A stretch of DNA of 64,000 nucleotides from Rufibacter glacialis (lineage in GTDB: Bacteria > Bacteroidota > Bacteroidia > Cytophagales > Hymenobacteraceae): positions 620,001 through 684,000 of the forward strand of contig NZ_VKKZ01000020.1 in the NCBI RefSeq assembly GCF_008271745.1, given 5' to 3'. The translations under genes were made by a program, and so were the position numbers. Under the pieces are notes generated by a model. That model was not told where the DNA came from and searched no databases. It was given only the letters and a program-made list of their open reading frames with translations. Positions 1-64,000 of this stretch are shown here, in pieces (within the stretch, counting starts at the first letter, position 1; every line of letters begins with the position of its first letter).

Positions 1-846
1 CGCATCAGTATCATGGGTATCTGTAACAAGATAGCCGGTTCTGCCGCTCCTTTTATCTTAGGTAGTATCTTACTGGCAGGCGCCGATGACCTGGTAGCCG
101 GATTGGAGAACATGGACCTGGCGCAGAAAGCAGCCGGTCTGGATGCGCTTGCTTCGCGCGTGATCACTCCTTATCTGGTGATCACCGGTATTCTGGTAAT
201 CCTGGCGGTGTTCACCTATTTCTCAGGTCTGCCTGAAGTAGACACCGAGCAGGAGGACGAAACCGTAGCGGCCGCCAACACGGGCAAAACCAGCGTATTC
301 CAATTCCCTCACCTGGTGATTGGGGCATTGAGCTTGTTCCTGTACGTGGGCGTGGAAGTAATGGCCGGTGATACCGTGATCAGCTACGCCTCCAGCCAGG
401 GCATTCCCTTAGACGAAGCCACCCGCTTTACCACCTTCACCTTATGGGCCATGATTGCCGGTTACATTGTGGGAATTATTGCCATTCCAAAGTATTTGAC
501 TCAGCAGAAGGCTTTGCAGATCTGTGCCATTTTGGGAGTGGTTTTCACCTTATCGGCCATTTTCACCGAAGGGTATGTGTCTGTATTGAGCATTTCCTTG
601 CTGGGTATCGCTAACTCATTGATGTGGCCTGCTATTTTCCCGCTGGCCATTGCTGATCTGGGCCGCTTCACCAAAATGGGTTCTTCCCTCCTCATTATGG
701 GTATCGCTGGAGGCGCACTCCTTCCGCTTCTGTACGGTTTACTGGCTGACATCATCAATCCGCAGCAAGCTTACTGGATGATGGTACCGTGCTACCTGTT
801 TATCTGGTATTTCGCGGCCATTGGGTATAGAATCAGAACCCGGTAA
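1..846 (+). CDS. Sugar MFS transporter (FucP/GluP-like), C-terminal part
   Basis: The reading frame is open from the first base, so the gene begins outside the window and only its last 281 residues are seen. The segment beginning RISIMGICNKIAGSAAPFIL is typical of the FucP-like glucose/galactose/fucose:H+ symporters. After an early polar loop (EVDTEQEDETVAA) there are about six hydrophobic membrane segments ending at GYRIRTR. The protein should sit in the inner membrane and import a hexose; the exact sugar cannot be read from the sequence. A strong hairpin follows 43 bases after the stop. The only internal ATG near the edge (base 13) is not the real start, because family homology continues upstream of it. 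Confidence 0.85.
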   Translation, partial: RISIMGICNKIAGSAAPFILGSILLAGADDLVAGLENMDLAQKAAGLDALASRVITPYLVITGILVILAVFTYFSGLPEVDTEQEDETVAAANTGKTSVFQFPHLVIGALSLFLYVGVEVMAGDTVISYASSQGIPLDEATRFTTFTLWAMIAGYIVGIIAIPKYLTQQKALQICAILGVVFTLSAIFTEGYVSVLSISLLGIANSLMWPAIFPLAIADLGRFTKMGSSLLIMGIAGGALLPLLYGLLADIINPQQAYWMMVPCYLFIWYFAAIGYRIRTR

Positions 847-888
847 GTCCTTCCGTATTCAGCCTGCTTTTTGATAAGACGGCCAAAC

Positions 889-930
889 CCATAGAAAAAG
901 CCACCCCAACCCGGGTGGCTTTTTCTATGG
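889..930. terminator. Strong hairpin terminator after the sugar transporter
   Basis: A perfect 18-bp stem (889-906 with 913-930) around a 6-base loop. The stem carries an A-run on the left arm and a T-run on the right arm, so it can stop transcription in both directions. It ends transcription of the transporter before murB. Confidence 0.85.
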
Positions 931-964
931 TAACCAGGTCTGCCGTTTTCTCTGCGCATTTCCG

Positions 965-972
965 TACTTTTG
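965..972 (+). promoter_or_regulatory. Bacteroidota -7 box for murB
   Basis: TACTTTTG fits the Bacteroidota sigma-factor -7 consensus TAnnTTTG. Transcription would begin near base 979, 17 bases before the murB ATG. This excludes the upstream in-frame GTG at 915. No clear TTG element is seen at -33. Confidence 0.55.
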
Positions 973-995
973 CCCCACACTCAGCGTACCCGTTC

Positions 996-2015
996 ATGAT
1001 GATTCAAAAAGAGGCGTCTTTGCAGCCTTACAACACCTTTGGTATAGACGCAAAAGCCAGCCTTCTGGCAGAGTTCTCTTCGGTGGAAGAACTCCGGGAA
1101 CTCCTTCAAAACCCCGAGGTACAGGCCCTGCCTACGTTAGTCTTAGGAGGAGGCAGCAACGTGCTCTTCACCCAGGATGTGGAAGCAGCGGTGCTTTTAA
1201 ACCGGATCAAAGGCATTACCCAAACCCCAGAGGCAGACGGAAAACACGTGCTGGTTACCTCAGGCAGCGGCGAGACATGGCACGACCTGGTCCTTTACAC
1301 GCTGGAGAACGACCTGGGTGGGATTGAGAACCTGTCGCTTATTCCGGGAACGGTGGGCGCGGCTCCGCTTCAAAACATAGGCGCCTACGGCGTAGAGTTG
1401 AAAGACACTTTCCAATCATTGGAAGCCTTGGTAATGGCTACTGGGAACGTGGTCACCTTTAATAAAGAGCAATGCGGTTTTGGATACCGTGAAAGCGTCT
1501 TCAAGAAGGAAGCCAAAGGTCAGTTTATTGTCACCTCAGTTACGCTGCGGCTAACCAAAGAGCACCAGTTCAATACCTCCTACGGGGCTATCCAGGATAC
1601 CCTGGCCCAGCAACAGGTGAAGGAACTGAGCTTGAAAGCCATCAGTGAGGCGGTGTGCCACATCAGGAGAAGCAAATTACCAGACCCGGCCAAAATCGGG
1701 AATGCCGGCTCCTTTTTCAAAAACCCCGAGATTCCGCTGGCCCTGTTTGAAATTTTGAAATCACAGTACCCCGGCATCCCAGGCTACCCGGTTACCCCTG
1801 AAACCGTGAAAGTACCCGCCGGATGGCTCATTGAGCAATGCGGCTGGAAAGGCAAGGTATTGGGGGCTCATGGCGTGCACAAAGACCAGGCGCTGGTGCT
1901 GGTCAACTACGGCGGTGCCGCCGGAAATGACGTAAAAACCCTCGCCTACGAGATCATCACATCCGTAGAGGAGAAATTCGGCATCCGCCTTACCCCAGAG
2001 GTGAATATTATTTAA
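996..2015 (+). CDS. murB: UDP-N-acetylenolpyruvoylglucosamine reductase
   Basis: MurB uses NADPH and FAD to reduce UDP-GlcNAc-enolpyruvate to UDP-MurNAc, the second committed step of peptidoglycan synthesis in the cytoplasm. The 339-residue length fits the E. coli-type (type I) enzymes. Visible motifs are NTFGIDAKA at the N-terminus, LGGGSNVLF in the FAD-binding domain, IPGTVGAAPLQNIGAYG around the flavin, GYRESVFK, and NAGSFFKNP, whose Ser239 is the expected catalytic proton donor. The frame is open from a GTG at 915, but that codon lies inside the upstream terminator and before the promoter, so the ATG at 996 (or the next ATG at 999) is chosen. The gene stands alone. Confidence 0.96.
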   Translation: MMIQKEASLQPYNTFGIDAKASLLAEFSSVEELRELLQNPEVQALPTLVLGGGSNVLFTQDVEAAVLLNRIKGITQTPEADGKHVLVTSGSGETWHDLVLYTLENDLGGIENLSLIPGTVGAAPLQNIGAYGVELKDTFQSLEALVMATGNVVTFNKEQCGFGYRESVFKKEAKGQFIVTSVTLRLTKEHQFNTSYGAIQDTLAQQQVKELSLKAISEAVCHIRRSKLPDPAKIGNAGSFFKNPEIPLALFEILKSQYPGIPGYPVTPETVKVPAGWLIEQCGWKGKVLGAHGVHKDQALVLVNYGGAAGNDVKTLAYEIITSVEEKFGIRLTPEVNII

Positions 2016-2516
2016 GGAGCTAGACAAAACCCAAACCTTTTCCTAATTGAAAGATTTCTTCTTCCAGGTATTTTGTAAAGGTCTTGGTGGCGAATTATTC
2101 AGAATTTTATTTTCCACCATTACCGTTCGCTACCAAGATCCTTTCAGGATGACAAAGGAGAAAGGTGAAGGAAAACAGGGGTTGAAAACAGGAAGAAACT
2201 CAGCTGTGCGTAGAGTTAGCTCTGCTGTCCGCTCAGTTGTGCGTAGAGTTAGCGGCAGCGCTCTATGCACAATTGAACCGCCAATCTCCAGATTGGCATG
2301 CTGTTACAAACAGGTACAAGCGCTTCTTCCATTCCATTATAGAAAGTACCCAAAGCCTTTTCAGAATGACAAAAAAGCAGGGTAACGAGTAAAAAGTACA
2401 GTTAGAACCTGATGCACAGATTAAAAAACAGAGAGGGGAGCCAGTTTTCACTGGCTCCCCTCTCTGTTTAATCCGTTTCAAGCCTGATTCCTAAAAACCA
2501 AGGTCAAAACCACCTA
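2016..2516. other. Intergenic region between convergent murB and mutS2
   Basis: No credible gene. It holds a short degenerate duplication (GTGCGTAGAGTTAGC occurs near 2207 and again near 2239) and two similar copies of a motif like CTTTCAGGATGACAAA (about 2143 and 2358), which look like remains of a dispersed repeat. A terminator lies at its right end. Confidence 0.6.
2426..2469. terminator. Bidirectional terminator, murB / mutS2
   Basis: A perfect 19-bp stem (2426-2444 with 2451-2469) with a 6-base loop, flanked by A and T runs. It lies between the converging murB and mutS2 genes and can serve both. Confidence 0.85.
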
Positions 2517-4925
2517 TTACTTCAACACTATCACGGACACGCCGTCACCGCCGCGCTCTACGTGCTCATCACTTACGCTGGCTACTTCGCGCAGGGTGCG
2601 CACGTAATCCCGGATGATCATCTTCAGGATGCCGTTTCCGCGCCCGTGGATGATCTTCACCTCGGGCATGCCCAGCATGATGGCATCATCCATGAAATTC
2701 ATCACGGTGGTCAGGGATTCCTCGGCGCGTTGGCCGCGTACGTCCAGCGTGTACTGGAAATCAGCCATGCGCTGTGTCACATCCAGGCCTCTGGATGGTA
2801 CCGTGGCGGTGGCCAGTTCCTTTTCCTTCTTCGCCTTTTCACGCACCACGGTTGGGTCTGGGCGCTCCAGTTTCTCCAGCTTCACAATGGTCTTCAAGCC
2901 CCCGAAGCTCACTTCCGCGGTCTTGCCTTTGATAGCCAGCAGCTCGCCTACCGAATCTTGGCCAATCAACGCTACCCGTTCACCGGGTTGTAAAGGTCCG
3001 GTAGGCACTGAGCCATTGCGTTTGAACACCGGTTTAGGTTCAGGAATCAGCTTTTCTTTAAACGTCTCTAATTCCTGGCGTGCTACCTTGGTCTGCTCTT
3101 TGTCAGCCTGGCTGCGCTTGATCTGCTCAATAGTACTCTCAATTTGCTGGTTCGCATCTTTCAAGAGCAGCTTGGCCTGACCTTTGGCAGTCCGGATGAT
3201 GTCCTGCTTGCTTTCCTCCAGGTGCTGCTTGAGGGCAGTATACTCTTCTACCTGTTTCTGCAGTTTCCGCTCATGCTTGGCTGCCGCGATGTTACGGCGC
3301 TCCAGGTCGGTTTTCTCCTGTTCCAGTTGCTCAAGCAATTTGTCGTAGCGTATCTTCTCCTTCCCTACCAGGGTACCCGCCTTGTCAATGATGTGCTTCG
3401 GCAAGCCGATTTTACGGGCGATCTCCAGGGCGAAGGAAGAACCGGGTTTGCCTATCTCCAGTTGGTAGAGCGGTTGCAGTTCAGCGGGGTTGTAACGCAT
3501 GGCCCCGTTTACAATGCCATCGTTCTTCTCCGCGAAGTTCTTCAGGTTGGTGTAGTGGGTGGTGATCACGCCAAACACTTTCTGCTGGTGCAACTGGCCT
3601 AACACGGCCTCGGCAATGGCCCCGCCCAGGGCGGGCTCCGTACCCGTCCCGAACTCATCAATCAGCACCAATGACTTCTTATCTGCCAGCAACACGAACT
3701 GCTTCATGTTCTGCAAGTGGGAGCTGTAAGTACTCAAGTCATTCTCAATGGATTGTTCATCGCCCATGTCCAGGAACACGTCACTGAACAGGCCGGCCTC
3801 TGAACCTTCTTCCACCGGAATCAACAGACCGCACTGCAGCATGTACTGCAAGAGGCCAGCCGTTTTCATGGCCACGGATTTACCCCCGGCATTGGGACCC
3901 GAGATCAACAGGATACGCTGTTCCTGATCCAGTTCCAGCGACAAAGGCACGGCTTTCTTGCCCTGTGCCTGCAAGGTAAGGTGCAAAATGGGGTGCCGGG
4001 CGTTCTTCCATTTCATGACCGGCCGCTTTTGCAGCTCCGGCATGATGGCACCCAGTTTATTGGCCACCACCGATTTGGCCCTGATAAAGTCCAGCAAAGA
4101 CAGGAATTGGTACGCTTTGCGCAAGCCCGGCAGGTGGTGCCGCACCTGGTTTGTGACCGCGGTCAGTAACCGGATCAGTTCGCGGTGGTAGGCGTTCTCC
4201 AGGTCTTTGATGTCATTGTTCAGTTCAAAGACGCTTTCGGGCTCCAGGAAAACGGTCTGGCCCGTGGCCGATTCATCATGGATCAACCCTTTGATGCGGC
4301 GCTTGTACTCGGCAATGACCGGGATCACCAAACGGCCACCCCGAATGGTAGGCTCGGCATCTCCAGGCGTCCAGCCTTCGTTCTTGGCGTGGCGCAGGAT
4401 GCTGCTGATGGTCTTCCGGAGCTGCGTCTGTTGCCCGATCAGGTCGCGCTTCACCCGTTGTAGTTCCGGCGAGGCATCATCTTTCACGTGGCCGTTGTCG
4501 TCTACCAGTTTCTCCAGCGACGCCACCAAGGCACGGTCTACCTCCACGCCTTCGGTTAAGGCCTTGAGGGTGGGGTATTCGCCTTCCTCCGACTCCACAA
4601 AGAAGCCCAGGGCTTGACGGATGGCCCGCAAGGACATCTTCACCTCAAACACGCCGCGCACCTCCAGGAACGCCCCTTCCAAAGAAGCGCGGTTCAGGTG
4701 CTCGGTGACGTCAAAGTAATAGCTGGCGGGGAAATCCTCGCCGGAGCGCAGGATATTGGCGAACTCATGCGTTTGCAGTAACAGGCGCTGCACCAGGTCA
4801 AAGCGGTCCAGGAAAGACACGCGCTCCACGAACTTCCGCCCCAGCGGACTCAGGCACGCCTCAGACAACATCTCCCGAATTTGGGTAAACCCTATTTTCT
4901 GCTCAAAATTTGATGGATATATCAA
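2517..4925 (-). CDS. mutS2: Endonuclease MutS2
   Basis: A MutS2 family protein, about 802 residues. It has a MutS core and clamp with long coiled-coil helices, an ABC-type ATPase and a C-terminal Smr nuclease domain. The Walker A motif reads SGPNAGGKS and the Walker B region LVLIDEFGTGTEP. The Smr domain shows LDVRG and HGRGNG. The family acts on recombination intermediates or on collided ribosomes; which role applies here cannot be told. The frame is open to an ATG at 4988, but that ATG lies upstream of a good -7 box (4975-4982) and would add 21 polar residues not typical of the family. The TTG at 4925, giving the usual IYPSNFEQKIGF start, is preferred. Confidence 0.93.
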   Translation of the reverse strand: MIYPSNFEQKIGFTQIREMLSEACLSPLGRKFVERVSFLDRFDLVQRLLLQTHEFANILRSGEDFPASYYFDVTEHLNRASLEGAFLEVRGVFEVKMSLRAIRQALGFFVESEEGEYPTLKALTEGVEVDRALVASLEKLVDDNGHVKDDASPELQRVKRDLIGQQTQLRKTISSILRHAKNEGWTPGDAEPTIRGGRLVIPVIAEYKRRIKGLIHDESATGQTVFLEPESVFELNNDIKDLENAYHRELIRLLTAVTNQVRHHLPGLRKAYQFLSLLDFIRAKSVVANKLGAIMPELQKRPVMKWKNARHPILHLTLQAQGKKAVPLSLELDQEQRILLISGPNAGGKSVAMKTAGLLQYMLQCGLLIPVEEGSEAGLFSDVFLDMGDEQSIENDLSTYSSHLQNMKQFVLLADKKSLVLIDEFGTGTEPALGGAIAEAVLGQLHQQKVFGVITTHYTNLKNFAEKNDGIVNGAMRYNPAELQPLYQLEIGKPGSSFALEIARKIGLPKHIIDKAGTLVGKEKIRYDKLLEQLEQEKTDLERRNIAAAKHERKLQKQVEEYTALKQHLEESKQDIIRTAKGQAKLLLKDANQQIESTIEQIKRSQADKEQTKVARQELETFKEKLIPEPKPVFKRNGSVPTGPLQPGERVALIGQDSVGELLAIKGKTAEVSFGGLKTIVKLEKLERPDPTVVREKAKKEKELATATVPSRGLDVTQRMADFQYTLDVRGQRAEESLTTVMNFMDDAIMLGMPEVKIIHGRGNGILKMIIRDYVRTLREVASVSDEHVERGGDGVSVIVLK

Positions 4926-4974
4926 GTCTCTTCTTTTTCTAGTTTTATTTTTTTCTGCTTCTGGCCCGCTTTTA

Positions 4975-4982
4975 CAAAAGTA
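4975..4982 (-). promoter_or_regulatory. Bacteroidota -7 box for mutS2
   Basis: Reading on the minus strand, TACTTTTG matches TAnnTTTG. Transcription would start near 4968, downstream of the first in-frame ATG (4988), which supports the TTG start at 4925. The -33 element is not obvious. Confidence 0.5.
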
Positions 4983-5100
4983 GCGCAAATACGGGATTGG
5001 GTAGCATTTCAGAACACCTCGCTGCCCCGGTATGTTCCGTGACGCCTAAGAATTATTCAGGCACTCCTAACTTAACATATATTTCCACCTAAAGACACCA

Positions 5101-5880
5101 TCAGAACTTTTCCTCTATCCCCAAGCCAAACAGCGCGTAGTCATATTTCACTGGATCTGCGGGATCATACTGGCGCAGGTTCTGGGTAAGTTCCTCGGCC
5201 ATGGCCCAGTCTGATTGGGTGCGTTGGATAATGCCTAGTCTGCGGGCCACGCGCTGCACGTGCACATCACAGGGGCAAACCAGATCTGCAGCAGACATTT
5301 GGTTCCAGATCCCGAAATCTACTCCGGCCTTATCCTGGCGGACCATCCAGCGCAGGTACATGTTAATGCGTTTACACGCTGATTTCTTGGTCGGGGTGGA
5401 AATGTGCTTCCGGGTACGGTGAGGAGCCTCCGGCAACGAGAACACGAGGTTGTAAAAGTGCTCCAGCCGGGCTTTCTGAGTGGCTAGCGGTACGGCCCCC
5501 TCTCCCATGAATGCCTCCTCCAAACTTTCATGCCGCTCATAAAACCACCGGAAGAAATGGACCAGGTACAGCAAATCAGTGTCATTGAAGGTGCGGTGCT
5601 TGAAGCCGAGGAGTTGTTTCAGGTCCTCGTCCTGGTGCTGCGTGATGAACTGGTAGGGCGCGTGGTCCATGCGTTGCAGCAATTGGTGGCATTTGCTGAT
5701 AATGGTCTTGCGCTGCCCCCAGGCCAGAATGGCCGCAAAGAACCCGGCAATCTCTATGTCCTGCTTCTGGGTGAACAAATGCGGGATAGAGACCGGGTCA
5801 TGCGGAATGAAGTCTGGGGTGTTGTACCGCCGGAAGCGGTCTTCCAGTAAAGCTTCTAGTTGGGCATGGCTATAGGTCAT
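5101..5880 (-). CDS. TIGR02757 / DUF2400 family protein
   Basis: A 259-residue cytoplasmic protein of the TIGR02757 (DUF2400) family, found widely in Bacteroidota. The family is thought to have a fold like helix-hairpin-helix DNA glycosylases, but its function is not established. Seen here are FFAAILAWGQRKTI near the N-terminus, a region of conserved basic residues (KKSACKRINMYLRWMVR) and CDVHVQRVARRLG. The frame is open to an ATG at 5946, but the upstream 22 residues are hydrophobic and unlike the family; MTYSHAQLEALL at 5880 is the usual start. It lies about 175 bases upstream of mutS2 on the same strand. A shared DNA-metabolism role is possible but only suggested by position. Confidence 0.85.
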   Translation of the reverse strand: MTYSHAQLEALLEDRFRRYNTPDFIPHDPVSIPHLFTQKQDIEIAGFFAAILAWGQRKTIISKCHQLLQRMDHAPYQFITQHQDEDLKQLLGFKHRTFNDTDLLYLVHFFRWFYERHESLEEAFMGEGAVPLATQKARLEHFYNLVFSLPEAPHRTRKHISTPTKKSACKRINMYLRWMVRQDKAGVDFGIWNQMSAADLVCPCDVHVQRVARRLGIIQRTQSDWAMAEELTQNLRQYDPADPVKYDYALFGLGIEEKF

Positions 5881-5986
5881 GAAGGGCAATTGGGTAAATC
5901 CACTGGGTAAGAAACAGAAAAGGGGTGGTTTGGTTAAAAATAACAAGAAACTCCTTTTAGCCGGAAGAGCAGTTTTCCCTGTTTAA

Positions 5987-6044
5987 ATGGAAAAAGAGGC
6001 AAAAAACGGTTCCTAAGGAAGTCCCGTTTTTTGCCTCTTTCCAT
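5987..6044. terminator. Terminator downstream of the LysM gene
   Basis: A stem of about 21 bp (5987-6009 with 6024-6044, a 2-base bulge in the A-run) around a 14-base loop. A- and T-rich arms give terminator character on both strands. Confidence 0.8.
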
Positions 6045-6061
6045 CAAAAATTAGAGAAAAC

Positions 6062-7048
6062 CTAAGGCATGTAAGACACTTCTACTCTGAAGCGTTTATC
6101 TACGGCTCCAATCTGCTGGCAGGCTTTCTTGGACAGTTTCACCAACACTTTGTCATTGTCACCGGTAGCGGGCAGCTTGCCAATCACACGCACGTACACG
6201 GTCTGGTCGTTCATGGGGTTTTTCACCGCCATGATGGTGCCTACCGGGGCGGTTTTGTGCAGGGCCAGGAATTTATTGGCGTCGGTGCGGGTCTCAATCT
6301 GTTCGGCCATGCCGCTCTCATTCACTCGAGACACATATTCTGTGGTTTTGGCTACGGGCCTCTCTTCTGCGCTATCTGGTTTAGGGGCAGTCGCCGCAGG
6401 TTTGGCTGGCGTGATGGGCTTGGCCGTGGTGGCCACTGCTGGCGTGGTGGCGGGGGTGTTCACCGCTTTTTTAGGGGCGGTAACCACGTCATCAGTCTCT
6501 GGGGTATATACCTTGGCGCTGGCGGCGGCTTGGTTAGGGGCTTTTTCGCCCACGCCCACAATCAGGCTCTGGCCTACCTTCACCGTGGAAGCGGTCAGGT
6601 TGTTCCACTTCTTCAGATCGTCAATGCTCACATTATGCTGGTTGGCGATGGAGAAAAGCGTCTGACGGGCCTGTACTGTGTGGCGCTTGTTTCCCTTGGC
6701 GTCTACCTCATAGGTACGGTTCGCCGCCGGACTGGCCACCGGTTCCGGGGAAGCAGCGGCTGCTGAAGCGGTACCAGAGGCGCCCGGTCTCAAAGGAATA
6801 AGCACCGTCTGCCCTACTACCAGGGCCTTGTCCACGTTCTTGTTGGCTTCCACAATCTTCGCCACGGCCACCCCGTATTTGCGGGCCAGCGCATAGAGGG
6901 TCTCCCCTGGGGTCACCTTATGGGTGATGTAGGTTTTCCCGTTCTGGGTTTTGATTCCGGTGGAATCACGGAGGAACAAAGTCTCAGCAGAGGCGGCACT
7001 GTATGAAAACAGAGCACAACCTAACACAAACACAAACTTCTTTAACAT
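6062..7048 (-). CDS. LysM protein with C-terminal RlpA-like domain
   Basis: A 328-residue exported envelope protein. Residues 1-21 form a signal peptide ending SAASA. Two LysM peptidoglycan-binding repeats follow: about 43-88 (HKVTPGETLYALARKYGV) and about 121-165 (HTVQARQTLFSIANQHNV). A low-complexity Ala/Pro/Thr/Lys linker spans about 170-235. The last 90 residues (ALHKTAPVGTIMAVKNP, then VRVIGKLPATGDNDKVLVKL) resemble the double-psi beta-barrel of RlpA lytic transglycosylases. The family's catalytic Asp in the IDLS motif is replaced by Lys (VKLS), so it may bind rather than cut glycan. It is monocistronic and ends at a strong terminator. Confidence 0.85.
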   Translation of the reverse strand: MLKKFVFVLGCALFSYSAASAETLFLRDSTGIKTQNGKTYITHKVTPGETLYALARKYGVAVAKIVEANKNVDKALVVGQTVLIPLRPGASGTASAAAASPEPVASPAANRTYEVDAKGNKRHTVQARQTLFSIANQHNVSIDDLKKWNNLTASTVKVGQSLIVGVGEKAPNQAAASAKVYTPETDDVVTAPKKAVNTPATTPAVATTAKPITPAKPAATAPKPDSAEERPVAKTTEYVSRVNESGMAEQIETRTDANKFLALHKTAPVGTIMAVKNPMNDQTVYVRVIGKLPATGDNDKVLVKLSKKACQQIGAVDKRFRVEVSYMP

Positions 7049-7315
7049 GGACTCTATTTCAATTAGCTAATACAACATAAAGGGCAGGCTTTGGGGCAAA
7101 GGCCTCCGCAGAAACGTCTTGCCCTCCCCAACAACGGGAGTTTCATACAACCAACGGCACCTCCCAGCCTATCTTTAAACGGCCAAAACCCTTGCGGGGG
7201 TGTAAGTTACCAAAAAAGTTAGAAACCTTCTTCCCTGCATTTCCGTTTAGAGGCCGCTTTGCCACGTCTTGCTTCTGCCGGGGGCTGTTTTTTGCTTCCT
7301 TTGCAGAAATCGGGC

Positions 7316-9775
7316 CTAAAACAGGTAGACCACTTTATATTCTTCGTTCAGCTTGAGGGCCGCTTCAAATTTATTACCCGTCTTGGGCGAGGTGAATCCT
7401 TTGATCTTCCCGGTCTTCCCTTTCAACACCAAGGCCTTGATGTGGCTTTCTGACAAAGCCTTACCGTGCACTTCAAACGGCACCACAAACTGGCACCCTT
7501 CCCGGAAGCGGCTGCAGCCGTACGCGGTTTTGCCTTTGAGCAACTGGCCCTGACTGCATTTAGGGCAGATCATGACCAGCGGCTTGGTTTCCTTGGCTTC
7601 GGCTTTCTCCAGTTGCAGCTCATGCGCCGGAGACAACACCAGGGCCGCATCAAATTTCTCGCCGGTGGCCTCGTCTACAAATCCTTTGATAACCGGGCTT
7701 TTGCCTTTCTTCAGGAGCGCCTGCACCTGCTTTTCGCCTAAGGGTTTGCCCTGGAAAGACATGGGCAACCTGAAGGTGCAACCTTCCCGGAAGCGGGCAC
7801 AGCCGTAGGCCTGGCTGCCTTTCAAGATAGAACCAGTGCCGCAGGCCGGGCAGGCGCCTAGCACCCCCGCCGCCGAAGGAGCATTTTTAGCCTCTTTTTT
7901 GGGTTTCGGCTCTTTTTTGGCTGGTTCTTTTTCCTGGGGTTTGGCGGCCTCCAGGGGTTGCAAGGTCACAGTATGGGTGTCCTGCTTTACCTCCTGTACC
8001 ATCTCCCACACCAACTGCTTCAGTTCCTGCAGGAATACATCGGCCCCAAACTCGCCGCCTTCAATCTGCCGGAGCTTTTTCTCCCATTGCCCCGTCATCT
8101 CCGCCGACTTAAGCGTGGGGTTCTTGATAACCTGGATCAGGTCAATGCCCATCTGGGTGGGCAGGATCTTCTTTTTCTCCTTCCGGATGTAGTTGCGTTT
8201 GAACAGGGTCTCTATGATGGCGGCGCGGGTGGAAGGCCGGCCGATGCCGTTTTCCTTCAGGGCCTCTTTCAGTTCATCGTCTTCCACCTGCTTGCCGGCC
8301 GTTTCCATGGACCGCAGCAAGGTGGCTTCAGTATAGTCTTTGGGCGGGCTGGTGGATTTGCGCTCCAGCAGGGGCTCATGCGGACCGCGCTCGCCGGCGT
8401 CAAAATGCGGCAGCACTGCCAGGTCTTCTTCTTTCTCCTCGCCCTCGGCGGAAGGTTTGCCGGCGGGTTTAGGGGCGGCCGGGTTTTCCTCGGGCCCGTA
8501 GACCACGCGCCAGCCTGGGTCCAGGATCTGCTTTCCTTTGGCCCGGAAAGCATGCTTGGCCGCTTCGCCGTTTACCACCGTGTTGCTCACGATACAATCT
8601 GGATAGAAAGCCGCAATGAACCGTTTGGCCACTACGTCAAACACCTTGGCCTCGGTACCGAACAATCCTCTGGCCTCGGCCCCGGTGGGAATAATGGCGT
8701 GGTGGTCGGTGACCTTGTTATTGTTGAAGACCTTTGCTGATTTCCTGATCTTCTTGCCCAGCAGTTCCTGGGTGAGGTGCTGGTAGCCCGTGAGGCCGCT
8801 CAGAATGTTGGGGATCTTGGGGTAGATATCATCTGGAAGGAACGTGGTGTCTACCCGGGGGTAGCTGACCACTTTCTTCTCATACAGGCTCTGCACCGTC
8901 TTGAGAGTCTCGTCTGCTGACATGCTAAACTTGTTGTTGCACTCCACCTGCAAAGAGGTAAGGTCAAAGAGCCGCGGCGAACTCTCAGTGCCCCGTTTGG
9001 TTTCCACGTCTTTGATCTCAAACTCGGCGGGTCTGATCTGCTCCAGAATGGCCTGCCCCTGGGCTTCGTCTTTGAAACGGCCCGAGGTGCTGCTGAAGGT
9101 AACTTCGCGGTACACGGTCTTCAGCTCCCAGAAGGGTTCTGATTTGAAGTTGACGATCTCCAAATGGCGGTGCACAATCATGGCCAGGGTAGGTGTCTGC
9201 ACCCGTCCCAAAGACAGCAGTTGCCGCCCCTGGGCGTATTTCACGGTGAAAAGGCGGGTAGCATTGATGCCCAGGAGCCAGTCGCCAATGGCGCGGCTCT
9301 TGCCGGCCTGGTACAGCTGGTCAAACTCCTTGCCGTCGCGTAGCTGCGCGAAGCCCTGCCGGATGGCTTCCTCGGTGAGAGAGGAAATCCAGAGGCGCTT
9401 GAAGGGCTTTCGGTATTTGGCCTGGTGCAAGACCCAGCGCTGGATCACCTCCCCTTCCTGGCCGGCATCCCCGCAGTTGATCACTTCCTCGGCATTGTCC
9501 AGCAGGGTCTGGATGATCTTGAATTGCTGCTCTACCCCTTTGTTGCTGATGAGCTTGATGTCAAACCGCTCTGGCACCAGGGGAAGGTCTGGCAGGTACC
9601 AGCGTTTCCAGTTGGGGTTGTAGTCGTCGGGTTCGCAGAGCTGGCAGAAGTGCCCGAAGGTCCACGTGACCTGGTACCCGTTGCCTTCAAAATAGCCGTT
9701 CATCTTGGTGCGGGCACCAAGCACTTGGGCAATCTCACGGGCGACACTGGGTTTTTCGGCGATGCAGAGTTTCAA
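7316..9775 (-). CDS. topB: DNA topoisomerase III (type IA)
   Basis: A type IA topoisomerase of 819 residues that relaxes or decatenates DNA through a 5'-phosphotyrosine intermediate. The TOPRIM domain at the N-terminus shows IAEKPS (Glu7) and GDAGQEGE (Asp103, Glu107). The active-site Tyr305 lies in SYPRVDTTFL. ENGIGRPSTRA is also typical. An acidic, proline-rich insert lies near residues 430-470. The C-terminus carries two zinc-ribbon-like repeats, CPACG-x-GSILKG and CPKCSQGQLLKG, each followed by YGC-RFREGC. The length and the duplicated C-terminal module fit Bacteroidota TopB proteins, which often occur both in chromosomes and in conjugative elements; nothing here suggests a mobile element. 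Confidence 0.95.
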   Translation of the reverse strand: MKLCIAEKPSVAREIAQVLGARTKMNGYFEGNGYQVTWTFGHFCQLCEPDDYNPNWKRWYLPDLPLVPERFDIKLISNKGVEQQFKIIQTLLDNAEEVINCGDAGQEGEVIQRWVLHQAKYRKPFKRLWISSLTEEAIRQGFAQLRDGKEFDQLYQAGKSRAIGDWLLGINATRLFTVKYAQGRQLLSLGRVQTPTLAMIVHRHLEIVNFKSEPFWELKTVYREVTFSSTSGRFKDEAQGQAILEQIRPAEFEIKDVETKRGTESSPRLFDLTSLQVECNNKFSMSADETLKTVQSLYEKKVVSYPRVDTTFLPDDIYPKIPNILSGLTGYQHLTQELLGKKIRKSAKVFNNNKVTDHHAIIPTGAEARGLFGTEAKVFDVVAKRFIAAFYPDCIVSNTVVNGEAAKHAFRAKGKQILDPGWRVVYGPEENPAAPKPAGKPSAEGEEKEEDLAVLPHFDAGERGPHEPLLERKSTSPPKDYTEATLLRSMETAGKQVEDDELKEALKENGIGRPSTRAAIIETLFKRNYIRKEKKKILPTQMGIDLIQVIKNPTLKSAEMTGQWEKKLRQIEGGEFGADVFLQELKQLVWEMVQEVKQDTHTVTLQPLEAAKPQEKEPAKKEPKPKKEAKNAPSAAGVLGACPACGTGSILKGSQAYGCARFREGCTFRLPMSFQGKPLGEKQVQALLKKGKSPVIKGFVDEATGEKFDAALVLSPAHELQLEKAEAKETKPLVMICPKCSQGQLLKGKTAYGCSRFREGCQFVVPFEVHGKALSESHIKALVLKGKTGKIKGFTSPKTGNKFEAALKLNEEYKVVYLF

Positions 9776-9810
9776 GGCAGTTTCTTACTATTTACGTCAA
9801 AATCGACAGG

Positions 9811-9842
9811 CAAAGGTACGCAAAATAGAAGGTTTCCACCAA
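9811..9842 (-). promoter_or_regulatory. Promoter of topB
   Basis: On the minus strand TTG (9842-9840), a 21-base spacer, and TACCTTTG (9818-9811) match the Bacteroidota -33/-7 pattern. Transcription would begin near 9804, 29 bases before the ATG at 9775. The remaining 245 bases to the next gene (9843-10087) hold nothing clear. Confidence 0.6.
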
Positions 9843-10087
9843 CCTTGGACCGACTCCTAACATATAGCACTTTACCTATGTTGTAAAATTTTATCAACCA
9901 AAAACCGATTTCCTTTACCATTTCTCCATCAATCAGTTACCTCCCTTATACAACCTTCTATGCATAAAGAAGACCTATCCATTTTTGGGATTTACACTTA
10001 ACCAAGCCCAAACAGCCTCGTATAAACTAACCGGTGCCTTTGGTGGCATCTGCAGAATCCATCATTCACCTTAAACTATAAACAACT

Positions 10088-11479
10088 ATGAGAAATCACG
10101 GAAATTCAGGGTACGATGCCTTTAACACGTATCGTTCTGGACACGAGAACACCAATCGTAGTGAATGGGGCAGCTTGGGCAACCGTACGGAAGGCCAAGG
10201 CAATAAGGATTACCAGTCTTACGGGGGCAGCGGCAACCGCGGCAACACCGGAGACCGTGGTGAAAGCAATTTCACCAGCCAAGGCGGATCAGTTTACAGT
10301 GGCCGCTTGGGTGACAGACAAGAAAACCATTACAGCAGCCAAGGCTCCAACTACGGAGGAAACCAATACCGCTCTGGCAACCAAAGCGGAAACCAAGACC
10401 ATAACAGAGGCAATATGAGCGGCGGCCAGTACGGCAACTCCAGCGGCTGGAGCGGCCACTCTATGCAGGGCGGCAACTCCATGCAGAACCGGGGCGGATC
10501 ATCCCATATGGGGGGCTACGGTTCCTCTAACATGGGTAGCTCAGGGTATGGCTCTTCTAACATGGGCGGCTCAGGAATGGGCAGCCAGAACAGCATGAAC
10601 ACCGGTGGCTATGGTGCCTATGGTTCAGGTTCAGGCAGCCACGGCTCGCACAGTGGTTCCAACTACGGCCAAAGCGGTTCTTCCAACACCGGCGGCTCTT
10701 CTTCTAACATAGGAACCTATGGGGGCGCCCGTTCCGGCTACGCCGGGTCTTCATCCGGGCACACCTCTGGTGGGGCCATGGACAGAGGCAACGCCTACAG
10801 CAACTACGGAAGCTCCAATGACTTCAGAGGCTCCGGGTCTGGCTACGGCTCATCTGGCAGCTATGGGAGCCAACGCGGAGGCCAATCCTCTGGCTCCGGC
10901 AATTACGGAGGATCTTTTGGACACAGCGGGTCTTCGTATGGGAACAATTCTGAATCTAATTACGGGCAGTCATCCAGAGGCGGTTCTGGATATGGAATGA
11001 GCGGCTCAGGAATGGGCATGGGCTCCGGTATGGGGTCTTCCTCTGGCATGAACCGCGGCTCCAACTCTTGGGACAGTGACCGCCACTCCAGCGGAAACTC
11101 CAACATGTACGGTACCAACAACCAAAGCAGCCATCGCGGCGGCAGCAGCTGGATGAACCAGGATGATGACAATGACCATGCCCGCTTCAGCCACGGAAAC
11201 GCCAACGAGAACCGTTATTCAGATGACTACAGCCATCCGTCTAACATGAACCGCGGCAGCAGCTATGACCAAGATAGGTACAGCCAGAACCGCAGTAATG
11301 ATGATGACAACCGGGAAGACGAAGGTTTCTTCGGAAAAATCACGCACGGCATCAAAGACGCCTGGAACAGCATAGCCGGCGATGATGACAACAATGACTA
11401 TGACAGCAACCGGAGAAACTCTTCTTCCGGCACCCCACCCTATAACTATGGGTCCGGCTCAAACAATGCCGGCTGGTAA
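10088..11479 (+). CDS. Gly/Ser/Asn-rich low-complexity protein
   Basis: A 463-residue protein of unknown function, built almost entirely of Gly, Ser, Asn, Tyr and Gln in short degenerate repeats such as GSSNMGGSGYG and SGSGYGSSG. It has no signal peptide and no membrane segment. The first 45 residues (GYDAFNTYRSGHENTNRSEW) and the last 90 are more ordered. The tail is acidic (QDDDNDHARF, NRSNDDDNREDEGFFGK) and includes a possible amphipathic helix, KITHGIKDAWNSIAGDD. The composition is that of a disordered, possibly phase-separating protein or of a stress- or desiccation-related protein; neither can be shown here. Codon choice matches the neighbours, so it looks native. It is followed at once by a terminator. 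Confidence 0.8.
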   Translation: MRNHGNSGYDAFNTYRSGHENTNRSEWGSLGNRTEGQGNKDYQSYGGSGNRGNTGDRGESNFTSQGGSVYSGRLGDRQENHYSSQGSNYGGNQYRSGNQSGNQDHNRGNMSGGQYGNSSGWSGHSMQGGNSMQNRGGSSHMGGYGSSNMGSSGYGSSNMGGSGMGSQNSMNTGGYGAYGSGSGSHGSHSGSNYGQSGSSNTGGSSSNIGTYGGARSGYAGSSSGHTSGGAMDRGNAYSNYGSSNDFRGSGSGYGSSGSYGSQRGGQSSGSGNYGGSFGHSGSSYGNNSESNYGQSSRGGSGYGMSGSGMGMGSGMGSSSGMNRGSNSWDSDRHSSGNSNMYGTNNQSSHRGGSSWMNQDDDNDHARFSHGNANENRYSDDYSHPSNMNRGSSYDQDRYSQNRSNDDDNREDEGFFGKITHGIKDAWNSIAGDDDNNDYDSNRRNSSSGTPPYNYGSGSNNAGW

Positions 11480-11493
11480 TTACCTCCTATAGA

Positions 11494-11532
11494 AATAAGA
11501 AAGCCCCACCAATTTGGTGGGGCTTTCTTATT
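11494..11532. terminator. Bidirectional terminator
   Basis: A perfect 17-bp stem (11494-11510 with 11516-11532) and a 5-base loop, with A/T-rich outer arms. It lies between the convergent low-complexity gene and the carbonic anhydrase gene. Confidence 0.88.
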
Positions 11533-11557
11533 ATAAAACGAATGTAAACAAAGGTTT

Positions 11558-12229
11558 CTACCGCCCTGCCTCTTGCATGCCGTAAATATGCTCAAACCGC
11601 TTGATCATGCCGGTTTTGATATTCAGGTTATGCAGGATGCCGTCATTGATGTCATACACCAACCCGTGTAGTTGCGGGGGCTCCTCGTTTTTGAGGGCAT
11701 TCTGGATGATAGACGTTTTGGAGAGGTTGATCACCTGCTCTGTCACGTTCAACTCCACCAACCGGCGCAAACGCTGATTTTCATCAGTGATGGCATCCAG
11801 CTCCTCTTCGTGCAGCCTGATCACGTCTTTGATGTTGGTGAGCCAGTTGTCAATGAGGCCAAATTGCTTGTCGCTCATGGCCGCGGCTACCCCGCCGCAA
11901 CCGTAGTGCCCTACTACCATCACGTGTTTCACCTTAAGCACCTCCACGGCATATTGCAGCACAGACAAAAGGTTCATGTCTGTGTGCACCACCATGTTGG
12001 CGATGTTCCGGTGCACGAACATTTCTCCCGGACCGGTTCCGGCTATCTGACTGGAGGGAACCCGGCTGTCTGAGCAGCCAATGAAGAGGTACTTAGGGGC
12101 TTGGCCTTTGGCAGAGCGCTCAAAGAACCCAGGGTCTTCCTGTTGCTTGAACTCTACCCATTCACGGTTTCCTTTGAAGATTTTCTCCATGTCTGGGTGC
12201 AGGGGCTGGCTATCAATAATTCTTTCCAT
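11558..12229 (-). CDS. can: Beta-class carbonic anhydrase
   Basis: A cytoplasmic zinc enzyme of 223 residues that interconverts CO2 and bicarbonate. The zinc ligands are visible: Cys52 and Asp54 in GCSDSR (with Arg56 of the catalytic dyad), and His108 and Cys111 in GHYGCGG. FVHRNIAN is the other family signature. It lies 14 bases downstream of a SulP transporter gene on the same strand, so the two form an operon. The pairing argues for bicarbonate uptake linked to its conversion. The terminator at 11494-11532 ends the operon. Confidence 0.95.
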   Translation of the reverse strand: MERIIDSQPLHPDMEKIFKGNREWVEFKQQEDPGFFERSAKGQAPKYLFIGCSDSRVPSSQIAGTGPGEMFVHRNIANMVVHTDMNLLSVLQYAVEVLKVKHVMVVGHYGCGGVAAAMSDKQFGLIDNWLTNIKDVIRLHEEELDAITDENQRLRRLVELNVTEQVINLSKTSIIQNALKNEEPPQLHGLVYDINDGILHNLNIKTGMIKRFEHIYGMQEAGR

Positions 12230-12243
12230 ATTGTTTTATCTGA

Positions 12244-13806
12244 TTAGTGCATGTTCATGGTGGCTACCGAGGGAATATCGCGGAGCGTTAACCGGATATC
12301 TTTCTCATGTGCAACCGTTTTAAAGTTTTCAATGGCCTCCAGCACATCATAGTCAATGTAGGTGGAGTGTGAGCCGTCAATGAGGACTTCGCTTTTCTCA
12401 GGCAGATGGTCTAGGGTGAGCGCCACGCTGGCCTTGTTCAGGAAAGAGACGTTCTCGCTGAGCTTGATATGTATTTTCTCCTCGCCGTTATGGTTCTCGC
12501 GCTTGAAGAAGTACGGCGACTTGTAGTTGGCTTTCAGGATGTAGAAAACGCCTACCACCAAACCGATGGAAATACCCTTTAGCAAATCTGTGAACACAAT
12601 GGCCACAATGGTGATGATGAACGGCAGGAACTGGTCTAAGCCTAATTTCCACTGGGTTTTATAAAGGGCCGGCTTGGTCAGTTTGAAACCTACCTGCAAG
12701 AGTACCGCCGCCAAAGCCGCTAAAGGCACGTTTCTGAGAAAACTGGTCAAAAACAGGATGCTTAACAAAAGGAAGATACCGTGGAAGAAAGAGGCAAATC
12801 TGGTCTGCCCACCGGCATTCACGTTGGCTGAACTGCGGACGATCACCGAGGTAACCGGAAGACCGCCAATCAGACCGCTGAGCAAATTACCTACCCCCTG
12901 GGCTTTCAACTCCCGGTTGGTGGGGGTGCGGCGCTTATGGGGGTCTAATTTATCTACGGCTTCTACACTCAAAAGACTTTCCAGGCTGGCTACAATGGCC
13001 AGGGTAACCCCTACCACATATACCGCCGGGTTGGCGAAAGCAGACCAATCTGGGAACCGCAGTTCCGCCAGCAGAGAAGCAGGACCAGAGATCTCAGGCA
13101 GTTGCACCAAATGGGAATCTGCAATGGCCAGGGCCGGTATAGAACTGGAGAATAAGAGATTAAGCAAAATGGAGACCAGCACCGCCACCAGAGCGCCCGG
13201 CACCAGTTGGAATGCCCTGATTTTCTTCATGAAGGGTTGCTCCCACAAGAGCAGGATAGCCAAAGAAACCACCCCCACTATCAGCGAACCTACCTGTAGT
13301 TTATTACTAAACGCGTAAGAAATCTCAGAGAACGTGTTCCGGCCATCTGCCTGGGAAAAACTAAGGTCCCCTAGGAAATCCTCATCAGCACCCAGGAAGT
13401 GGGGGATCTGCTTTAACACCAGGATCAAGCCAATGGCGGCCAGCATACCCTTGATCACCGAAGATGGGAAATATAGCCCAATGATGCCCGCCTTCAGGAA
13501 GCCTAAGACAATCTGCAGCACCCCACAGATCACTACGGCCAGCAAAAAGGCCTCAAAGGTGCCTAGTTCCGTGATTCCGTTCAAGACGATCACGGTGAGG
13601 CCCGCAGCCGGCCCACTCACACTCAGTTGGGAACCACTCAGCATGGAAACCACCACTCCGCCTACCACCCCGGCTATCAACCCAGCAAAAAGGGGAGCCC
13701 CAGAGGCCAGCGAAATCCCCAAACAGAGAGGAACCGCCACCAGAAATACCACTAATCCGGATGATAGGTCTTTGCCTATCGCATCAAACATCCCTCTTTC
13801 TTTCAT
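12244..13806 (-). CDS. SulP family anion (probably bicarbonate) transporter
   Basis: An inner-membrane transporter of about 520 residues. The transmembrane core of 10-14 segments begins GLVVFLVAVPLCLGISLASGAP, the typical SulP first helix. A C-terminal cytoplasmic STAS domain covers about the last 110 residues (VALTLDHLPEKSEVLIDGSH). The carbonic anhydrase gene directly downstream points to bicarbonate as substrate, although sulfate cannot be excluded. The frame is open to 13884, but MKERGMFDAIGKDL at 13806 or MFDAIGKDL at 13791 is the likely start; the longer tail would run into the predicted promoter. The upstream region carries four phased repeats that may bind a regulator. Confidence 0.9.
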   Translation of the reverse strand: MKERGMFDAIGKDLSSGLVVFLVAVPLCLGISLASGAPLFAGLIAGVVGGVVVSMLSGSQLSVSGPAAGLTVIVLNGITELGTFEAFLLAVVICGVLQIVLGFLKAGIIGLYFPSSVIKGMLAAIGLILVLKQIPHFLGADEDFLGDLSFSQADGRNTFSEISYAFSNKLQVGSLIVGVVSLAILLLWEQPFMKKIRAFQLVPGALVAVLVSILLNLLFSSSIPALAIADSHLVQLPEISGPASLLAELRFPDWSAFANPAVYVVGVTLAIVASLESLLSVEAVDKLDPHKRRTPTNRELKAQGVGNLLSGLIGGLPVTSVIVRSSANVNAGGQTRFASFFHGIFLLLSILFLTSFLRNVPLAALAAVLLQVGFKLTKPALYKTQWKLGLDQFLPFIITIVAIVFTDLLKGISIGLVVGVFYILKANYKSPYFFKRENHNGEEKIHIKLSENVSFLNKASVALTLDHLPEKSEVLIDGSHSTYIDYDVLEAIENFKTVAHEKDIRLTLRDIPSVATMNMH

Positions 13807-13874
13807 ATGCGCTTCTTTTGGCGTCAAGTTGCCAAACTTGCAACTGTGCTTTACCTTTTTTATAGATTCTCGCA

Positions 13875-13932
13875 CAAAAGTCACGCAATGGAATTAAGAT
13901 CGAATTAAAACCAGATTAAAATTTGATTAAAA
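13875..13932 (-). promoter_or_regulatory. Phased TTTTAAT direct repeats upstream of the SulP-carbonic anhydrase operon
   Basis: On the minus strand four copies of an 11-base unit follow one another exactly: TTTTAATCAAA, TTTTAATCTGG, TTTTAATTCGA, TCTTAATTCCA (13932-13889). They end just upstream of GACTTTTG (13882-13875), a near match to the -7 box. Direct repeats one helical turn apart, ending at the core promoter, are the usual arrangement for OmpR/PhoP-type activators. One such regulator is encoded 1.6 kb away. That link is an inference. Confidence 0.5.
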
Positions 13933-14150
13933 TCAACAATACTTTTTAACGCAGAGGCCTTTTGAAAGCTGAACCAGAGCAGGTTTAAGGGCTGGTTTTC
14001 ACAAACTATAGGTGAAACGCTTTCCTTATCCAACAACCACCCGCCAAAGAACTTTGGGTTTGATTACCGGCTGTTTTGCGGGCTTTTCCTTTAAAACAGG
14101 AGGAAAACACCTCCCCTTCCTGAGTGCCTTCTTCCTCTATGGGAAGCCTG

Positions 14151-15536
14151 CTAGATCCTGTACATCCCAAATAGTTTGGGAAGCGTAATGGTCACCTCGG
14201 TGCCCTGGTTCAGTTGCGACCGCACAGAAATGGAGCCCCGGTGCAGCTTGATGATTTTCTCCGCCAGCGGAAGGCCAATGCCATGGCCGGAGATATCGCG
14301 CACGCTTTCTGCCCGGAAAAACGGCACGAAGACTTTCCTGACGTCTTCCGGCGCCATACCAATGCCCCGGTCCTGCACTTTGAGCAGCAACGTATGCTCC
14401 TGCACCTCAATGGAAGCGAAAATGGCCTGGTTCTCCCCAGAGAATTTGGCGGCATTCTCCAGCACGTTCACTGTGGCAATGAGCAGGAGAGCTTCGTTGC
14501 CTTTGACCATCAGTTCATTCTCATCTTCCGGCAGGTTGGCGTATTCTACCTCTACCCGAATGTTGGGCTGCCTTTTCTGGGCTTCGCCGCAGGCTTGCCA
14601 CACCAGCTCATCCAGACGCAGCTCAATCATCTGCACCTTAGAGGAATCTGAGCTGGCTTGCACCATTTGCAGAAGACCGTTGGAGAGTTGGGCCAGGAGC
14701 TGGGCATCTTCCAGGTTAGATTTGAGCACTCGTTCGTATTCTTCCGGTTCGCGGCGGTTCATGAGCGCCACCTGCAACTCCCCAATCATGGTGGTGAGTG
14801 GAGTGCGCAGTTCATGGGAGGCGTTGGAGACAAAGGTCTTCTGTACTTCGAAGGCCGTCTCTAACCGGTCTAGCAGGTTGTTGAAGGTTTTGGCCAGATG
14901 GGCCACCTCATCCTGACCGTCGGCCTGGCTGAGCCTGCGGTGCAGGTCTGAGGCCTTTATTTTCTCCACTTCAGAGACCACCTTCAAAAACGGTTTCAAA
15001 GCAGCCCTGGAGAAGATGACCCCACTGATGACCACAATGACCAGGGCCATCACAAAGCCTATGAGCAACAGGGTGCGTAAATGGTGCAGCTTGTTCTGGT
15101 TGTACAAGTCAATGGAGGAAGCCAGCACGAAATAGGTTTTTCCGCGGTGCAGGTACCGGATGCCCACAATCTGGCGGTCTCCCTGCGCCAGACGTACCTC
15201 GCCTTCTGTGGTCAACTGCTGCAGCAATTGGGTGGGTACGTGCACGGCATCTTCGCCGTCGGTGAAAACAAGTTTCCGGTCCTGGTCATACACCTTTACC
15301 ACCTCGCGGGGCAGCATCTGGAAATACAGGCGCTGGTCCAGAGCGTGCTGCTGGGCGCTCACGGTATCAGCATCCAGCACGTAATGCGCGGTGGCGTAGG
15401 CCCGGTTCAGGATGCGACCGTAAAAGTCGTTCTCTCGGAAGATCTCACTGAAATAGTAGACAGACACACAGAAAGCCAGCAAGATGCCCGTGAAAATGCC
15501 GGAGAACTGAAGGGTAAGCTTGGTTTTTATTTTCAT
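14151..15536 (-). CDS. Sensor histidine kinase with HAMP domain
   Basis: A 461-residue membrane histidine kinase. One membrane helix lies at about residues 8-30, a periplasmic sensor of about 130 residues follows, then a second helix at about 158-180 (LLLIGFVMALVIVVISGVIF). A HAMP linker comes next, then the HisKA dimerisation domain with the phospho-accepting His in NASHELRTPL, and a HATPase domain with ENAAKF, DRGIGM and GHGIGLPLAE. It overlaps the response regulator gene by 4 bases (ATGA), so the pair is co-translated. The arrangement resembles CusS/ArlS-type kinases. No signal can be named from the sensor domain. Confidence 0.92.
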   Translation of the reverse strand: MKIKTKLTLQFSGIFTGILLAFCVSVYYFSEIFRENDFYGRILNRAYATAHYVLDADTVSAQQHALDQRLYFQMLPREVVKVYDQDRKLVFTDGEDAVHVPTQLLQQLTTEGEVRLAQGDRQIVGIRYLHRGKTYFVLASSIDLYNQNKLHHLRTLLLIGFVMALVIVVISGVIFSRAALKPFLKVVSEVEKIKASDLHRRLSQADGQDEVAHLAKTFNNLLDRLETAFEVQKTFVSNASHELRTPLTTMIGELQVALMNRREPEEYERVLKSNLEDAQLLAQLSNGLLQMVQASSDSSKVQMIELRLDELVWQACGEAQKRQPNIRVEVEYANLPEDENELMVKGNEALLLIATVNVLENAAKFSGENQAIFASIEVQEHTLLLKVQDRGIGMAPEDVRKVFVPFFRAESVRDISGHGIGLPLAEKIIKLHRGSISVRSQLNQGTEVTITLPKLFGMYRI

Positions 15537-16216
15537 TTCTCGTCCATTTCCTTCAACACATACCCCATGCCCACCAACGTATGGATGAGCTTAGGCGAGA
15601 AATCCTTGTCTATTTTCTTGCGCAGGAAGTTGATGTACACGTCTATGACGTTGCTGCCGGTATCAAAAGACGTTTCCCAGACTTGTTCAATGATGTCAAC
15701 CCGGGAAACCACCCTTTCTTTGTTGCGCAACAGGTAGTGAAGGAGGGCAAACTCACGGGCGGTCAGGGAAATGGGCATGCCTTTGCGGTAGACGGTTTTC
15801 TTCTGCACATCCAGTTCCAAGTCGGCGACCTTGAGCACTTCGGTGCCCACGCTTTCCTGCGCCCGGCGCGTCAATGCTCTGATGCGGGCCAGCAGTTCCT
15901 GAAACTCAAAAGGCTTGACCAGGTAATCGTCGGCCCCGGAATCCAGCCCCAGGATTTTATCGTCGGTGCTGCCCAGGGCGGTCAGCATGAGAATGGGAAC
16001 CGCAATGTTCTGCTGCCGGATCAGTTTACAGACCTCTACCCCATTCATGCGGGGCAAGATTACATCCAGAATGACCAGGGCATACTCATTCTCGGTGGCC
16101 AGTTTGGCTCCGTAAAACCCGTCGTACGCCTGCTCTACCTCATAAATCTGCTCTTCCAGCCCTTTCTTGATGAAGGCACTTACCTTGGGCTCATCTTCAA
16201 TCAGCAGTATTTTCAT
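15533..16216 (-). CDS. OmpR-family response regulator
   Basis: A 227-residue response regulator. The receiver domain has the acidic pocket (EDE near residue 8), the phosphorylation site Asp51 in VILDVILP, and the conserved Lys in LVKPFEFQELLARIRAL. The C-terminal winged helix covers about residues 130-222 (LTAREFALLHYLLRNKERVVSR, ending THTLVGMGYVL). It is the first gene of the pair with the histidine kinase. The phased repeats upstream of the nearby SulP operon have the spacing expected for this family of regulators, so they are a candidate target. Confidence 0.94.
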   Translation of the reverse strand: MKILLIEDEPKVSAFIKKGLEEQIYEVEQAYDGFYGAKLATENEYALVILDVILPRMNGVEVCKLIRQQNIAVPILMLTALGSTDDKILGLDSGADDYLVKPFEFQELLARIRALTRRAQESVGTEVLKVADLELDVQKKTVYRKGMPISLTAREFALLHYLLRNKERVVSRVDIIEQVWETSFDTGSNVIDVYINFLRKKIDKDFSPKLIHTLVGMGYVLKEMDEK

Positions 16217-16413
16217 GGGGCTAAGTTAGAAAGTTGTATAGGATTATCAGATAAGCAGGCTAAATCTGTCCCGGCTAACACGGCTCCTTCCGCCGGCAAA
16301 AAAGACCCTTAGTTCATCTATCTGGCCTTTTCCAGGGTTATTTTCTAAAATCACACCTGAAAGCCATGAATTCTCGCTCTGCGGCATTTACCAGGCTATT
16401 CCTGGGAAATAGG

Positions 16414-16453
16414 AAGGCCGTTCAAGGAGTGGCATTTCCCCCTGAACGGCCTT
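16414..16453. terminator. Hairpin after the Bcr/CflA gene
   Basis: An 11-bp stem (16414-16424 with 16443-16453) around an 18-base loop, 21 bases after the stop of the exporter gene. The T-tract is weak. Confidence 0.55.
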
Positions 16454-16474
16454 TAGATGGCTAAATTGTCTCTT

Positions 16475-17701
16475 TTAAACTTCGGGCACCGCCCCGGCCA
16501 GCTCTGCCGCGCGATAACTGGCCGCCTTCGCCTGGCCCAGGAAGTAAATCACGATGCCCAATACGGTACAGGAAGTCATGACCCCTACCATGGGCAAGGC
16601 GGTGCCGTTGTGGAACAAGCTCACCGTGCCAGAAACTAGGGCGCCAATGCCCATTCTAAAGCTCCCGGCCAGGGCCGAGGCACTGCCGGCAAACCTGGAG
16701 AACGGCGCCAGCGACAAGGCCGAGGAATTGGGGGCAGTAAGCCCCTGCCCCAGTAAAAACAGAAAGAGCACCACAATGAGGCTGGTCTTGCCGTACCACC
16801 CGGCGTACACCCCCAACACCATCACCGCGCCTACCAGGATCTGGTACACCAGGGCAATCCTGATGATCTGCTCGCTGGTGAGTTTACGGAGGAGAATGTG
16901 ATTGAACTGGGGAGACCCAATCATGGCCACCGCCAGAATGGCAAAGATCCAGCCGTACTCCTGCTCGCTCACCCGGTAGATGTTCATGAACACATCTGGG
17001 GAACCGGAGATATAGGCAAAGGGCGCCGCTGAGGCAATGCCGCCCACCAAAGTATACACCAGGAACTGCGGGTGTTTCAACACGGTCAAGAAGTTACCGA
17101 GAACGGCCTTGGGCTTGAGCGACATGGAGGGATCAGGCTGCTTGCCTTCCGGCAGGAAATAGATAATACCAACTAGGATCAGCAGCGTGATCAAGGCCAG
17201 CGCCAAGAACACCGAATGCCACCCGAAGGCGGCCGTCATGTATCCGCCTACCGTGGGGGCAATCATTGGGGAAACGGCAATCACCAGCGTGAGCCAGGAA
17301 AACACCTTGGCCGTCTCAGAAACCGGGAAAAGGTCCCGCACCAGGGCCTGCGCTGCTACCATGCCGGCACAACCACCCACGGCCTGCAGAAAACGCATGA
17401 AAATGAGCATGTCCGCTGAATTGGTCATCGCGCAGCCAATAGAGGCCAGAATGTAGACCAACAAACCGGCGTATAAAGGGAACTTGCGGCCGAACCGGTC
17501 CAGCAGCGGCCCATACAGCAACTGCCCCGCCGAGATACCGATGAGGTAGGCTGTCAAGGACAGCTGCACTTTGGAGATAGTGGTCCCCAGATCTTCGGCA
17601 ATGGCCGGAAAACCAGGCAGATACATATCAATGGAGAAAGGGCTGATGGTGGAGAGGGAGCCCAGGATAAGGATGATGAGGATATATTGCTTGCGCGTCA
17701 T
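16475..17701 (-). CDS. Bcr/CflA family multidrug efflux transporter
   Basis: A drug:H+ antiporter of the major facilitator superfamily with 12 expected membrane helices, 408 residues. Family hallmarks are SPFSIDMYLPGFPAIAEDL in helix 1, the loop motif GPLLDRFGRKFPL between helices 2 and 3, and RFLQAVGGCAGMVAAQALVRDL. Family members export drugs such as bicyclomycin or chloramphenicol; the substrate here is unknown. An in-frame ATG at 17725 would give MPSFSDSD, but it lies inside the -7 box TACCTTTG, so transcription would start after it. The ATG at 17701 (MTRKQYILII) is therefore chosen. It is transcribed alone. Confidence 0.92.
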   Translation of the reverse strand: MTRKQYILIILILGSLSTISPFSIDMYLPGFPAIAEDLGTTISKVQLSLTAYLIGISAGQLLYGPLLDRFGRKFPLYAGLLVYILASIGCAMTNSADMLIFMRFLQAVGGCAGMVAAQALVRDLFPVSETAKVFSWLTLVIAVSPMIAPTVGGYMTAAFGWHSVFLALALITLLILVGIIYFLPEGKQPDPSMSLKPKAVLGNFLTVLKHPQFLVYTLVGGIASAAPFAYISGSPDVFMNIYRVSEQEYGWIFAILAVAMIGSPQFNHILLRKLTSEQIIRIALVYQILVGAVMVLGVYAGWYGKTSLIVVLFLFLLGQGLTAPNSSALSLAPFSRFAGSASALAGSFRMGIGALVSGTVSLFHNGTALPMVGVMTSCTVLGIVIYFLGQAKAASYRAAELAGAVPEV

Positions 17702-17722
17702 GTCAGAATCTGAAAAAGAAGG

Positions 17723-17730
17723 CAAAGGTA
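17723..17730 (-). promoter_or_regulatory. Bacteroidota -7 box of the Bcr/CflA gene
   Basis: TACCTTTG on the minus strand, identical to the topB -7 box. Transcription should start near 17716, which leaves ATG 17701 as the first usable start. The -33 element is poor. Confidence 0.5.
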
Positions 17731-17812
17731 CGGCGCCTACCTTTCATTGACATGAAAAAGTGGAATAATCCGGTTCCCTTGGAGAAACTTGTTTTGCCTG
17801 CGCCTGGAGTAC

Positions 17813-17868
17813 GCCTCCAGTATTTTAAGTCTCATTTCAGGAAAACAGCCTTAAAACATACTGGAGGC
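17813..17868. repeat. Imperfect inverted repeat
   Basis: GCCTCCAGTATTTTAAG (17813-17829) is matched by its complement at 17850-17868 with a 2-base bulge, loop of 20 bases. CTGGAG at 17804 can pair with CTCCAG at 17815 as a competing short hairpin. It lies between the exporter promoter and the phosphorylase terminator and has no clear role. Confidence 0.45.
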
Positions 17869-17923
17869 GGTGGAAACTGGCTCCCTATTGGTCGCGGCAT
17901 AGGAACCGTTTTCGGCTTCCAGA

Positions 17924-17960
17924 CCAAAAAGGGCAGCAGAAATGTCTTCCTGCTGCCCTT
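17924..17960 (-). terminator. Terminator of the phosphorylase gene
   Basis: An 11-bp GC-rich stem (17929-17939 with 17950-17960) followed on the minus strand by TTTTTGGTCT. It lies 24 bases after the stop of the phosphorylase-like gene. Confidence 0.8.
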
Positions 17961-17983
17961 AGCAAAAGGTCACCCAAGGTGCT

Positions 17984-19642
17984 TTACTTCCCGTCTTGGT
18001 ACATCAGGTGGTAATACTCATCTGCCATGCGCTCAGAACCAAAGTACGAAACCACCTCGCGCATACTCTGCTTCATGATGCTGACCCACTTCTTGCGGTC
18101 CTGGTAGTAGGCCGGAATGATTTCCTGCTCTAAGATGTCCATCATGTTGGTGTAGTCAATCTGGTCCTGGTCATAGTCTGGCAAAGACGTGTCCACCACA
18201 GGAAACAGGAAGCTGTTTTCCCCGTGCCGGCCAAACTCCGGGATCCAGCCATCCTGCACCGAGAAGTTGATGGCTCCGTTCATGGCGGCGGTCATGCCGC
18301 TGGTGCCGGACGCCTCGCGGGGCCGGCGAGGGGTGTTGAGCCAGATGTCTGCGCCTTGCTTCAGCTTGGCCGAAAGGTCCAGTTCATAGCCCGTGAGCAC
18401 CGCCACGTTCTTCTTTTGGTGCGATACCTCTATAAGTTTGTTGAAGATACTGATGGCCCCTAAGTCAAAGGGGTACGGCTTGCCCGCCCAGATGACTTGT
18501 ACGGGTTGCCCTTCCTGGTTGATGAGTTCAAAGAAGCGGTGCAGGTCGTAGAGCAGCAGGTCAGCTCGTTTGTAGGCCGCAAACCGGCGGGCCCAGACAA
18601 TGGTAAGCACGTCGGTCTTGAAAAGCTTCCCGGTCTGGTCGGCGACCAGGTCAAAGAGGGGCTTCTTCATCTCCGCCTTTAGCTGCACCAGGCGTTCATC
18701 ATCATTGGTGTCTAAGGCCTTGCGCAACTCTGGGTTCTGCCAATAGGTAATGTTCTGGGCGTTGGTGATGGACTTGATCTCGCTGACGCCTTCGTTGTCA
18801 TACCACATGTCACGGGACACCTCACCGTGCAGCTTAGAGACTCCGTTGGCCATCTTAGCCAGCCTGAGGGCCGTGAGCGTGTAATTGAGGCTGGGCCCGT
18901 AGGTACCCGAAATGCGGCGTGCCTCCTCTACCGGCAACGGCCCGAAAAAGGTCATCTTCGCCAGCAGGTCTACATCGTTCTCTTCGTTACCGGCTTTCTC
19001 TGGGGTGTGGGTGGTAAAGGCGATGCGCTTTTTCACCTCATGGATATCGCGGTACTTGTCAAAGAGGTGAAACACCAGGGGCAACGCGTGGGCTTCATTC
19101 ATGTGGTAGATGGCGGCCCCGCCCAGGCTTTCCACTACCTTGGTGCCCCCAATCCCCAAAATAATGCTTTGCGCGATGCGGGTGGGCAACTCCTTGTCAT
19201 ACAGGCGGTGGGTAATAGTCCGGCTGATGTAGTCGTTCTCAGGAATATCAGTGGTGAGGAAATACATGGGCACGGTGCCGAAGGTCTCAGCGGGTAACAC
19301 CAGCGCCTTCACCCACACCGGGTTGTTGTGGATGATCACCTGCACCATGATGCCGGTGTCTTCCAGAAAGGTGTAGTTCTTTTTCTGGAACTGCACCCCC
19401 ATGTACTGATCATCCTGGCGCACCTGGTCATAGTAGCCGTAGCTCCAGAGAATCCCTATCCCAATCATGTTCTGCCGCAACTCATAGGCGCTGCGCATGT
19501 GTGAACCAGCCAGGTACCCCAAGCCGCCTGAATAGATTTTCAGAGCCTGATGGATTCCAAACTCCATGCTGAAGTAAGCAACCCGCTCACTGTACTTTTC
19601 ATTGATGGCATACGGATGATACCAAGTGCTGTAGTTTCCCAT
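17984..19642 (-). CDS. glgP: Short alpha-glucan phosphorylase family protein (GT35-like)
   Basis: A 552-residue homologue of alpha-glucan/glycogen phosphorylases, which release glucose-1-phosphate from glycogen. RVAYFSMEFGIHQALKIYSG near the N-terminus and EASGTSGMTAAMNGAINF near residue 444 are clear family signatures. It is much shorter than the usual 700-850 residues and begins directly at the catalytic core. The lysine that carries pyridoxal phosphate, normally SGMK-AA or GNMKF, is Thr451 here (codon at 18290-18292). Either this branch has changed mechanism or it is a non-phosphorolytic relative; the fold assignment is safe, the activity is not. The gene is monocistronic. Confidence 0.8.
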   Translation of the reverse strand: MGNYSTWYHPYAINEKYSERVAYFSMEFGIHQALKIYSGGLGYLAGSHMRSAYELRQNMIGIGILWSYGYYDQVRQDDQYMGVQFQKKNYTFLEDTGIMVQVIIHNNPVWVKALVLPAETFGTVPMYFLTTDIPENDYISRTITHRLYDKELPTRIAQSIILGIGGTKVVESLGGAAIYHMNEAHALPLVFHLFDKYRDIHEVKKRIAFTTHTPEKAGNEENDVDLLAKMTFFGPLPVEEARRISGTYGPSLNYTLTALRLAKMANGVSKLHGEVSRDMWYDNEGVSEIKSITNAQNITYWQNPELRKALDTNDDERLVQLKAEMKKPLFDLVADQTGKLFKTDVLTIVWARRFAAYKRADLLLYDLHRFFELINQEGQPVQVIWAGKPYPFDLGAISIFNKLIEVSHQKKNVAVLTGYELDLSAKLKQGADIWLNTPRRPREASGTSGMTAAMNGAINFSVQDGWIPEFGRHGENSFLFPVVDTSLPDYDQDQIDYTNMMDILEQEIIPAYYQDRKKWVSIMKQSMREVVSYFGSERMADEYYHLMYQDGK

Positions 19643-20403
19643 ATAAAAGTTGAAGCGCTATGATAAAGTGATGGAGCGGAAAAGGGCTCTAGGCTCCTGA
19701 ACCGCCATGGCCCGGCAAATACCGCCCGGCCCACGAAGTTCTCAGAACTAATACTAGTTATAATCTGCCTTAGAAACAAGCCTATGATAAGACGTGGCCA
19801 GGGCAGCCTTGCCTTCTTCCGCTTGGCTTCCCTGAATAAGTTCACAATAGACTACGCAAACCCGCCCTCGCGCCGCTTTGCAGGGCAGGTTCTATCTTAG
19901 AAACCATTTCCAGTTTTTGGGGCCTTTTTAGAAAATCAACCCATAAAAGCCTAAAGAAGGCAAGCCATATCTTTTGGAAGCTTCTCCTTCCCTGCTTCCA
20001 CCAAGGTAAAATTGGAAGAGCTTCTTCTGGTTTTTTCCCTGGCTCCCATTGCTGCCTGCAAAAGCTATGAGGCCACCGGATGCACAACTTGACCCTGCTT
20101 TTGGCCTCTTTAAGGAAAAACAAGGTTAAAACAGGAGGTCTTCGGGCCAGGAACTATCTAGCTATTGCTATCCAGCTTGACCTTGATAGTAGGCAGATAG
20201 AGAGGGATGGGGAGGAAGCCTATCCTCCCCTCCAGTGTCGATTGCTTCCCAACTTGGTTTACGGCCTGTTTCAACTAAAACAAGCCTAAACCAGGTTAGG
20301 GATTGGTAAACAAAAGCAGTATGATCTTATCCTGTATTAACCTTTAAGGTACAGCATCAATCGTGACTTTCCTTGTGGCAAACATGAAGATGGCTAGTGA
20401 TTC
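19643..20403. other. Long intergenic region without a convincing gene
   Basis: About 760 bases between two minus-strand genes. Short open frames exist on both strands, but none has a plausible start, composition or recognisable motif. An imperfect inverted repeat GGCCTGTTT...AAAACAAGCC is seen at 20263-20286. Regulatory sequence for the phosphorylase gene probably lies at the left end, but no clean -7 box is visible. Confidence 0.5.
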
Positions 20404-20922
20404 TTAGCGGCCGAAGTCATCTTGCACACGCACAATGTCCTCTTCATTAGAGGGATTCGCAGCATCTGTGTGTTGCCAGATTTCAGCCAGCACGCCCCAT
20501 TCCTGCAAGCCCACCAAGCGGTGCCGCTCAGACTGACGTAAGGTGATTAACGCGCCCGGCTCTAATTTCTGCACTTCCCCTTCTTCGTCGGTGTTGCTGG
20601 TGACTACGCCTACCTTGCCTTTCACTACTTTCCAGACCTCCGCCCGGCGGTGGTGGTACTGCCAGGATAAGCGTTTCTCAGGGGCAACTACCAGGATCTT
20701 AGGGCTGAGTTTGCCAGAGATCCGCAAATCCTCCACAGAGGTCCCATCAAAGTAAGTGTCGGCGAATTGCTGGGCCTGTGCTTCATCAATCACAAAAAAG
20801 CCTCCCCAGGGCCGGGTTTGGTCTTGGCTGGCGATGGTAAATCCCTTGGCAGTGAGTTCCTGCTCTATTTCCTGAAAAAGCGCTTGTTTCTGGTGGTCCG
20901 TTGTCATGGATGTTTCTTTCAA
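20404..20922 (-). CDS. Cupin protein, mannose-6-phosphate isomerase type II-like
   Basis: A 172-residue single-domain cupin. The first cupin motif WQYHHRRAEVWKVVKGKVGV and the second motif ERHRLVGLQEWGVLAEIW give three His and one Glu metal ligands. These are typical of the C-terminal domain of type II mannose-6-phosphate isomerase/GDP-mannose pyrophosphorylase; stand-alone copies in Bacteroidota are often labelled phosphoheptose isomerase. The probable role is sugar-phosphate isomerisation, but binding alone is possible. MTTDHQKQ at 20907 is an alternative start five residues in. There is no operon partner. Confidence 0.75.
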   Translation of the reverse strand: MKETSMTTDHQKQALFQEIEQELTAKGFTIASQDQTRPWGGFFVIDEAQAQQFADTYFDGTSVEDLRISGKLSPKILVVAPEKRLSWQYHHRRAEVWKVVKGKVGVVTSNTDEEGEVQKLEPGALITLRQSERHRLVGLQEWGVLAEIWQHTDAANPSNEEDIVRVQDDFGR

Positions 20923-21676
20923 ATATTTATCGGGCTAATTTAACAGAGCCGGTTTAATTAACCTTCCTGAGACTAGAAAAGATTACCACCTGCCCCGCAT
21001 ATACCATTATTAACCGCTTCTAAGCAGGAAATTTTTGCTGTAGATGTCGATATTTCCCTGATTTCGAAGAGTGGACTAGGGCATTCCTATTCATGACTAA
21101 TAACTCCAAGCTAGGTTTGAGCAACTTTATGGTGCTTATGATTAGAAGTAGTCCTATCCAGGTTACTTTCTTATTTATCTTGAAATTTATAATTGTTTTT
21201 ATCTTGATTCGCAGTAGCTCAAAGCATGAACCCTTATATGAGGCTTACTTCACCTTTAATTAATTACATACCTAAATCCTTCAAACGAAAAAATCGAAAG
21301 CCATTAAAAGGCATTTCTCAAAATTCTCAGTTCCTCTATTTTTAATACTTAGCCTTTTTTGATGTAAAATACTTGAATAATTAGGTAAAAATCACTTCCA
21401 TTTAAACAACATTTAACTTATTCACTATCATAGACTAACCTAAATTTTCAGTTAAATGATTGTAACCTTCTTACAAAATGAAGTTATCCTCCTACTCTTT
21501 TTTTCTGCTTTATTAGACGCGAAGGCTAAGAGGGAAAACAGCGGTAAAACCAGGCCATAGGCAGCTTTTCCCCATTTATATAAATTATCCTATTAACTTG
21601 TTTAAATAATGAAACTTGTCTGATAATAGAATAATTTATATTTGCCTCAACAACAGTAGGTAGTGAAGAGCATAGC
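20923..21676. other. AT-rich intergenic region
   Basis: About 750 bases, clearly AT-richer than the flanks, with stop codons in all frames. Nothing is recognised apart from a good promoter at its right end (21616-21644). The base composition suggests either a decayed insertion or a long upstream control region for the small gene at 21677. Confidence 0.45.
21616..21644 (+). promoter_or_regulatory. Promoter of the 116-residue gene
   Basis: TTG (21616-21618), an 18-base spacer, then TATATTTG (21637-21644), a full match to the Bacteroidota TTG / TAnnTTTG pattern. Transcription should begin near 21651, 26 bases before the ATG. Confidence 0.65.
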
Positions 21677-22027
21677 ATGATTAGTAATAACCGTTCCCCC
21701 ATCCAGGAAAAAGAAGGTCTCTTTGCAGGAGGCCCCTTTCAACAATTATTTTCCATTCTATGGTCTGATGTGTATGAGCGTGGTGAATCCATTGAAGAGG
21801 TCTTGCAAATGGCTATGCGCTACCGGACTGCCTTGGACCAAGATGCGGGTCTGCGGGACTCAGAGAGCCACAAGCTCCTTTACTGGCACCTAGACAACCT
21901 TATTCACGAGGCGGGCAACATGAAGAAGAACCCTAACCATGACCTCTTTCTTTACCTCAAAGCCTTACACGGTCTGCGCGACACCATGAAGAAAGGCCAT
22001 CCTTTTTTAAACTTTGCCCTTGTGTAG
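21677..22027 (+). CDS. Conserved-looking small protein of unknown function
   Basis: I do not recognise this 116-residue protein. It is soluble, lacks a signal peptide, and is predicted mostly helical (FQQLFSILWSDVYERGESIEEVLQMAMRYRTAL, shown as two helices, then a His/Asn-rich loop and LFLYLKALHGLRDTMKK). A clean promoter lies 33 bases upstream, and its codon use fits the genome, so it is likely real. No operon partner lies nearby: the next gene begins 720 bases later. Confidence 0.6.
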   Translation: MISNNRSPIQEKEGLFAGGPFQQLFSILWSDVYERGESIEEVLQMAMRYRTALDQDAGLRDSESHKLLYWHLDNLIHEAGNMKKNPNHDLFLYLKALHGLRDTMKKGHPFLNFALV

Positions 22028-22748
22028 GGGAAAATTGCACCTCAAGATTTCTTATGCTTGGTACTGGTTGACCAAACTTTTAGCCTGCAAACCCATTCTT
22101 TCCAAGCGCATCTCCTAAATAAAGCGGTCGAGGGTTTGCCTTTAACAATACAGGCGCACTTCACCCTTTTCAGGTTCAGGTTTCAGTTTTCTCACCTTCG
22201 TATTAGCCCCTGAGACCCAACAGCCTTTGCGCCAACCTACCACAGAATAAGGCTAAAGTTCATCCGCCAGCTTTTCGTTTAACCCCTTTAGACCACCTTT
22301 ACCTAAACGATGAAGAGCGGTTTCTGGGCCTCCGACAACACAGGCATGCGGTTGAAGGACCCAAGGGTTAGGCAAACCACAGTAAGTTTCCCACCAGACA
22401 TTCCCACCGTTTCCTTCTAACAATCTACTTTTCAGCACTTTATTCAATAACCAATTAGACAAAATTGGTTTTGAGGATGAAATTTTAGTGCCCATTTGAA
22501 TGAACCAGTGGCAAAAAGCAGCTGGTTTTTAGAGAAAGGCAGGAAAAGCTGGCTGTCTTAAAATGGCCAGAATTCGAAAACAAAGCACTTTTTTCTTTTT
22601 AATATTGATTTTATTATTTTCCTTACAAGCATAATCCAATTCAGTCCCATCCCTCGGGGACAGTTCAGCTGGTTACCCTCCTTCGTCTTGCTCAGCAAGT
22701 GCTTTACTGCCTCTCTATTACCCCCAGAATCCTGCAAACCTATTGTGT
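22028..22748. other. Intergenic region before the double-protease gene
   Basis: About 720 bases without a credible gene. The last 190 bases before the protease gene are AT-rich and then C-rich. No TAnnTTTG box or terminator hairpin stands out. Confidence 0.4.
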
Positions 22749-25694
22749 ATGGCTTCCTTAACTCCGCTGCAATGGAAAGTGATTCAGCAAGCAGCTGACC
22801 AATACCAGAATTACGCATCGCAAATTGAGCGGGTCAGACAAGACATCGTTCTCGTTAAACAGGGCACCAAAGACATCACTGAGATCTCGCCAGACCCCAA
22901 CCGGGTAAAAGCCCGGATCAGCCGGGAGATGTCCATGGCCAAGGACACATCCAATCCCGCTAAATTCGCGCGGGAACGGGTAATCCTGAACCCTGATTTC
23001 CAGGAAGCCTGCCTCCTGAACCGGCTGGTAGACTTTGCCCGCACCGTGGGGCGGGTCATGTTACCCGACAGCGGGTACGGCACCGGCTGGCTTATTGGCC
23101 AAGGCCTGTTGATCACCAACCACCACGTGTTGCCCAATAAGGCAGTGGCCGAAGGGTCCTTCCTGAACCTGGGCTATGAGCGTACCGTGGTAGGCGAGCC
23201 TCTCCTGGGCGAAACCTTCCGGCTACGGCCCGACCTGTTTTTCATGACGCCCCGTGAAACCCCGGACGGTGAACTGCAGGGAGAATTAGACTTCACCATT
23301 GTGGGCGTAGAGGAGGTAAGCTCCGGCGGAAAACCTCTCTCAGACTATGGCTACGTGGTGCTGGATGACAAAATGGGCAAAGCCATTGAGGGGGAGAACT
23401 GCCTGGTGATCCAGCACCCGGCCGGTGATTATAAAAAGGTGGTGCTGCGCGACATCCGGCTACTGGCAATTCAGAACCTTCCCGGCGCTGACTACCACCT
23501 GTACTATGAGAGCGACACCCTGCAAGGATCCAGCGGCAGCATTGTGATTGCCTTGGGCACGGGAGAGATCATTGCCCTGCACAATGCCAGCGTGCCCCGC
23601 AAAGACGCCCAGGGCCGGTTCCTTAAAAAAGACAGCAGCCCCTGGCAGGAAGGGGAATCAGAAGACCTGATAGATTGGGTGGCAAACCAGGGCGTGCGCA
23701 TCAGCAAGATTGTAGAAGCACTGCGCAATTTTCCGCCTCTTTCGCCGGAAATGGAGGCAAAACGCCGGGACCTGCTGGACCGGATAGACCACCGGGTGAA
23801 GTCAGTGGTGGTGAGCGCCAAACCAGCAAAGGTCAGCACACCCAGCTTCCCCAGTGAGAAGGCCGAGGCAAAGCCCGAAGCCCCCGTTCTGACCTCTTCG
23901 GTAGCGCAGAGGTTCCTGGTGAAAGCCAGCTCCTTGCCGCTGGTGCGAGAGTACGTGGTCTCTGCTATCACGCAGCAGTTCCCGGCCAGCCACATTTCTT
24001 CCCTGCTGGAAGGCCAAGAAGACACGCGTCTGGGCGCCTACCTCAAGGTAGACCTTTCCAGTGCAGCTGACCCCTGGGTAACAGCCGCCGCCCTGGAGGC
24101 CATAGACGGCGTAGAAGTGGCGGAACCAGACCTGCCCCGATTCACCTCCATTGGAGGATTGGGAGACCCGGCCAGTGAGTCCCCTTCCCTCCTTCCCCGC
24201 CTCACAGAGAGCGGCCGAGGCTCCACCCCCACGGAGACCGACTGGGTTTCCAGCCCCTATTTCAAAAAACTGGACCGAAACACGCCGGCCGGCAAAGCGC
24301 AGATCAGGAAATGGAGCCACCGGGCCGTCAACTTCTCAGAAACGGAAATAACCAAACTGCTGGGCCGGTCTGGGTTGGAGGAACTGTCTTCTTTACGCCT
24401 GGCTCAATTTGACACCGGCTACACCACCCATTCCAAAGTAAAGGGCGGCTTTAACCTCAACATGGATTATGATGCCATAGAGGAAGACAATGAGGCCATG
24501 GATGCCCGGTCAGGGGGAATTTTAAAGCATTTCGGGCACGGCACCCGCACGGGCAGCATCTTGATCGGTGTCTCAGACAGTGAGGTTTCTCCTTCGCGCG
24601 AGGGCAATGTAGGTTTGTTACGCGCCATCACGGAGAAAGACAAAGTGCCGCTGGTCATTACCCCGTTTAGGGTAGCCAAATCAGTTATCCTTATAGGCCG
24701 CATCAGCGAGTTGGTGGACGCGGCCACCCGGGCCATCAGCAGCGGGTATCAGGTGCTCACCATGAGCATGGGTGTTCTGCCGGGTGGCCCCGTGTTACGC
24801 GACCTGGCCCGTTCGGCGTACGAACGGGGGGTGATTTGGTGCTGTGCGGCCGGCAACGAGGTGAAGGTAGTGGTGGCTCCCGCCAAATACCCCGGGGTGA
24901 TCTCCGTGGCGGCCTCTAACCCAGATGATGCCCCCTGGACCGGAAGTTGCCGGGGCCCGGAGGTAGACATCACCGCCCCCGGTGAGTTCATCTACGTGCC
25001 CGTCCTGGGAGACGGCAACAAAGAAGACATGACCTTCGGGAACGGCACCAGTTACGCCACCCCGCACGTAGCGGCGGCGGCCTTGCTCTGGCTGGCCAAA
25101 AACAAGCGCGAAATAGATAAATGGTACACCCAGCCTTGGCAACGGGTAGAGGCGTTTAGGTTCTGTTTACAGAAATCAGCCAGAAAAGAAGGCAAGCTGC
25201 CCAGTAACCAATTTGGGGCGGGGCTGCTGGACATCGGCAAGTTGCTGGTGACCCCGCTGCCCCAGCCTGGCCAATTGCGTCATGCCTACATGGGGTCTGC
25301 TGGATTGGAGAAAGCCCAGGGCAAACCACCTTTGGCCCTGCGGGAAATGGAATACAAAGACTGGCAGGCGGTCTTCAGTGAACCGCTTAAAGGAGAAAGT
25401 ACCCTACTAGCCAAACTACAGGAAAGAACTGGTAGCGCGGCAGGCGCCTCCAGAAGTGCGGCTTCGGTGCATTTTGCCCGGTCCTTGGAGGCGGGCCAAG
25501 CAGGCAGCCAGACGGCTGTGACCACCGTGGAATCCATGGGCAGTCTTTCCACCACTCCTGAGGCGGCCTATGCCAGGTTGCTCTCCCTGAACCAGGTACG
25601 GGCCCAGGCGAAACCCTCTTACGCCATTGGCGAAGACAACGAAGAAGAACCCATGGAAGTGACCAACATTGCTGCACCTGAGACAATTGTATAA
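22749..25694 (+). CDS. Double serine protease: trypsin-like domain fused to subtilisin (S8)
   Basis: A 981-residue protein with two complete protease triads. The N-terminal 75 residues are helical and unassigned. The trypsin-like domain (about 95-320) has His126 in TNHHVLP, Asp181 in GELDFTIVG and Ser262 in GSSGS. Residues about 385-465 look like an I9-type propeptide (ALEAIDGVEVAEPDLPRF). The subtilisin domain (about 540-800) has Asp555 in AQFDTGY, His597 in FGHGT, Asn703 in AAGNE and Ser768 in GTSYATP. There is no signal peptide, so it should act in the cytoplasm. Its stop overlaps the start of the next gene (TAATG), so the two are coupled. The ATG at 22749 is preferred to a TTG two codons upstream. 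The function is unknown; the layout recalls protease effectors of conflict systems. Confidence 0.9.
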   Translation: MASLTPLQWKVIQQAADQYQNYASQIERVRQDIVLVKQGTKDITEISPDPNRVKARISREMSMAKDTSNPAKFARERVILNPDFQEACLLNRLVDFARTVGRVMLPDSGYGTGWLIGQGLLITNHHVLPNKAVAEGSFLNLGYERTVVGEPLLGETFRLRPDLFFMTPRETPDGELQGELDFTIVGVEEVSSGGKPLSDYGYVVLDDKMGKAIEGENCLVIQHPAGDYKKVVLRDIRLLAIQNLPGADYHLYYESDTLQGSSGSIVIALGTGEIIALHNASVPRKDAQGRFLKKDSSPWQEGESEDLIDWVANQGVRISKIVEALRNFPPLSPEMEAKRRDLLDRIDHRVKSVVVSAKPAKVSTPSFPSEKAEAKPEAPVLTSSVAQRFLVKASSLPLVREYVVSAITQQFPASHISSLLEGQEDTRLGAYLKVDLSSAADPWVTAAALEAIDGVEVAEPDLPRFTSIGGLGDPASESPSLLPRLTESGRGSTPTETDWVSSPYFKKLDRNTPAGKAQIRKWSHRAVNFSETEITKLLGRSGLEELSSLRLAQFDTGYTTHSKVKGGFNLNMDYDAIEEDNEAMDARSGGILKHFGHGTRTGSILIGVSDSEVSPSREGNVGLLRAITEKDKVPLVITPFRVAKSVILIGRISELVDAATRAISSGYQVLTMSMGVLPGGPVLRDLARSAYERGVIWCCAAGNEVKVVVAPAKYPGVISVAASNPDDAPWTGSCRGPEVDITAPGEFIYVPVLGDGNKEDMTFGNGTSYATPHVAAAALLWLAKNKREIDKWYTQPWQRVEAFRFCLQKSARKEGKLPSNQFGAGLLDIGKLLVTPLPQPGQLRHAYMGSAGLEKAQGKPPLALREMEYKDWQAVFSEPLKGESTLLAKLQERTGSAAGASRSAASVHFARSLEAGQAGSQTAVTTVESMGSLSTTPEAAYARLLSLNQVRAQAKPSYAIGEDNEEEPMEVTNIAAPETIV

Positions 25695-27415
25695 TGGAAA
25701 CTTATTTCGACTTTCATTTCCACCCCCTGGCCAAGCGGTTTTTGGTGCAATTCAATGACCTGGAAAGGCAGAACAAACTCTGCACCGAACCTATTCCGCT
25801 TCCTCCCATTGGCGGGGTGGTAGATAAGCTGAGCGGTAGCATTCTGCAAAGCCAAGGTTGCGTGTCACAAGCCGTCTCCGGCCGAATTCTGTTAGGCGTA
25901 GCCAACATTGTGGCCATTGAATACGTGTTCGCCACCAAAAAAGGGATGCTAAAGCTCCTGGAACTGGAGGTGTTTGGCCAGGATGTGGTGGCTCCGCTGG
26001 ACAACAGGCTCTTTGACTTCATCCGGAACGGAGCGGGCAGTTACAACACCCTTTTCAGCAAAGAACTCGCTTTTTACCAATGGGTGGCGCAGCAAACCAA
26101 CCTGCGGTTCCATATCAACTTGCTGACCCGCAAAAAAAAGGGAGGGCTGGAGCTGCAGGAAGGCAAACTCAACCTGGCCCTGGCCATTGAAGGCGGGCAT
26201 AACCTGTCTAAGCGTTTCATCAACCAGTTAGCGGGCGAGGCCGACCCGGCCGCCGTAGTGACCGGTTACCGGCAGAACCCCTTGGTGGATTTCCTGTACC
26301 TCACGCTCACGCACCTTTCCCATGTGCCAGAGCAACTCCTGTGTACCCATGCCTTCGGGTTCAAGATGGTGAAGGACATTGCCGAGGCGCGGCCTCAGAT
26401 CAAAGGCCTTACGCTCTTGGGCAAGAAGGTGGTCAGGGCTTGCGTAGACACGCAGCAAACTGCCAACCCTATTTTGATTGACATCAAACACATGAGCCTG
26501 CAGGGGCGCCATGACTTCTACGCCTACCGCCGGCTTCTCCTGGAGACCAAGCCAGACGGATTCAAAGCGCCAAAAGAGGTAAGCGGGAAAGCCTGGTGGC
26601 CTATTTTAGCCACCCACATGGGGGTAACTGGGTTTAGGAGTGGCGAATTGCGGGATTACATCAAGGAATATGGGGTGGAACGCGGAAACGAGTTCAGCGT
26701 CCGGGTGCAGCTGGGCCGGGAAAAGGCCGCCAAACTGCCGGAAGGGATCGGGTTGGACAATGTCTTTTTCAACCCCGCTTCCATTAGTCTCTTTGATGAT
26801 GACATTGAGGAAATTGCCCGCAGCCGGGGCCTGATCGGCATCAGCCTGGATGCCCGCATCTTAGGGTTTGAAGGCATCCTGGGCCGGAAACAGCCAGATT
26901 ATGACTACTTCTCCCGCGAGGATTTCGCGCAGCTTTTCCCAGACCTGGCTCAACGGCTTCCCCGGCTGGCCCCGGTAGAGGAACCACCAACGGGCCCGGC
27001 GGCCCAGGAGGTGGCCTTACCGGCCACGAAAGAGAGCCTGATACCCGGCCTAGCCGACCGTGGTAAACGGGAACTGTACCTTTTCTGCCTTAATTTGCTG
27101 CACGTAGTGGCCGTGATCAACAAGATGCCTGCCCTTGAGCGCCATGGCAAAGACGGTTGGGATTTTCTCTGTATTGGCTCAGACTTTGACGGCCTCATTG
27201 ACTCGCTTAAGACGGCTAATACCGCCCAGTCGCTGCCCCAATTTGAGAAGGTCCTGCAGGCCTACCTGCCCAAGGCGGAAAAAGCTTACCTGAAAACCCA
27301 TGAAGGCAAAACGTCTTTAATTCGGAGAGAAGGCGAACACCTGCTCACCAACCAGGTGCTACGGCAGGTCTTCTACACCAACGGAGAGCAGTTTCTCAAA
27401 GAATGGTGGGGTTGA
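25694..27415 (+). CDS. M19-like (membrane dipeptidase family) metallohydrolase
   Basis: A 573-residue amidohydrolase-fold protein resembling renal/membrane dipeptidases (M19). The binuclear metal site can be followed: FDFHFH (His8, His10), AIEGGH (Glu166), LTHLSH (His207), DIKHMS (Asp263, His266), ATHMG (His308) and IGSDFDG near the C-terminus. It is longer than the usual 320-420 residues because of inserts, including a proline-rich loop near residue 425. It has no signal peptide or lipobox, unlike exported dipeptidases. It is translationally coupled (1-base overlap) to the double protease, so the two probably act on the same material; peptides cut by the protease are an obvious but unproven substrate. 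Confidence 0.8.
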   Translation: METYFDFHFHPLAKRFLVQFNDLERQNKLCTEPIPLPPIGGVVDKLSGSILQSQGCVSQAVSGRILLGVANIVAIEYVFATKKGMLKLLELEVFGQDVVAPLDNRLFDFIRNGAGSYNTLFSKELAFYQWVAQQTNLRFHINLLTRKKKGGLELQEGKLNLALAIEGGHNLSKRFINQLAGEADPAAVVTGYRQNPLVDFLYLTLTHLSHVPEQLLCTHAFGFKMVKDIAEARPQIKGLTLLGKKVVRACVDTQQTANPILIDIKHMSLQGRHDFYAYRRLLLETKPDGFKAPKEVSGKAWWPILATHMGVTGFRSGELRDYIKEYGVERGNEFSVRVQLGREKAAKLPEGIGLDNVFFNPASISLFDDDIEEIARSRGLIGISLDARILGFEGILGRKQPDYDYFSREDFAQLFPDLAQRLPRLAPVEEPPTGPAAQEVALPATKESLIPGLADRGKRELYLFCLNLLHVVAVINKMPALERHGKDGWDFLCIGSDFDGLIDSLKTANTAQSLPQFEKVLQAYLPKAEKAYLKTHEGKTSLIRREGEHLLTNQVLRQVFYTNGEQFLKEWWG

Positions 27416-27452
27416 AAAGAAGGCGTTTATGTAAAAAGAGAGGAAAATCCTT

Positions 27453-27512
27453 TAAGAGGCTAAACCCCGTTTCATAGGTTCTACACCACTTGGAAAAGGG
27501 TTTGGCCTCTTA
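27453..27512 (+). terminator. Possible terminator hairpin of the protease-dipeptidase unit
   Basis: A 15-bp stem with one mismatch (27453-27467 with 27498-27512) around a 30-base loop, 38 bases after the dipeptidase stop. There is no T-tract, so this is weak. The rest of 27416-27700 holds nothing recognised. Confidence 0.4.
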
Positions 27513-27700
27513 CTAAGGCCATTACCTATAGTTAGACCATCTTTCCCAGGTTTACCCGTAGAGGGACTAAACCCAGCCTGTTGTGTAACCTCTATATTTT
27601 TAGTAAACTAGTGTGCAATTTTCCCTAAGAAAGCTCTTGAAAGGCCATCCCCCTGCCCCTTTCCCGCCCGTAAAGCTATTGGCCCAAACTAAGAAAGGAG

Positions 27701-28138
27701 ATGAACGAGCAACCTTCTGCCGCCTTCCAAACTGATTTTGTCCTTATCACCACAGAGCCCGTCCGCTCGCTCCTTGTCCTGGAGTGGAGACGTCAAATCA
27801 CCCTGCAGGAGCGGAAAATAGGCTTCGGGAAAGCCTTGGACCTGACCAGGGAGATGAGCCTCCTATACTGGTTGATAGATGATCTGCAGCTTTCTATAAT
27901 AACTCCAGAGGAAAAGGAATGGGTGTTGTCTGAGTTTCAAGGGGAAGCCTCCCAAACCTCCCTGCAGAAACTGGCGGTGGTGACACCCGACTATTATCCC
28001 TCCTTAGTGGCTAATACTGAATTCACGGAAAAGGGGAAGCAAGGCTACCAAGCCAAAGGGCAAATAAGGCATGAAGTCTTCATTGACCATGAAAGTGCTT
28101 TAAACTGGCTTTTGTCTGAAGAGGCAATGGAAGAGTAA
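27701..28138 (+). CDS. Small protein, possibly SpoIIAA/STAS-like
   Basis: A soluble 145-residue protein. The order strand, helix (KALDLTREMSLLYWLIDD), then a closing HEVFIDHESALNWLLSEE helix is reminiscent of the SpoIIAA-like STAS/SEC14 family of Bacteroidota, whose members often end with an acidic residue-Ala-x-x-Trp-Leu motif. That is a loose resemblance, not a firm assignment. It stands alone, 285 bases after the dipeptidase gene on the same strand. No promoter box is evident. Confidence 0.6.
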   Translation: MNEQPSAAFQTDFVLITTEPVRSLLVLEWRRQITLQERKIGFGKALDLTREMSLLYWLIDDLQLSIITPEEKEWVLSEFQGEASQTSLQKLAVVTPDYYPSLVANTEFTEKGKQGYQAKGQIRHEVFIDHESALNWLLSEEAMEE

Positions 28139-28249
28139 ATTATAAGAGCCTTCCTTTAGCACCAAGTGAGCAACCATTTAACCAGTTTCCCGCCCACTTT
28201 GCTACCTGGGTTGTCTAGGTGCAGCATTCATTTTCTGGGGTAGCACCAC

Positions 28250-28651
28250 CTAGACATGGGCTTTCTGCGGGATCTTGCTGGCTGGTCCCTCATACCGGAC
28301 AAAGATGCTGATCCAGAGTACCCGGGCCAACCGGAAGAAGATGGGTAACATGCCTACCACCGTCACCAGTACAATCCCCACCAGCATGCCCATGGTTACT
28401 TCTTCCACAAACTGCGACAGGACAAAGAGGGCTACCAAAAATACCGCTACGTTGAAGGCGAAACTCACGTACATGGCCCCATAGTAAAAGCCAGGTTCCG
28501 GCTCAAAGGATTGCCCGCAGCAAGAACAATGTTTGTTCATGTCCGCGAACTTAGTTGAATATAAAGTCCCCTTCGGGAACATGTTCCCTTCCCGGCATCG
28601 TGGGCATTTTACGTTTGCAATGCCATATACAAAGGATCTGCGCTGGCTCAT
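28250..28651 (-). CDS. DUF983 family membrane protein
   Basis: A 133-residue inner-membrane protein. A cytoplasmic N-terminal zinc-ribbon-like part shows CPRCREG and CSCCGQSFEPEPGFYYGAMY, the signature of the DUF983 family. Two membrane helices follow (AFNVAVFLVALFVLSQFV and MLVGIVLVTVVGMLPIFF). The family has no settled function; in some bacteria it neighbours cytochrome oxidase assembly genes, which is not the case here. It is monocistronic. Confidence 0.88.
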   Translation of the reverse strand: MSQRRSFVYGIANVKCPRCREGNMFPKGTLYSTKFADMNKHCSCCGQSFEPEPGFYYGAMYVSFAFNVAVFLVALFVLSQFVEEVTMGMLVGIVLVTVVGMLPIFFRLARVLWISIFVRYEGPASKIPQKAHV

Positions 28652-29156
28652 AACCTAGTTGTACTTGTTTTACCCCACAAAGATACAAAAGGTGCTTCAT
28701 GACGGTACGGGACAAAAAATCCTTTGTGATGGACTTTTCCTCCCGGTGCCCTGAAACCTTGAGTCAACCTTCAACCGGCTACCTGCTCTTTGGCTTATTT
28801 ACAACTTTCAACCTGCTCCGTTTCATGGCTACTTCATCTTCTTCAGGGACACACCTAAGTTTCAACTCTTTCCTAACAGGACAGAAATAAAAGTAAACCA
28901 ACTGCAAGATTAAACCCGTTGAGGTTTGACAGACAGACTAGTGTGTTGAATTTCTCATCAAGGAGTTGAACCCAAAGGGCTAGCAATACCCTTCAAAATA
29001 GGTGCTGAAGGTGTAGCAAAAGGAGCGACCTTTACACCTGGAATGGTTCCCCTTTCCTCACCAGGAAAACCCTGGCAATGGACCTGTATCTTTGCAGGCA
29101 GCTACCAATAGGAAAAAGGCAAATTTATTAACTTGGCCTTTCTCACGCCTTTCTTC
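28652..29156. other. Intergenic region between divergent DUF983 and AraC genes
   Basis: About 500 bases with no credible gene. An open frame at 28699-28890 has no family resemblance and no promoter. The region carries the AraC gene promoter at its right end. Confidence 0.45.
29087..29094 (+). promoter_or_regulatory. Bacteroidota -7 box of the AraC-type gene
   Basis: TATCTTTG matches TAnnTTTG. Transcription would start near 29101 and give a leader of about 56 bases before ATG 29157. The -33 element is not clear. Confidence 0.45.
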
Positions 29157-30035
29157 ATGTCAAAGGAACATTTGCCCATTTATCAGATCCAGGACTTTCA
29201 TGCGCAGGCGCAGAAAGAGCGTTACTTTTACTTCAGCACCTTTGCCGCCCACCTGCAAGAGCATTTGTTCATCCGGGAGCCCCACAAGCACAATTTTTAT
29301 ATCATCATTTTCATCACCCAAGGCACCGGCACCCATACCATTGACTTTAAAAAGTATGAGGTAAGGGAAAACATGGCTTTCTTTCTGGTTCCGGGGCAGG
29401 TGCACAGTTGGGAACTTTCTGAAGACGCTGACGGCTTTGTGGTTTTCTTTACCCAGGAATTTTACCAAACCGTTTCTCCTACCCTCAAATTGTCTGGGTT
29501 TCCCTTTTTCAATGCCTTGCTGCATACTCCTTTCCTACCTATGGCTCAGGAAGAGGCTCTAAAAGTGTTCCCTACTTTTCGCCGGTTACAGGAAGAATAC
29601 CAAAACCAAGCGTTGATGCGCCAGGAGGCCCTGGGCTGCTACTTAGACCTGCTTCTGATTCACCTGTCGCGCCTGTATCAGGCTGAGGGGAATGAGATGG
29701 AGGTTTTGCGGGGAGAACTCTCCTTGTTGCAGTCACTGGAGGGCCTGCTGGAGAAACACTACAAGGAACACCTTCCAGTAACTTTTTACGCCGACCAACT
29801 GCATGTAACCCCCAAACACCTCACCAACATCTGCAAACGCTCTTTAGGGAAAACCACGACGGATCTTATCCAGGAGCGGGCCGTGCTGGAGGCGCAAAGG
29901 CTTTTGGTGCATTCAGAACTGACCAGTAGCCAGATAGCCGCGGAATTAGGGTATTTTGACAACCACTACTTCTTCCGTTTCTTCAAGAAGCATACCGAGT
30001 GTACCCCAGAGCAATTCCGGAGCCGGCATAGGTAA
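29157..30035 (+). CDS. AraC family transcriptional regulator
   Basis: A 292-residue regulator. The N-terminal cupin-like sensor domain (HKHNFYIIIFITQGTGTHT, then FLVPGQVHSW) should bind a small ligand, commonly a sugar. The C-terminal double helix-turn-helix (about residues 190-290) has YADQLHVTPKHLTNICKRS and SQIAAELGYFDNHYFFRFFK with FKKHTECTPEQFR, the classic second-helix motif. The frame is open from a TTG at 29133, but ATG 29157 (MSKEHLPIYQIQDF) is the family-like start. It converges on a GH43 glycosidase gene, which is the natural candidate target together with its long palindrome at 31241-31299. Confidence 0.92.
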   Translation: MSKEHLPIYQIQDFHAQAQKERYFYFSTFAAHLQEHLFIREPHKHNFYIIIFITQGTGTHTIDFKKYEVRENMAFFLVPGQVHSWELSEDADGFVVFFTQEFYQTVSPTLKLSGFPFFNALLHTPFLPMAQEEALKVFPTFRRLQEEYQNQALMRQEALGCYLDLLLIHLSRLYQAEGNEMEVLRGELSLLQSLEGLLEKHYKEHLPVTFYADQLHVTPKHLTNICKRSLGKTTTDLIQERAVLEAQRLLVHSELTSSQIAAELGYFDNHYFFRFFKKHTECTPEQFRSRHR

Positions 30036-30152
30036 GTCGAATTGCCCTCTGCCCAATTTTGGAAGGCTTTCTTAGCTTCTGGTAGAATTGAGGGGATGCA
30101 AGGGATTTTAGCGTGCTTGGCCTGTTAAAGGAAAAAAACGACCTTTCAATGC

Positions 30153-31199
30153 TTACTTTTTCTTTTTCTGGGCCACCTCATGGTCATCTAACTCTTGACC
30201 GAAATCAGGCATTCCGTCTTTGGTCCACCTCAGAACCCGGGCGCGGGTATGGCGGTTCGGATCGTATAATGGCTCACCCTTGATCTCTTTATAGTCGCGG
30301 GCATGGTAAAGCATCACATCTGTTTTGCCGTCTTCTGCTAAAGTAAAGCTGTTGTGCCCCGGCCCGAAACGTTTGAGTCGTTCATTAGAGTAAAATACCG
30401 GCTCTGGCAGCTTGTGCCAGGCGGCAGGATCAAGAAGATCCGCTCCCTCTTTGGCCCAAAGTAAACCAAGGCAATAATTGGCATCAGTGGCGCTGGCGGA
30501 AAACGTCACAAACACCTTCCCGTTGCGGATAAGCACGGCCGGGGCCTCGTTCACTCGGTGACCTTGGATTTCCCAGGCGAATTCAGGTTGCGAAATGACC
30601 ACTTGTTTGTCACCTAAAGTGGTAGGGCTGGTCATTTTGGCAATATATAAACCTGTGTTTCTTACCTTGTCTGAAGCTCTGTCTACCCAGATCATGTAGC
30701 GCTGCCCCTGGTGGGCAAAGGTGGTAGCATCCAGGCTAAATTCATTTCTTTGGCTAATGATTTCCCCCTCCTCTTTCCATTCGCCTTTGGTAGGATCTGC
30801 TGAGGCATTAGACAAGGCATATTTGCGTATTTTCCATTTATCCTCCGCTGATCCGGCTGCAAAATAAATGTACCATTTCCCATCTATCTGGTGCAGCTCC
30901 GGGGCCCAGATATGATTGCCCATGGCTCCTTTCCCATGTTTGCGCCATACTACTACCGGTAAGGCATCTTTGATGCCATTGATGGTCCTGGCACGCCTGA
31001 TCTCCAACCGGTCATATTCCGGCACGGTGGCCACAAAGTAATAGGTGCCATCTTCTGCTTTCCAGACATGCGGATCGGCCCTTTGCAAAGCCAATGGGTT
31101 CATGAACTGGTTTCTCTTGAGTTTTTGCGCATTGGTGGTAAAACCGGCAAGTAGGAGAACTGCCACAAGAATATTCCGGCAGAAGTGGGTGGAGACCAT
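30153..31199 (-). CDS. Exported glycoside hydrolase family 43 protein
   Basis: A 348-residue five-bladed beta-propeller glycosidase; family 43 members are mostly alpha-L-arabinofuranosidases or beta-xylosidases. Residues 1-24 are a signal peptide ending TTNA. The catalytic set can be read: general base Asp in RADPHVW, pKa-modulating Asp in FSLDATTF and general acid Glu in RVNEAPAVL. ELHQIDGKWYIYFAAG is a typical blade motif. The C-terminus is lysine-rich without a T9SS sorting domain, so the enzyme is probably periplasmic. No SusC/D pair lies nearby. The AraC-type gene beside it may control it. Confidence 0.88.
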   Translation of the reverse strand: MVSTHFCRNILVAVLLLAGFTTNAQKLKRNQFMNPLALQRADPHVWKAEDGTYYFVATVPEYDRLEIRRARTINGIKDALPVVVWRKHGKGAMGNHIWAPELHQIDGKWYIYFAAGSAEDKWKIRKYALSNASADPTKGEWKEEGEIISQRNEFSLDATTFAHQGQRYMIWVDRASDKVRNTGLYIAKMTSPTTLGDKQVVISQPEFAWEIQGHRVNEAPAVLIRNGKVFVTFSASATDANYCLGLLWAKEGADLLDPAAWHKLPEPVFYSNERLKRFGPGHNSFTLAEDGKTDVMLYHARDYKEIKGEPLYDPNRHTRARVLRWTKDGMPDFGQELDDHEVAQKKKK

Positions 31200-31240
31200 A
31201 GGTGGTGGGCTTTGGTGAAGCGAAACAGATTTCCCTTAGG

Positions 31241-31299
31241 ATTCTGCTTTTGCTAGTCATAAATGTAAAAAATACATTTATGACTAGCAAAAGCAGAAT
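31241..31299. repeat. Perfect 27-bp palindrome upstream of the GH43 gene
   Basis: 31241-31267 pairs without mismatch with 31273-31299 around a 5-A loop. It lies 41 bases upstream of the GH43 ATG. It has no T-tract on either side, so it is not a standard terminator. It could be an operator, an mRNA leader hairpin, or a small mobile palindrome. Confidence 0.8.
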
Positions 31300-31540
31300 G
31301 ACCCTGTTTCTTCCTCACTTTTTAAAAACTGCCCGGGAAACAGGCCTCTTGAATTAATTGCCACTATTTAATTTTCAATTTTAGGGAGGTGCCTATTTTT
31401 TGAAGGAAAGTTTTATTTTTAGCATGCGCTGATTCACACTGCCTTTCAAAAGCAAAAGGGGACCCTTTTTAGTATGGGTGAACCATAATGAACCGAGGTG
31501 GACAACATGTCAAACCTGCTTTTCCAGCATTTTAAGCAAG

Positions 31541-31576
31541 AAAAAATCCCTAGCCAACAAGAAGTGACTAGGGATT
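31541..31576 (-). terminator. Orphan tRNA terminator at the left island end
   Basis: A 9-bp stem (31545-31553 with 31568-31576) followed on the minus strand by six T residues. It lies 13 bases beyond the partial tRNA-Met copy, at the same distance and orientation as the terminator at 60004-60043 has to the intact tRNA. It is probably the original terminator of tRNA-Met, now separated from it by the island. Confidence 0.75.
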
Positions 31577-31588
31577 AATTGGCGTTAT

Positions 31589-31634
31589 GTGGGCCCACCT
31601 GGAATCGAACCAAGCACCTACTGATTATGAGTCA
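31589..31634. repeat. Left attachment site (partial tRNA-Met)
   Basis: This 46-bp segment repeats the 3' half of tRNA-Met, from the anticodon stem to the discriminator base, as found at 60053-60098. The one difference is C at 31599 against T at 60063. It cannot form a whole tRNA. Confidence 0.9.
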
Positions 31635-31756
31635 TTTTTTGAACGTTTATCCATTTTTGCCTTTCTTAGCAAAAACCCCTTAAACAGGCTTTTTTAAGGC
31701 TTTTAATAAATAAATACTCCTAACGCTTAGCTTTATTTCTAACATTTGCGTTCATT

Positions 31757-31780
31757 TGTTTCTCAAATTGTTTCTCAAAT
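31757..31780 (+). repeat. Tandem 12-bp repeat, candidate integrase arm sites
   Basis: TGTTTCTCAAAT occurs twice in direct succession, 11 bases before the integrase ATG. A 20-bp segment covering the first copy (31754-31773) occurs exactly at the other island end (59981-60000). A shared repeat at both ends beside the core sites is what integrase arm-binding sites look like. The copies overlap the probable integrase promoter, so they may also allow autoregulation. Confidence 0.55.
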
Positions 31781-31790
31781 TTGTAAACAC

Positions 31791-33026
31791 ATGAACGCAA
31801 CAGCTACCATTATATTAGATACCCGCAGAGAAAAAGCGGACGGCAGATTCCCCATAAAGATAAGGATTACCTTTAACCGTAGGTCTAAATACTACTCTGC
31901 TATCGTGGACAATGAGCTGGTTGCTCTTTCACCTGATGAATGGGAGAAAGTGGTAGGGCCTAAACCCCGTTCACCATATAAAGAAATTGGGCAAGCACTG
32001 AAAGCACTAGAACATAAGGCTGGAGGTGTCATCAAAGAAATCCCCCTCTTCTCTTTTGCCGAATTTGAGAAACGCTTCAAATCAAACCGGAACAAGAACG
32101 ATGTCTATAGCTCCTTTGAGGATTACATCAAATCTTTGCAAGAAGAAGGTCGCATAACGACAGCATTAAGCTACGGAAATGCCCTTAGCTCTTTATCTAA
32201 ATTCAGGAAGCCGCTGCTCTTTGATGATGTAACGCCTGAGTTCCTACATAAATACGAGAAGTGGATGCTGGGCAACAACAAGTCCCTAACCACAATTGGC
32301 TTTTATCTAAGAAGTCTAAGAACTATTATCAATGAAGCCAAAGAAGCAGGCATTGTGAAACCAGAACAGTATCCGTTCGGAACCAGGCGATACACTATAC
32401 CAAAAGGAAGAAATGTTAAGAAGGCGCTTAACTTGAGCCAGATTGAGAAAATATACTACCATCCTGTTGAGGAGGGAACGATGGAAGAGAAAGCTAGGGA
32501 TCTTTGGTTCTTTAGCTACCTGTGTAATGGAATGAATATAAAAGACATCTGTTTATTGAAAGGTAAAAACATCTCCAACGGTAAAATTTCTTTCTATAGA
32601 GCAAAAACCAAACGAACAACCAGAATTGACCCTAAACCTATTGAATTCATTCTTCCTGCTGAAGCTCAGCAAATCATTGACAAATGGGGGAATAAATACA
32701 TCGGGTCAGAAAGCTACGTCTATCCCTTTCTTAACGATTGTGAAACACCCACAAGAGAAAGACAGATTATAAATCAACTTACTAAGAACATCAATACCTA
32801 CATGAAGCGGATTGCAACTGAATTAGAACTGGACATTAATCTGACTACTTACGTTGCTCGTCACTCATTCAGCACGGTTCTTAAGAGAAGCGGAGCCTCA
32901 AAGGAATACATACAGGAATCCCTCGGGCATCAAGATTCTAAAACAACAGAGCATTATCTAGACTCTTTCGAAGATGACATCAAGAAACAGTTCTCAAATA
33001 GCCTATTAGCATTTAAGAAAAATTAG
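31791..33026 (+). CDS. int: Tyrosine recombinase / integrase of the island
   Basis: A 411-residue site-specific integrase of the Bacteroidota type. An N-terminal arm-binding-like domain (ATIILDTRREKADGRFPIKI) is followed by a SAM-like core-binding domain and the catalytic domain. The box II region reads TTYVARHSFSTVLKRSG, the later box LGHQDSKTTEHYLDSF with the nucleophile Tyr. In the first box the usual Arg is Asn (LCNGMNIKDICLL), as I recall for many Bacteroidota relatives. The frame extends upstream to 31746, but those residues are encoded by the repeats; ATG 31791 is the better start. The gene next to the attachment site is the expected place for the enzyme that inserted the island. Confidence 0.92.
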   Translation: MNATATIILDTRREKADGRFPIKIRITFNRRSKYYSAIVDNELVALSPDEWEKVVGPKPRSPYKEIGQALKALEHKAGGVIKEIPLFSFAEFEKRFKSNRNKNDVYSSFEDYIKSLQEEGRITTALSYGNALSSLSKFRKPLLFDDVTPEFLHKYEKWMLGNNKSLTTIGFYLRSLRTIINEAKEAGIVKPEQYPFGTRRYTIPKGRNVKKALNLSQIEKIYYHPVEEGTMEEKARDLWFFSYLCNGMNIKDICLLKGKNISNGKISFYRAKTKRTTRIDPKPIEFILPAEAQQIIDKWGNKYIGSESYVYPFLNDCETPTRERQIINQLTKNINTYMKRIATELELDINLTTYVARHSFSTVLKRSGASKEYIQESLGHQDSKTTEHYLDSFEDDIKKQFSNSLLAFKKN

Positions 33027-33033
33027 GACTGAT

Positions 33034-33864
33034 ATGGAAGACAATGGAAAATTGGCTTTGGACTACTTCTATAACAGAATCAAGTCTAAAATAAAGCAGA
33101 TTATAAAAGAAGAAATTGGGAAGACTGAATATAATGCAAGGATATTAACTGGGGGGCTAGGGCTAGAAGAAGAATTGAAGTTCTTTGAAAAACTTTTAGC
33201 TGAAAAGAAAGATACACTAAAGTCTCCTTCCGGACATTTCATTCTTCCAGAGAAGTTCACCAAAAAGGAGCTACAGCAAAAGGAGTTTGATACACCTTCA
33301 ATTATAGAAAACAGAATAGAAGTGTATCAGAGCCCATATGAAGAGAGAAAGTTAGATTTCATTAATCCTCTAGCTAAGTTCTATAGTAATCTAGATTACT
33401 TAGAATATCTTAAATCTAGAATTACAGGTTTGAAGCTAACTTTATCTAACAGCAATAACCAGAATAGTAAAAAGGGAGAGGGTAAAACTACCCTGGTTTG
33501 GGTTGGAAATAGTCAAATGTTTAACAAGCTTCATGCATCCTTGACAGAGGAAAAAATCATCGGAGAAATTGACCTGAATATATTCAGGAAGCACTTTGAA
33601 GGTATTGTACAAAAGGAGCCCATCAATTTCTTAGCACAAAAGGCTTTAGTCTTCTATCTCTTAGACAAACTTGCGAAGTATATAAACGTAGGGTTTTACA
33701 CTCATTCAAAGGGATCGTCCTCGGTTACAGTTGTCGCAAAACACTTTATCTTCAACGGTAAAGAATCTAAGGATTTATATTCCGTCAAAAGCAAGGGTAT
33801 CAATCCTGCAAACAAACATTTAAAGAAAAGAATAGATTTGATTATCAATAGGTTATCCTCTTAG
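33034..33864 (+). CDS. Unrecognised island protein downstream of the integrase
   Basis: A soluble, lysine-rich protein of 276 residues that I cannot assign. The N-terminal 60 residues are helical (coiled-coil-like). The segment TTLVWVGNSQMFNKLHASL, followed by ITEEKII-like spacing and a helical C-terminus ending LKKRIDLIINRL, recalls regulators such as RteC-type proteins that often sit beside Bacteroidota integrases; this is a weak resemblance. It starts 8 bases after the integrase stop, so both are one operon. Two alternative hairpins follow its stop. Confidence 0.65.
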   Translation: MEDNGKLALDYFYNRIKSKIKQIIKEEIGKTEYNARILTGGLGLEEELKFFEKLLAEKKDTLKSPSGHFILPEKFTKKELQQKEFDTPSIIENRIEVYQSPYEERKLDFINPLAKFYSNLDYLEYLKSRITGLKLTLSNSNNQNSKKGEGKTTLVWVGNSQMFNKLHASLTEEKIIGEIDLNIFRKHFEGIVQKEPINFLAQKALVFYLLDKLAKYINVGFYTHSKGSSSVTVVAKHFIFNGKESKDLYSVKSKGINPANKHLKKRIDLIINRLSS

Positions 33865-33906
33865 AAAGCAAGGGTAAAAGCAAGGGTTTCTGCACCCTTG
33901 CTTTCT
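33863..33906 (+). terminator. Two mutually exclusive hairpins after the 33034 gene
   Basis: AAAGCAAGGGT occurs twice (33865-33875 and 33877-33887), and both copies can pair with the same downstream arm ACCCTTGCTTT (33894-33904). The longer fold has a 13-bp stem (33863-33875 with 33894-33906). The T-tract is weak. It is either a terminator or a switch-like structure. Confidence 0.5.
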
Positions 33907-33916
33907 CTACATCTAT

Positions 33917-33950
33917 CATTGTATCATAACTAATCATAACTGATACAATG
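33917..33950. promoter_or_regulatory. Operator-like inverted repeat on the start codon of the HTH gene
   Basis: CATTGTATCA and TGATACAATG form a perfect 10-bp inverted repeat with a 14-base spacer. The last three bases of the right arm are the ATG of the HTH gene, so binding here would repress it. The TGATACA half-site reappears in the array at 34451-34582. Confidence 0.55.
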
Positions 33951-34292
33951 AATATTATCGTTACAACAGAAACCCATTTGCGTGAATTGATCACGCAGGC
34001 CATCAGTACAGAGCTTAGGCTGGCATTAGACTCGTCACGCCAGAAGCAGACAGCTACAGACAGCCTATCTGAAATCCTAAATGTGCAACAGGCAGCTAAG
34101 TTGCTAAACTTGGCTTCTTCCACTATTTACGGATTGGTAAACAAATCAAAGCTGCCCCACTACAAAAAGGGCGGAAAGCTTAGGTTCAAGCGTTCACAGC
34201 TCTTGGAATGGATTGACTCAGGGGAAAAGAAGACACAGAGTCAAATTGAGAAGGAAGTAAGAATACATACCCGTAGGCCTTCTAAATTCTAA
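33948..34292 (+). CDS. Helix-turn-helix protein, excisionase (MerR-like) family
   Basis: A small DNA-binding protein of 114 residues. The C-terminal half has the excisionase-type winged HTH: ILNVQQAAKLLNLASSTIYG, then GLVNKSKLPHYKKGGKLRF and RSQLLEWIDSGEKKTQ. Such proteins in Bacteroidota elements act as excision directionality factors or as activators of the replication genes that follow. An inverted repeat covers its start codon, suggesting autoregulation. It lies 84 bases after the preceding gene and 11 bases before the next, so it probably leads the replication operon. Confidence 0.85.
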   Translation: MNIIVTTETHLRELITQAISTELRLALDSSRQKQTATDSLSEILNVQQAAKLLNLASSTIYGLVNKSKLPHYKKGGKLRFKRSQLLEWIDSGEKKTQSQIEKEVRIHTRRPSKF

Positions 34293-34303
34293 TCCCCTTT
34301 CAT

Positions 34304-35020
34304 ATGAATTCATATACCATTGAACAGCAGGTGCAGGAAATGCAAGCCGCTGGTTTATCCATCCGCGGAATCGCCTCTGAGCTAGGCATAGACAAATCAA
34401 AGGTGCAGCGCATCCTGAGGAAACTGCTTGAGACCTCCTTCCTGGATAGTGATACAGAGAACGATACACTCTTTGATACAGGCTTCGATACAGCCGATAC
34501 ACGCATCGACACACTCATTGATACACCTTATGATACAGGTGAGACAGCTAGGAATACAGCTAGTGACACACCGTTTGATACATATAATCATGCCAAACGG
34601 GGGCTGAAAATCAGTGAAAGGGAGCCTGTATCGCATAAAGTGAGCTATACGCTTGCCGAGGCCAAGCTTTTGATGATGCAGACGGCGCTGCTCAAGGATG
34701 ATATCCATGATTTTCTATCAGAGTTTATTGAATTACATTCCATGGATACGTTAATCGATGTCTCCGCCTACTCCTTCTACGTTAGGCGGGTCAAACGCTT
34801 GATACAGTACACGAAGATCCTGGCCTTCCAACTGGAGGATGGCACGGAAACCCTTCCGGCCGTAAAGGCTCTGCGGGAGATCGAGTCAACCATGCAGCAT
34901 ATTCTCTCTGGGCCGGAAAGGTTTATGGAGGACAAAACTCATCGAATAGACATGAAGCCTCGTGACATGCATGTGTGGCAGAGTTTTCTATACACGGACT
35001 TCTTCCAACCCATCATCTAG
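34304..35020 (+). CDS. HTH protein with D-T-x-x repeats, replication/regulation module
   Basis: A 238-residue protein. Residues 8-42 form a resolvase-type helix-turn-helix (MQAAGLSIRGIASELGIDKS). Residues 50-88 are a run of D-T-x-x tetrapeptides (DTENDTLFDTGFDTADTRID and onward), encoded by a 12-bp DNA repeat with the core GATACA. The C-terminal part (about 105-238) is helical and unassigned. Genes of this kind precede DUF3987 and BT4734-like genes in Bacteroidota mobile elements. The array could be iterons embedded in the gene for the protein that binds them; this is an inference. The stop lies 5 bases before the next start. Confidence 0.7.
   Translation: MNSYTIEQQVQEMQAAGLSIRGIASELGIDKSKVQRILRKLLETSFLDSDTENDTLFDTGFDTADTRIDTLIDTPYDTGETARNTASDTPFDTYNHAKRGLKISEREPVSHKVSYTLAEAKLLMMQTALLKDDIHDFLSEFIELHSMDTLIDVSAYSFYVRRVKRLIQYTKILAFQLEDGTETLPAVKALREIESTMQHILSGPERFMEDKTHRIDMKPRDMHVWQSFLYTDFFQPII
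34451..34582 (+). repeat. Iteron-like GATACA array
   Basis: GATACA or GACACA cores begin at 34451, 34463, 34475, 34487, 34496, 34508, 34520, 34532, 34565 and 34577. The spacing is 12 bases, with one step of 9 and one of 33, where degraded copies lie. The units vary in their last six bases. The period is that of a tetrapeptide, so it is both a protein repeat and a phased DNA repeat. Confidence 0.75.
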
Positions 35021-35025
35021 CTGGA

Positions 35026-36489
35026 ATGGAGACAGTATCACTTCCGATGAAACCCAATGTTTCCACTGGTTCCCTGGCCGGTGGAAGCATCGGTAACGCC
35101 TTCAAAATAACAGTAAACGTACCACCGGGCACCGACCTCAACTGCCCCATACCGTCCAGCAACTTGGGCGGTATGGGGCTAAAAAGCACCAAAGCTTTCC
35201 CTGAAGAAGTGTATGCAAACCTACCCGATGTTCAGGGGGCGCTTTGCCGCAGGATAGTCGATCCCATAGAGAGAGAAGTTTTCCTCGTAGGTATGCTGGG
35301 CGTGACCAGCGGCATCTTACCCAATGTATACGGATATTACGGCGGCAAAAAACTGGAGCCTAACCTTTACACCTACACCCTGGGACCCTACGGGGAGGGC
35401 AAGAGTGGGCTCATGTGGGCAAGGAAGCTCGCTGAGGCCATACATCAGGAGAAACACGAAAAGACAGCAGAGCTGGTGAACACCCATAAGGAGGAGATGG
35501 CGCGATATAAGATGGAGTCCAAGATGTTTGAGCAGGGAAAGGCCTCCACCATGCCGGAGCAACCCAAACAGCCGCCGCACCTGAAGATGTACATCCCCTC
35601 CAATATAGGGAAGACAGGCATGTTGCAGCTTCTTGTCGAGAACAGCGGAAGGGGGATCATGTTTGAAACTGAGGCCGACACGCTGGCGGAGGCAATGAGG
35701 CAAGAGCACGGCGGTTTCTCTGATGTGCTGAGGCAAGCTTTCGGCCATGAGCCCATGAGTTTTTTCAGGCGTACCAACAGCGAAGATGTGGAGATACCAT
35801 CCCCTTCCCTTTCCGTCGTGCTGTCCAGCACGTTTGACCAGCTTTTGAAGCTGATCCCCTCGGTGGAGAACGGCCTGTTCAGCCGCTTTCTCTATTATGA
35901 GTTTGACTCCACTCCCGAGTTCAACAACGTGTTTGATAAGAACAAGAACGGCTACAGCAAGTACTTCACGGAGATGGGCGTCTGGTTCAGGAAAATGCAT
36001 AGTGAGTTGACCACATTGAGTTACCCTATCGAGTTCGAGCTTAAGCCCCATCAACAGGAAAGGTTCTTGAAGGAGTTCTCGGAGCAGAAAAGTGAGCTCA
36101 GGGAGCACGTGAGTATGGCCTTAGGAGGAACGGTTAACAGGATGGGCATGATATGCTTCCGTATAGCCATGCAACTCAGTGTAATAAGGGCCTATGAGGG
36201 CGGCACACTCCCACACATACTGGAGTGCACCGACCAGGACTTCGAGAACTCTTTAAGGATATTGAATACCTTCACAAAGCACATGGTCGCCGTTTACGAT
36301 AAGCTACCCAGATTGAAGAGTATTACAGTAGAGAATAGTGGGGATAAGGACGCGCTGAGGCTGGAGCAGAAGAGGCAATGCCTTGAGCTCAATGGCAAGG
36401 GGATGACCAATGTAAGGGAGATATCAATTCTGGTGTTCGGATCGGACAGCCATAAGTCAACCGTTCACCGATGGATAAAGGGATATTAA
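35026..36489 (+). CDS. DUF3987 family helicase-like protein
   Basis: A 487-residue P-loop protein of the DUF3987 family, found in mobile elements and phages of Bacteroidota and thought to work in element replication together with primase-like partners. The N-terminal 60 residues are disordered (Gly/Ser/Pro). The Walker A motif reads LGPYGEGKSGL at about residue 123. MFETEADTLAEAMRQEHGGF and SVVLSSTFDQLLKLIP follow in the ATPase core, and the C-terminus is helical. The frame is open from a GTG at 34975 that overlaps the preceding gene; ATG 35026, 5 bases after that gene's stop, is chosen. The 3' end overlaps the next gene by 19 bases. Confidence 0.85.
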   Translation: METVSLPMKPNVSTGSLAGGSIGNAFKITVNVPPGTDLNCPIPSSNLGGMGLKSTKAFPEEVYANLPDVQGALCRRIVDPIEREVFLVGMLGVTSGILPNVYGYYGGKKLEPNLYTYTLGPYGEGKSGLMWARKLAEAIHQEKHEKTAELVNTHKEEMARYKMESKMFEQGKASTMPEQPKQPPHLKMYIPSNIGKTGMLQLLVENSGRGIMFETEADTLAEAMRQEHGGFSDVLRQAFGHEPMSFFRRTNSEDVEIPSPSLSVVLSSTFDQLLKLIPSVENGLFSRFLYYEFDSTPEFNNVFDKNKNGYSKYFTEMGVWFRKMHSELTTLSYPIEFELKPHQQERFLKEFSEQKSELREHVSMALGGTVNRMGMICFRIAMQLSVIRAYEGGTLPHILECTDQDFENSLRILNTFTKHMVAVYDKLPRLKSITVENSGDKDALRLEQKRQCLELNGKGMTNVREISILVFGSDSHKSTVHRWIKGY

Positions 36490-37403
36490 GTGCTCACATT
36501 CCGTTTGTCCCAGAAATGGGACGGGACAGAACCGGTAACTCAATTCTGGATGTGGAGGTCTCCTGCTTCGCCAATTACGGCACCGCCACAGACCCCAAAA
36601 CCGTAAACCTGCTGGATTGGCTCTCCTGTGGCGCTTACGCCAAAGAGGTGAAAAAAATAAGGGTAACAGATGACAAGCAGGTGCGGGATAGCTTGAAGGG
36701 CAGGCTTCCAGCCATCACCCCCAGCGGCACCTTCACCTATAGAAGCGAGAAAGACCTGATTAGTCACAGCGGACTGATCCAGTTCGACATTGACCTGAAG
36801 GAAAACACGCACTTAGACAATTTTTATGACCTGAAGCGGCAGATAGCTAACATCCCCAATGTCGCCTACTGCGGCCTCTCCGTCTCCGGCCACGGTTTCT
36901 GGGGTCTGATACCTATCGCATTCAGGGAAAGGCACCGGGAGCATTTTGAGGCTCTCAGGAAGACCTTCCTGCAACTGGGCATTACCATTGATGTGAAGCC
37001 GAGGAATATTGCCAGCCTTAGGGGATACAGCTATGACGAAGAGGCGTACTTCAACCACAGCGCCGCGGTGTTCGCCCGCTATGAGTCATTCCAGAAGGAA
37101 AAGCCTAACCCTTATTCCGGCAAGCCAGGCAGCCATGATTCACAGGTTAAGGACAGAGTGGAATTGCGCATTACTGCGCTAGAGGGAAAAGGTATTGATG
37201 TCACCTCTTCCTATGCCGCATGGTTTGAGGTTGGGTGCAGCCTGGCGGCTGAGTTTGGGGAAGAAGGCAGGTGCTATTTCCACCGGGTAAGCCAATTCCA
37301 CCCCAAGTACTCTAGCACTAGAACCGATAGGCTGTATGACAGTTGCTTGAGAGGGAGTTATACTTATACGATTGCCACCTTCTTCAAGTATTGCAAGAGA
37401 TAG
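36471..37403 (+). CDS. BT4734/BF3469-like protein (VirE N-terminal domain), primase-like
   Basis: A 310-residue protein of the BT4734/BF3469 family, related to the VirE N-terminal and primase-like domains used in element replication. LIQFDIDLKENTHLDNFYDL, then YCGLSVSGHGFWGLIPI and IDVKPRNIASLRGYSYDEEA, are the family signatures; the acidic residues in the first (DID) fit a metal site. The C-terminal segment ends SCLRGSYTYTIATFFKYC, of which a decayed second copy exists at 39477-39625. It overlaps the DUF3987 gene by 19 bases, so the two are coupled. An internal ATG at 36516 is an alternative start. Confidence 0.85.
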   Translation: MDKGILSAHIPFVPEMGRDRTGNSILDVEVSCFANYGTATDPKTVNLLDWLSCGAYAKEVKKIRVTDDKQVRDSLKGRLPAITPSGTFTYRSEKDLISHSGLIQFDIDLKENTHLDNFYDLKRQIANIPNVAYCGLSVSGHGFWGLIPIAFRERHREHFEALRKTFLQLGITIDVKPRNIASLRGYSYDEEAYFNHSAAVFARYESFQKEKPNPYSGKPGSHDSQVKDRVELRITALEGKGIDVTSSYAAWFEVGCSLAAEFGEEGRCYFHRVSQFHPKYSSTRTDRLYDSCLRGSYTYTIATFFKYCKR

Positions 37404-37502
37404 CCTAGCTCATACGGGCAAAACACCGCTTAAATTATTCAGAGGCATCGGTGTAACCCACCAAGGCAGATTCCCCAACTAAACAACTAATTGATTACAT
37501 CT

Positions 37503-37524
37503 CATTCTGAATGAATTCAGAATG
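37503..37524. promoter_or_regulatory. Operator-like palindrome
   Basis: CATTCTGAAT and ATTCAGAATG form a perfect inverted repeat with a 2-base centre, 36 bases upstream of the 37560 gene. The size and symmetry suit a dimeric regulator. Confidence 0.45.
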
Positions 37525-37559
37525 TAGAATAAACCATCTAATCACTACAAAAAGATAAA

Positions 37560-37949
37560 ATGAATCATTTTTATACATTCAATAGAGAAGTTAAAAACCT
37601 GATCAAGAACAACCCAGACAACAAAGGCATGCAGGTTATTGAGCGGTATAGAAAGAGCCTTAGGGTTGACTTGAATTACTATGATGCCCTTGAGTTTTTA
37701 GGGGAACATCTTGGTCTGGAGCTCGAGTGCAAGGAGGTGTATGAACGTGGCAAATTCAAGGGGTATATTCCCCAGGTAAAGCTACACAAAGGAAACCCTT
37801 ACAACGGCAAAGCGGGGATACGGAAAATCACTGAGTTCCCGTACAAATCATTGAATAAGCTGTTTGACTATATGTCCAGGCAGTATGTATACTTCCTGAT
37901 TGACTTGCCAGACTTTGAGAAACATGTATTCAATGATCGAGAACATTGA
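37560..37949 (+). CDS. Unrecognised 129-residue island protein
   Basis: I do not recognise this protein. It is soluble and basic, with a helical N-terminus (FNREVKNLIKNNPDNKGMQV), a middle part rich in Glu/Lys, and a C-terminal helix ending LPDFEKHVFNDREH. It follows the replication module on the same strand after 156 bases that include a palindrome. Codon use matches the replication module rather than the chromosome. A terminator-like hairpin lies about 100 bases downstream. Confidence 0.55.
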   Translation: MNHFYTFNREVKNLIKNNPDNKGMQVIERYRKSLRVDLNYYDALEFLGEHLGLELECKEVYERGKFKGYIPQVKLHKGNPYNGKAGIRKITEFPYKSLNKLFDYMSRQYVYFLIDLPDFEKHVFNDREH

Positions 37950-38366
37950 TATCTATCTCTCTGTGGGCATTAGACTGGAAATGAAACAGAGTAGTAGCCA
38001 ACTTTGATAGCAGCATACAAACCGTCGATAACTTTAGCCGTCCATTACCCCATTGTATACAATTCAGGACATTGTATACAATGGGGATAATTTTTTCTTG
38101 TGTGAAGAAGAATTTACAGGGATCTCAATAGCAAAAGATTGGAACTCTCTGCCAAACAGTTCATAAGTAAACTCCGACGGAAAACCAAAGCTCCAGTGAG
38201 AATCAGAATGGTTTCAAACTCATAGGTAAGATGCTTAAACGTCCAAGGCAAAGTCAAATCGTCAGGCTCAATAGTCGGCTTCTTCAGTTGGCTGCTATTA
38301 CATCTTCTTCAGTTACGAATTGGCATTGAATAAATACTCTATTCATTCTTCTCTTCCGCTTATTTC
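37950..38366. other. Intergenic region with possible coding remnant
   Basis: A 417-base gap between convergent genes. It holds the double palindrome at 38048-38096. On the minus strand, short coding-like stretches in two frames (around 38110-38300) may be the remains of a broken gene, but I recognise no family. Confidence 0.35.
38048..38096 (+). terminator. Terminator-like double palindrome
   Basis: A 16-bp stem (38048-38063 with 38071-38086) closed by four C-G pairs and followed by a T-run (38091-38096). Each arm contains the self-complementary ATTGTATACAAT, so the site is also two tandem palindromes 19 bases apart and could bind a protein. Confidence 0.6.
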
Positions 38367-39443
38367 CTAATCTTCCATCGTTTCATTTAGAACCGCCTTC
38401 AACTCTTCCTTACTTGGTAGAAACGTCTGGTATTTACTTGCGAAGATTTGGCTGTTTTCTTTGGGCAGGGTTATTTCTACCAGCGCGTTGTTTTTCTCTT
38501 TGCATAAAATGATACCAATGGTAGGGTTCTCGTCATCGGTTTTCACGAAGCGGTCATAGTAGTTCACGTACATCTGCATTTGCCCTAAGTCTTGGTGACT
38601 CACCTCGCCAATTTTCAGGTCTAATAGCACAAAGCACCGCAGGAAGCGGTGGTAGAACACCAGATCTACCCTGAAATGCTTGTCATCAAAGGAAAACCGC
38701 ACCTGCCGCCCCACAAATGTGAAGCCTTTGCCCAGCTCCAGCAGGAATTGCTGAAGTTCATCAATGATGCGGTGCTCCAGGATAGACTCTGAATAAACTG
38801 CTTCTTCTTTCAGGCCCAGAAACTCCAACACGTATGGGTCTTTCACCACATCCTGCGGCCGCTGGAGTTGCAGCCCTTTCTCGGCTAGTTCCTTTACCTG
38901 TTCCTTGTCTCGGCTTAGTGCCAAGCGTTCATACAGGGCGCTGTCAAATTGCCGTTGCAGTTCTTTCAGGCTCCAGTTATTTTGGGCACATTCCAGTTCA
39001 TAAAACCTACGTTCAGCTGGATTCTCTATGCGCATGAGACGGATGTAATGCGACCAGGAAAGCATAAAATCACGGGAAGGCGTCTCCTGTTTTCCACCTT
39101 CTTCTTTTTCCTCCGAATTCGTCAACGCTGTTGACGAATTTGTTAGGGAGTATGTCTTGTAGAAAAAACGCATCCTATCGAGGTTCTCCACAGAGAAACC
39201 TTTCCCAAACTCCCGGCTAAGCTGCACGGAGAGCTCTTTGAGCACGGCTTTGCCATAGGCAGCTCGTTCCTTGCCTTGCTGCTCTTCTTCCACAATCATG
39301 CGCCCAATCTCAAAGTAGGTGTGCACCATGGTGAGGTTTACCGTAGCCACCACTTTACGGCGGGCATCAGAGATGAGTAAAGCTACTTTCTCAAAGAGAT
39401 CGGCCGTATTTTCAGGATTGATTAAAGCTGATATATTAGGCAT
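38367..39443 (-). CDS. PD-(D/E)XK nuclease domain protein (DUF1016/YhcG-like)
   Basis: A 358-residue predicted nuclease of the DUF1016 family. The N-terminal helical domain (NLTMVHTYFEIGRMIVEEEQ) is typical of the family, and the C-terminal PD-(D/E)XK fold shows FRVDLVFYHRFLRCFVLLDL followed by KIGEVSHQDLGQMQMYVNYY, giving Asp, Asp and Lys of the active site. Members often sit beside type I restriction genes and mobile elements and are thought to cut DNA, perhaps at branched or foreign structures. It lies downstream of hsdMSR and the NERD helicase on the same strand, but with its own promoter. Its start region lies beside a decayed BT4734-like fragment. Confidence 0.88.
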   Translation of the reverse strand: MPNISALINPENTADLFEKVALLISDARRKVVATVNLTMVHTYFEIGRMIVEEEQQGKERAAYGKAVLKELSVQLSREFGKGFSVENLDRMRFFYKTYSLTNSSTALTNSEEKEEGGKQETPSRDFMLSWSHYIRLMRIENPAERRFYELECAQNNWSLKELQRQFDSALYERLALSRDKEQVKELAEKGLQLQRPQDVVKDPYVLEFLGLKEEAVYSESILEHRIIDELQQFLLELGKGFTFVGRQVRFSFDDKHFRVDLVFYHRFLRCFVLLDLKIGEVSHQDLGQMQMYVNYYDRFVKTDDENPTIGIILCKEKNNALVEITLPKENSQIFASKYQTFLPSKEELKAVLNETMED

Positions 39444-39462
39444 AGTGTACTGTAAGCTTACC

Positions 39463-39470
39463 CAAAAATA
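39463..39470 (-). promoter_or_regulatory. Bacteroidota -7 box of the DUF1016 gene
   Basis: TATTTTTG on the minus strand matches TAnnTTTG. Transcription would begin near 39456, 13 bases before the ATG. A -33 TTG is not at the right distance. Confidence 0.4.
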
Positions 39471-39476
39471 GAACTG

Positions 39477-39625
39477 TTTAGGAAGAGAAAAAACTCAACT
39501 TTCACCAAGTAAGACAATTTCATTTTAAGTACTCTACTTTTAAAACTGATAAATTGTATAACAGCTGTTTAAGGGATGGATATACCTACACTATAGCCAC
39601 TTTCTTCAAATATTGCAATTTATAA
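39477..39625 (+). pseudogene. C-terminal remnant of a second BT4734-like gene
   Basis: Read in one frame, this stretch gives FHQVRQFHFKYSTFKTDKL then YNSCLRDGYTYTIATFFKYC and a stop. It aligns closely with the end of the intact protein at 36471-37403 (FHRVSQFHPKYSSTRTDRL, YDSCLRGSYTYTIATFFKYC). Upstream the match continues through two Glu residues and then meets a frameshift, after which it is lost at the DUF1016 gene. The DNA differs at many positions, so this is an old paralogue and not a recent duplication. It shows that a second related element or module was once here. Confidence 0.8.
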
Positions 39626-39642
39626 TAAGCCTAAAACTAGAG

Positions 39643-42600
39643 TCAAACTTCTATTACTTGCCTCCTTAATTGTTGAGAATATTTGGCTAATTTTTGCAAT
39701 GGAGATTGCATTGTGCCTTTAGAAGAAAGACTATTGCAGTATTGCCAATCTCCTACTATGTAAAGACTACTCTTGGCACGTGTTAAAGCAACATTAATCA
39801 AAAATTCATTTTTAGTTAAAAAGTTGGCTTTGCTAATGGAGCTGTTAGAACTTATAACCAAGCTTAAAATCATAATATCTTTCTCATCCCCCTGGAATTG
39901 ATGGACGGTATCTACCTTTATGTGCTCCCTTAACTCTGGAGTTAATCCATCAAATATGTATTTTTTTTGATCCTTGAATGGGGTTACTACCCCAATAGAA
40001 GCTCCTTGATTATCCCTTAGTAATTGCTTAGCCAAGGCTATGCAAGCATCAGCTTCTATGACGTTGAGGTTCTTATCTTTGGCCATTTCACCTTTTACCG
40101 ATTTCCAGTTTAAACCTGGATTACCAAATTTGAAATCTTTCCCGCGAGTCATTACATCCATACTTTGACCTAGCCGCTTCTCATAGAATTGATCATTGGA
40201 AAAATTAATAATTTCAGGATGGCACCGGTAATGTTCTTTTAAGAATACACTTTTGAGGTTAGACTTATTTGACAATGAATCTGCATAGTCATAAAGTGAA
40301 GTATTGGTGTACCTTTTGCCTAGGCTTTGTAAATCAAGCACTTCCAAAACATACTCTTCTTCATAATTCTGCACACTGGTAATATGTCTTAGTTGCAACG
40401 GATCACCAATAATAACAGCTTTCTTAGCTCTGAAGAGCATTGGCAAAGCAGATACCAGATCGCACTGCGAGGCTTCGTCTATTACTACTAAATCAAATAA
40501 TTGCTCTTTTAAGGGAAAAGAATTCTTGATGGACAAAGATGTTACACAAACAATATTGAATGATTTTAGGAAATTACCACTAGCAAGAGTAAAATCTAGA
40601 ATATCTTCATTTTTCCACACTTTAGCAGGAATGAAATCTAGAAAGCTCTGAATAGAACTTCTGTTGATTTTGCACAAATCATCATCTAACTTCAAACTGA
40701 AAGCATTTAAACCCTTTTTCGGTAAGTCAGCCGTGATTTCATTTATTTCCTTTATGTAGGTTGGCCTTTGTTCTATAAGGGTCTCTAATTCCGTACGGGC
40801 TTTGGCTAACTTTTCTTCTATTCCAATCAATTCTGCATCGAAGTTTTTCTGTTTTGACAGAATTGCATTCTGTTCTTTGTGAAGTTCTAGAATGAATAGA
40901 AGGTTATTTTCTAATGATTGAATCAGTGATTGCTCTAAACTGACAAAAGGTGCTCCCTCTTCAATATAGTTTTTAAAAGCAGTAGGCAATTGGTTATTAA
41001 CCCTTTTAACATAATCAACTACTCTTGCTTTTTGAAAAAAATCAAAAAATAGCTTATTAAAAAAGCCATACTTTGCTTTAGTAATTGTTTTTAACTTTAA
41101 CGTAAGTTCAATTGGGTCTACAGAAAAAGACAAACGTTGAGTAACAAAAAGGTCTTTTAGATTGATAGCCACCGTATTTTCCCATTCAATCCTTTTATCA
41201 ATGGAATTCACTTTTGCATTATCATACTCTATTAATTGACCCTCAAGAAGAGAAATCTTTTCTATGAGCTTCTCTAAGGTTGATTTCCTACTATGTAAGT
41301 TTTTAATGGATTGCTTTATAGTTGCAAGTTGTTCAGACACATCTTCATAATCACCATTACCTACTTTCTTTAAATGTTTTTCAAGGGTGGGCTTAGTAAC
41401 GTCAATCAGATCACTTTTAGACCCAAACCGAAGTACTGCCTCTCTACCTACCAACGCGTCTAATCTTTCTTTCACATTGTCAACAGCTTTGTTATTCTTG
41501 CTGGCAAATAGAACGGAATGGTTGTTTAGGGCTGCGTTTGCAAGAATATTGGTTACCACCTGTGATTTACCAGTACCTGGCGGGCCGGTAATAACGGTTA
41601 TATCTTGCTTAAAGGCCTGTTGAATAGCCTCTGTTTGAGAAGAATTCAGAGGAGTTATTTGTATAAAAGGATCAAGAGTTAAAGGATCTGCGTTTTTTAA
41701 TTTGTTATCCTGATAAAGAAAAGAATCAAAAACGGCATTTAGGTCTACAGAATTATTCTTAATGAGAGAACTTAGTTCAGACTGGAGTTGAGCAGTAAAA
41801 AGGCTTTCGCTGCTTAGGCCAACAATCAGCCTAGTACCAAGTTTAATTGACTCAGACAAGATTGACTGAAAGACTTCAACCTTAGCAGATAAAGTATTGG
41901 CTACGTTAATACCCGTACTAAGATCATCAATAACAACTTCATCTAAACCCATCTGTTCTAATTCTTTTACATAGAGCTCAAATTGGTTCAGGTTTATTTC
42001 TAGCCTCTGAATATTTTTAATTTCCGAGGTAAGTAAAACAGTATAAAGTAAAGTCTTGCCTTTGCCGTTCAACTCAAGTTCAATCCCCACAAACACGTTT
42101 TTAGGATATAGTTCCTGCTTATTTCTCTGCCATGCTTCATGGAAATTTCTGTTTTCAGAAAGGTCTACACTATATCTTTCCGGGTCTTGATTGGAGTTAA
42201 AAGGAAAATAGTTAAGATTTTCAGCAGAAGGCTCCTTAAACCTTTCTAGTTGAATTAAGGTGCGATAATATTTTAGTAACCGGGTTGATTGTGGCTCCTG
42301 TACATTTCCGTCAATCAGCCGTTTGATGAACGCGATTTTTTCTGCAGATACATTAGTTTGCTTTCTAGTAGGAGAATCATCTGTAAAAGAAAATCTTTCT
42401 AAGAGCTGCTCTGGAGATACATTTAAGGCAGTAAGAATATTTCTTATTTCAGCATCTGTTAGGTTTAAGTTATCTGAATTCTTATCTAAAAGAAGTGTTT
42501 GTATTGTGTCATTATCTGCAATATGAAACCATGGTCTAATTAAGCCCGGAATAGAGTCATAATCATAGGAGACCTTTTGCTGGAATAAAACTATACTTCC

Positions 42601-43011
42601 AATATGGCTCCAGTTAATATTTGACCTAACACCTTCAAAAATTTCATTCTGATTATCTTCAAGGAACTCCATTAAAGAAAACCGGTAGGCGCGCACTTGT
42701 TGGTAAGGGTTGCGCATTTGAGCCCCGCCCTGCACATAAACTTCACCGCCTCCTTTTGTTTCTATAAGCCATGGACCATTCTCTGAGAACTTAAGTTTAC
42801 CACCGTAATTCTTAAAGTCAATTACGGTGACTAGACCTCTACTAAAAAACAAAGCGTCAAAAAAATGGCCATTGACGCTGATATTTCCTATTAATATGTG
42901 CTCACCTTTCACACCCTCAAAGGTGCTTTTCAGAGCATCAGAAAGCTTCCTAAAATATTGGTTTTCTTGAGTATAGCTGTATTTTTCAATCAAATAACTA
43001 TCAAAGGACAT
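39643..43011 (-). CDS. NERD-domain superfamily 1 helicase
   Basis: A 1122-residue protein. Residues about 30-150 form a NERD (nuclease-related) domain: KGEHILIGNISVNGHFFDAL then LVTVIDFKNYGGKL, with the restriction-fold Asp and Lys in VIDFKNY. A middle region of about 300 residues is unassigned. The C-terminal half is a Upf1-like SF1 helicase: Walker A ITGPPGTGKS near residue 478, a coiled-coil insert (about 560-800), Walker B VVIDEASQCD, LIGDPLQL-type motif III (IIGDPLQLRH), HYRCHPEI, VHQFQGDEKD and ALTRAKSSLYIVGD. It lies 43 bases downstream of hsdR, so it is probably co-transcribed with the type I system. Nuclease-helicase fusions of this kind are common in antiphage defence, but I match it to no named system. 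Confidence 0.85.
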   Translation of the reverse strand: MSFDSYLIEKYSYTQENQYFRKLSDALKSTFEGVKGEHILIGNISVNGHFFDALFFSRGLVTVIDFKNYGGKLKFSENGPWLIETKGGGEVYVQGGAQMRNPYQQVRAYRFSLMEFLEDNQNEIFEGVRSNINWSHIGSIVLFQQKVSYDYDSIPGLIRPWFHIADNDTIQTLLLDKNSDNLNLTDAEIRNILTALNVSPEQLLERFSFTDDSPTRKQTNVSAEKIAFIKRLIDGNVQEPQSTRLLKYYRTLIQLERFKEPSAENLNYFPFNSNQDPERYSVDLSENRNFHEAWQRNKQELYPKNVFVGIELELNGKGKTLLYTVLLTSEIKNIQRLEINLNQFELYVKELEQMGLDEVVIDDLSTGINVANTLSAKVEVFQSILSESIKLGTRLIVGLSSESLFTAQLQSELSSLIKNNSVDLNAVFDSFLYQDNKLKNADPLTLDPFIQITPLNSSQTEAIQQAFKQDITVITGPPGTGKSQVVTNILANAALNNHSVLFASKNNKAVDNVKERLDALVGREAVLRFGSKSDLIDVTKPTLEKHLKKVGNGDYEDVSEQLATIKQSIKNLHSRKSTLEKLIEKISLLEGQLIEYDNAKVNSIDKRIEWENTVAINLKDLFVTQRLSFSVDPIELTLKLKTITKAKYGFFNKLFFDFFQKARVVDYVKRVNNQLPTAFKNYIEEGAPFVSLEQSLIQSLENNLLFILELHKEQNAILSKQKNFDAELIGIEEKLAKARTELETLIEQRPTYIKEINEITADLPKKGLNAFSLKLDDDLCKINRSSIQSFLDFIPAKVWKNEDILDFTLASGNFLKSFNIVCVTSLSIKNSFPLKEQLFDLVVIDEASQCDLVSALPMLFRAKKAVIIGDPLQLRHITSVQNYEEEYVLEVLDLQSLGKRYTNTSLYDYADSLSNKSNLKSVFLKEHYRCHPEIINFSNDQFYEKRLGQSMDVMTRGKDFKFGNPGLNWKSVKGEMAKDKNLNVIEADACIALAKQLLRDNQGASIGVVTPFKDQKKYIFDGLTPELREHIKVDTVHQFQGDEKDIMILSLVISSNSSISKANFLTKNEFLINVALTRAKSSLYIVGDWQYCNSLSSKGTMQSPLQKLAKYSQQLRRQVIEV

Positions 43012-43054
43012 AAAATCTGTAATAAACTAATAAGTTAAATATTCAAATAAAGGA

Positions 43055-46000
43055 TTATGCTGCTACAGTAGCACCAAAAGTAGGATAATGGTCAAAGATG
43101 AAACCATAAAGTTTGTTGCTCTTCTCTTGGATTTCTTCTGGGGTGAAAGATTCTGGAAGACCGTTTACTTCATCCCAGAGATGATTATAGATAAAGGTTT
43201 TCACATCTGCCTGCGAGGCTTCTTTTTCGCGCCAGCGGCTGTATTTGGTTTGATTAATTTTAAGAGCCTCTAGCAAATCTTTAGCTACCTTCTTTATGCG
43301 CTCCCGGTCAGATTTGGATAAATTGGGCTTCTGGAGTTGGTCAAACAAGGCCAGGTGTTCCTGATTCAAACCTTCGCGGGAAGCACGCATGTCTTCTTCG
43401 TTGAGGTCTTGCATAAAGCGCATGAGGTGCTCAAAGGTTTCCTCTATGGTGCGGCGGTCTTTCTCGTTGTTGTAGTCTGCTATAATTTCCTGGTACCGTT
43501 TGTAAAAGTCATTGCGGAGCGGATTCTGGCGCATCATCTTGGCCAGCTTCTGCTCTATATAGTTCTTCAGGTTCTGAACAGTGGTGTTGCGCTTCTTTGA
43601 ATTAGCGAACTCCTCTTTCAGTTTATTGAAATCGATTTTGCTGATATCATAAGGCTTTCTGTTAGGGTCTTCTGCCTGGAATTCAATAGGGTCTACCGCT
43701 TCATCAACTATAGCATGTAACTCTATGAGTATATCTGTGATGTCCGCCTTCTCTTTGTCGTTTTGCAGGCTGCCGTAGATGACGCTGATGGCATCATGGT
43801 CTGCCCGGTAGTCCAACACGCCTTGAAGGGTGAGGCAGGCTTTGAACTTCTTGAATACTTCGCGGGCTAAAATCTCAAAGCGCTTGCGGGTTTCCTCGCT
43901 GTAGTTGATGGCTTCTTTGGCGTTAAGAATAGCGGTAGCCTGGCTAAAAGCAGCTGTCTTTTCATAAACTGAATCTAAGTCAAATTTCTTCTCTAGTAAG
44001 AAAGCCCTAACCATATGTATGCTTTCGGCCAAGTCTTTCAACAGCTCTGGACTTGGCTCAACAGGGTCTACTATTGGTGTTTCGCCGCCGCCGGGTACAC
44101 CGGTGGCAAACGTGGCCAAGGCTTCACGCAGGCTTTTTAAGATACCGCAGTAGTCTACAATAAGACCGTTGTTCTTGCCTTCATACACACGGTTGGCGCG
44201 GGCGATGGCCTGCATGAGGGTGTGCGCCTTGAGTGGTTTGTCCAGGTATAATGTTGATAGACTTGGCACGTCAAAACCGGTGAGCCACATGGCGCAGACA
44301 AAGGCTACCCTAAATGGGTGTTCGTCTTTTTTGAAGGCTGTTTCCAAGTCTAGGCGTTTGCCGTCTGGCGTTTCAAAGCCTTGCTTCAAAAGCTTACGGT
44401 GCTCAATAATATCCAACCCCCACTTGCGGAAGCGGTCTATCTCGTTCTGCTCTTCGCTTACCACTACCGCCATCTGGGTTTGCTCCATCCAGTCTAACAG
44501 GGTTTTCGCCTGCTGCATTTCTTCCTGGTTGAAGCTGACTTCGCGCTGTTGCTGTAGTTGTTGCTTCTTTTCTTCCCAGTACTTTTGTACCAGATGATAC
44601 ATGCGCACGGTTGTGATTTTATCAATGCACACAAACATGGCTTTGCCGCTCTCCCATTGGGTGGTGTAGTGCTCTACAAAATCTCGGGCGATGGCATCCA
44701 GGCGTTTCTTGGCGGTGATGATGTGGTACTCGCGGGCAAGTTCTCTTTCCAGCAGGGCTTCCTCATCGGTGGTGAGGTCGGCGCTGAGTTCGTCCAGCTT
44801 TTCGGCTATTTTCTCGTTTACCTCAGTGGTGTTGAGTTGGAGTTTTTCGCCGCGGCTATCATAGTAGAGGGGCACGGTGGCACCGTCATCTACCGCCCGC
44901 TGGAAGTCATAGGTAGAGACGTACTCGCCAAATATGCGGCTGGTGATTTCATCGTTCTTGAACAGCGGTGTCCCAGTAAACCCAATGTAGTTGGCATAAG
45001 GCAAAGCTGTACGCATGTTCAAGGCCAAACGGCCGTACTGGCTGCGGTGCGCCTCATCAGAGATGACAATAATATCTGAACGGGTAGAATAAGGATTCTC
45101 TACTGTGACGTCTTGGTTAAACAAGTGCACCAGAGAGAACAAGTAGGGCTTGTCTGCCTGAAACAGTTCTTGCAGATGTTTGCCTGAACCGGGCCGACAA
45201 GGATTGGCGTCATTATCTACCAAACCGCTGCCGGCGTAGGTGCGGTAGATTTGGTCATCCAGTTCAAGGCGGTCGGTTACAATCAGGAAGGTGAAATTGC
45301 CAGTGAGCTTGCGGCGTACTTTCTCTGAGAAGAATACCATGGAATAGGACTTACCCGAGCCTTGCGTATGCCAGAAAACCCCCAGTTTGCCTTGCAGTTG
45401 CTCACGGTTGCGTACTGCATGTACAGCACGGTTCACGCCCAGGAACTGGTGGTTACGGGCTACAATTTTGGCCAGTTTGCCTTTGCTGTCATCAAAGAGG
45501 ATAAAGTTCTCCAGCAAGTCCATGAAATTGGCCTTGGTGCAGACACCACGAAGCAGAACCTCCAGGCTTACTTTGCCGGGAGATTCTTCCTCTAGGCGCT
45601 TCCAGTCATGAAAATGGTTGTACTTGCCGGTAACCGAGCCGATTTTAGCCTCATGCGCGTTGCTGATGACTACAAAGGCGTTGGCGTCAAACAGGTGCGG
45701 AATGGTGTTCTTGTAATCTGTAAAGTTATCTGAATAGGCGTTTTTGATATTCTTGTTGACGTTCTTGAGTTCAATAAAGAGTAGCGGGATGCCGTTCACA
45801 AACCCGATGATGTCCGGGCGACGGTTATAGACAGTACCAGACACCCAGAGCTCCCGCACCACCAGAAAATGGTTTCGGTTGGCGGGGGTAAAATCAAAGA
45901 CCTGCAAGCGCGGCTTCTTCATTTCACCCGATGGGGTGCGGTACTCCACCACTACACCGTTTCTGAAGAGGTTGTATTTCTCCCGGTTCAGGTGCAGGTT

Positions 46001-46261
46001 AACCTTGTTGCCCGGTCGGGTTTCCGTTATCTGCCGGATGGCCGCTTCATAGGCCTCAAAAGGCAACCCAGGGTTCAGCTTTTGCAGTGCCTGGCGCAGG
46101 TAGCGCACCAGATACACTTCTTTGTAGGAGGTGCGGCCCAAGGTTCCCTCCGGGCCCAGCACTTCCTCTTTGTAAGCATACACACTTTCCCAACCCAAAT
46201 CCTCTTGGAAGAATTTGGCGGCTTCGGCTTGCACCAGGTTATCTTCGTTTAGCTGGTTCAT
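43055..46261 (-). CDS. hsdR: Type I restriction enzyme, R subunit
   Basis: HsdR supplies DNA translocation and cleavage in the type I complex. The 1068-residue protein has an N-terminal nuclease domain with RRPDIIGFVNGIPLLFIELK (Asp, Glu, Lys of PD-(D/E)XK). SF2 motor motifs follow: Walker A QGSGKSYSM, DEAH in ISDEAHRSQYG, and FTGTPLF. A long helical C-terminal part makes the contact with the methylase. Its start overlaps the hsdS stop by 4 bases (ATGA). No frameshift or loss of a catalytic residue is seen, so it should be active. The order in the operon is hsdM-hsdS-hsdR-NERD helicase. Confidence 0.96.
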   Translation of the reverse strand: MNQLNEDNLVQAEAAKFFQEDLGWESVYAYKEEVLGPEGTLGRTSYKEVYLVRYLRQALQKLNPGLPFEAYEAAIRQITETRPGNKVNLHLNREKYNLFRNGVVVEYRTPSGEMKKPRLQVFDFTPANRNHFLVVRELWVSGTVYNRRPDIIGFVNGIPLLFIELKNVNKNIKNAYSDNFTDYKNTIPHLFDANAFVVISNAHEAKIGSVTGKYNHFHDWKRLEEESPGKVSLEVLLRGVCTKANFMDLLENFILFDDSKGKLAKIVARNHQFLGVNRAVHAVRNREQLQGKLGVFWHTQGSGKSYSMVFFSEKVRRKLTGNFTFLIVTDRLELDDQIYRTYAGSGLVDNDANPCRPGSGKHLQELFQADKPYLFSLVHLFNQDVTVENPYSTRSDIIVISDEAHRSQYGRLALNMRTALPYANYIGFTGTPLFKNDEITSRIFGEYVSTYDFQRAVDDGATVPLYYDSRGEKLQLNTTEVNEKIAEKLDELSADLTTDEEALLERELAREYHIITAKKRLDAIARDFVEHYTTQWESGKAMFVCIDKITTVRMYHLVQKYWEEKKQQLQQQREVSFNQEEMQQAKTLLDWMEQTQMAVVVSEEQNEIDRFRKWGLDIIEHRKLLKQGFETPDGKRLDLETAFKKDEHPFRVAFVCAMWLTGFDVPSLSTLYLDKPLKAHTLMQAIARANRVYEGKNNGLIVDYCGILKSLREALATFATGVPGGGETPIVDPVEPSPELLKDLAESIHMVRAFLLEKKFDLDSVYEKTAAFSQATAILNAKEAINYSEETRKRFEILAREVFKKFKACLTLQGVLDYRADHDAISVIYGSLQNDKEKADITDILIELHAIVDEAVDPIEFQAEDPNRKPYDISKIDFNKLKEEFANSKKRNTTVQNLKNYIEQKLAKMMRQNPLRNDFYKRYQEIIADYNNEKDRRTIEETFEHLMRFMQDLNEEDMRASREGLNQEHLALFDQLQKPNLSKSDRERIKKVAKDLLEALKINQTKYSRWREKEASQADVKTFIYNHLWDEVNGLPESFTPEEIQEKSNKLYGFIFDHYPTFGATVAA

Positions 46262-47421
46262 ACAGGTATCTCTCCGTTTATCAGTTTCGGCAACAGAATG
46301 TCACGGGCTTGTTTCAGCTTTTGGTTTTGGTCTCTTAAAGATTTAATTAATTCCATTTTAGGAAAAGCAAAGCTTGTAAATGCATCTAGAATTGATTTAG
46401 ATGGAATTAAGACTTCCTGAGCTTTCAAGAATTTAAAGTGCCTTGCATAAAAATAATTAGAAATATCTGAAGCGAGTAAGGCATAATAAAAGAACACAGT
46501 ACTTATTTTTTCATCATTAGGGTATAAAATCTGAGTTCCGTCCGCACCTCTTGCAAATGGAAAATTAATATACTTTAGAACACGAGTATGGTCACCAAAT
46601 ATTATTACAGGTAATGGCGATGTTATTTTTGCTTCTTCATCATCTGTATACCCTCCAATAAATTCAGAAGATTGGTCTACACAAGGAACCTTTCCTTTAT
46701 CTAAATAATCATTTTTAGGTATCTTTTTTGTATTGGGATTTTTTGAAAGCAATTCACTTACAAATTTCTTTTCCCACCCCTCAGGGACGCCTTCAACAAT
46801 GCGAATATGCTCATTGCCAGGGAAGCGAAGGCACACAAACCATTCCTCGTACAGCATCCTTGCCGATTTTTCTAGCAGGGTAATACGCTTCAGGTTGTTT
46901 CCTATCAGTTCATCATAAGCAGAGAGAATTGAAGCTATTTTTTGTTGGGTATGGATAGGGGGTAAAAGAACGTTTAATTTTTGCAGTTCACTACCACGTA
47001 TACCTTTAACATTTGTGCCTGTCACAATAGAACCTATCCGAGCTCTTCCCTTAGGGGATAAGAAATAGTAATAGTAAAATTTGGGTTCTACCTTGTCTTT
47101 ATTTAAGCGAACTCTAATTATTGATGATTCACAAACAAGCTTCTCGTTTGGGTTAACCACCAATGAGCATTTTCCTGCGCCAGACTCTACTAATGACCTT
47201 CTACCAAATAGTAAATCACCATCAGATAAATAGTTCTTTTCAATTTCGGCATCTGTTAGAGCTACTCGTTTCATATCCTGATTTCCAATAAAATCATATC
47301 CGAACAGCTCTCCCATATTTACTATTTTGTATCCTGAACCATGAAATTCTTTCGGTTTATAAATTCCATTTCTGGAAGGTTCAGCATACAATTCTCCAAA
47401 TGGTGTTTCCACAAAACTCAT
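46258..47421 (-). CDS. hsdS: Type I restriction enzyme, S (specificity) subunit
   Basis: HsdS reads the two half-sites of the recognition sequence through two target-recognition domains. In this 387-residue protein the first half ends with the conserved helical spacer IHTQQKIASILSAYDELIGN and the second with a shorter helix (SLRDQNQKLKQARDILLPKL). The two recognition domains between them are variable, as expected, and AT-rich. It overlaps hsdM and hsdR by 4 bases each, so the three subunits are made in step. The target cannot be predicted from sequence alone. No inverted second hsdS copy for phase variation is present nearby. Confidence 0.94.
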   Translation of the reverse strand: MSFVETPFGELYAEPSRNGIYKPKEFHGSGYKIVNMGELFGYDFIGNQDMKRVALTDAEIEKNYLSDGDLLFGRRSLVESGAGKCSLVVNPNEKLVCESSIIRVRLNKDKVEPKFYYYYFLSPKGRARIGSIVTGTNVKGIRGSELQKLNVLLPPIHTQQKIASILSAYDELIGNNLKRITLLEKSARMLYEEWFVCLRFPGNEHIRIVEGVPEGWEKKFVSELLSKNPNTKKIPKNDYLDKGKVPCVDQSSEFIGGYTDDEEAKITSPLPVIIFGDHTRVLKYINFPFARGADGTQILYPNDEKISTVFFYYALLASDISNYFYARHFKFLKAQEVLIPSKSILDAFTSFAFPKMELIKSLRDQNQKLKQARDILLPKLINGEIPV

Positions 47422-49511
47422 AAAACTAACTCATCAAAATTTAATTGAATCTTCTGCGCTAGCTCGGCAGCTTCTTCATTTAGGCCTGCTAATTCAATAT
47501 GTATATCTCGGAGCGTTTCTTCAAAATCGAAATCCTCGTCTACTTCCTGCGGAGACGCACCCACGTAGCGTCCTGGCGTAAGGCTCCAGTCATTGGTTTC
47601 AATCTCATCGCGGCTGGTGAGTTTTACCAATCCCTCTACATTGCGCAGCTTTGCTTCAGGGAATCGGGTTTGCAGCCAAGCTGCCTGCTTATGGAAATAG
47701 GCCATTTCCATAAGCTGCTCGATAGTTAATTGACGTTGCGCCTCCAGATTCTTTCGCTGCTGCCCAACGGGGCCGTCTTCAGTAATTGAAAGCGGTAGCC
47801 CCGAACTTTTGGCCAGTGCCTGAGCTCCTTCTAGCGTACGGCTAGCTATTTTGTACAACAAATCAAGCTGTTTGCTCAGGCCTTTGGCTTTGGTGGCTAG
47901 TGGTTCAAATGCCTCGCGGGCCTGTAGCTGCCACTCATTGCTTTGCAGCACGTTGGGGCACCAGGTTTCGCGGTAGCTGGCCAGGCCTTGCAACAGGGCC
48001 TCACGGTCATGGGAGTAGTTGCCAAACGTGAGCAGCCATTCCTCCAGGTTGGCCTCTAGTTCGGCTATGCCCGCCTCAGAAGCCGGTACCGCCTCTTTGA
48101 ACTTCATCAAGGCTTTCTCCAGCTTATTCAGGTTCTGGTCAAAGGCCAATAACTGCTCTGGCACAAGGGCGGCCTCGGCGCAGACTTGGTTCAGGTAATC
48201 GTTCACCAGTTTCAGGTAGCGGTCTTGCTGCCCGCGGTACAGCCACACAATGGCGGTGAGGTTCTGCGACTGCTCCGGCGAGAAATCATACACTTTGCGA
48301 GTCACTTTTCTATAGATGTTGCGGGCATCCAGCATCAACACGTGGTCACGCATGGCCGCGGGTTTGCCTTTGTCCAGGAACCAAAGCTCACACGGCACGG
48401 TGCGGGTGTAGAAGAAGTTAGACCTAATGGAAACCATGGCATCTACGTCTCCGCTCTCCACCAGTTTACGCCGTACTTCCTTCTCGGCATTGCCAGCACT
48501 GCTCGCCTGCGAAGACATGACAAAACCTGCCCGTCCGGTAGCATTGAGGTAACTATGGAAGTAAGAAATCCAGAGGTAGTTGCCGTTGCTTACCTTTTTG
48601 TTTTTGTTCACGCCCGGCAAGCCGAACGGTAAACGCGGGTCGTTCTTTATCTTTTCAGCGTCTACCTCGTCCACGTTGAACGGCGGGTTGGCCATCACAA
48701 AATCAGCCCGGCCTAGTAGGTTGTGCTGGTCTTCATAGAAACTGTTGCCTTCGGCAATACTTCCCTCCAGCCCGTGCACGGCCAGGTTCATTTTGGCCAG
48801 CTTAATGGTAGCGGCAGTTTTCTCCTGCCCATAGAAGGTAACGGCCTCATGCGTAGGTTTACCCACCTTCTCCAGGAAGTGGCTGGTTTGCACAAACATT
48901 CCGCCAGAGCCACAAGCGGGGTCAGTTACAATGCCGTGGTCAGGCTCAATGACGTTCACCAGCGTTTGCACCAATGAGGGCGGCGTAAAGAATTCGCCAT
49001 TGTCCTGCGCTCCTTGCATGGCAAACTTCATCAGGAAGTACTCATAAATGCGCCCAAACATATCACCAGATGCAGATTGAAGCGCTCGGTCATTAAAGGT
49101 CTTGAGCAGGTTTTTGAGCACATCGCTCTCAAAAATCTGGTAGTCTTTGGGTAGCACACCTTGCAGTGGGGCATAATCTGCCTCAATCAGCTCCATAGCC
49201 TTGATGATGGCTCCGGCCACGTCCTGGTCCGACGGCAACGTGAGCAAATACTCATACTGCGCCTGCTCTTGCAAGTACAAAGCACCCTTGCGTTTGAAAT
49301 CTTCTTTGGTTAGAGGGCGTGTCACGCCTCCGCGCGATGGAAGGCTTGCCTCCACCTCTTTCTTTACTACCAGAAAGCGGTTGTAGGCATGACGCAAGAA
49401 GATAAGGCCCAGTATGGGCATGTAATATTCTGTAGAGGTTAGCTTTGAGTTTGAGCGTAATTGGTCAGCGGCAGACCATAGCCTACGCTCCAGTTGTTCC
49501 AAGTTCTCCAT
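47418..49511 (-). CDS. hsdM: Type I restriction enzyme, M (N6-adenine methylase) subunit
   Basis: HsdM methylates adenine in the recognition site using S-adenosylmethionine. The 697-residue protein has an N-terminal helical domain (LERRLWSAADQLRSNSKLTS), motif I TDPACGSGGMFVQ, and the catalytic motif IV MANPPFN. A C-terminal region of about 200 residues, rich in Leu, Glu and Ala, is longer than in classic HsdM (about 520) and fits the long M subunits seen in Bacteroidota. It is the first gene of the operon. The 384-base gap upstream is shared with the divergent mcrB gene, so both defence operons may be controlled together. Confidence 0.95.
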   Translation of the reverse strand: MENLEQLERRLWSAADQLRSNSKLTSTEYYMPILGLIFLRHAYNRFLVVKKEVEASLPSRGGVTRPLTKEDFKRKGALYLQEQAQYEYLLTLPSDQDVAGAIIKAMELIEADYAPLQGVLPKDYQIFESDVLKNLLKTFNDRALQSASGDMFGRIYEYFLMKFAMQGAQDNGEFFTPPSLVQTLVNVIEPDHGIVTDPACGSGGMFVQTSHFLEKVGKPTHEAVTFYGQEKTAATIKLAKMNLAVHGLEGSIAEGNSFYEDQHNLLGRADFVMANPPFNVDEVDAEKIKNDPRLPFGLPGVNKNKKVSNGNYLWISYFHSYLNATGRAGFVMSSQASSAGNAEKEVRRKLVESGDVDAMVSIRSNFFYTRTVPCELWFLDKGKPAAMRDHVLMLDARNIYRKVTRKVYDFSPEQSQNLTAIVWLYRGQQDRYLKLVNDYLNQVCAEAALVPEQLLAFDQNLNKLEKALMKFKEAVPASEAGIAELEANLEEWLLTFGNYSHDREALLQGLASYRETWCPNVLQSNEWQLQAREAFEPLATKAKGLSKQLDLLYKIASRTLEGAQALAKSSGLPLSITEDGPVGQQRKNLEAQRQLTIEQLMEMAYFHKQAAWLQTRFPEAKLRNVEGLVKLTSRDEIETNDWSLTPGRYVGASPQEVDEDFDFEETLRDIHIELAGLNEEAAELAQKIQLNFDELVL

Positions 49512-49895
49512 ATAGGGTTGTAAAGGGCAAATTATTGGTAAGCTAAAGATATATTTTTTCTATGGGAAGAGCTGATTAAAATTTCATTTTTATAGAATAA
49601 TTAATAGTTTTACTAAGCCTGTTAGGTATTTTGACTATACAGTAAAGGAAAAGTGTAATTCTACAGAAAGCAGATTTGCGTTTTAGGCCTGTTTCTGGTA
49701 AACAGGCCCAAAACAGGAATGTGAGCATCCTGGTAGAGCTTAGCCAGGAAAGCAATTCAGCTAATTCAATTTTATTGTTTAAGTTTAGTTCTATCAACTT
49801 TCTGTTTTAAGCATTTTTTCGAAAACAGCTCAAAAACAGAGTTCTTCGCACAGACAGATAGTACAGAAAAAAACTTAAAAGTCACACCCCACTTC
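49512..49895. other. Divergent intergenic region between hsdM and mcrB
   Basis: No gene. It contains an inverted repeat GGCCTGTTT / AAACAGGCC (49686-49694 with 49700-49708) and related AAAACAG words nearby. It must hold the start signals of both the hsd and the mcr operon, but no full TAnnTTTG box is visible on either strand. Confidence 0.5.
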
Positions 49896-52532
49896 ATGGC
49901 AGATTCTATAAAGGCACTTATTGAAAAATACAAGAAATATCTAGAAGAAAACCAGTTAGCAGACGAGGTATATAAGTGGAAGCTGGTAAATCAATTCAAA
50001 GGTTGTCCAAATTTAGATGCTCCAGATTTCTATAATGAAATCAAGAATATTAAATACGGTAATCTCATCTATCCCGTCGGCTTAGCGGTTGTTTATCATC
50101 TGGCTAAAGAAAGACCTGAACAGTACCGTCAATGCTTTAGGATTTTATTCAATGAGAGTTTACCCCTGGAGCATCGCATAAAACATTTCAATTCAGAAAC
50201 GCTCAAACTTTACCGAGAGTTAGTTCCTGAAGAAAAGTATGCCCACCACCAAGACGAAAGAACCATGGCCACTTTTCTGGCATTTTACAATCCAGACAAG
50301 TACCCTTTCTATAAAGATTCTTTCTACCAGAAATACTGTAAGCTAATAGGTCAAAAGGCAAAGCCAAAGGGCGAAAAGTATATTCATTATATGCAACTGG
50401 TGGATGACTTTATAAAGAATCATATAAAACCAAGTAATGAACTATTAACTACTGTAGCTAACCTTCTACCCAATGATGCTTACCCTGACAAACAATACTT
50501 AATATTAGCGCAAGATATCCTCTATAGAATGTTAGACAAGGGACTAGAAGAAATAGAGATTGGAGACGCCAGTGTTTTTAAAATTTCCATGGGGAAATTT
50601 AGCCTTGGTGATATCCAGTCTTGCATTGACCAAAAAAAGGTTCTTGTACATCAAGACACTGCCGCTAAGGCAACTTCCATTGAAACCCAAGGTCAGATGT
50701 TTAAAAATAGAATGCAAATAGGAGACTACTTCTATCTGACACATGGCAACAACGATAATCCTATTAAGCTTTTGGGAAGAGTAACAGGGGATGCTGTTTT
50801 AACTCCTATAAATAATTTAGGAGAAGAAGGATGGCTGGAAAGAGAGTTTGAGGTAATAACATTTTCCAAAAATAAGTCTAAGTACAAAGGACCTTCTAAA
50901 TGGTGGACCCCCAGTGACAATAGCACTTGTATTATCATTAAAAAAATTGAATTAGAAGACGCAAACAAGTTAATATTTGAGCCATACTTTTTAATCAAAC
51001 TAACAACTGAAGCTGAGGATGATAAAAAGGTCGGACCTGAACCTTTACCAGAGAAAGATAGAGCAAAAGATTATAACTCAAAGCACCCTTTAAACCAAGT
51101 ATTGTATGGACCTCCCGGCACCGGCAAGACTTACAACACTATTAACAAAGCTTTAGAAGTTTGTGGGTTTGCAATAGAAGGAAAAGCGCGAGAAGAGCTT
51201 AAAATTGAATTTGACAGAAGGGTAGCTACCGGCCAAATAGTGTTTACTACCTTTCACCAGAGCATGAGCTATGAAGATTTCATTGAGGGTATAAAACCTG
51301 AAACCTTAGATGGTAACGTCACCTATACGGTAAAGCCCGGTATTTTTAAAGAAGTCTGCAATGCTGCCAAAACTCCTAACCAAGTAGATTTCACAAAAGC
51401 TTATGAAAGCTTGGTGAAAGACTTAGCTGAAAAAGAGGGCCAATTATTAGAACTAAAAACACATACTGGAAAACCTTTCTCTGTTTCTTTAAACTCAAAT
51501 GGCAACCTTTCTTTGCATACAGGACCTTCAAAGGAAAAGCAAGGAGTACTTACGAAGGAGAACATTCAAAAGCAGATAAACGGAGAACCAAAGTTTATTG
51601 GTTGGGAAGGTTACTTCAACGGCATTATCAACCATTTGAAGGTAAATTATAATTATAGTTATGCCGTCACTAAGTCCTCTCAGAACTTCGTCCTGATCAT
51701 TGACGAAATAAACCGCGGAAACGTATCCCAAATTTTTGGTGAACTCATCACTCTCATTGAAGAAGACAAGCGCTTAGAAAAAAAAGAGGCCCTTATGGTA
51801 ACTTTACCATATAGCAAAGAGAAGTTTGGGGTACCAGCTAACCTACATATAATTGGCACAATGAATACTGCTGATAGGAGTGTAGAAGCATTAGACACAG
51901 CTTTAAGGAGGCGCTTTAGCTTCATAGAGATGCCTCCTCAGGAAGAGCTTTTAGATTCCCACCGAATGTTATGGCGGCTATGGGAGAAGCATGCAGATTC
52001 AGAATGGAATGATCCTCTCTGGATACAGCAAGAGAGAAACCTGCTACAGTTGCTGGACGGACACATTTTAGATAAACAAGCCTATATAGGGCTTGAAGCA
52101 CTTCCGCACGAAGAAGTTAAAGACAAAAATGTGTTTAAGGATATAGTAGAGTTTAAAGGAATCAATCTAAAATCTCTTCTTAAGACTATTAACCAACGAA
52201 TTCAAAAGTTATTAGATAAAGACCACCTTATTGGGCACAGCTACTTTATCAATGTAAACAGTTTGCATGATCTAAAAGTCGTTTTCCAGAATAAAATCAT
52301 ACCTCTGTTACAGGAATACTTCTTTGGCGACTACGGTAAAATTGGTTTGGTTCTAGGTGAAGGATTTGTAAAAAAAGCACCAGAAAGCGGCCATGAGATC
52401 TTCGCCAAGTTTGGTGAATATGATGCAGACGGATTGGCTGAGCGTGAGGTGTATAATTTGGTGAATGTGCTGAATGAAGAGCAAATGCCAGAGGAACAAT
52501 TCAAAGCAGCCATAGATACTTTAATGCGGTAA
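49896..52532 (+). CDS. mcrB: McrB-like AAA+ GTPase of a type IV restriction system
   Basis: An 878-residue modification-dependent restriction motor. The N-terminal 230 residues are helical and unassigned. Residues about 235-365 form an EVE/PUA-like reader (IQSCIDQKKVLVHQDTAAKA, then IGDYFYLTHGNNDNPIKLLG), the kind of module that recognises modified bases. The AAA+ domain begins near 395 with Walker A YGPPGTGKT (405-412 core), then IDEINRGNVSQIFGELITLI, the McrB signature, and GTMNTADRSVEALDTALRRR. McrB uses GTP to translocate DNA and needs McrC for cleavage. The partner gene begins 3 bases after its stop. Confidence 0.93.
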   Translation: MADSIKALIEKYKKYLEENQLADEVYKWKLVNQFKGCPNLDAPDFYNEIKNIKYGNLIYPVGLAVVYHLAKERPEQYRQCFRILFNESLPLEHRIKHFNSETLKLYRELVPEEKYAHHQDERTMATFLAFYNPDKYPFYKDSFYQKYCKLIGQKAKPKGEKYIHYMQLVDDFIKNHIKPSNELLTTVANLLPNDAYPDKQYLILAQDILYRMLDKGLEEIEIGDASVFKISMGKFSLGDIQSCIDQKKVLVHQDTAAKATSIETQGQMFKNRMQIGDYFYLTHGNNDNPIKLLGRVTGDAVLTPINNLGEEGWLEREFEVITFSKNKSKYKGPSKWWTPSDNSTCIIIKKIELEDANKLIFEPYFLIKLTTEAEDDKKVGPEPLPEKDRAKDYNSKHPLNQVLYGPPGTGKTYNTINKALEVCGFAIEGKAREELKIEFDRRVATGQIVFTTFHQSMSYEDFIEGIKPETLDGNVTYTVKPGIFKEVCNAAKTPNQVDFTKAYESLVKDLAEKEGQLLELKTHTGKPFSVSLNSNGNLSLHTGPSKEKQGVLTKENIQKQINGEPKFIGWEGYFNGIINHLKVNYNYSYAVTKSSQNFVLIIDEINRGNVSQIFGELITLIEEDKRLEKKEALMVTLPYSKEKFGVPANLHIIGTMNTADRSVEALDTALRRRFSFIEMPPQEELLDSHRMLWRLWEKHADSEWNDPLWIQQERNLLQLLDGHILDKQAYIGLEALPHEEVKDKNVFKDIVEFKGINLKSLLKTINQRIQKLLDKDHLIGHSYFINVNSLHDLKVVFQNKIIPLLQEYFFGDYGKIGLVLGEGFVKKAPESGHEIFAKFGEYDADGLAEREVYNLVNVLNEEQMPEEQFKAAIDTLMR

Positions 52533-52535
52533 GCA

Positions 52536-53840
52536 GTGGGAAAGGAGAAGAAACATTTTACCGTTTTTGAGCATCAGTGCCTTTGGGACCACAAAGGAAA
52601 TGAGCGTCTGTCAACACCACAATTAGAGGCGTTGCAGGCTTTCCATGGAGAGAAAGGAGTTCCGTTTTATTCATTGATTCACAAGGGCGTGCGGTTCAAT
52701 GAATTTGTAGGGGTACTACAGGTGGGAAACCTCACCATAGAAGTACTCCCCAAAGCTGATAAAACAGATGATAAAGCCCACTGGCAGAAAATGCTTATTG
52801 GTATGTTGAAAGCAGTTGGGATATTTGATATCCATGCTCCTAGCAACAGTAACCTCAAATTGAAAGCCAATTCTATTTTAGATTTATACTTTGAGCTATT
52901 CATTCAGGAGGTAGAATACCTCATGCACCGCGGATTGGTGAAGAGATACCGCAAAACAGAGGGTAACACAACGGCTTTGAAGGGAAGCCTCCAGTTTGCC
53001 CAGCACATACAGAAAAACCAGGTGCACCAGGAGCGGTTCTATGTACGCCACAGCATCTATGATGTCCAACACCCCTTGCACAGGATTCTGTACAAAGTAA
53101 TTATACTGCTTAGTCGCATAAACACGAGCGCATATTTACAAAGTAGAATAGGAGCCCTACTGCTCAACTTTCCTGAACAGGAAGAGATTCAAGTAACAGA
53201 GACAACATTTCATAAAATTAGCTTCAACCGCAAAACGGAGCCTTATCAAAATGCTATTGAGATTGCTCGCCTGCTACTGATGAACTACCACCCAGACGTA
53301 GCCAAAGGTAAAAACCACGTGCTAGCCCTCATGTTTGATATGAACTTACTCTGGGAACACTTTGTGATAGTCACTTTGCGTAAATACTTCCGGAAAGAAC
53401 AATCTTCGTTCAGCGTAACTGCTCAAACCACAAAATATTTTTGGAAGCCTCAGGATGGCTATAGGACTAAAATCATACCTGATATTCTCATTAAATTTAA
53501 TAGTAAAAATTTTGCAGTGCTAGATACCAAGTGGAAGAACTTGAACGGCTATAATCCATCGGCAGAAGACCTCAGGCAATTATTTGTTTATCACGAATAT
53601 TTTCAAGCTCAAAAAGTTGCTTTAGTTTACCCTGGTAATAATTTAAGCAAAACTAGTGGTCTTTACCTTCATCCAAGTCATGGAGCTGAAACAGACAAAG
53701 AATGTTCAGTCTTGACTTTAAGTGTGGGAAATTCTATCAAGGATTGGCAAACATTTATCGGAAAGGAGTTAGAAGAATGGTTGATGCACACACAAGAAAG
53801 AACATTACCTAAACTTCTAACTCCAACTGTTAGCAAGTAA
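52536..53840 (+). CDS. mcrC: McrC family nuclease
   Basis: The cutting partner of McrB, 434 residues. The N-terminal beta-rich domain (FNEFVGVLQVGNLTIEVLPK) contacts the McrB ring and stimulates its hydrolysis. The C-terminal PD-(D/E)XK nuclease shows IIPDILIKFNSKNFAVLDTK, with Asp, Asp and Lys in place. The start is GTG 52536, 3 bases after the mcrB stop; no earlier ATG is in frame. With mcrB it forms a complete McrBC-type module that would restrict modified foreign DNA and must tolerate the host's own type I methylation. Confidence 0.93.
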   Translation: MGKEKKHFTVFEHQCLWDHKGNERLSTPQLEALQAFHGEKGVPFYSLIHKGVRFNEFVGVLQVGNLTIEVLPKADKTDDKAHWQKMLIGMLKAVGIFDIHAPSNSNLKLKANSILDLYFELFIQEVEYLMHRGLVKRYRKTEGNTTALKGSLQFAQHIQKNQVHQERFYVRHSIYDVQHPLHRILYKVIILLSRINTSAYLQSRIGALLLNFPEQEEIQVTETTFHKISFNRKTEPYQNAIEIARLLLMNYHPDVAKGKNHVLALMFDMNLLWEHFVIVTLRKYFRKEQSSFSVTAQTTKYFWKPQDGYRTKIIPDILIKFNSKNFAVLDTKWKNLNGYNPSAEDLRQLFVYHEYFQAQKVALVYPGNNLSKTSGLYLHPSHGAETDKECSVLTLSVGNSIKDWQTFIGKELEEWLMHTQERTLPKLLTPTVSK

Positions 53841-53960
53841 GAAACAAAAAAAAATTTCAGGCTACCAAAAACATTTAGATAATGCTCCGTTACAAAGTTT
53901 TTATAATAAGGTCAAATGGTGTTTTTTAAAAATACCGAAGAGTAGACTTATTAATGTTTA

Positions 53961-54011
53961 GTTTCTCAATTTATTTACAACAAAAAACAAATTACAAGTT
54001 TTAACTCGTAA
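53961..54011. repeat. Degenerate copy of the island's right end
   Basis: This stretch aligns over its whole length, with a 2-base gap and few mismatches, to the right island end at 59985-60037. Shared words are GTTTCTCAA and TTACAAGTTTTA-CTCGTAA. No tRNA sequence follows it. It looks like the relic of an earlier right end, next to the McrBC genes, before further DNA was added. The rest of 53841-54116 holds no gene. Confidence 0.65.
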
Positions 54012-54116
54012 ACACAGGGCACAGGTAGATGTTCGCTTTTTAGCTATTAGAGGGTATCTCTTTTCAACCATTCTAAACCATCAGGCAAGTCAAGGCAGTT
54101 AAACTCCAGATGTTAA

Positions 54117-54411
54117 ACCGGCTCTATGACGGCCCCATGTTTTCTAGTGCGCAGACACGGCAGGGCAAGCTCGGTGAACTCCGCCTACCACCAAGCTGGA
54201 CGCCAGTTGTCCCGCACTCAGGCCAAGTACAGCCTCTTCCTTGCACTAGGCACAACGGCACCTGCAAGAGACAGGCGTAGAAATCATCGGTTCGGATCTG
54301 GACAAAGCACCCATGGCATACAAAGACATCCATTAAGACATGGCAGCTCAGCAGGAACTGGTGGACGTAGTCGGAACATTTACACCAAGGATTGTTCGCA
54401 TGTGCGGGAAT
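54117..54411 (+). pseudogene. rtcB: Remnant of an RNA ligase RtcB gene (C-terminal part)
   Basis: One frame reads GSMTAPCFLVRRHGRASSVN then SAYHQAGRQLSRTQAK, clearly the RtcB segment around its guanylylated-His region (normally SHGAGR; here the His and Gly have become HQ). After a frameshift a second frame reads GVEIIGSDLDKAPMAYKDIH, a stop, then DMAAQQELVDVVGTFTPRIV, the C-terminal RtcB segment. The N-terminal two thirds are missing. At least one frameshift and one stop are present, so it is dead. Its GC content is higher than that of the cassette that starts 27 bases after it. Together with the TROVE remnant it records a lost RNA-repair locus. Confidence 0.82.
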
Positions 54412-54437
54412 GGGCAATATTTAGAGAGGAAATGAAG

Positions 54438-55376
54438 TTAATTTGAAGGTTCATCAATTCTTCTGAGATAATCAATAAGACAAGGCGGCGTGATTGCGAA
54501 ACCACTTAGAAGAGTTAGATATGGCTCATTAAATGGCATAGTACTAGCATATGCTTTACTACAAATTGTCTTGGCTTTATTTCCAATTAACTCATTTAAT
54601 CTTTTCAGAAAACTTATTAAAAACCTTAATTCAAATTTTCCTCGAAAAACTTTAGATTTATCAACGTATTTATATTGCTCTACCTTTTTCAAGAAAACCT
54701 CTTCTTTAACATCTTCATTATTATCGAATAATGCTTTTAAAGACAGAAAATTATTAAACTCCGTAAAATCTTTTACATCTTCAACATTTACGTGTACTAT
54801 ATCATCGAAAAGTTTTTTTGTTTTCTTTTCAATAAACAATCGCTTATTAACTACTCCTTGATTTCTTAAATCCGCATAACAAGATAACCAAGAATTTAAA
54901 AACAAAACTTTATCATGAAATTTATCAATAGTATTCAAATAAAGCTGTAAACAAATTTCCATATCATTTGAATCTCTTGGAATCTTAAAGCGGCTTTTTA
55001 ATATTGACTTAAATGATTCAACATCTGAATAAAAATTCTCTATACTATAACATGGTGTTATATAAATATCTGGATTATTTATATAACAGTCAAAATCTTG
55101 ATCGATAAAATAAGCTGTAGTTGCATTTGCATATACAGGCTTATCCTTTATTAAACTATATGCTTTAAGCAAATAATCTTTCCCACCACAATTAAAATCA
55201 AGTATTATTTTTTGCTTAGCATGACTATGTATACGAGCTCTATAATAATCATAATCGTCATCGCCCTCAAAAAAGCAATACATAGATTCAGTGGAATTCT
55301 TATTAAAAGATTCAGCGAATTCAGCATAAGCTACAACACCGCTAACAGACTCTTCTCTTAATTCATCAATTAACAT
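54438..55376 (-). CDS. DUF4435 TOPRIM-like protein (AriB-like effector candidate)
   Basis: A 312-residue DUF4435 protein. The TOPRIM-like core can be read as Glu38 in CFFEGDDDYDYY, Asp92/Asp94 in FIDQDFD and the family motif ITPCYSIENFY with Glu113. The rest is helical and lysine-rich. In the PARIS antiphage system the DUF4435 protein AriB is the nuclease set free by its ATPase partner AriA; here too an ABC-type ATPase gene lies directly upstream, 2 bases away. The two-gene likeness is clear, but protein identity to AriA/AriB has not been tested. It is the last gene of a five-gene unit and very AT-rich. No terminator is seen. Confidence 0.8.
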   Translation of the reverse strand: MLIDELREESVSGVVAYAEFAESFNKNSTESMYCFFEGDDDYDYYRARIHSHAKQKIILDFNCGGKDYLLKAYSLIKDKPVYANATTAYFIDQDFDCYINNPDIYITPCYSIENFYSDVESFKSILKSRFKIPRDSNDMEICLQLYLNTIDKFHDKVLFLNSWLSCYADLRNQGVVNKRLFIEKKTKKLFDDIVHVNVEDVKDFTEFNNFLSLKALFDNNEDVKEEVFLKKVEQYKYVDKSKVFRGKFELRFLISFLKRLNELIGNKAKTICSKAYASTMPFNEPYLTLLSGFAITPPCLIDYLRRIDEPSN

Positions 55377-55378
55377 TA

Positions 55379-56350
55379 CTAGTCTATATAAACATTCATT
55401 CCAATAGCATACTTATCCAACTCATTCTTAAACACAAATGGTGAATGAGTCACTGCAAATAAAAAGGAACATTTCTTTGAGTTCACAATGTCTACAAGAA
55501 GCTTTTTTTGCCATAGCATTGATAGGGAAAGCTCAGGCTCATCAAACAAAACTATCAAATCATCTTGTCTAGATAAAAATATCTTAGTAAAGATATATAC
55601 AATTTGCTTTTCACCAGAAGACAACTGTCGTAGACTCACTTCTTCCTTTGTCTTTTTATTTCTTACTTCTAGATCAATTCTATTTTTATTAATGTAAAAC
55701 TCAGTTGTTACCAAATATTGATTACAAACATTTATAAAATGCTCCATTAATGAAATAGATGCTTTTGAATCAGCAAACATCCTCTCAACATCCTCCATGT
55801 TTAATTTTATAATTGTATCCTTGAGAATGCTCATCCTTTCAATCAAAGCTTCAAAATCTTCATTATGAGTTCCTTTCTTCCTTTTCCTTGCTTTAACCTC
55901 ACTATTGATAATAGTGTGAAGACCTAATCCGAAAGTCTCCATTTGATTTTCAATATTTCTATTAACAGGGAAATAGACTATTTTATGAGATATATTCTCT
56001 AGAATCTCTTCAAACAAAATAAACTTATGGATATATTCTCCTAATGATGCAAATTGTTCATGACTATGAGTCGATTTTAAAAAGCCTTTTTTAACAATTA
56101 AATAATTCTCTAAATCACTGTGGGAAAACTCTATAATTTGATCATTAATATAAAGCTCAATAAAATCAAAACCTATATCCTCTAATATATGCCAACGCAT
56201 GGTAAGTGTATAATACAATGCGTTTAAAACAGTTGTTTTACCTAAGCCATTCTCACCAACCAAAATTTTAATTGATTCATCAAAGACTATATCAAAATCT
56301 TGATAATAATGCAGCCCTAATATTCTAAATCTTTTAATTTCCAAATTCAT
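55379..56350 (-). CDS. ABC-type ATPase (AAA_15/AAA_21, AriA-like candidate)
   Basis: A 323-residue SMC/OLD-like ATPase. Walker A is VGENGLGKTT (32-39 core), the ABC signature LRQLSSGEKQIV, Walker B LIVLFDEPELSLS and the switch His in FAVTHSPFVF. The coiled-coil insert between the two halves is short. ATPases of this type act as sensor or scaffold in several defence systems, including PARIS, retron-associated and Gabija-like loci. It overlaps the QueC-like gene by 17 bases and is followed after 2 bases by the DUF4435 gene. It should bind ATP as a dimer or higher oligomer and hold the DUF4435 protein in check; that role is inferred from PARIS. Confidence 0.82.
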   Translation of the reverse strand: MNLEIKRFRILGLHYYQDFDIVFDESIKILVGENGLGKTTVLNALYYTLTMRWHILEDIGFDFIELYINDQIIEFSHSDLENYLIVKKGFLKSTHSHEQFASLGEYIHKFILFEEILENISHKIVYFPVNRNIENQMETFGLGLHTIINSEVKARKRKKGTHNEDFEALIERMSILKDTIIKLNMEDVERMFADSKASISLMEHFINVCNQYLVTTEFYINKNRIDLEVRNKKTKEEVSLRQLSSGEKQIVYIFTKIFLSRQDDLIVLFDEPELSLSMLWQKKLLVDIVNSKKCSFLFAVTHSPFVFKNELDKYAIGMNVYID

Positions 56351-56960
56351 TATTATCTATTACTGAATTTCTAAGTCTACTCAAGACCTTCAAGTATTTA
56401 TAACACCCATTACACTCCCCGCATGGATAATTTCCTGTATGACAGGAATGTGCCCAATATAAAATTGATTCTGGAACTTTTGATGACTTTACTAATTGTG
56501 AGGAGCTTAAGTTTGCAGCTGGAGCAATAATCTGAATATTTCCTTCTTGCATTGAAATAAGGTCATTTATTCTTTTGATAAATTTTTTTGTTCCATCTAT
56601 ATGGGATTTATCAGATTTAACAGACCCTATAATCAATGCTTCAACTCCATTATGGACTGCCTCCATACTTGCTAAAGTTATAAGAAGTTGATTTCTAAAA
56701 GGCCACCATTCCGGCACAGGAGCAAATGACAATTTCTTTTGGTCAATTGACATTTCTCCACTCCCTAAGACACTACAGTCAATATCTAAAACTTTATGTT
56801 CTATAGATAACTCTTTTGCTACTTGACTGCTAGCGTCAATTTCTGCTATAGCACTCTTTTGGCCATAATTGATTGTTATCGCCAGTTCAATTTCTCTGCT
56901 GAACCAATAAGCTAATGCAATTGAGTCTATTCCACCAGATAAAAGAATTGCTTTCTTCAT
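56334..56960 (-). CDS. QueC-like 7-deazaguanine enzyme of a defence cassette
   Basis: A 208-residue homologue of QueC, which turns 7-carboxy-7-deazaguanine into preQ0 using ATP. The PP-loop SGGIDS (8-13) and the zinc cluster Cys173, Cys180, Cys183 and Cys186 (CHTGNYPCGECNGC) are intact, and PFRNQLLITLASMEA matches the QueC core. The substrate-side loop, YPDC in QueC, is HIDGTKKF here, so the reaction is probably different. No queD, queE or queF lies nearby, so it is not a normal queuosine gene. QueC-like proteins occur in Qat and type IV CBASS defence systems, where I recall reports of deazaguanine being attached to the N-terminal Gly of a partner. It overlaps its upstream neighbour by 1 base (TAATG). 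Confidence 0.85.
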   Translation of the reverse strand: MKKAILLSGGIDSIALAYWFSREIELAITINYGQKSAIAEIDASSQVAKELSIEHKVLDIDCSVLGSGEMSIDQKKLSFAPVPEWWPFRNQLLITLASMEAVHNGVEALIIGSVKSDKSHIDGTKKFIKRINDLISMQEGNIQIIAPAANLSSSQLVKSSKVPESILYWAHSCHTGNYPCGECNGCYKYLKVLSRLRNSVIDNNEFGN

Positions 56961-58159
56961 TATTTATTTGATTCCCAAACCGCTTTATAAATTACAGTTG
57001 AGAAATCTTTCTCAATTATACAGTTAGTCCCTTCCAGCATAGTCATAGATTCTTGCATACCACTTTCTAGAAATCCAACGACTGGTTTACCAATTGCTCT
57101 CCCATATCCTACTTCAAATAAAGTTCCTGAATCTAATCCATCAAGTATAGCTACAATTACATCACAAGAATTCAATGCCTCTATATCTAAATGCACAACT
57201 TCTTCGGCGGCGCCAACTCCTACATCATGGTATGGAGAAAACACTTTTAACCCAATCTTCAAAAGTGAGTCTCGAAATTGGTTAATTAACCAACGCTGGG
57301 ACATTGTAAAAAAAGGACCTGCTAAATAAACTTTTTTAGGTTCACTAGAAGTTCTGTAAAATGATTTGAATGAATTTAAGCTTAGGTCAGCTGGAATAGG
57401 TAAAGTACTACTGTTTGCATAATAAGCCGTAGCTATAGAAGCAATATTAGCAGCTTCTTCAATTGGAAGTAATTCCATTAGCCATTTAGAGGCAAAAATG
57501 CTACTAAAAATATCACCAGTACCTATTGGCCAAACAGAGTCGGTTTGATATGAAGGTATTACAACATCCTCTTTATCAGGTTGTATTATCAACGCTCCAT
57601 CAGAACCTTTCTTGATTATAACAGCACTAGCTTTTTCTTCTACAAAGAAATATCTTTTAATCTCAGACAATTTAGAAGAATTTGAAATACTTCTTACTTC
57701 TTGTTCATTCGCAACCCATATTAGATTGTTAGCACTTGAACCATTCTTCCAAAACGTACTAGGGCTATAAGGGGATTGAGGATCATAAACAACCCTATCG
57801 CCTATAACTTTGGTTTCTCCTTCAATAGTACCAAAGAGTAAAACATTATCACCTTTAACAGCTATAATAGGGCTATCCTTTTCAGGAGGTATTGGAAAAA
57901 CTTCCGGGTGTGATAATGGATGGTAATATGTAAAACTACTTGTCTGATCAATCACTTTAGGGTAAAGAGATACATTTAGGGCAGAACAAATTACCTCTAA
58001 ATTTTCTAAAGTAGATTTATCTATGAACGTGTGATAGTTAATATTTAAACCCTTTTCAGATAATGCATGCACAGCCCTTAGTCCCGAGCCGTAGAGCTCA
58101 CTCCAATGTGGCTCTATACAGTATTCAAAATATGTTCCTCCTATAATATTAAGAACCAT
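56960..58159 (-). CDS. PfkB kinase - nucleoside 2-deoxyribosyltransferase fusion
   Basis: A 399-residue two-domain enzyme. Residues 1-265 are a PfkB/ribokinase-type domain: GGT near the start, a nucleotide-binding part (VANEQEVR, IIKKGSDGAL) and the catalytic GTGD (213-216), with Asp216 as base. Residues about 275-395 are a nucleoside 2-deoxyribosyltransferase domain: VYLAGPFFT (277-285), then LDSGTLFEVGYGRAIGKPV with the expected catalytic Glu349. It could phosphorylate a nucleoside and exchange or remove its base, so it may make or free the base used by the QueC-like enzyme, or act as a nucleotide-depleting effector. Its ATG follows the stop of the small MGGGG gene without a gap. Confidence 0.82.
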   Translation of the reverse strand: MVLNIIGGTYFEYCIEPHWSELYGSGLRAVHALSEKGLNINYHTFIDKSTLENLEVICSALNVSLYPKVIDQTSSFTYYHPLSHPEVFPIPPEKDSPIIAVKGDNVLLFGTIEGETKVIGDRVVYDPQSPYSPSTFWKNGSSANNLIWVANEQEVRSISNSSKLSEIKRYFFVEEKASAVIIKKGSDGALIIQPDKEDVVIPSYQTDSVWPIGTGDIFSSIFASKWLMELLPIEEAANIASIATAYYANSSTLPIPADLSLNSFKSFYRTSSEPKKVYLAGPFFTMSQRWLINQFRDSLLKIGLKVFSPYHDVGVGAAEEVVHLDIEALNSCDVIVAILDGLDSGTLFEVGYGRAIGKPVVGFLESGMQESMTMLEGTNCIIEKDFSTVIYKAVWESNK

Positions 58160-58477
58160 CTAAGCATGTTTGATTTTAAGCGAACACTTACCTCCTTCTA
58201 CACTTCTAACAATTGCTATATAATCATGACCTTGATTCATACAATCAATTATTTTTTTTAAATCAGCATTAATTATGGCACCTACTTCTTGCTCTCTATG
58301 AAAGACTAAACATGGGCCTGTAGGTGAAGACAAAGACAATTCCAGAATATCGTCCTTATTTACATTTATTAATACTGCCGCTTTTGGTGAAGATAGTTGA
58401 GTATGGATAACTAAGTTTTCACAGCTCATTTCACTGACTTTTCCAGCTCCTCTTGGTGGTCTTCCTCCTCCTCCCAT
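58160..58477 (-). CDS. Small protein with N-terminal MGGGG, first gene of the QueC cassette
   Basis: A 105-residue protein of unknown family. It starts MGGGGRPPRGAGKV, so removal of Met would expose Gly followed by a flexible Gly/Pro/Arg tail. The rest is a compact beta-rich domain (ENLVIHTQLSSPKAAVLINV, CLVFHREQEVGAIINADL, ending GGKCSLKIKHA). The frame extends to 58567, but those 30 residues are hydrophobic, AT-rich and unlike a gene start; ATG 58477 is chosen. The stop codon abuts the next ATG. Small partners with an exposed N-terminal Gly are the reported targets of QueC-like enzymes in other systems, so this may be the modified protein; that is an inference. Confidence 0.72.
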   Translation of the reverse strand: MGGGGRPPRGAGKVSEMSCENLVIHTQLSSPKAAVLINVNKDDILELSLSSPTGPCLVFHREQEVGAIINADLKKIIDCMNQGHDYIAIVRSVEGGKCSLKIKHA

Positions 58478-58698
58478 ATAATATATTATTTTACAAATGA
58501 TTGATAACAAGTAAATTCTCTTGCAAAGCAATACTTCTCTTAGTATTTGAGACATCAAATTTTGCAATTAGAATTTTGTAGTAAACTTAATAATACAACA
58601 TTATTACAAAAACATAGATTAGATTTTAGAATAATTTTCAAACTTTCTCCACCTGCGCAAAAAGACTGCGCAGGAGCCCCTCACTAACCACTACCACG
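58478..58698. other. Divergent gap upstream of the cassette
   Basis: A 220-base, very AT-rich stretch between the start of the cassette and the start of the TROVE remnant. It must hold the cassette promoter, but no full TAnnTTTG box at a good distance is visible. A short GC-rich inverted repeat, CTGCGCA...TGCGCAG, lies near 58653-58672. Confidence 0.4.
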
Positions 58699-59830
58699 AT
58701 GCGATTTAAATTCTTAAGACCGAAAGCAGAGATAACGAGATACGCACCCAGAGCCACGAGGGCGCGTTGGCTTGAAACTGGTAGCAAAGCCCGAGCTGTA
58801 CGCGGCAGCCGTCACGGCCTCTTTGCAAGACGGCTTCTACCAAACCGCTAACGCGCGGCTGGAGCAGTTGCAGACGCTGGTGGCTTAGAACGAGCCGGAG
58901 TTTGTGGCCAAGCTAGCCGTGTACAACCACATACACCTGCGCAGCGTGTCCATGGTGCTGTTGGTGGATTATGGCGCTCACCCACCGCGGCGACAGCCTG
59001 GTGAGCCGCGCGTTGGTTCAGACCCTGCAACGCGCCAATGAGATCACGGAGCTGCTGGCTTACTACCAGTTCCAGAATGGACTCCAAGGCACCAATAAAC
59101 TGCATAGGCTCTCAAAGCAGTTGCTGCGGGGTGTGCCCCTGGCCTTCAACCACATTGACGCTAACCAGTTCGCCAAGTACAACCGCGCCGCCGAAGTCAA
59201 ACTCCGCGATGCCCTGTTCCTGGCGCACCCAAAGGCTAAAGACGCACAGCAGCAACGGGCCTTTGACCAAATTGCCACCCGACTCGCTGCCCACGCCCTA
59301 CACTTGGGGAACGGAGTTGTCGGCGTTGGGGCAGCAGCGCTTCCGGGATGGCTACTAGCGGAAACTGGCGTTCCGACACAATTGGGAAAAGCTCATTAAC
59401 AGCCATTGGCTGAGCTACATAGCCCTGCTACGCAACCTGCGTAAAATTCTGGAAATTAACGTGTCTTCGACGCACCTCAGGAATGTATGCCAGACCCTGT
59501 ACGACCCAAAGGCGGAGCAGAAGGTAAGCCTTCTGCTATACATCTTTCTCTTAACCTAACGCTAGGTGAAGGAATTATTCTCACCAGATGCGCCACGTGT
59601 GCTCACGCACTTGTAGAGGCCGTGCAACACAGCATACGGCATCTGTTCGGTTTCTCAGATAGCAGCTGGTAGTGGCGGCTGAGACGTGTCAGGCTCCATA
59701 CAAAAGCCTGTGTCAGCGCGCAGCAAGGTGCTGCTCTATGACATTGACCTGCTCTTGGGCATGTTGCTGGGTAAAGCGAGGCAGTAGACCAAAGGCTGTA
59801 ATGGAGTACAGCGAAACTGGATATTAGCTG
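58699..59830 (+). pseudogene. Decayed TROVE-domain (Ro60/Rsr-like) gene
   Basis: Pieces of a Ro60-like RNA-binding protein follow in the right order but in changing frames: MRFKFLRPKAEI, then PELYAAAVTASLQDGFYQTA, an in-frame stop, NEPEFVAKLAVYN, GDSLVSRALVQTLQRANEIT, LLAYYQFQNG, NKLHRLSKQL, QFAKYNRAAEVKLRDALFL, then frameshift to PYTWGTELSALGQQRF, LLRNLRKILEINVS, LVEAVQHSIRHLFGFS and KVLLYDIDLLLGMLLGK. The TROVE ring and part of the vWA domain are thus recognisable, with several frameshifts and stops. Bacterial Ro60 proteins bind Y-RNA and help RNA turnover, often next to rtcB. The longest open piece (58971-59399) is not a gene in itself. GC content is like the chromosome and unlike the neighbouring cassette. 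Confidence 0.85.
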
Positions 59831-59984
59831 CACCTACCGCTACAACTGCTTGAACCTTGGTAAGGAGCAAAGACAGCTCCACTATTATAAAAACTCAGGT
59901 AGTGCTCCTTGGCATTATTTTGAAAAGAACGTCAAGGAACATTTAGCTTCCTCACCATTGATGGCGAAACTCAAAAAGAGATTT

Positions 59985-60037
59985 GTTTCTCAAATTGTTT
60001 GCAAATAAAAAAGCCACTTACAAGTTTTATCTCGTAA
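59985..60037. repeat. Right inner end of the island
   Basis: It contains GTTTCTCAAATTGTTT, shared with the left end beside the integrase, and the tRNA terminator arm. A degenerate copy exists at 53961-54011. The stretch between the TROVE remnant and this point (59831-59980) holds nothing recognised. Confidence 0.6.
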
Positions 60038-60043
60038 GTGGCT
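60004..60043 (-). terminator. Terminator of tRNA-Met supplied by the island
   Basis: A 10-bp stem (60012-60021 with 60034-60043) followed on the minus strand by six T residues, 11 bases after the tRNA 3' end. It lies inside the island and replaces the original terminator at 31541-31576. Confidence 0.82.
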
Positions 60044-60052
60044 GATTATCAG

Positions 60053-60098
60053 GTGGGCCCACTTGGAATCGAACCAAGCACCTACTGATTATGAGTCA
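60053..60098. repeat. Right attachment site within tRNA-Met
   Basis: The 46-bp repeat partner of 31589-31634. It covers the tRNA from its 3' end through the T-arm and variable loop into the anticodon stem. Confidence 0.9.
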
Positions 60099-60127
60099 GT
60101 TGCTCTAACCGAATGAGCTATAGGCCC
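60054..60127 (-). tRNA. tRNA-Met (anticodon CAT)
   Basis: A 74-base cloverleaf on the minus strand. The acceptor stem GGGCCTA pairs with TGGGCCC, the D-stem GCTC with GAGC, the anticodon stem ACTGA with TCAGT around the loop CTCATAA (anticodon CAT), and the T-stem CTTGG with CCAAG around TTCGATT; the discriminator is A. It is most likely the elongator tRNA-Met; a lysidine-modified tRNA-Ile cannot be wholly excluded. CCA is not encoded. It is the integration target of the island, whose insertion has rebuilt its 3' half. Confidence 0.93.
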
Positions 60128-60151
60128 GGCCAAATCTTTGATTTGGGAGTG

Positions 60152-60182
60152 CAATTCTACAAATTTGTGTTTTAAAACGCAA
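60152..60182 (-). promoter_or_regulatory. Candidate promoter of tRNA-Met
   Basis: On the minus strand TTG (60182-60180), a 20-base spacer, and TAGAATTG (60159-60152), one mismatch from TAnnTTTG. Transcription would start near 60145, about 18 bases before the mature 5' end. Confidence 0.4.
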
Positions 60183-60199
60183 AACAAACCCTGATTATC

Positions 60200-60844
60200 G
60201 TGGACTTTTCTTCTGTTAAGAATATCATTTTTGACCTGGGTGGGGTCATCATCAACATTGATTATGCCAAAAGCACAGACGCCCTCCGCGCCTTCGCGGC
60301 CCAGTCAACCGAAGTAGACTTCAGCCAAAAGGCTCAATCAGAACTGTTTGACCTTTATGAGCGGGGCGACATTTCCTGCGCGGAATTTAGAGACGGATTG
60401 CGTCAGGAGTACAGAATCACCGCCACCGATGAGCAGATTGACGAGGCATGGAACACCATGCTCCTGGACATTCCCGCCGAACGGATCGCCTTACTGCGCG
60501 CCCTTTCCAAGCAATACCGGTTGTTTTTGTTGAGCAACACCAACGCCATCCACATGAAGGCCTTCAACCAGATTGTAGAGCAAGCGCACGGCATTCCCGG
60601 TTTAGACGGTCTTTTTGAAAAAGCCTATTACAGCCATCTGGTGCGCAAGCGGAAGCCAGGGGCTGAGGTTTTTGAGCACATTTTACAGGAAAACGGCCTA
60701 AACGCCCAGGAGACCCTGTTCATTGACGACAGCATCCAACACATTGTGGGCGCCCAATCGGTAGGCCTTCAAACGTTGCACCTTGCCCCGCCTCTCACCA
60801 TTAACGAGGTACTGAAGGAGGCCGTGGCGGAGCATGAGTCGTAA
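60200..60844 (+). CDS. HAD family hydrolase (subfamily IA)
   Basis: A 214-residue haloacid dehalogenase-like phosphatase. Motif I is IIFDLGGVI with the nucleophile Asp; its usual second Asp is Gly, as in many glucose-1-phosphatase/epoxide-hydrolase-like members. Motif II is LFLLSNTNAIH, motif III the Lys in RKRKPGAEVF, and motif IV ETLFIDDSIQH. A helical cap lies between motifs I and II. The substrate is unknown. The start is GTG 60200; no in-frame ATG lies near. Its end overlaps the next gene by 11 bases, so they form an operon. Confidence 0.9.
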   Translation: MDFSSVKNIIFDLGGVIINIDYAKSTDALRAFAAQSTEVDFSQKAQSELFDLYERGDISCAEFRDGLRQEYRITATDEQIDEAWNTMLLDIPAERIALLRALSKQYRLFLLSNTNAIHMKAFNQIVEQAHGIPGLDGLFEKAYYSHLVRKRKPGAEVFEHILQENGLNAQETLFIDDSIQHIVGAQSVGLQTLHLAPPLTINEVLKEAVAEHES

Positions 60845-61958
60845 TCTGGCGCTGCAACTGCTTCTGTTCCTGCTCACCCTGGCCACCACTACGTTGGCAG
60901 GGGCAGAATGGCGGTACGGAAGGTCCTTCTTTTACGGGTACGAGGGGTTTCTCTGGCCGCCTACCATCACCTGGAGCCAGGTGGCGGGTGGACTGGCCTT
61001 CTCCTTGCCGTTCCTGGGGTTCCTGACGGCGCACGAGTTCGGGCATTACCTGACGGCCCGGTTCTACCGGGTGCGGGTGACCCTCCCCTACTACATCCCC
61101 ATCTGGCTGGGCATCACGTTCGGGATAGGGACCATGGGGGCCTTCATCCGGATCAAAGAGCGGATCTACTCCCGAAAGGAGTTTTTTGACATAGGCATTG
61201 CCGGTCCGCTGGCGGGGTTTGTGGTAGCGCTGGGAATCCTTGGCTATGGCTTCACCCACCTTCCGCCCCTGGACTACCTGTATGAGATCCATCCAGAGTA
61301 CCGGGTGTGGGGCCAGAACTACGCCTCCTACGTGTACTTCCGGCCAGACGACCTTGCCATTGGCAAGAACCTGCTTTTTTGGCTCTTTGAAAACACCGTG
61401 GCAGACCAGGCCCTTTTGCCTAGCCGCTACGAGATCGTGCATTACCCTTTCCTGTTCGCCGGGTTTCTGTCGCTGTTTTTTACGGCGCTCAACCTGCTGC
61501 CCATTGGCCAGTTAGATGGTGGGCATATCCTATATGGCATGATGGGGTATGAACGGTTCAACCGCTTATCGCCTATTCTGTACACGATCTTCATCTTTTA
61601 TGCCGGCTTGGGATTACTTTCCTTGGAAGTGAACCTGGAGGAGGATTGGTGGAAATGGGCGGGATACGCGTTGTACCTGCTCATCGTGTTCAGGCCCCTG
61701 TTTCCCCAACCCAGCCAGGGCACCAGGTTAGCTGCCGGGGTACTCATTGCTCAATTACTGGTGCAGGTGGTGTGGCCCCAGGTACAGGGGTACAACGGCT
61801 GGCTGGTGTTCGGGCTGGTCTTGTCCCGGGCCTTGGGGGTGTTTCACCCGCCTAGCCCCAATGAAGCCCCCTTGTCTAAAGGAAGACTTATCCTGGGCTG
61901 GATTGCCTTGGTAATCTTCATTCTTTGCTTCAGTCCGGCCCCTTTTATCGTGGACTAA
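60834..61958 (+). CDS. Site-2 protease family (M50) membrane metalloprotease
   Basis: A 374-residue intramembrane protease. The zinc motif HEFGH (His67, Glu68, His71) lies in LTAHEFGHYLTARFY, and the third ligand Asp in NLLPIGQLDGGHI. About seven or eight membrane helices are visible, with no PDZ domain, so it belongs to the compact S2P group rather than RseP. Such enzymes cut membrane-bound regulators; the target here is unknown. It overlaps the HAD gene by 11 bases and is followed by a hairpin one base after its stop. Confidence 0.9.
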   Translation: MSRNLALQLLLFLLTLATTTLAGAEWRYGRSFFYGYEGFLWPPTITWSQVAGGLAFSLPFLGFLTAHEFGHYLTARFYRVRVTLPYYIPIWLGITFGIGTMGAFIRIKERIYSRKEFFDIGIAGPLAGFVVALGILGYGFTHLPPLDYLYEIHPEYRVWGQNYASYVYFRPDDLAIGKNLLFWLFENTVADQALLPSRYEIVHYPFLFAGFLSLFFTALNLLPIGQLDGGHILYGMMGYERFNRLSPILYTIFIFYAGLGLLSLEVNLEEDWWKWAGYALYLLIVFRPLFPQPSQGTRLAAGVLIAQLLVQVVWPQVQGYNGWLVFGLVLSRALGVFHPPSPNEAPLSKGRLILGWIALVIFILCFSPAPFIVD

Positions 61959-62010
61959 GGCTTTCCGTTTAGCGGCAATTATGTTAAAAACAGCCGTTAA
62001 ACGGAAAGCC
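61959..62010 (+). terminator. Hairpin directly after the site-2 protease gene
   Basis: An 18-bp stem with one G-T wobble (61959-61976 with 61993-62010), starting right at the stop codon. It has no T-tract; it may protect the mRNA 3' end or weaken read-through. The following 200 bases to 62209 hold nothing recognised. Confidence 0.5.
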
Positions 62011-62209
62011 CCACCAGGCAATAAAATGAAATGGAAGGAAATGCCTTTTCCCTCCCCGGTAGACCTCTTTTGTCCCAAGTGAAAAAGAGCAAAGGCTGGG
62101 TTTAACGGCTTCTTTTTTAAAACGGGCCTGAAACGGCTATTCCCCAAAGAAGAGAAATTAGTCCTTACCCCAGCCGTGAAGGAAGGTTGGTTGGAGGTAA
62201 GGAAACGTT

Positions 62210-62268
62210 AAAAGGCGGTGCGCTTTGGCGGTGTTTTAAAGAAACACTGCCAAAGCGCACCGCCTTTT
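62210..62268. terminator. Bidirectional terminator between convergent operons
   Basis: A stem of about 27 bp with a single wobble pair (62210-62236 region with 62242-62268) around a short AT loop, with A/T runs on the outer sides. It ends both the site-2 protease operon and the rhodanese operon. Confidence 0.85.
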
Positions 62269-62280
62269 ACTTGGTTTAAG

Positions 62281-62589
62281 TTACTGGGCTTCGTTGTAGG
62301 CGATCATGCCACCCAGCACGTTGCGCACGTTTTTGAAGCCGCTTTGCTGCATGATGGCCTGGGCGGTAGCAGAACGTTTGCCTGAACGGCAGTGCACCAG
62401 AATCTCCTGGTCTTTGTATTCCTCCAATTCCTGCAGGCGCTCCGGCAAGGAACCCAAAGGAATCAGCTTGGCACTGGCAATGTTCTGTTCCTCGTGCTCC
62501 CAAGGCTCCCGCACATCCAGGATTATAGGGGTTTCGTTATTGGCTAAACGTTGTTTCAGTTCAGCAGCGGTGATATCTGAAGTAATCAT
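62281..62589 (-). CDS. Single-domain rhodanese
   Basis: A 102-residue cytoplasmic sulfurtransferase-like protein. DVREPWEHEEQNIASAKLIP and the active-site loop HCRSGKRS with Cys67 are typical of GlpE/PspE-like rhodaneses. It should carry sulfur as a persulfide on Cys67. Its start overlaps the stop of the upstream T9SS-exported protein gene by 4 bases (ATGA), so the two are co-translated, an odd pairing of a cytoplasmic enzyme with an exported protein. Confidence 0.92.
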   Translation of the reverse strand: MITSDITAAELKQRLANNETPIILDVREPWEHEEQNIASAKLIPLGSLPERLQELEEYKDQEILVHCRSGKRSATAQAIMQQSGFKNVRNVLGGMIAYNEAQ

Positions 62590-64000
62590 CTGGTAAGGAT
62601 TAATTTGACGGCTCTAAGTTGGTTTCCTTTTTGGGTTTTCACAAGATAAATTCCAGCCGGAAGTCCTGGAGAGACGGAAAGCGGCTGTCTTTCCCGCACC
62701 TTGGCCCAGGTTTGGAGCAATTGCCCGGTGCTGGAATAGAGCTGGACCTGATCGGCGGACTGGCTCAGGGAGAAGTCTCCGGTGCCGGTGGGGTTTGGGT
62801 ACAGATAGGTTTCCGGGGAAGCCAAGGCACCCGGTGAGGAGGTGAGCGTGCCGGTCATAACCGGTCGTATCTGCAGGGCCCCGCCCAGATCAGGGACAGT
62901 TCCCCAGGCACTGGCACCGTTCATGGCGAACAGTTTGCCGTTGGTGTTCTCGTTCAGGTCAAACCCCACATTCACAAAGACAGCGGCAACGGGTTGGCGG
63001 TAGCCTACATAAAAGCGGCCCTGCACCTCTACCTGTCGTTCTAGAGGTATCTCTAACCAGTTGTTCAACCCTGAGGCGGCCGGCAGCACAAAGCGCTGTT
63101 CATACAAAGGCTGGTCGGCGGGTTGGCCATTCTGATCTGCCCAAAGGCGCAGGAACAGTTCGGTGCCGGGGGTGTTGGCACCCGTAAAGAAAATCCGGAC
63201 GCTCTTGATTCGGTCTGGTTTGTTCAGGTCAAATTGGTAGGCCAACTGAACCGTGGTCCCCGACGGATAGCTGAACCCGGTCTCGGCGGAGCCATCGTCA
63301 TAGGCGTAGAAATCCTGCAGGTCGGTCTGGCGCCGCAGGGTGTCATTGTACCGGGTGTTGAAATCAGGCTCACGCGTATTGAGAATTAAGGTAGTCTGCA
63401 CGGAGAAGGGTTGGCTCTGGCTGCTCAGGAAGGCACTGGAGGGGGCCGCCGCAAGAGCAGTCCTGGTGCCACCGCTCACGGGCGCACTTCCGCGCAGAAA
63501 AGTATCTACTGCGCCGGTAGACAGGTTCCGGACAAAGCCCCGCCAGCTGATGGCGGCCGGAATATTGCTGAGGTTGGCCATTTCTGACCCCACCTGCGGC
63601 CGGGTCTCTCCCGCGGGGTTCACCAGGAATTGCCAGATGGGCATGGCCGAGTACCGGTTCAACAGCGAGGGAAGGCGTTGGGTAAGGGCCACATCTGCGA
63701 CCTGCATCTGTCCCTGCCGCCGGTTCCGGTTCAGGTAAACGTAATCCAGGTGCCAGACATCCCGCAGGCCGCTTTGCTTGCCGCTGCTGACCCACCGGAA
63801 CTGGAAACCGTTGTAAAGGAAGCGGCTTTCTTTGAGAGCCACCATGGCCGGGGCAAAGGCCGTGTTGCGGCCGGTTCCTTTCTGCGACCAGACCGTGGAC
63901 CAGGTCCCGTTGGCTTCCTTGAACTCCAGTTGCAGGGAATAGATGCCCGCCGAAGAAAAGTCAGGTGCGTCTACCAATCCTCCGGCCTGCCAGTAAAAAC
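62586..64000 (-). CDS. T9SS-exported protein, C-terminal part (N-terminus outside the window)
   Basis: At least 471 residues of a large secreted protein; the frame stays open to the window edge, so the start lies beyond base 64000. The last 75 residues are a type IX secretion C-terminal sorting domain: YLYPNPTGTGDFSLSQSADQ, then LPAGIYLVKTQKGNQ and the closing KLILTR. Upstream are beta-rich segments (YDDGSAETGFSYPSGTTVQL, VEVQGRFYVGYRQPVAAVFV) resembling a lectin- or propeptide-like jelly-roll domain often found in exported Bacteroidota proteins. The N-terminal part includes WHLDYVYLNRNR, as in MAM- or concanavalin-like modules. The protein should be placed on the cell surface or released; its activity cannot be told. 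Confidence 0.85.
   Translation of the reverse strand, partial: FYWQAGGLVDAPDFSSAGIYSLQLEFKEANGTWSTVWSQKGTGRNTAFAPAMVALKESRFLYNGFQFRWVSSGKQSGLRDVWHLDYVYLNRNRRQGQMQVADVALTQRLPSLLNRYSAMPIWQFLVNPAGETRPQVGSEMANLSNIPAAISWRGFVRNLSTGAVDTFLRGSAPVSGGTRTALAAAPSSAFLSSQSQPFSVQTTLILNTREPDFNTRYNDTLRRQTDLQDFYAYDDGSAETGFSYPSGTTVQLAYQFDLNKPDRIKSVRIFFTGANTPGTELFLRLWADQNGQPADQPLYEQRFVLPAASGLNNWLEIPLERQVEVQGRFYVGYRQPVAAVFVNVGFDLNENTNGKLFAMNGASAWGTVPDLGGALQIRPVMTGTLTSSPGALASPETYLYPNPTGTGDFSLSQSADQVQLYSSTGQLLQTWAKVRERQPLSVSPGLPAGIYLVKTQKGNQLRAVKLILTR

What the first reader, a model, noticed from the sequence alone, without database searches (positions are those of the whole stretch)
58160..58477. MGGGG small protein as a possible target of N-terminal base conjugation
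The protein encoded just before the QueC-like gene begins Met-Gly-Gly-Gly-Gly-Arg-Pro-Pro. After Met removal it exposes an unstructured Gly terminus. I recall recent reports that QueC-like enzymes of CBASS and Qat systems attach 7-deazaguanine to the N-terminal Gly of a partner protein. A dedicated small protein with such a terminus beside a QueC homologue whose substrate loop is altered fits that model. The modification could be a sensor mark read by the ATPase.
Basis: inference. Interest (0 to 1): 0.8.

Follow-up and report, generated by a model that had tools for sequence, protein, structure and literature searches.

The report
Nucleobase-tag defence protein with conserved tail
A small DNA-end-binding-like protein carries a strongly conserved floppy starting tail beside an enzyme family known to weld a DNA-like base onto such tails, pointing to an unrecognised bacterial antiviral module built around a base-tagged protein.

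Summary
The MGGGG protein (58160-58477, minus) is real and conserved. It lies upstream of a PfkB-nucleoside-deoxyribosyltransferase fusion and a QueC-like enzyme ("Cluster 4" of Libby et al. 2026, assigned there to purine salvage). A homologue precedes the fusion in 98 of 100 loci collected with the fusion. It is a HIRAN-type domain behind a disordered tail. Where only one start codon is possible, 39 of 40 have Gly at position 3. Literally "Gly-first" is wrong for the family: position 2 is Ser 77, Gly 11, Thr 3, Ala 2 of 93. Unrelated proteins beside QueC-like genes (CD-NTase, TIR) carry the same tail. Best reading: the QueC-like enzyme joins a 7-deazaguanine carboxylate to the N-terminal amine, as Cap9 does in type IV CBASS. 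New: an azoline-oxidase-like (SagB/CyaGox) gene follows QueC in 73 of 90 loci with Ser/Thr at position 2 and 0 of 14 with Gly/Ala (tree-aware p=4e-4), suggesting oxazole formation in most members. The window is the Gly type, with a PARIS-like ATPase/DUF4435 pair; that ATPase is not the general reader. No chemistry or defence has been shown.

The parts
58160..58477 (-). Small tail protein, 105 aa: disordered MGGGG... tail (about residues 1-17) followed by a HIRAN-type domain (18-105); proposed acceptor of the nucleobase
   Evidence: AF2 mean pLDDT 86.5; residues 1-20 about 58-65; HLTF HIRAN Z 9.2-9.7, lp_0118 Z 12.7
58469..58477 (-). Start codon and exposed N-terminal residues Met-Gly-Gly; Gly3 is the conserved one in the family
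56960..58159 (-). PfkB-type kinase fused to nucleoside 2-deoxyribosyltransferase, 399 aa; D216 (GxGD) and E349 (DxGTxxE) invariant in 13 aligned relatives
   Evidence: that these two residues are catalytic is recalled
56334..56960 (-). QueC-like ATP-dependent ligase, 208 aa: SGGxDS, YGQx5E, RN, HxDG (in place of YPDC), CHx5CxxCxGCxK
   Evidence: 86.5 bits, below the canonical QueC cut-off of 150.3; best PDB match Cap9 9nto
55379..56350 (-). AriA-like ABC/AAA ATPase, proposed effector regulator
   Evidence: best PADLOC model AriA, 1.1e-29; many PtuA models follow
54438..55376 (-). DUF4435 / AriB-like protein, proposed effector nuclease
   Evidence: PF14491 3.1e-35; AriB model 4.7e-31

Best explanation
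The 105-aa protein is the dedicated acceptor of an N-terminal nucleobase conjugation. After Met removal its disordered tail (G-G-G-G-R here; S-G-S-G- in most relatives) enters the QueC-like active site. There a 7-deazaguanine carboxylate, most likely CDG made by the host's FolE/QueD/QueE, is activated with ATP and joined to the N-terminal amine, as Cap9 does to CD-NTases in type IV CBASS. The attached base is then handled by the PfkB-NDT fusion, which could bind it or add a (deoxy)ribose and then a phosphate. The HIRAN domain, a fold that elsewhere binds DNA 3' ends (recalled), probably acts as the sensor body. Detection licenses an exchangeable effector: here an AriA/AriB (PARIS)-like pair, elsewhere other genes. 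Shown: gene order, conservation, fold, motifs, co-occurrence. Inferred: the conjugation, the identity of the base, the fusion's role, sensing and defence.
For: Gly3 in 39 of 40 single-start loci while the median domain column is 33%. Same tail on unrelated QueC-side partners: CD-NTase MSGGGGG in L103 (PF18144), TIR MGGG(S/G) in L037, L226, L227; published CD-NTase MGGS and QatB MGTS tails, where a G2D change blocks defence. Closest solved relative of the QueC-like family is Cap9 (8.2e-23) ahead of QueC; ATP, RN, Zn and base-edge Asp motifs are kept. QueE-cluster genes lie near the module in 4 of 101 loci, and in L116 the order is small protein, fusion, QueC-like, QueD-type, QueE. The window's genome has FolE, two PTPS/QueD-type genes and a QueE homologue (QueD and QueE below NCBI's cut-offs) but only one strong PF06508 match, this one. 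HIRAN fold. Low-GC stretch next to McrBC and a tRNA.
Against: No chemistry or defence has been measured. Position 2 is Ser in most homologues, unlike MGGS/MGTS. The QueC loop has His for the Tyr that stacks on the base in Cap9, so another base or acyl group is possible (the reaction of QatC, also altered there, remains unresolved). Loci were collected with the fusion protein, so its constancy is by construction. L050 keeps the small protein and the fusion but has a PurA-like enzyme instead of QueC and starts MKGKPD; L073 has the same replacement but keeps a GGGG stretch. Of the four QueE-cluster genes only L118's was scanned against families; L109's lies about 6 kb away and may be unrelated.
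Confidence: 0.66

Rival explanations
1. The QueC-like enzyme and the PfkB-NDT fusion are small-molecule enzymes (purine/deazapurine salvage), and the small protein is a regulator or chaperone not modified by them.
For: Libby et al. propose purine salvage for Cluster 4. The fusion has intact kinase and NDT signatures. dGTPase genes lie nearby in 13 of 101 loci.
Against: Does not explain the near-invariant N-terminal start, the same tail on CD-NTase and TIR partners, or a dedicated HIRAN-type protein in 98 of 100 loci.
Confidence: 0.13
2. The tail is conjugated by the QueC-like enzyme, but with a base or acid other than 7-deazaguanine.
For: Tyr of the base-stacking motif is His in this family. 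QatC, with both recognition residues changed, has an unresolved reaction.
Against: The base-edge Asp is invariant. QueE-cluster genes, and in L116 QueD, accompany the module in some Actinomycetota. The window's host has a QueE homologue but no second strong QueC.
Confidence: 0.17
3. The Gly/Ser tail is only a flexible linker, conserved for composition rather than for its exact N-terminus.
For: Residues 4-12 are low-complexity Gly/Ser and vary in length.
Against: Gly3 is anchored to the start codon in 39 of 40 single-start loci, while later positions drift. The tail recurs on unrelated folds beside QueC-like genes.
Confidence: 0.08

Closest known systems
Type IV CBASS Cap9 / CD-NTase deazaguanylation (Wassarman et al. 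preprint, PMC11996544; abstract seen)
   Same: QueC-like ligase beside a partner with an exposed Gly-rich N-terminus; closest solved relative of this QueC-like family is Cap9; one sister locus (L103) pairs the same type of PfkB-NDT and a QueC-like gene with a CD-NTase. OGG-like glycosylases near many relatives here recall those of type IV CBASS (the CBASS side is recalled).
   Different: No CD-NTase in the window. The partner is a HIRAN-type protein, PfkB-NDT is present, and the substrate loop reads HxDG.
Qat system, QatB/QatC (Gao et al. 2026, PMC13279940; first three of six parts read)
   Same: QueC-domain enzyme plus a partner with a conserved disordered N-terminal tail that starts MGTS.
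   Different: QatC carries N- and C-terminal extensions (median about 400 aa in Libby et al.) and Thr/Thr in the base site; QatB is helical; KAP ATPase QatA and TatD QatD are absent here.
QueC 'Cluster 4' of Libby et al. 2026 (PMC13329287; first three of five parts and a term search read)
   Same: CHx5CxxCxGCxK, SGGxDS, YGQ motif, PF00294-PF05014 neighbour: this fits that cluster.
   Different: They suggest purine salvage; the main text has no occurrence of 'small protein', HIRAN, nitroreductase or glycosylase.
PARIS (AriA/AriB)
   Same: The two downstream genes score best with AriA and AriB models.
   Different: Here they are the last two genes of a QueC/HIRAN operon; such a pair was seen in 2 of 101 loci.
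CyaGox / BmdC / McbC azoline oxidases (SagB type)
   Same: Closest solved relatives of the gene after QueC in most relatives.
   Different: Plain nitroreductases also match that profile, more weakly than CyaGox. Known azoline oxidases act on peptide or NRPS azolines (recalled); no cyclodehydratase was looked for here. The gene is absent from the window.

Membership tests
Type IV CBASS | CD-NTase in the operon | tested here: not met
   None of the five operon proteins matches SMODS/CD-NTase in Pfam at E<=1; a CD-NTase does occur in the related locus L103.
Type IV CBASS | QueC-like (Cap9) ligase with ATP, RN and Zn motifs | tested here: met
Type IV CBASS | N-terminal deazaguanine adduct on the partner | not testable with these tools
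   needs mass spectrometry
Qat (qatABCD) | QatC of about 400 aa with N- and C-terminal extensions | tested here: not met
   QueC-like protein is 208 aa
Qat (qatABCD) | KAP ATPase QatA and TatD nuclease QatD | tested here: not met
   no such match among the operon proteins or the McrBC pair
Canonical QueC (preQ0 synthase) | YPDC motif and score above the curated cut-off | tested here: not met
   HxDG in place of YPDC; TIGR00364 86.5 bits against 150.3
QueC Cluster 4 (Libby et al.) | CHx5CxxCxGCxK and PF00294-PF05014 neighbour | tested here: met
   definition. Their YGQ(x)6E reads YGQ(x)5E here; the similarity network itself was not rebuilt
HIRAN domain | fold | tested here: met
   AF2 model; HLTF HIRAN Z 9.2-9.7, rmsd 2.3-2.6 over 83-85 residues; lp_0118 Z 12.7. 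No Pfam HIRAN hit by sequence.
HIRAN domain | binding of DNA 3' ends | not testable with these tools
   -
PARIS | AriA-type ATPase next to DUF4435 AriB | tested here: met
PARIS | triggering by phage anti-restriction proteins, tRNA cleavage (recalled) | not testable with these tools

The most novel reading that the evidence does not exclude
A third, unrecognised deazaguanylation immune module in which the tagged protein is a HIRAN-type sensor. In its majority form the tag is not a plain amide: the N-terminal Ser/Thr hydroxyl closes onto the ATP-activated amide (using the chemistry of QueC's second half-reaction) to give an oxazoline, which a SagB/CyaGox-like oxidase turns into an oxazole. The result is a 7-deazaguanine-oxazole cap fused to a protein N-terminus. 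PfkB-NDT may then build this base up to a protein-linked nucleotide. The window is the simpler Gly type, with a PARIS-like effector.
Probability: 0.35. Interest if true: 0.93.

Novelty: new variant of a known kind. Interest (0 to 1): 0.82.

Why it matters
Nucleobase-protein conjugation has been shown in one immune system and proposed in a second. If right, this is a third and taxonomically wide one: the loci with a small protein come from Bacteroidota, Pseudomonadota, Verrucomicrobiota, Actinomycetota, a cyanobacterium and haloarchaea among others (record titles). It would recast a gene cluster that the 2026 literature files under purine salvage, and it names an acceptor protein that the QueC-centred survey's main text does not mention. 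The Ser/Thr versus oxidase rule makes a chemical prediction (amide, oxazoline or oxazole) that one intact-mass experiment on a few orthologues would decide.

Tried and rejected
Rejected: upstream start at 58567 (closest relative L039 cannot start upstream; not proven for the window itself). Rejected: this ATPase as the general reader (2 of 101 loci). Rejected: literal 'N-terminal Gly is conserved' (position 2 mostly Ser). Rejected as a general rule: Ser at position 2 implies the oxidase (17 of 90 Ser/Thr loci lack it); only the converse holds.

Led nowhere: viral-contig scan with the small protein alone (no relative); phmmer of the DUF4435 protein against PDB (none); the small-protein profile against PDB sequences (nothing convincing); phylum sample of Actinomycetota (only the centre of 296). 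The independent-pairs sign tests lack power: about 3 pairs the same way, 0 opposite, 2-3 equal. The Pagel-type likelihood test gave LR 20.7, p 3.7e-4; it assumes one rate regime and a flat root prior, several rates of the dependent fit sat at their bounds, and such tests can be inflated. Control against the raw Fisher values: single columns of the QueC-like protein also differ between oxidase-positive and oxidase-negative loci, the best at 2.5e-9 and twelve residue/column tests at 3e-5 or less, so relatedness alone gives strong raw p-values; I rest on the tree-aware test, the sister pair and the absence of exceptions.

Literature searches (open PMC library only): QueC+HIRAN as whole words 0 papers (as word starts 125, the 20 listed not relevant), deazaguanine+SagB 0, QueC/AriA/DUF4435 1 paper without QueC, QueC+NDT+defense 3, QueC/PfkB/OGG 59 of which 20 were listed and only Libby et al. 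was relevant. None describes this small protein or the oxidase link as far as seen; subscription papers and most preprints are not in that library.

Rows dropped or hand-set: 5 of 98 loci left out of the tail table because no M[SGTA]G start was found (L086, L073, L117, L084, L050). Two of these, L086 and L117, have the oxidase, so the '73 of 73 oxidase-positive loci are Ser/Thr' count excludes two unreadable oxidase-positive tails. In the other loci the first start codon giving M[SGTA]G was taken, also where further in-frame starts lie upstream. Starts of L069, L092 and L095 were set by hand to the ATG with what I judged the better ribosome site: with its upstream ATG L069 would read MGGES and be an oxidase-positive Gly locus; L092 would read MGG (oxidase-negative) and L095 MAG from a GTG (oxidase-positive). 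L101 and L049 (contig ends) were dropped from the tree tests and from the 104-row table; L006 and L007 are held for only 1.5 kb downstream. Of L210-L227, L215, L221 (Cys), L223 (start unclear), L226 and L227 (TIR type) were not counted.

Full report
Observation. The ORF at 58160-58477 (minus) encodes 105 aa beginning MGGGGRPPRG. It is the first gene of a minus-strand operon: small protein, PfkB-NDT fusion (56960-58159), QueC-like (56334-56960), AriA-like ATPase (55379-56350), DUF4435/AriB-like (54438-55376). The stretch is low in GC (0.30-0.41 over 50-58 kb, against 0.52-0.59 from 59 kb on). It lies between an McrBC pair (49896-53840) and a tRNA-Met (60052-60127). The genome gives one match to the small protein.

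Homologues. Loci were collected with the PfkB-NDT fusion from plasmids (41 records with a match, 37 over at least 80% of the query), genomes (best 80 of at least 322 relatives) and viral contigs (L119-L125 are full length). Of 100 loci examined, 98 hold a small-protein homologue upstream, usually adjacent; the two others (L103, L107, Thermoplasmata) hold a larger protein instead. A QueC-like gene is found near it by profile in 94 of these 98; of the other four, L084 and L101 end at the contig end and L050 and L073 have a PurA-like gene. In a sample of 296 genomes of the window's phylum (not named by the tool; the nearest named relative, L039, is a Bacteroidetes MAG), 28 match at all and, by my reading of coverage, the own genome and five others have a full-length fusion. 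In Pseudomonadota it is 7 of 398 including the centre genome, one of them (L215) without a small protein or QueC-like gene in the 4 kb held; in Actinomycetota only the centre of 296.

The tail. To avoid choosing starts by the motif, I took the 40 loci in which only one ATG/GTG/TTG precedes the domain: 29 MSG, 7 MGG, 2 MTG, 1 MIG, 1 MWQ (MWQ is L117, whose frame holds an N). Gly is at position 3 in 39 of 40; of 88 well-filled domain columns two reach 100%, and the median is 33%. Background: 30 of 1531 ORFs of 200 aa or more in the same loci begin M[SGTA]G. In the wider set of 93 tails, position 2 is Ser 77, Gly 11, Thr 3, Ala 2 (these were picked as M[SGTA]G, so position 3 is Gly by rule there). 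Among 75 aligned proteins (same pick), M1, G3, C19, G66 and C79 are invariant. The window protein's Gly-first tail is shared with its closest relative L039 (MGGSSS).

Fold. AlphaFold2 with 69 sequences gives mean pLDDT 86.5, with residues 1-20 at 58-65. The folded part matches lp_0118 (Z 12.7) and the HIRAN domain of HLTF, free and DNA-bound (Z 9.2-9.7). Sequence searches alone did not find this. HIRAN binding of DNA 3' ends is recalled knowledge.

The QueC-like enzyme. Its profile matches Cap9 (9nto) best in the PDB, then the QueC entries 2pg3 and 3bl5. Invariant across 59 homologues are the second serine of SGGxDS, YG of YGQ, the following Glu, Arg-Asn, the Asp of the base-recognition loop and four zinc-type cysteines; the Tyr of YPDC is His in at least 90%. 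It scores below the canonical QueC cut-off and fits Cluster 4 of Libby et al. (parts read; term search), who report a PF00294-PF05014 neighbour in ~89% of cases and infer purine salvage. In Cap9 the equivalent Tyr and Asp hold the base, and in QatC both are Thr.

Partner swapping. In L103 the protein beside the QueC-like gene is a CD-NTase (PF18144) starting MSGGGGG. In L107 a related protein can start MGGGTP. In the Rhizobiaceae plasmids L037, L226 and L227 a TIR protein directly after the QueC-like gene starts MGGGSSG or MGGGGGG. With the published CD-NTase MGGS and QatB MGTS tails, four unrelated folds next to QueC-type enzymes carry the same kind of exposed tail. This is the strongest argument for conjugation.

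Base supply. QueE-cluster genes lie within the stretch examined in 4 of 101 loci, all actinobacterial by record title (L118's confirmed by family scan; L109's about 6 kb away); in L116 the order is small protein, fusion, QueC-like, QueD-type, QueE. The window's own genome has FolE next to a QueD-type gene, a second PTPS, and a QueE homologue, the last three below NCBI's cut-offs. Its only strong PF06508 match is this operon's (102 bits); the next, at 26 bits, looks like an argininosuccinate synthase by eye, and two weaker ones were not examined. Among 19 genomes (own and 18 relatives) only the window's own has a PF06508 match at E<=1e-15, while 18 of 19 have a QueE match.

Neighbours. Clusters over 101 loci (names from one representative each): OGG-type glycosylase 76, an oxidoreductase after QueC 63, Dam-type methylase 32, dGTPase 13, the AriA/AriB-like pair 2 (window and L039). 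Three loci with a second fusion copy carry two further genes, in L074 an FRG-domain protein and a predicted pPIWI-associated nuclease.

The oxidase rule. The gene after QueC has no Pfam match but matches SagB (TIGR03605 3.4e-12, below its cut-off). In the PDB its profile matches the cyanobactin oxidase CyaGox best (2.5e-19), then BmdC (8.8e-13); nitroreductases follow (from 1.9e-11), and McbC is weak (6e-4). CyaGox, BmdC and McbC are recalled to oxidise azolines to azoles. The gene occurs in 64 of 80 loci with Ser/Thr at position 2 and 0 of 13 with Gly/Ala (Fisher 2.6e-8). With more loci, and two contig-end loci dropped, it is 73 of 90 and 0 of 14. Nine of nine new oxidase-positive loci had Ser/Thr (L219 reads MSSG). 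Two oxidase-positive loci (L086, L117) have no readable tail start. Relatedness matters: raw Fisher values as strong arise for QueC-like columns too; the independent-pairs test gives about 3 pairs the same way and none opposite, without power; a dependent model fits better (LR 20.7, p 3.7e-4). One sister pair shows it plainly: L088 MGGC without, L057 MSGM with (SH-aLRT 100). Sixteen of 80 Ser/Thr loci lack the oxidase, two of them at contig ends; L103's CD-NTase is also Ser-first, with no such gene recognised near it. A hand choice of start in L069 matters (see Tried and rejected).

Mechanism. QueC canonically runs two ATP-dependent steps, carboxylate to amide and amide to nitrile. With an N-terminal amine as nucleophile the first step gives the Cap9-type amide. 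With Ser/Thr there, attack of the side-chain oxygen on an ATP-activated amide would give an oxazoline, and a CyaGox-like enzyme would aromatise it. Gly or Ala cannot do this, which is the observed rule. The window protein, Gly-first and without the oxidase, would stop at the amide. PfkB-NDT plausibly acts on the attached base (sugar transfer, then phosphorylation), the counterpart of the TGT-like Cap10 that binds the tagged tail (abstract); dGTPase could supply the deoxynucleoside donor. Apart from the two cited facts, this paragraph is inference.

Verdict. Its core idea is likely right in kind, wrong in detail on Gly-first and on the ATPase as reader, and the family points to chemistry beyond the known amide.

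Noticed in passing
L050:11112-12386, L073:11188-12369: After the PfkB-NDT gene these loci carry a PurA-like (adenylosuccinate-synthase family) enzyme instead of QueC (L050 confirmed; L073 clusters with it); L050's small protein starts MKGKPD. A second, different base-amine ligase may serve the same kind of acceptor.
   Followed up: partly
L103:1811-2767, L107: PfkB-NDT and a QueC-like gene sit with a CD-NTase bearing an MSGGGGG (L103) or possible MGGG (L107) tail: a CBASS variant with PfkB-NDT, followed by two genes not identified here.
   Followed up: partly
L037:11890-12357, L226, L227: ThsB-type TIR proteins with MGGG tails directly after a QueC-like gene, with OGG-like, PfkB-NDT and further TIR genes: possibly a separate tail-tagged TIR system.
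   Followed up: partly
window genome G000 and 18 relatives: QueE matches in 18 of 19 genomes but no PF06508 match at E<=1e-15 except the window's operon enzyme: how these bacteria use CDG is unclear.
   Followed up: partly
L036:7363-7998: Haloarchaeal version of the small protein is 211 aa with two matches to the HIRAN-type domain in tandem behind one MGGGG tail.
   Followed up: no
L221: A haloarchaeal small protein starts MCGGG, with Cys at position 2 and no oxidase found near; Cys could give a thiazoline-type cap.
   Followed up: no
L074, L092, L119: Second PfkB-NDT copies (with a second small protein in L074) followed by two shared genes, in L074 an FRG-domain gene and a pPIWI-associated predicted nuclease, possibly an effector pair.
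   Followed up: no
window 58640-59950: Stretch between the operon and the tRNA-Met without a convincing gene, higher GC, looks by eye like decayed coding sequence.
   Followed up: no
window 58160-58477: Two Cys (C19, C79) are invariant in all 75 aligned small proteins; role unknown.
   Followed up: no
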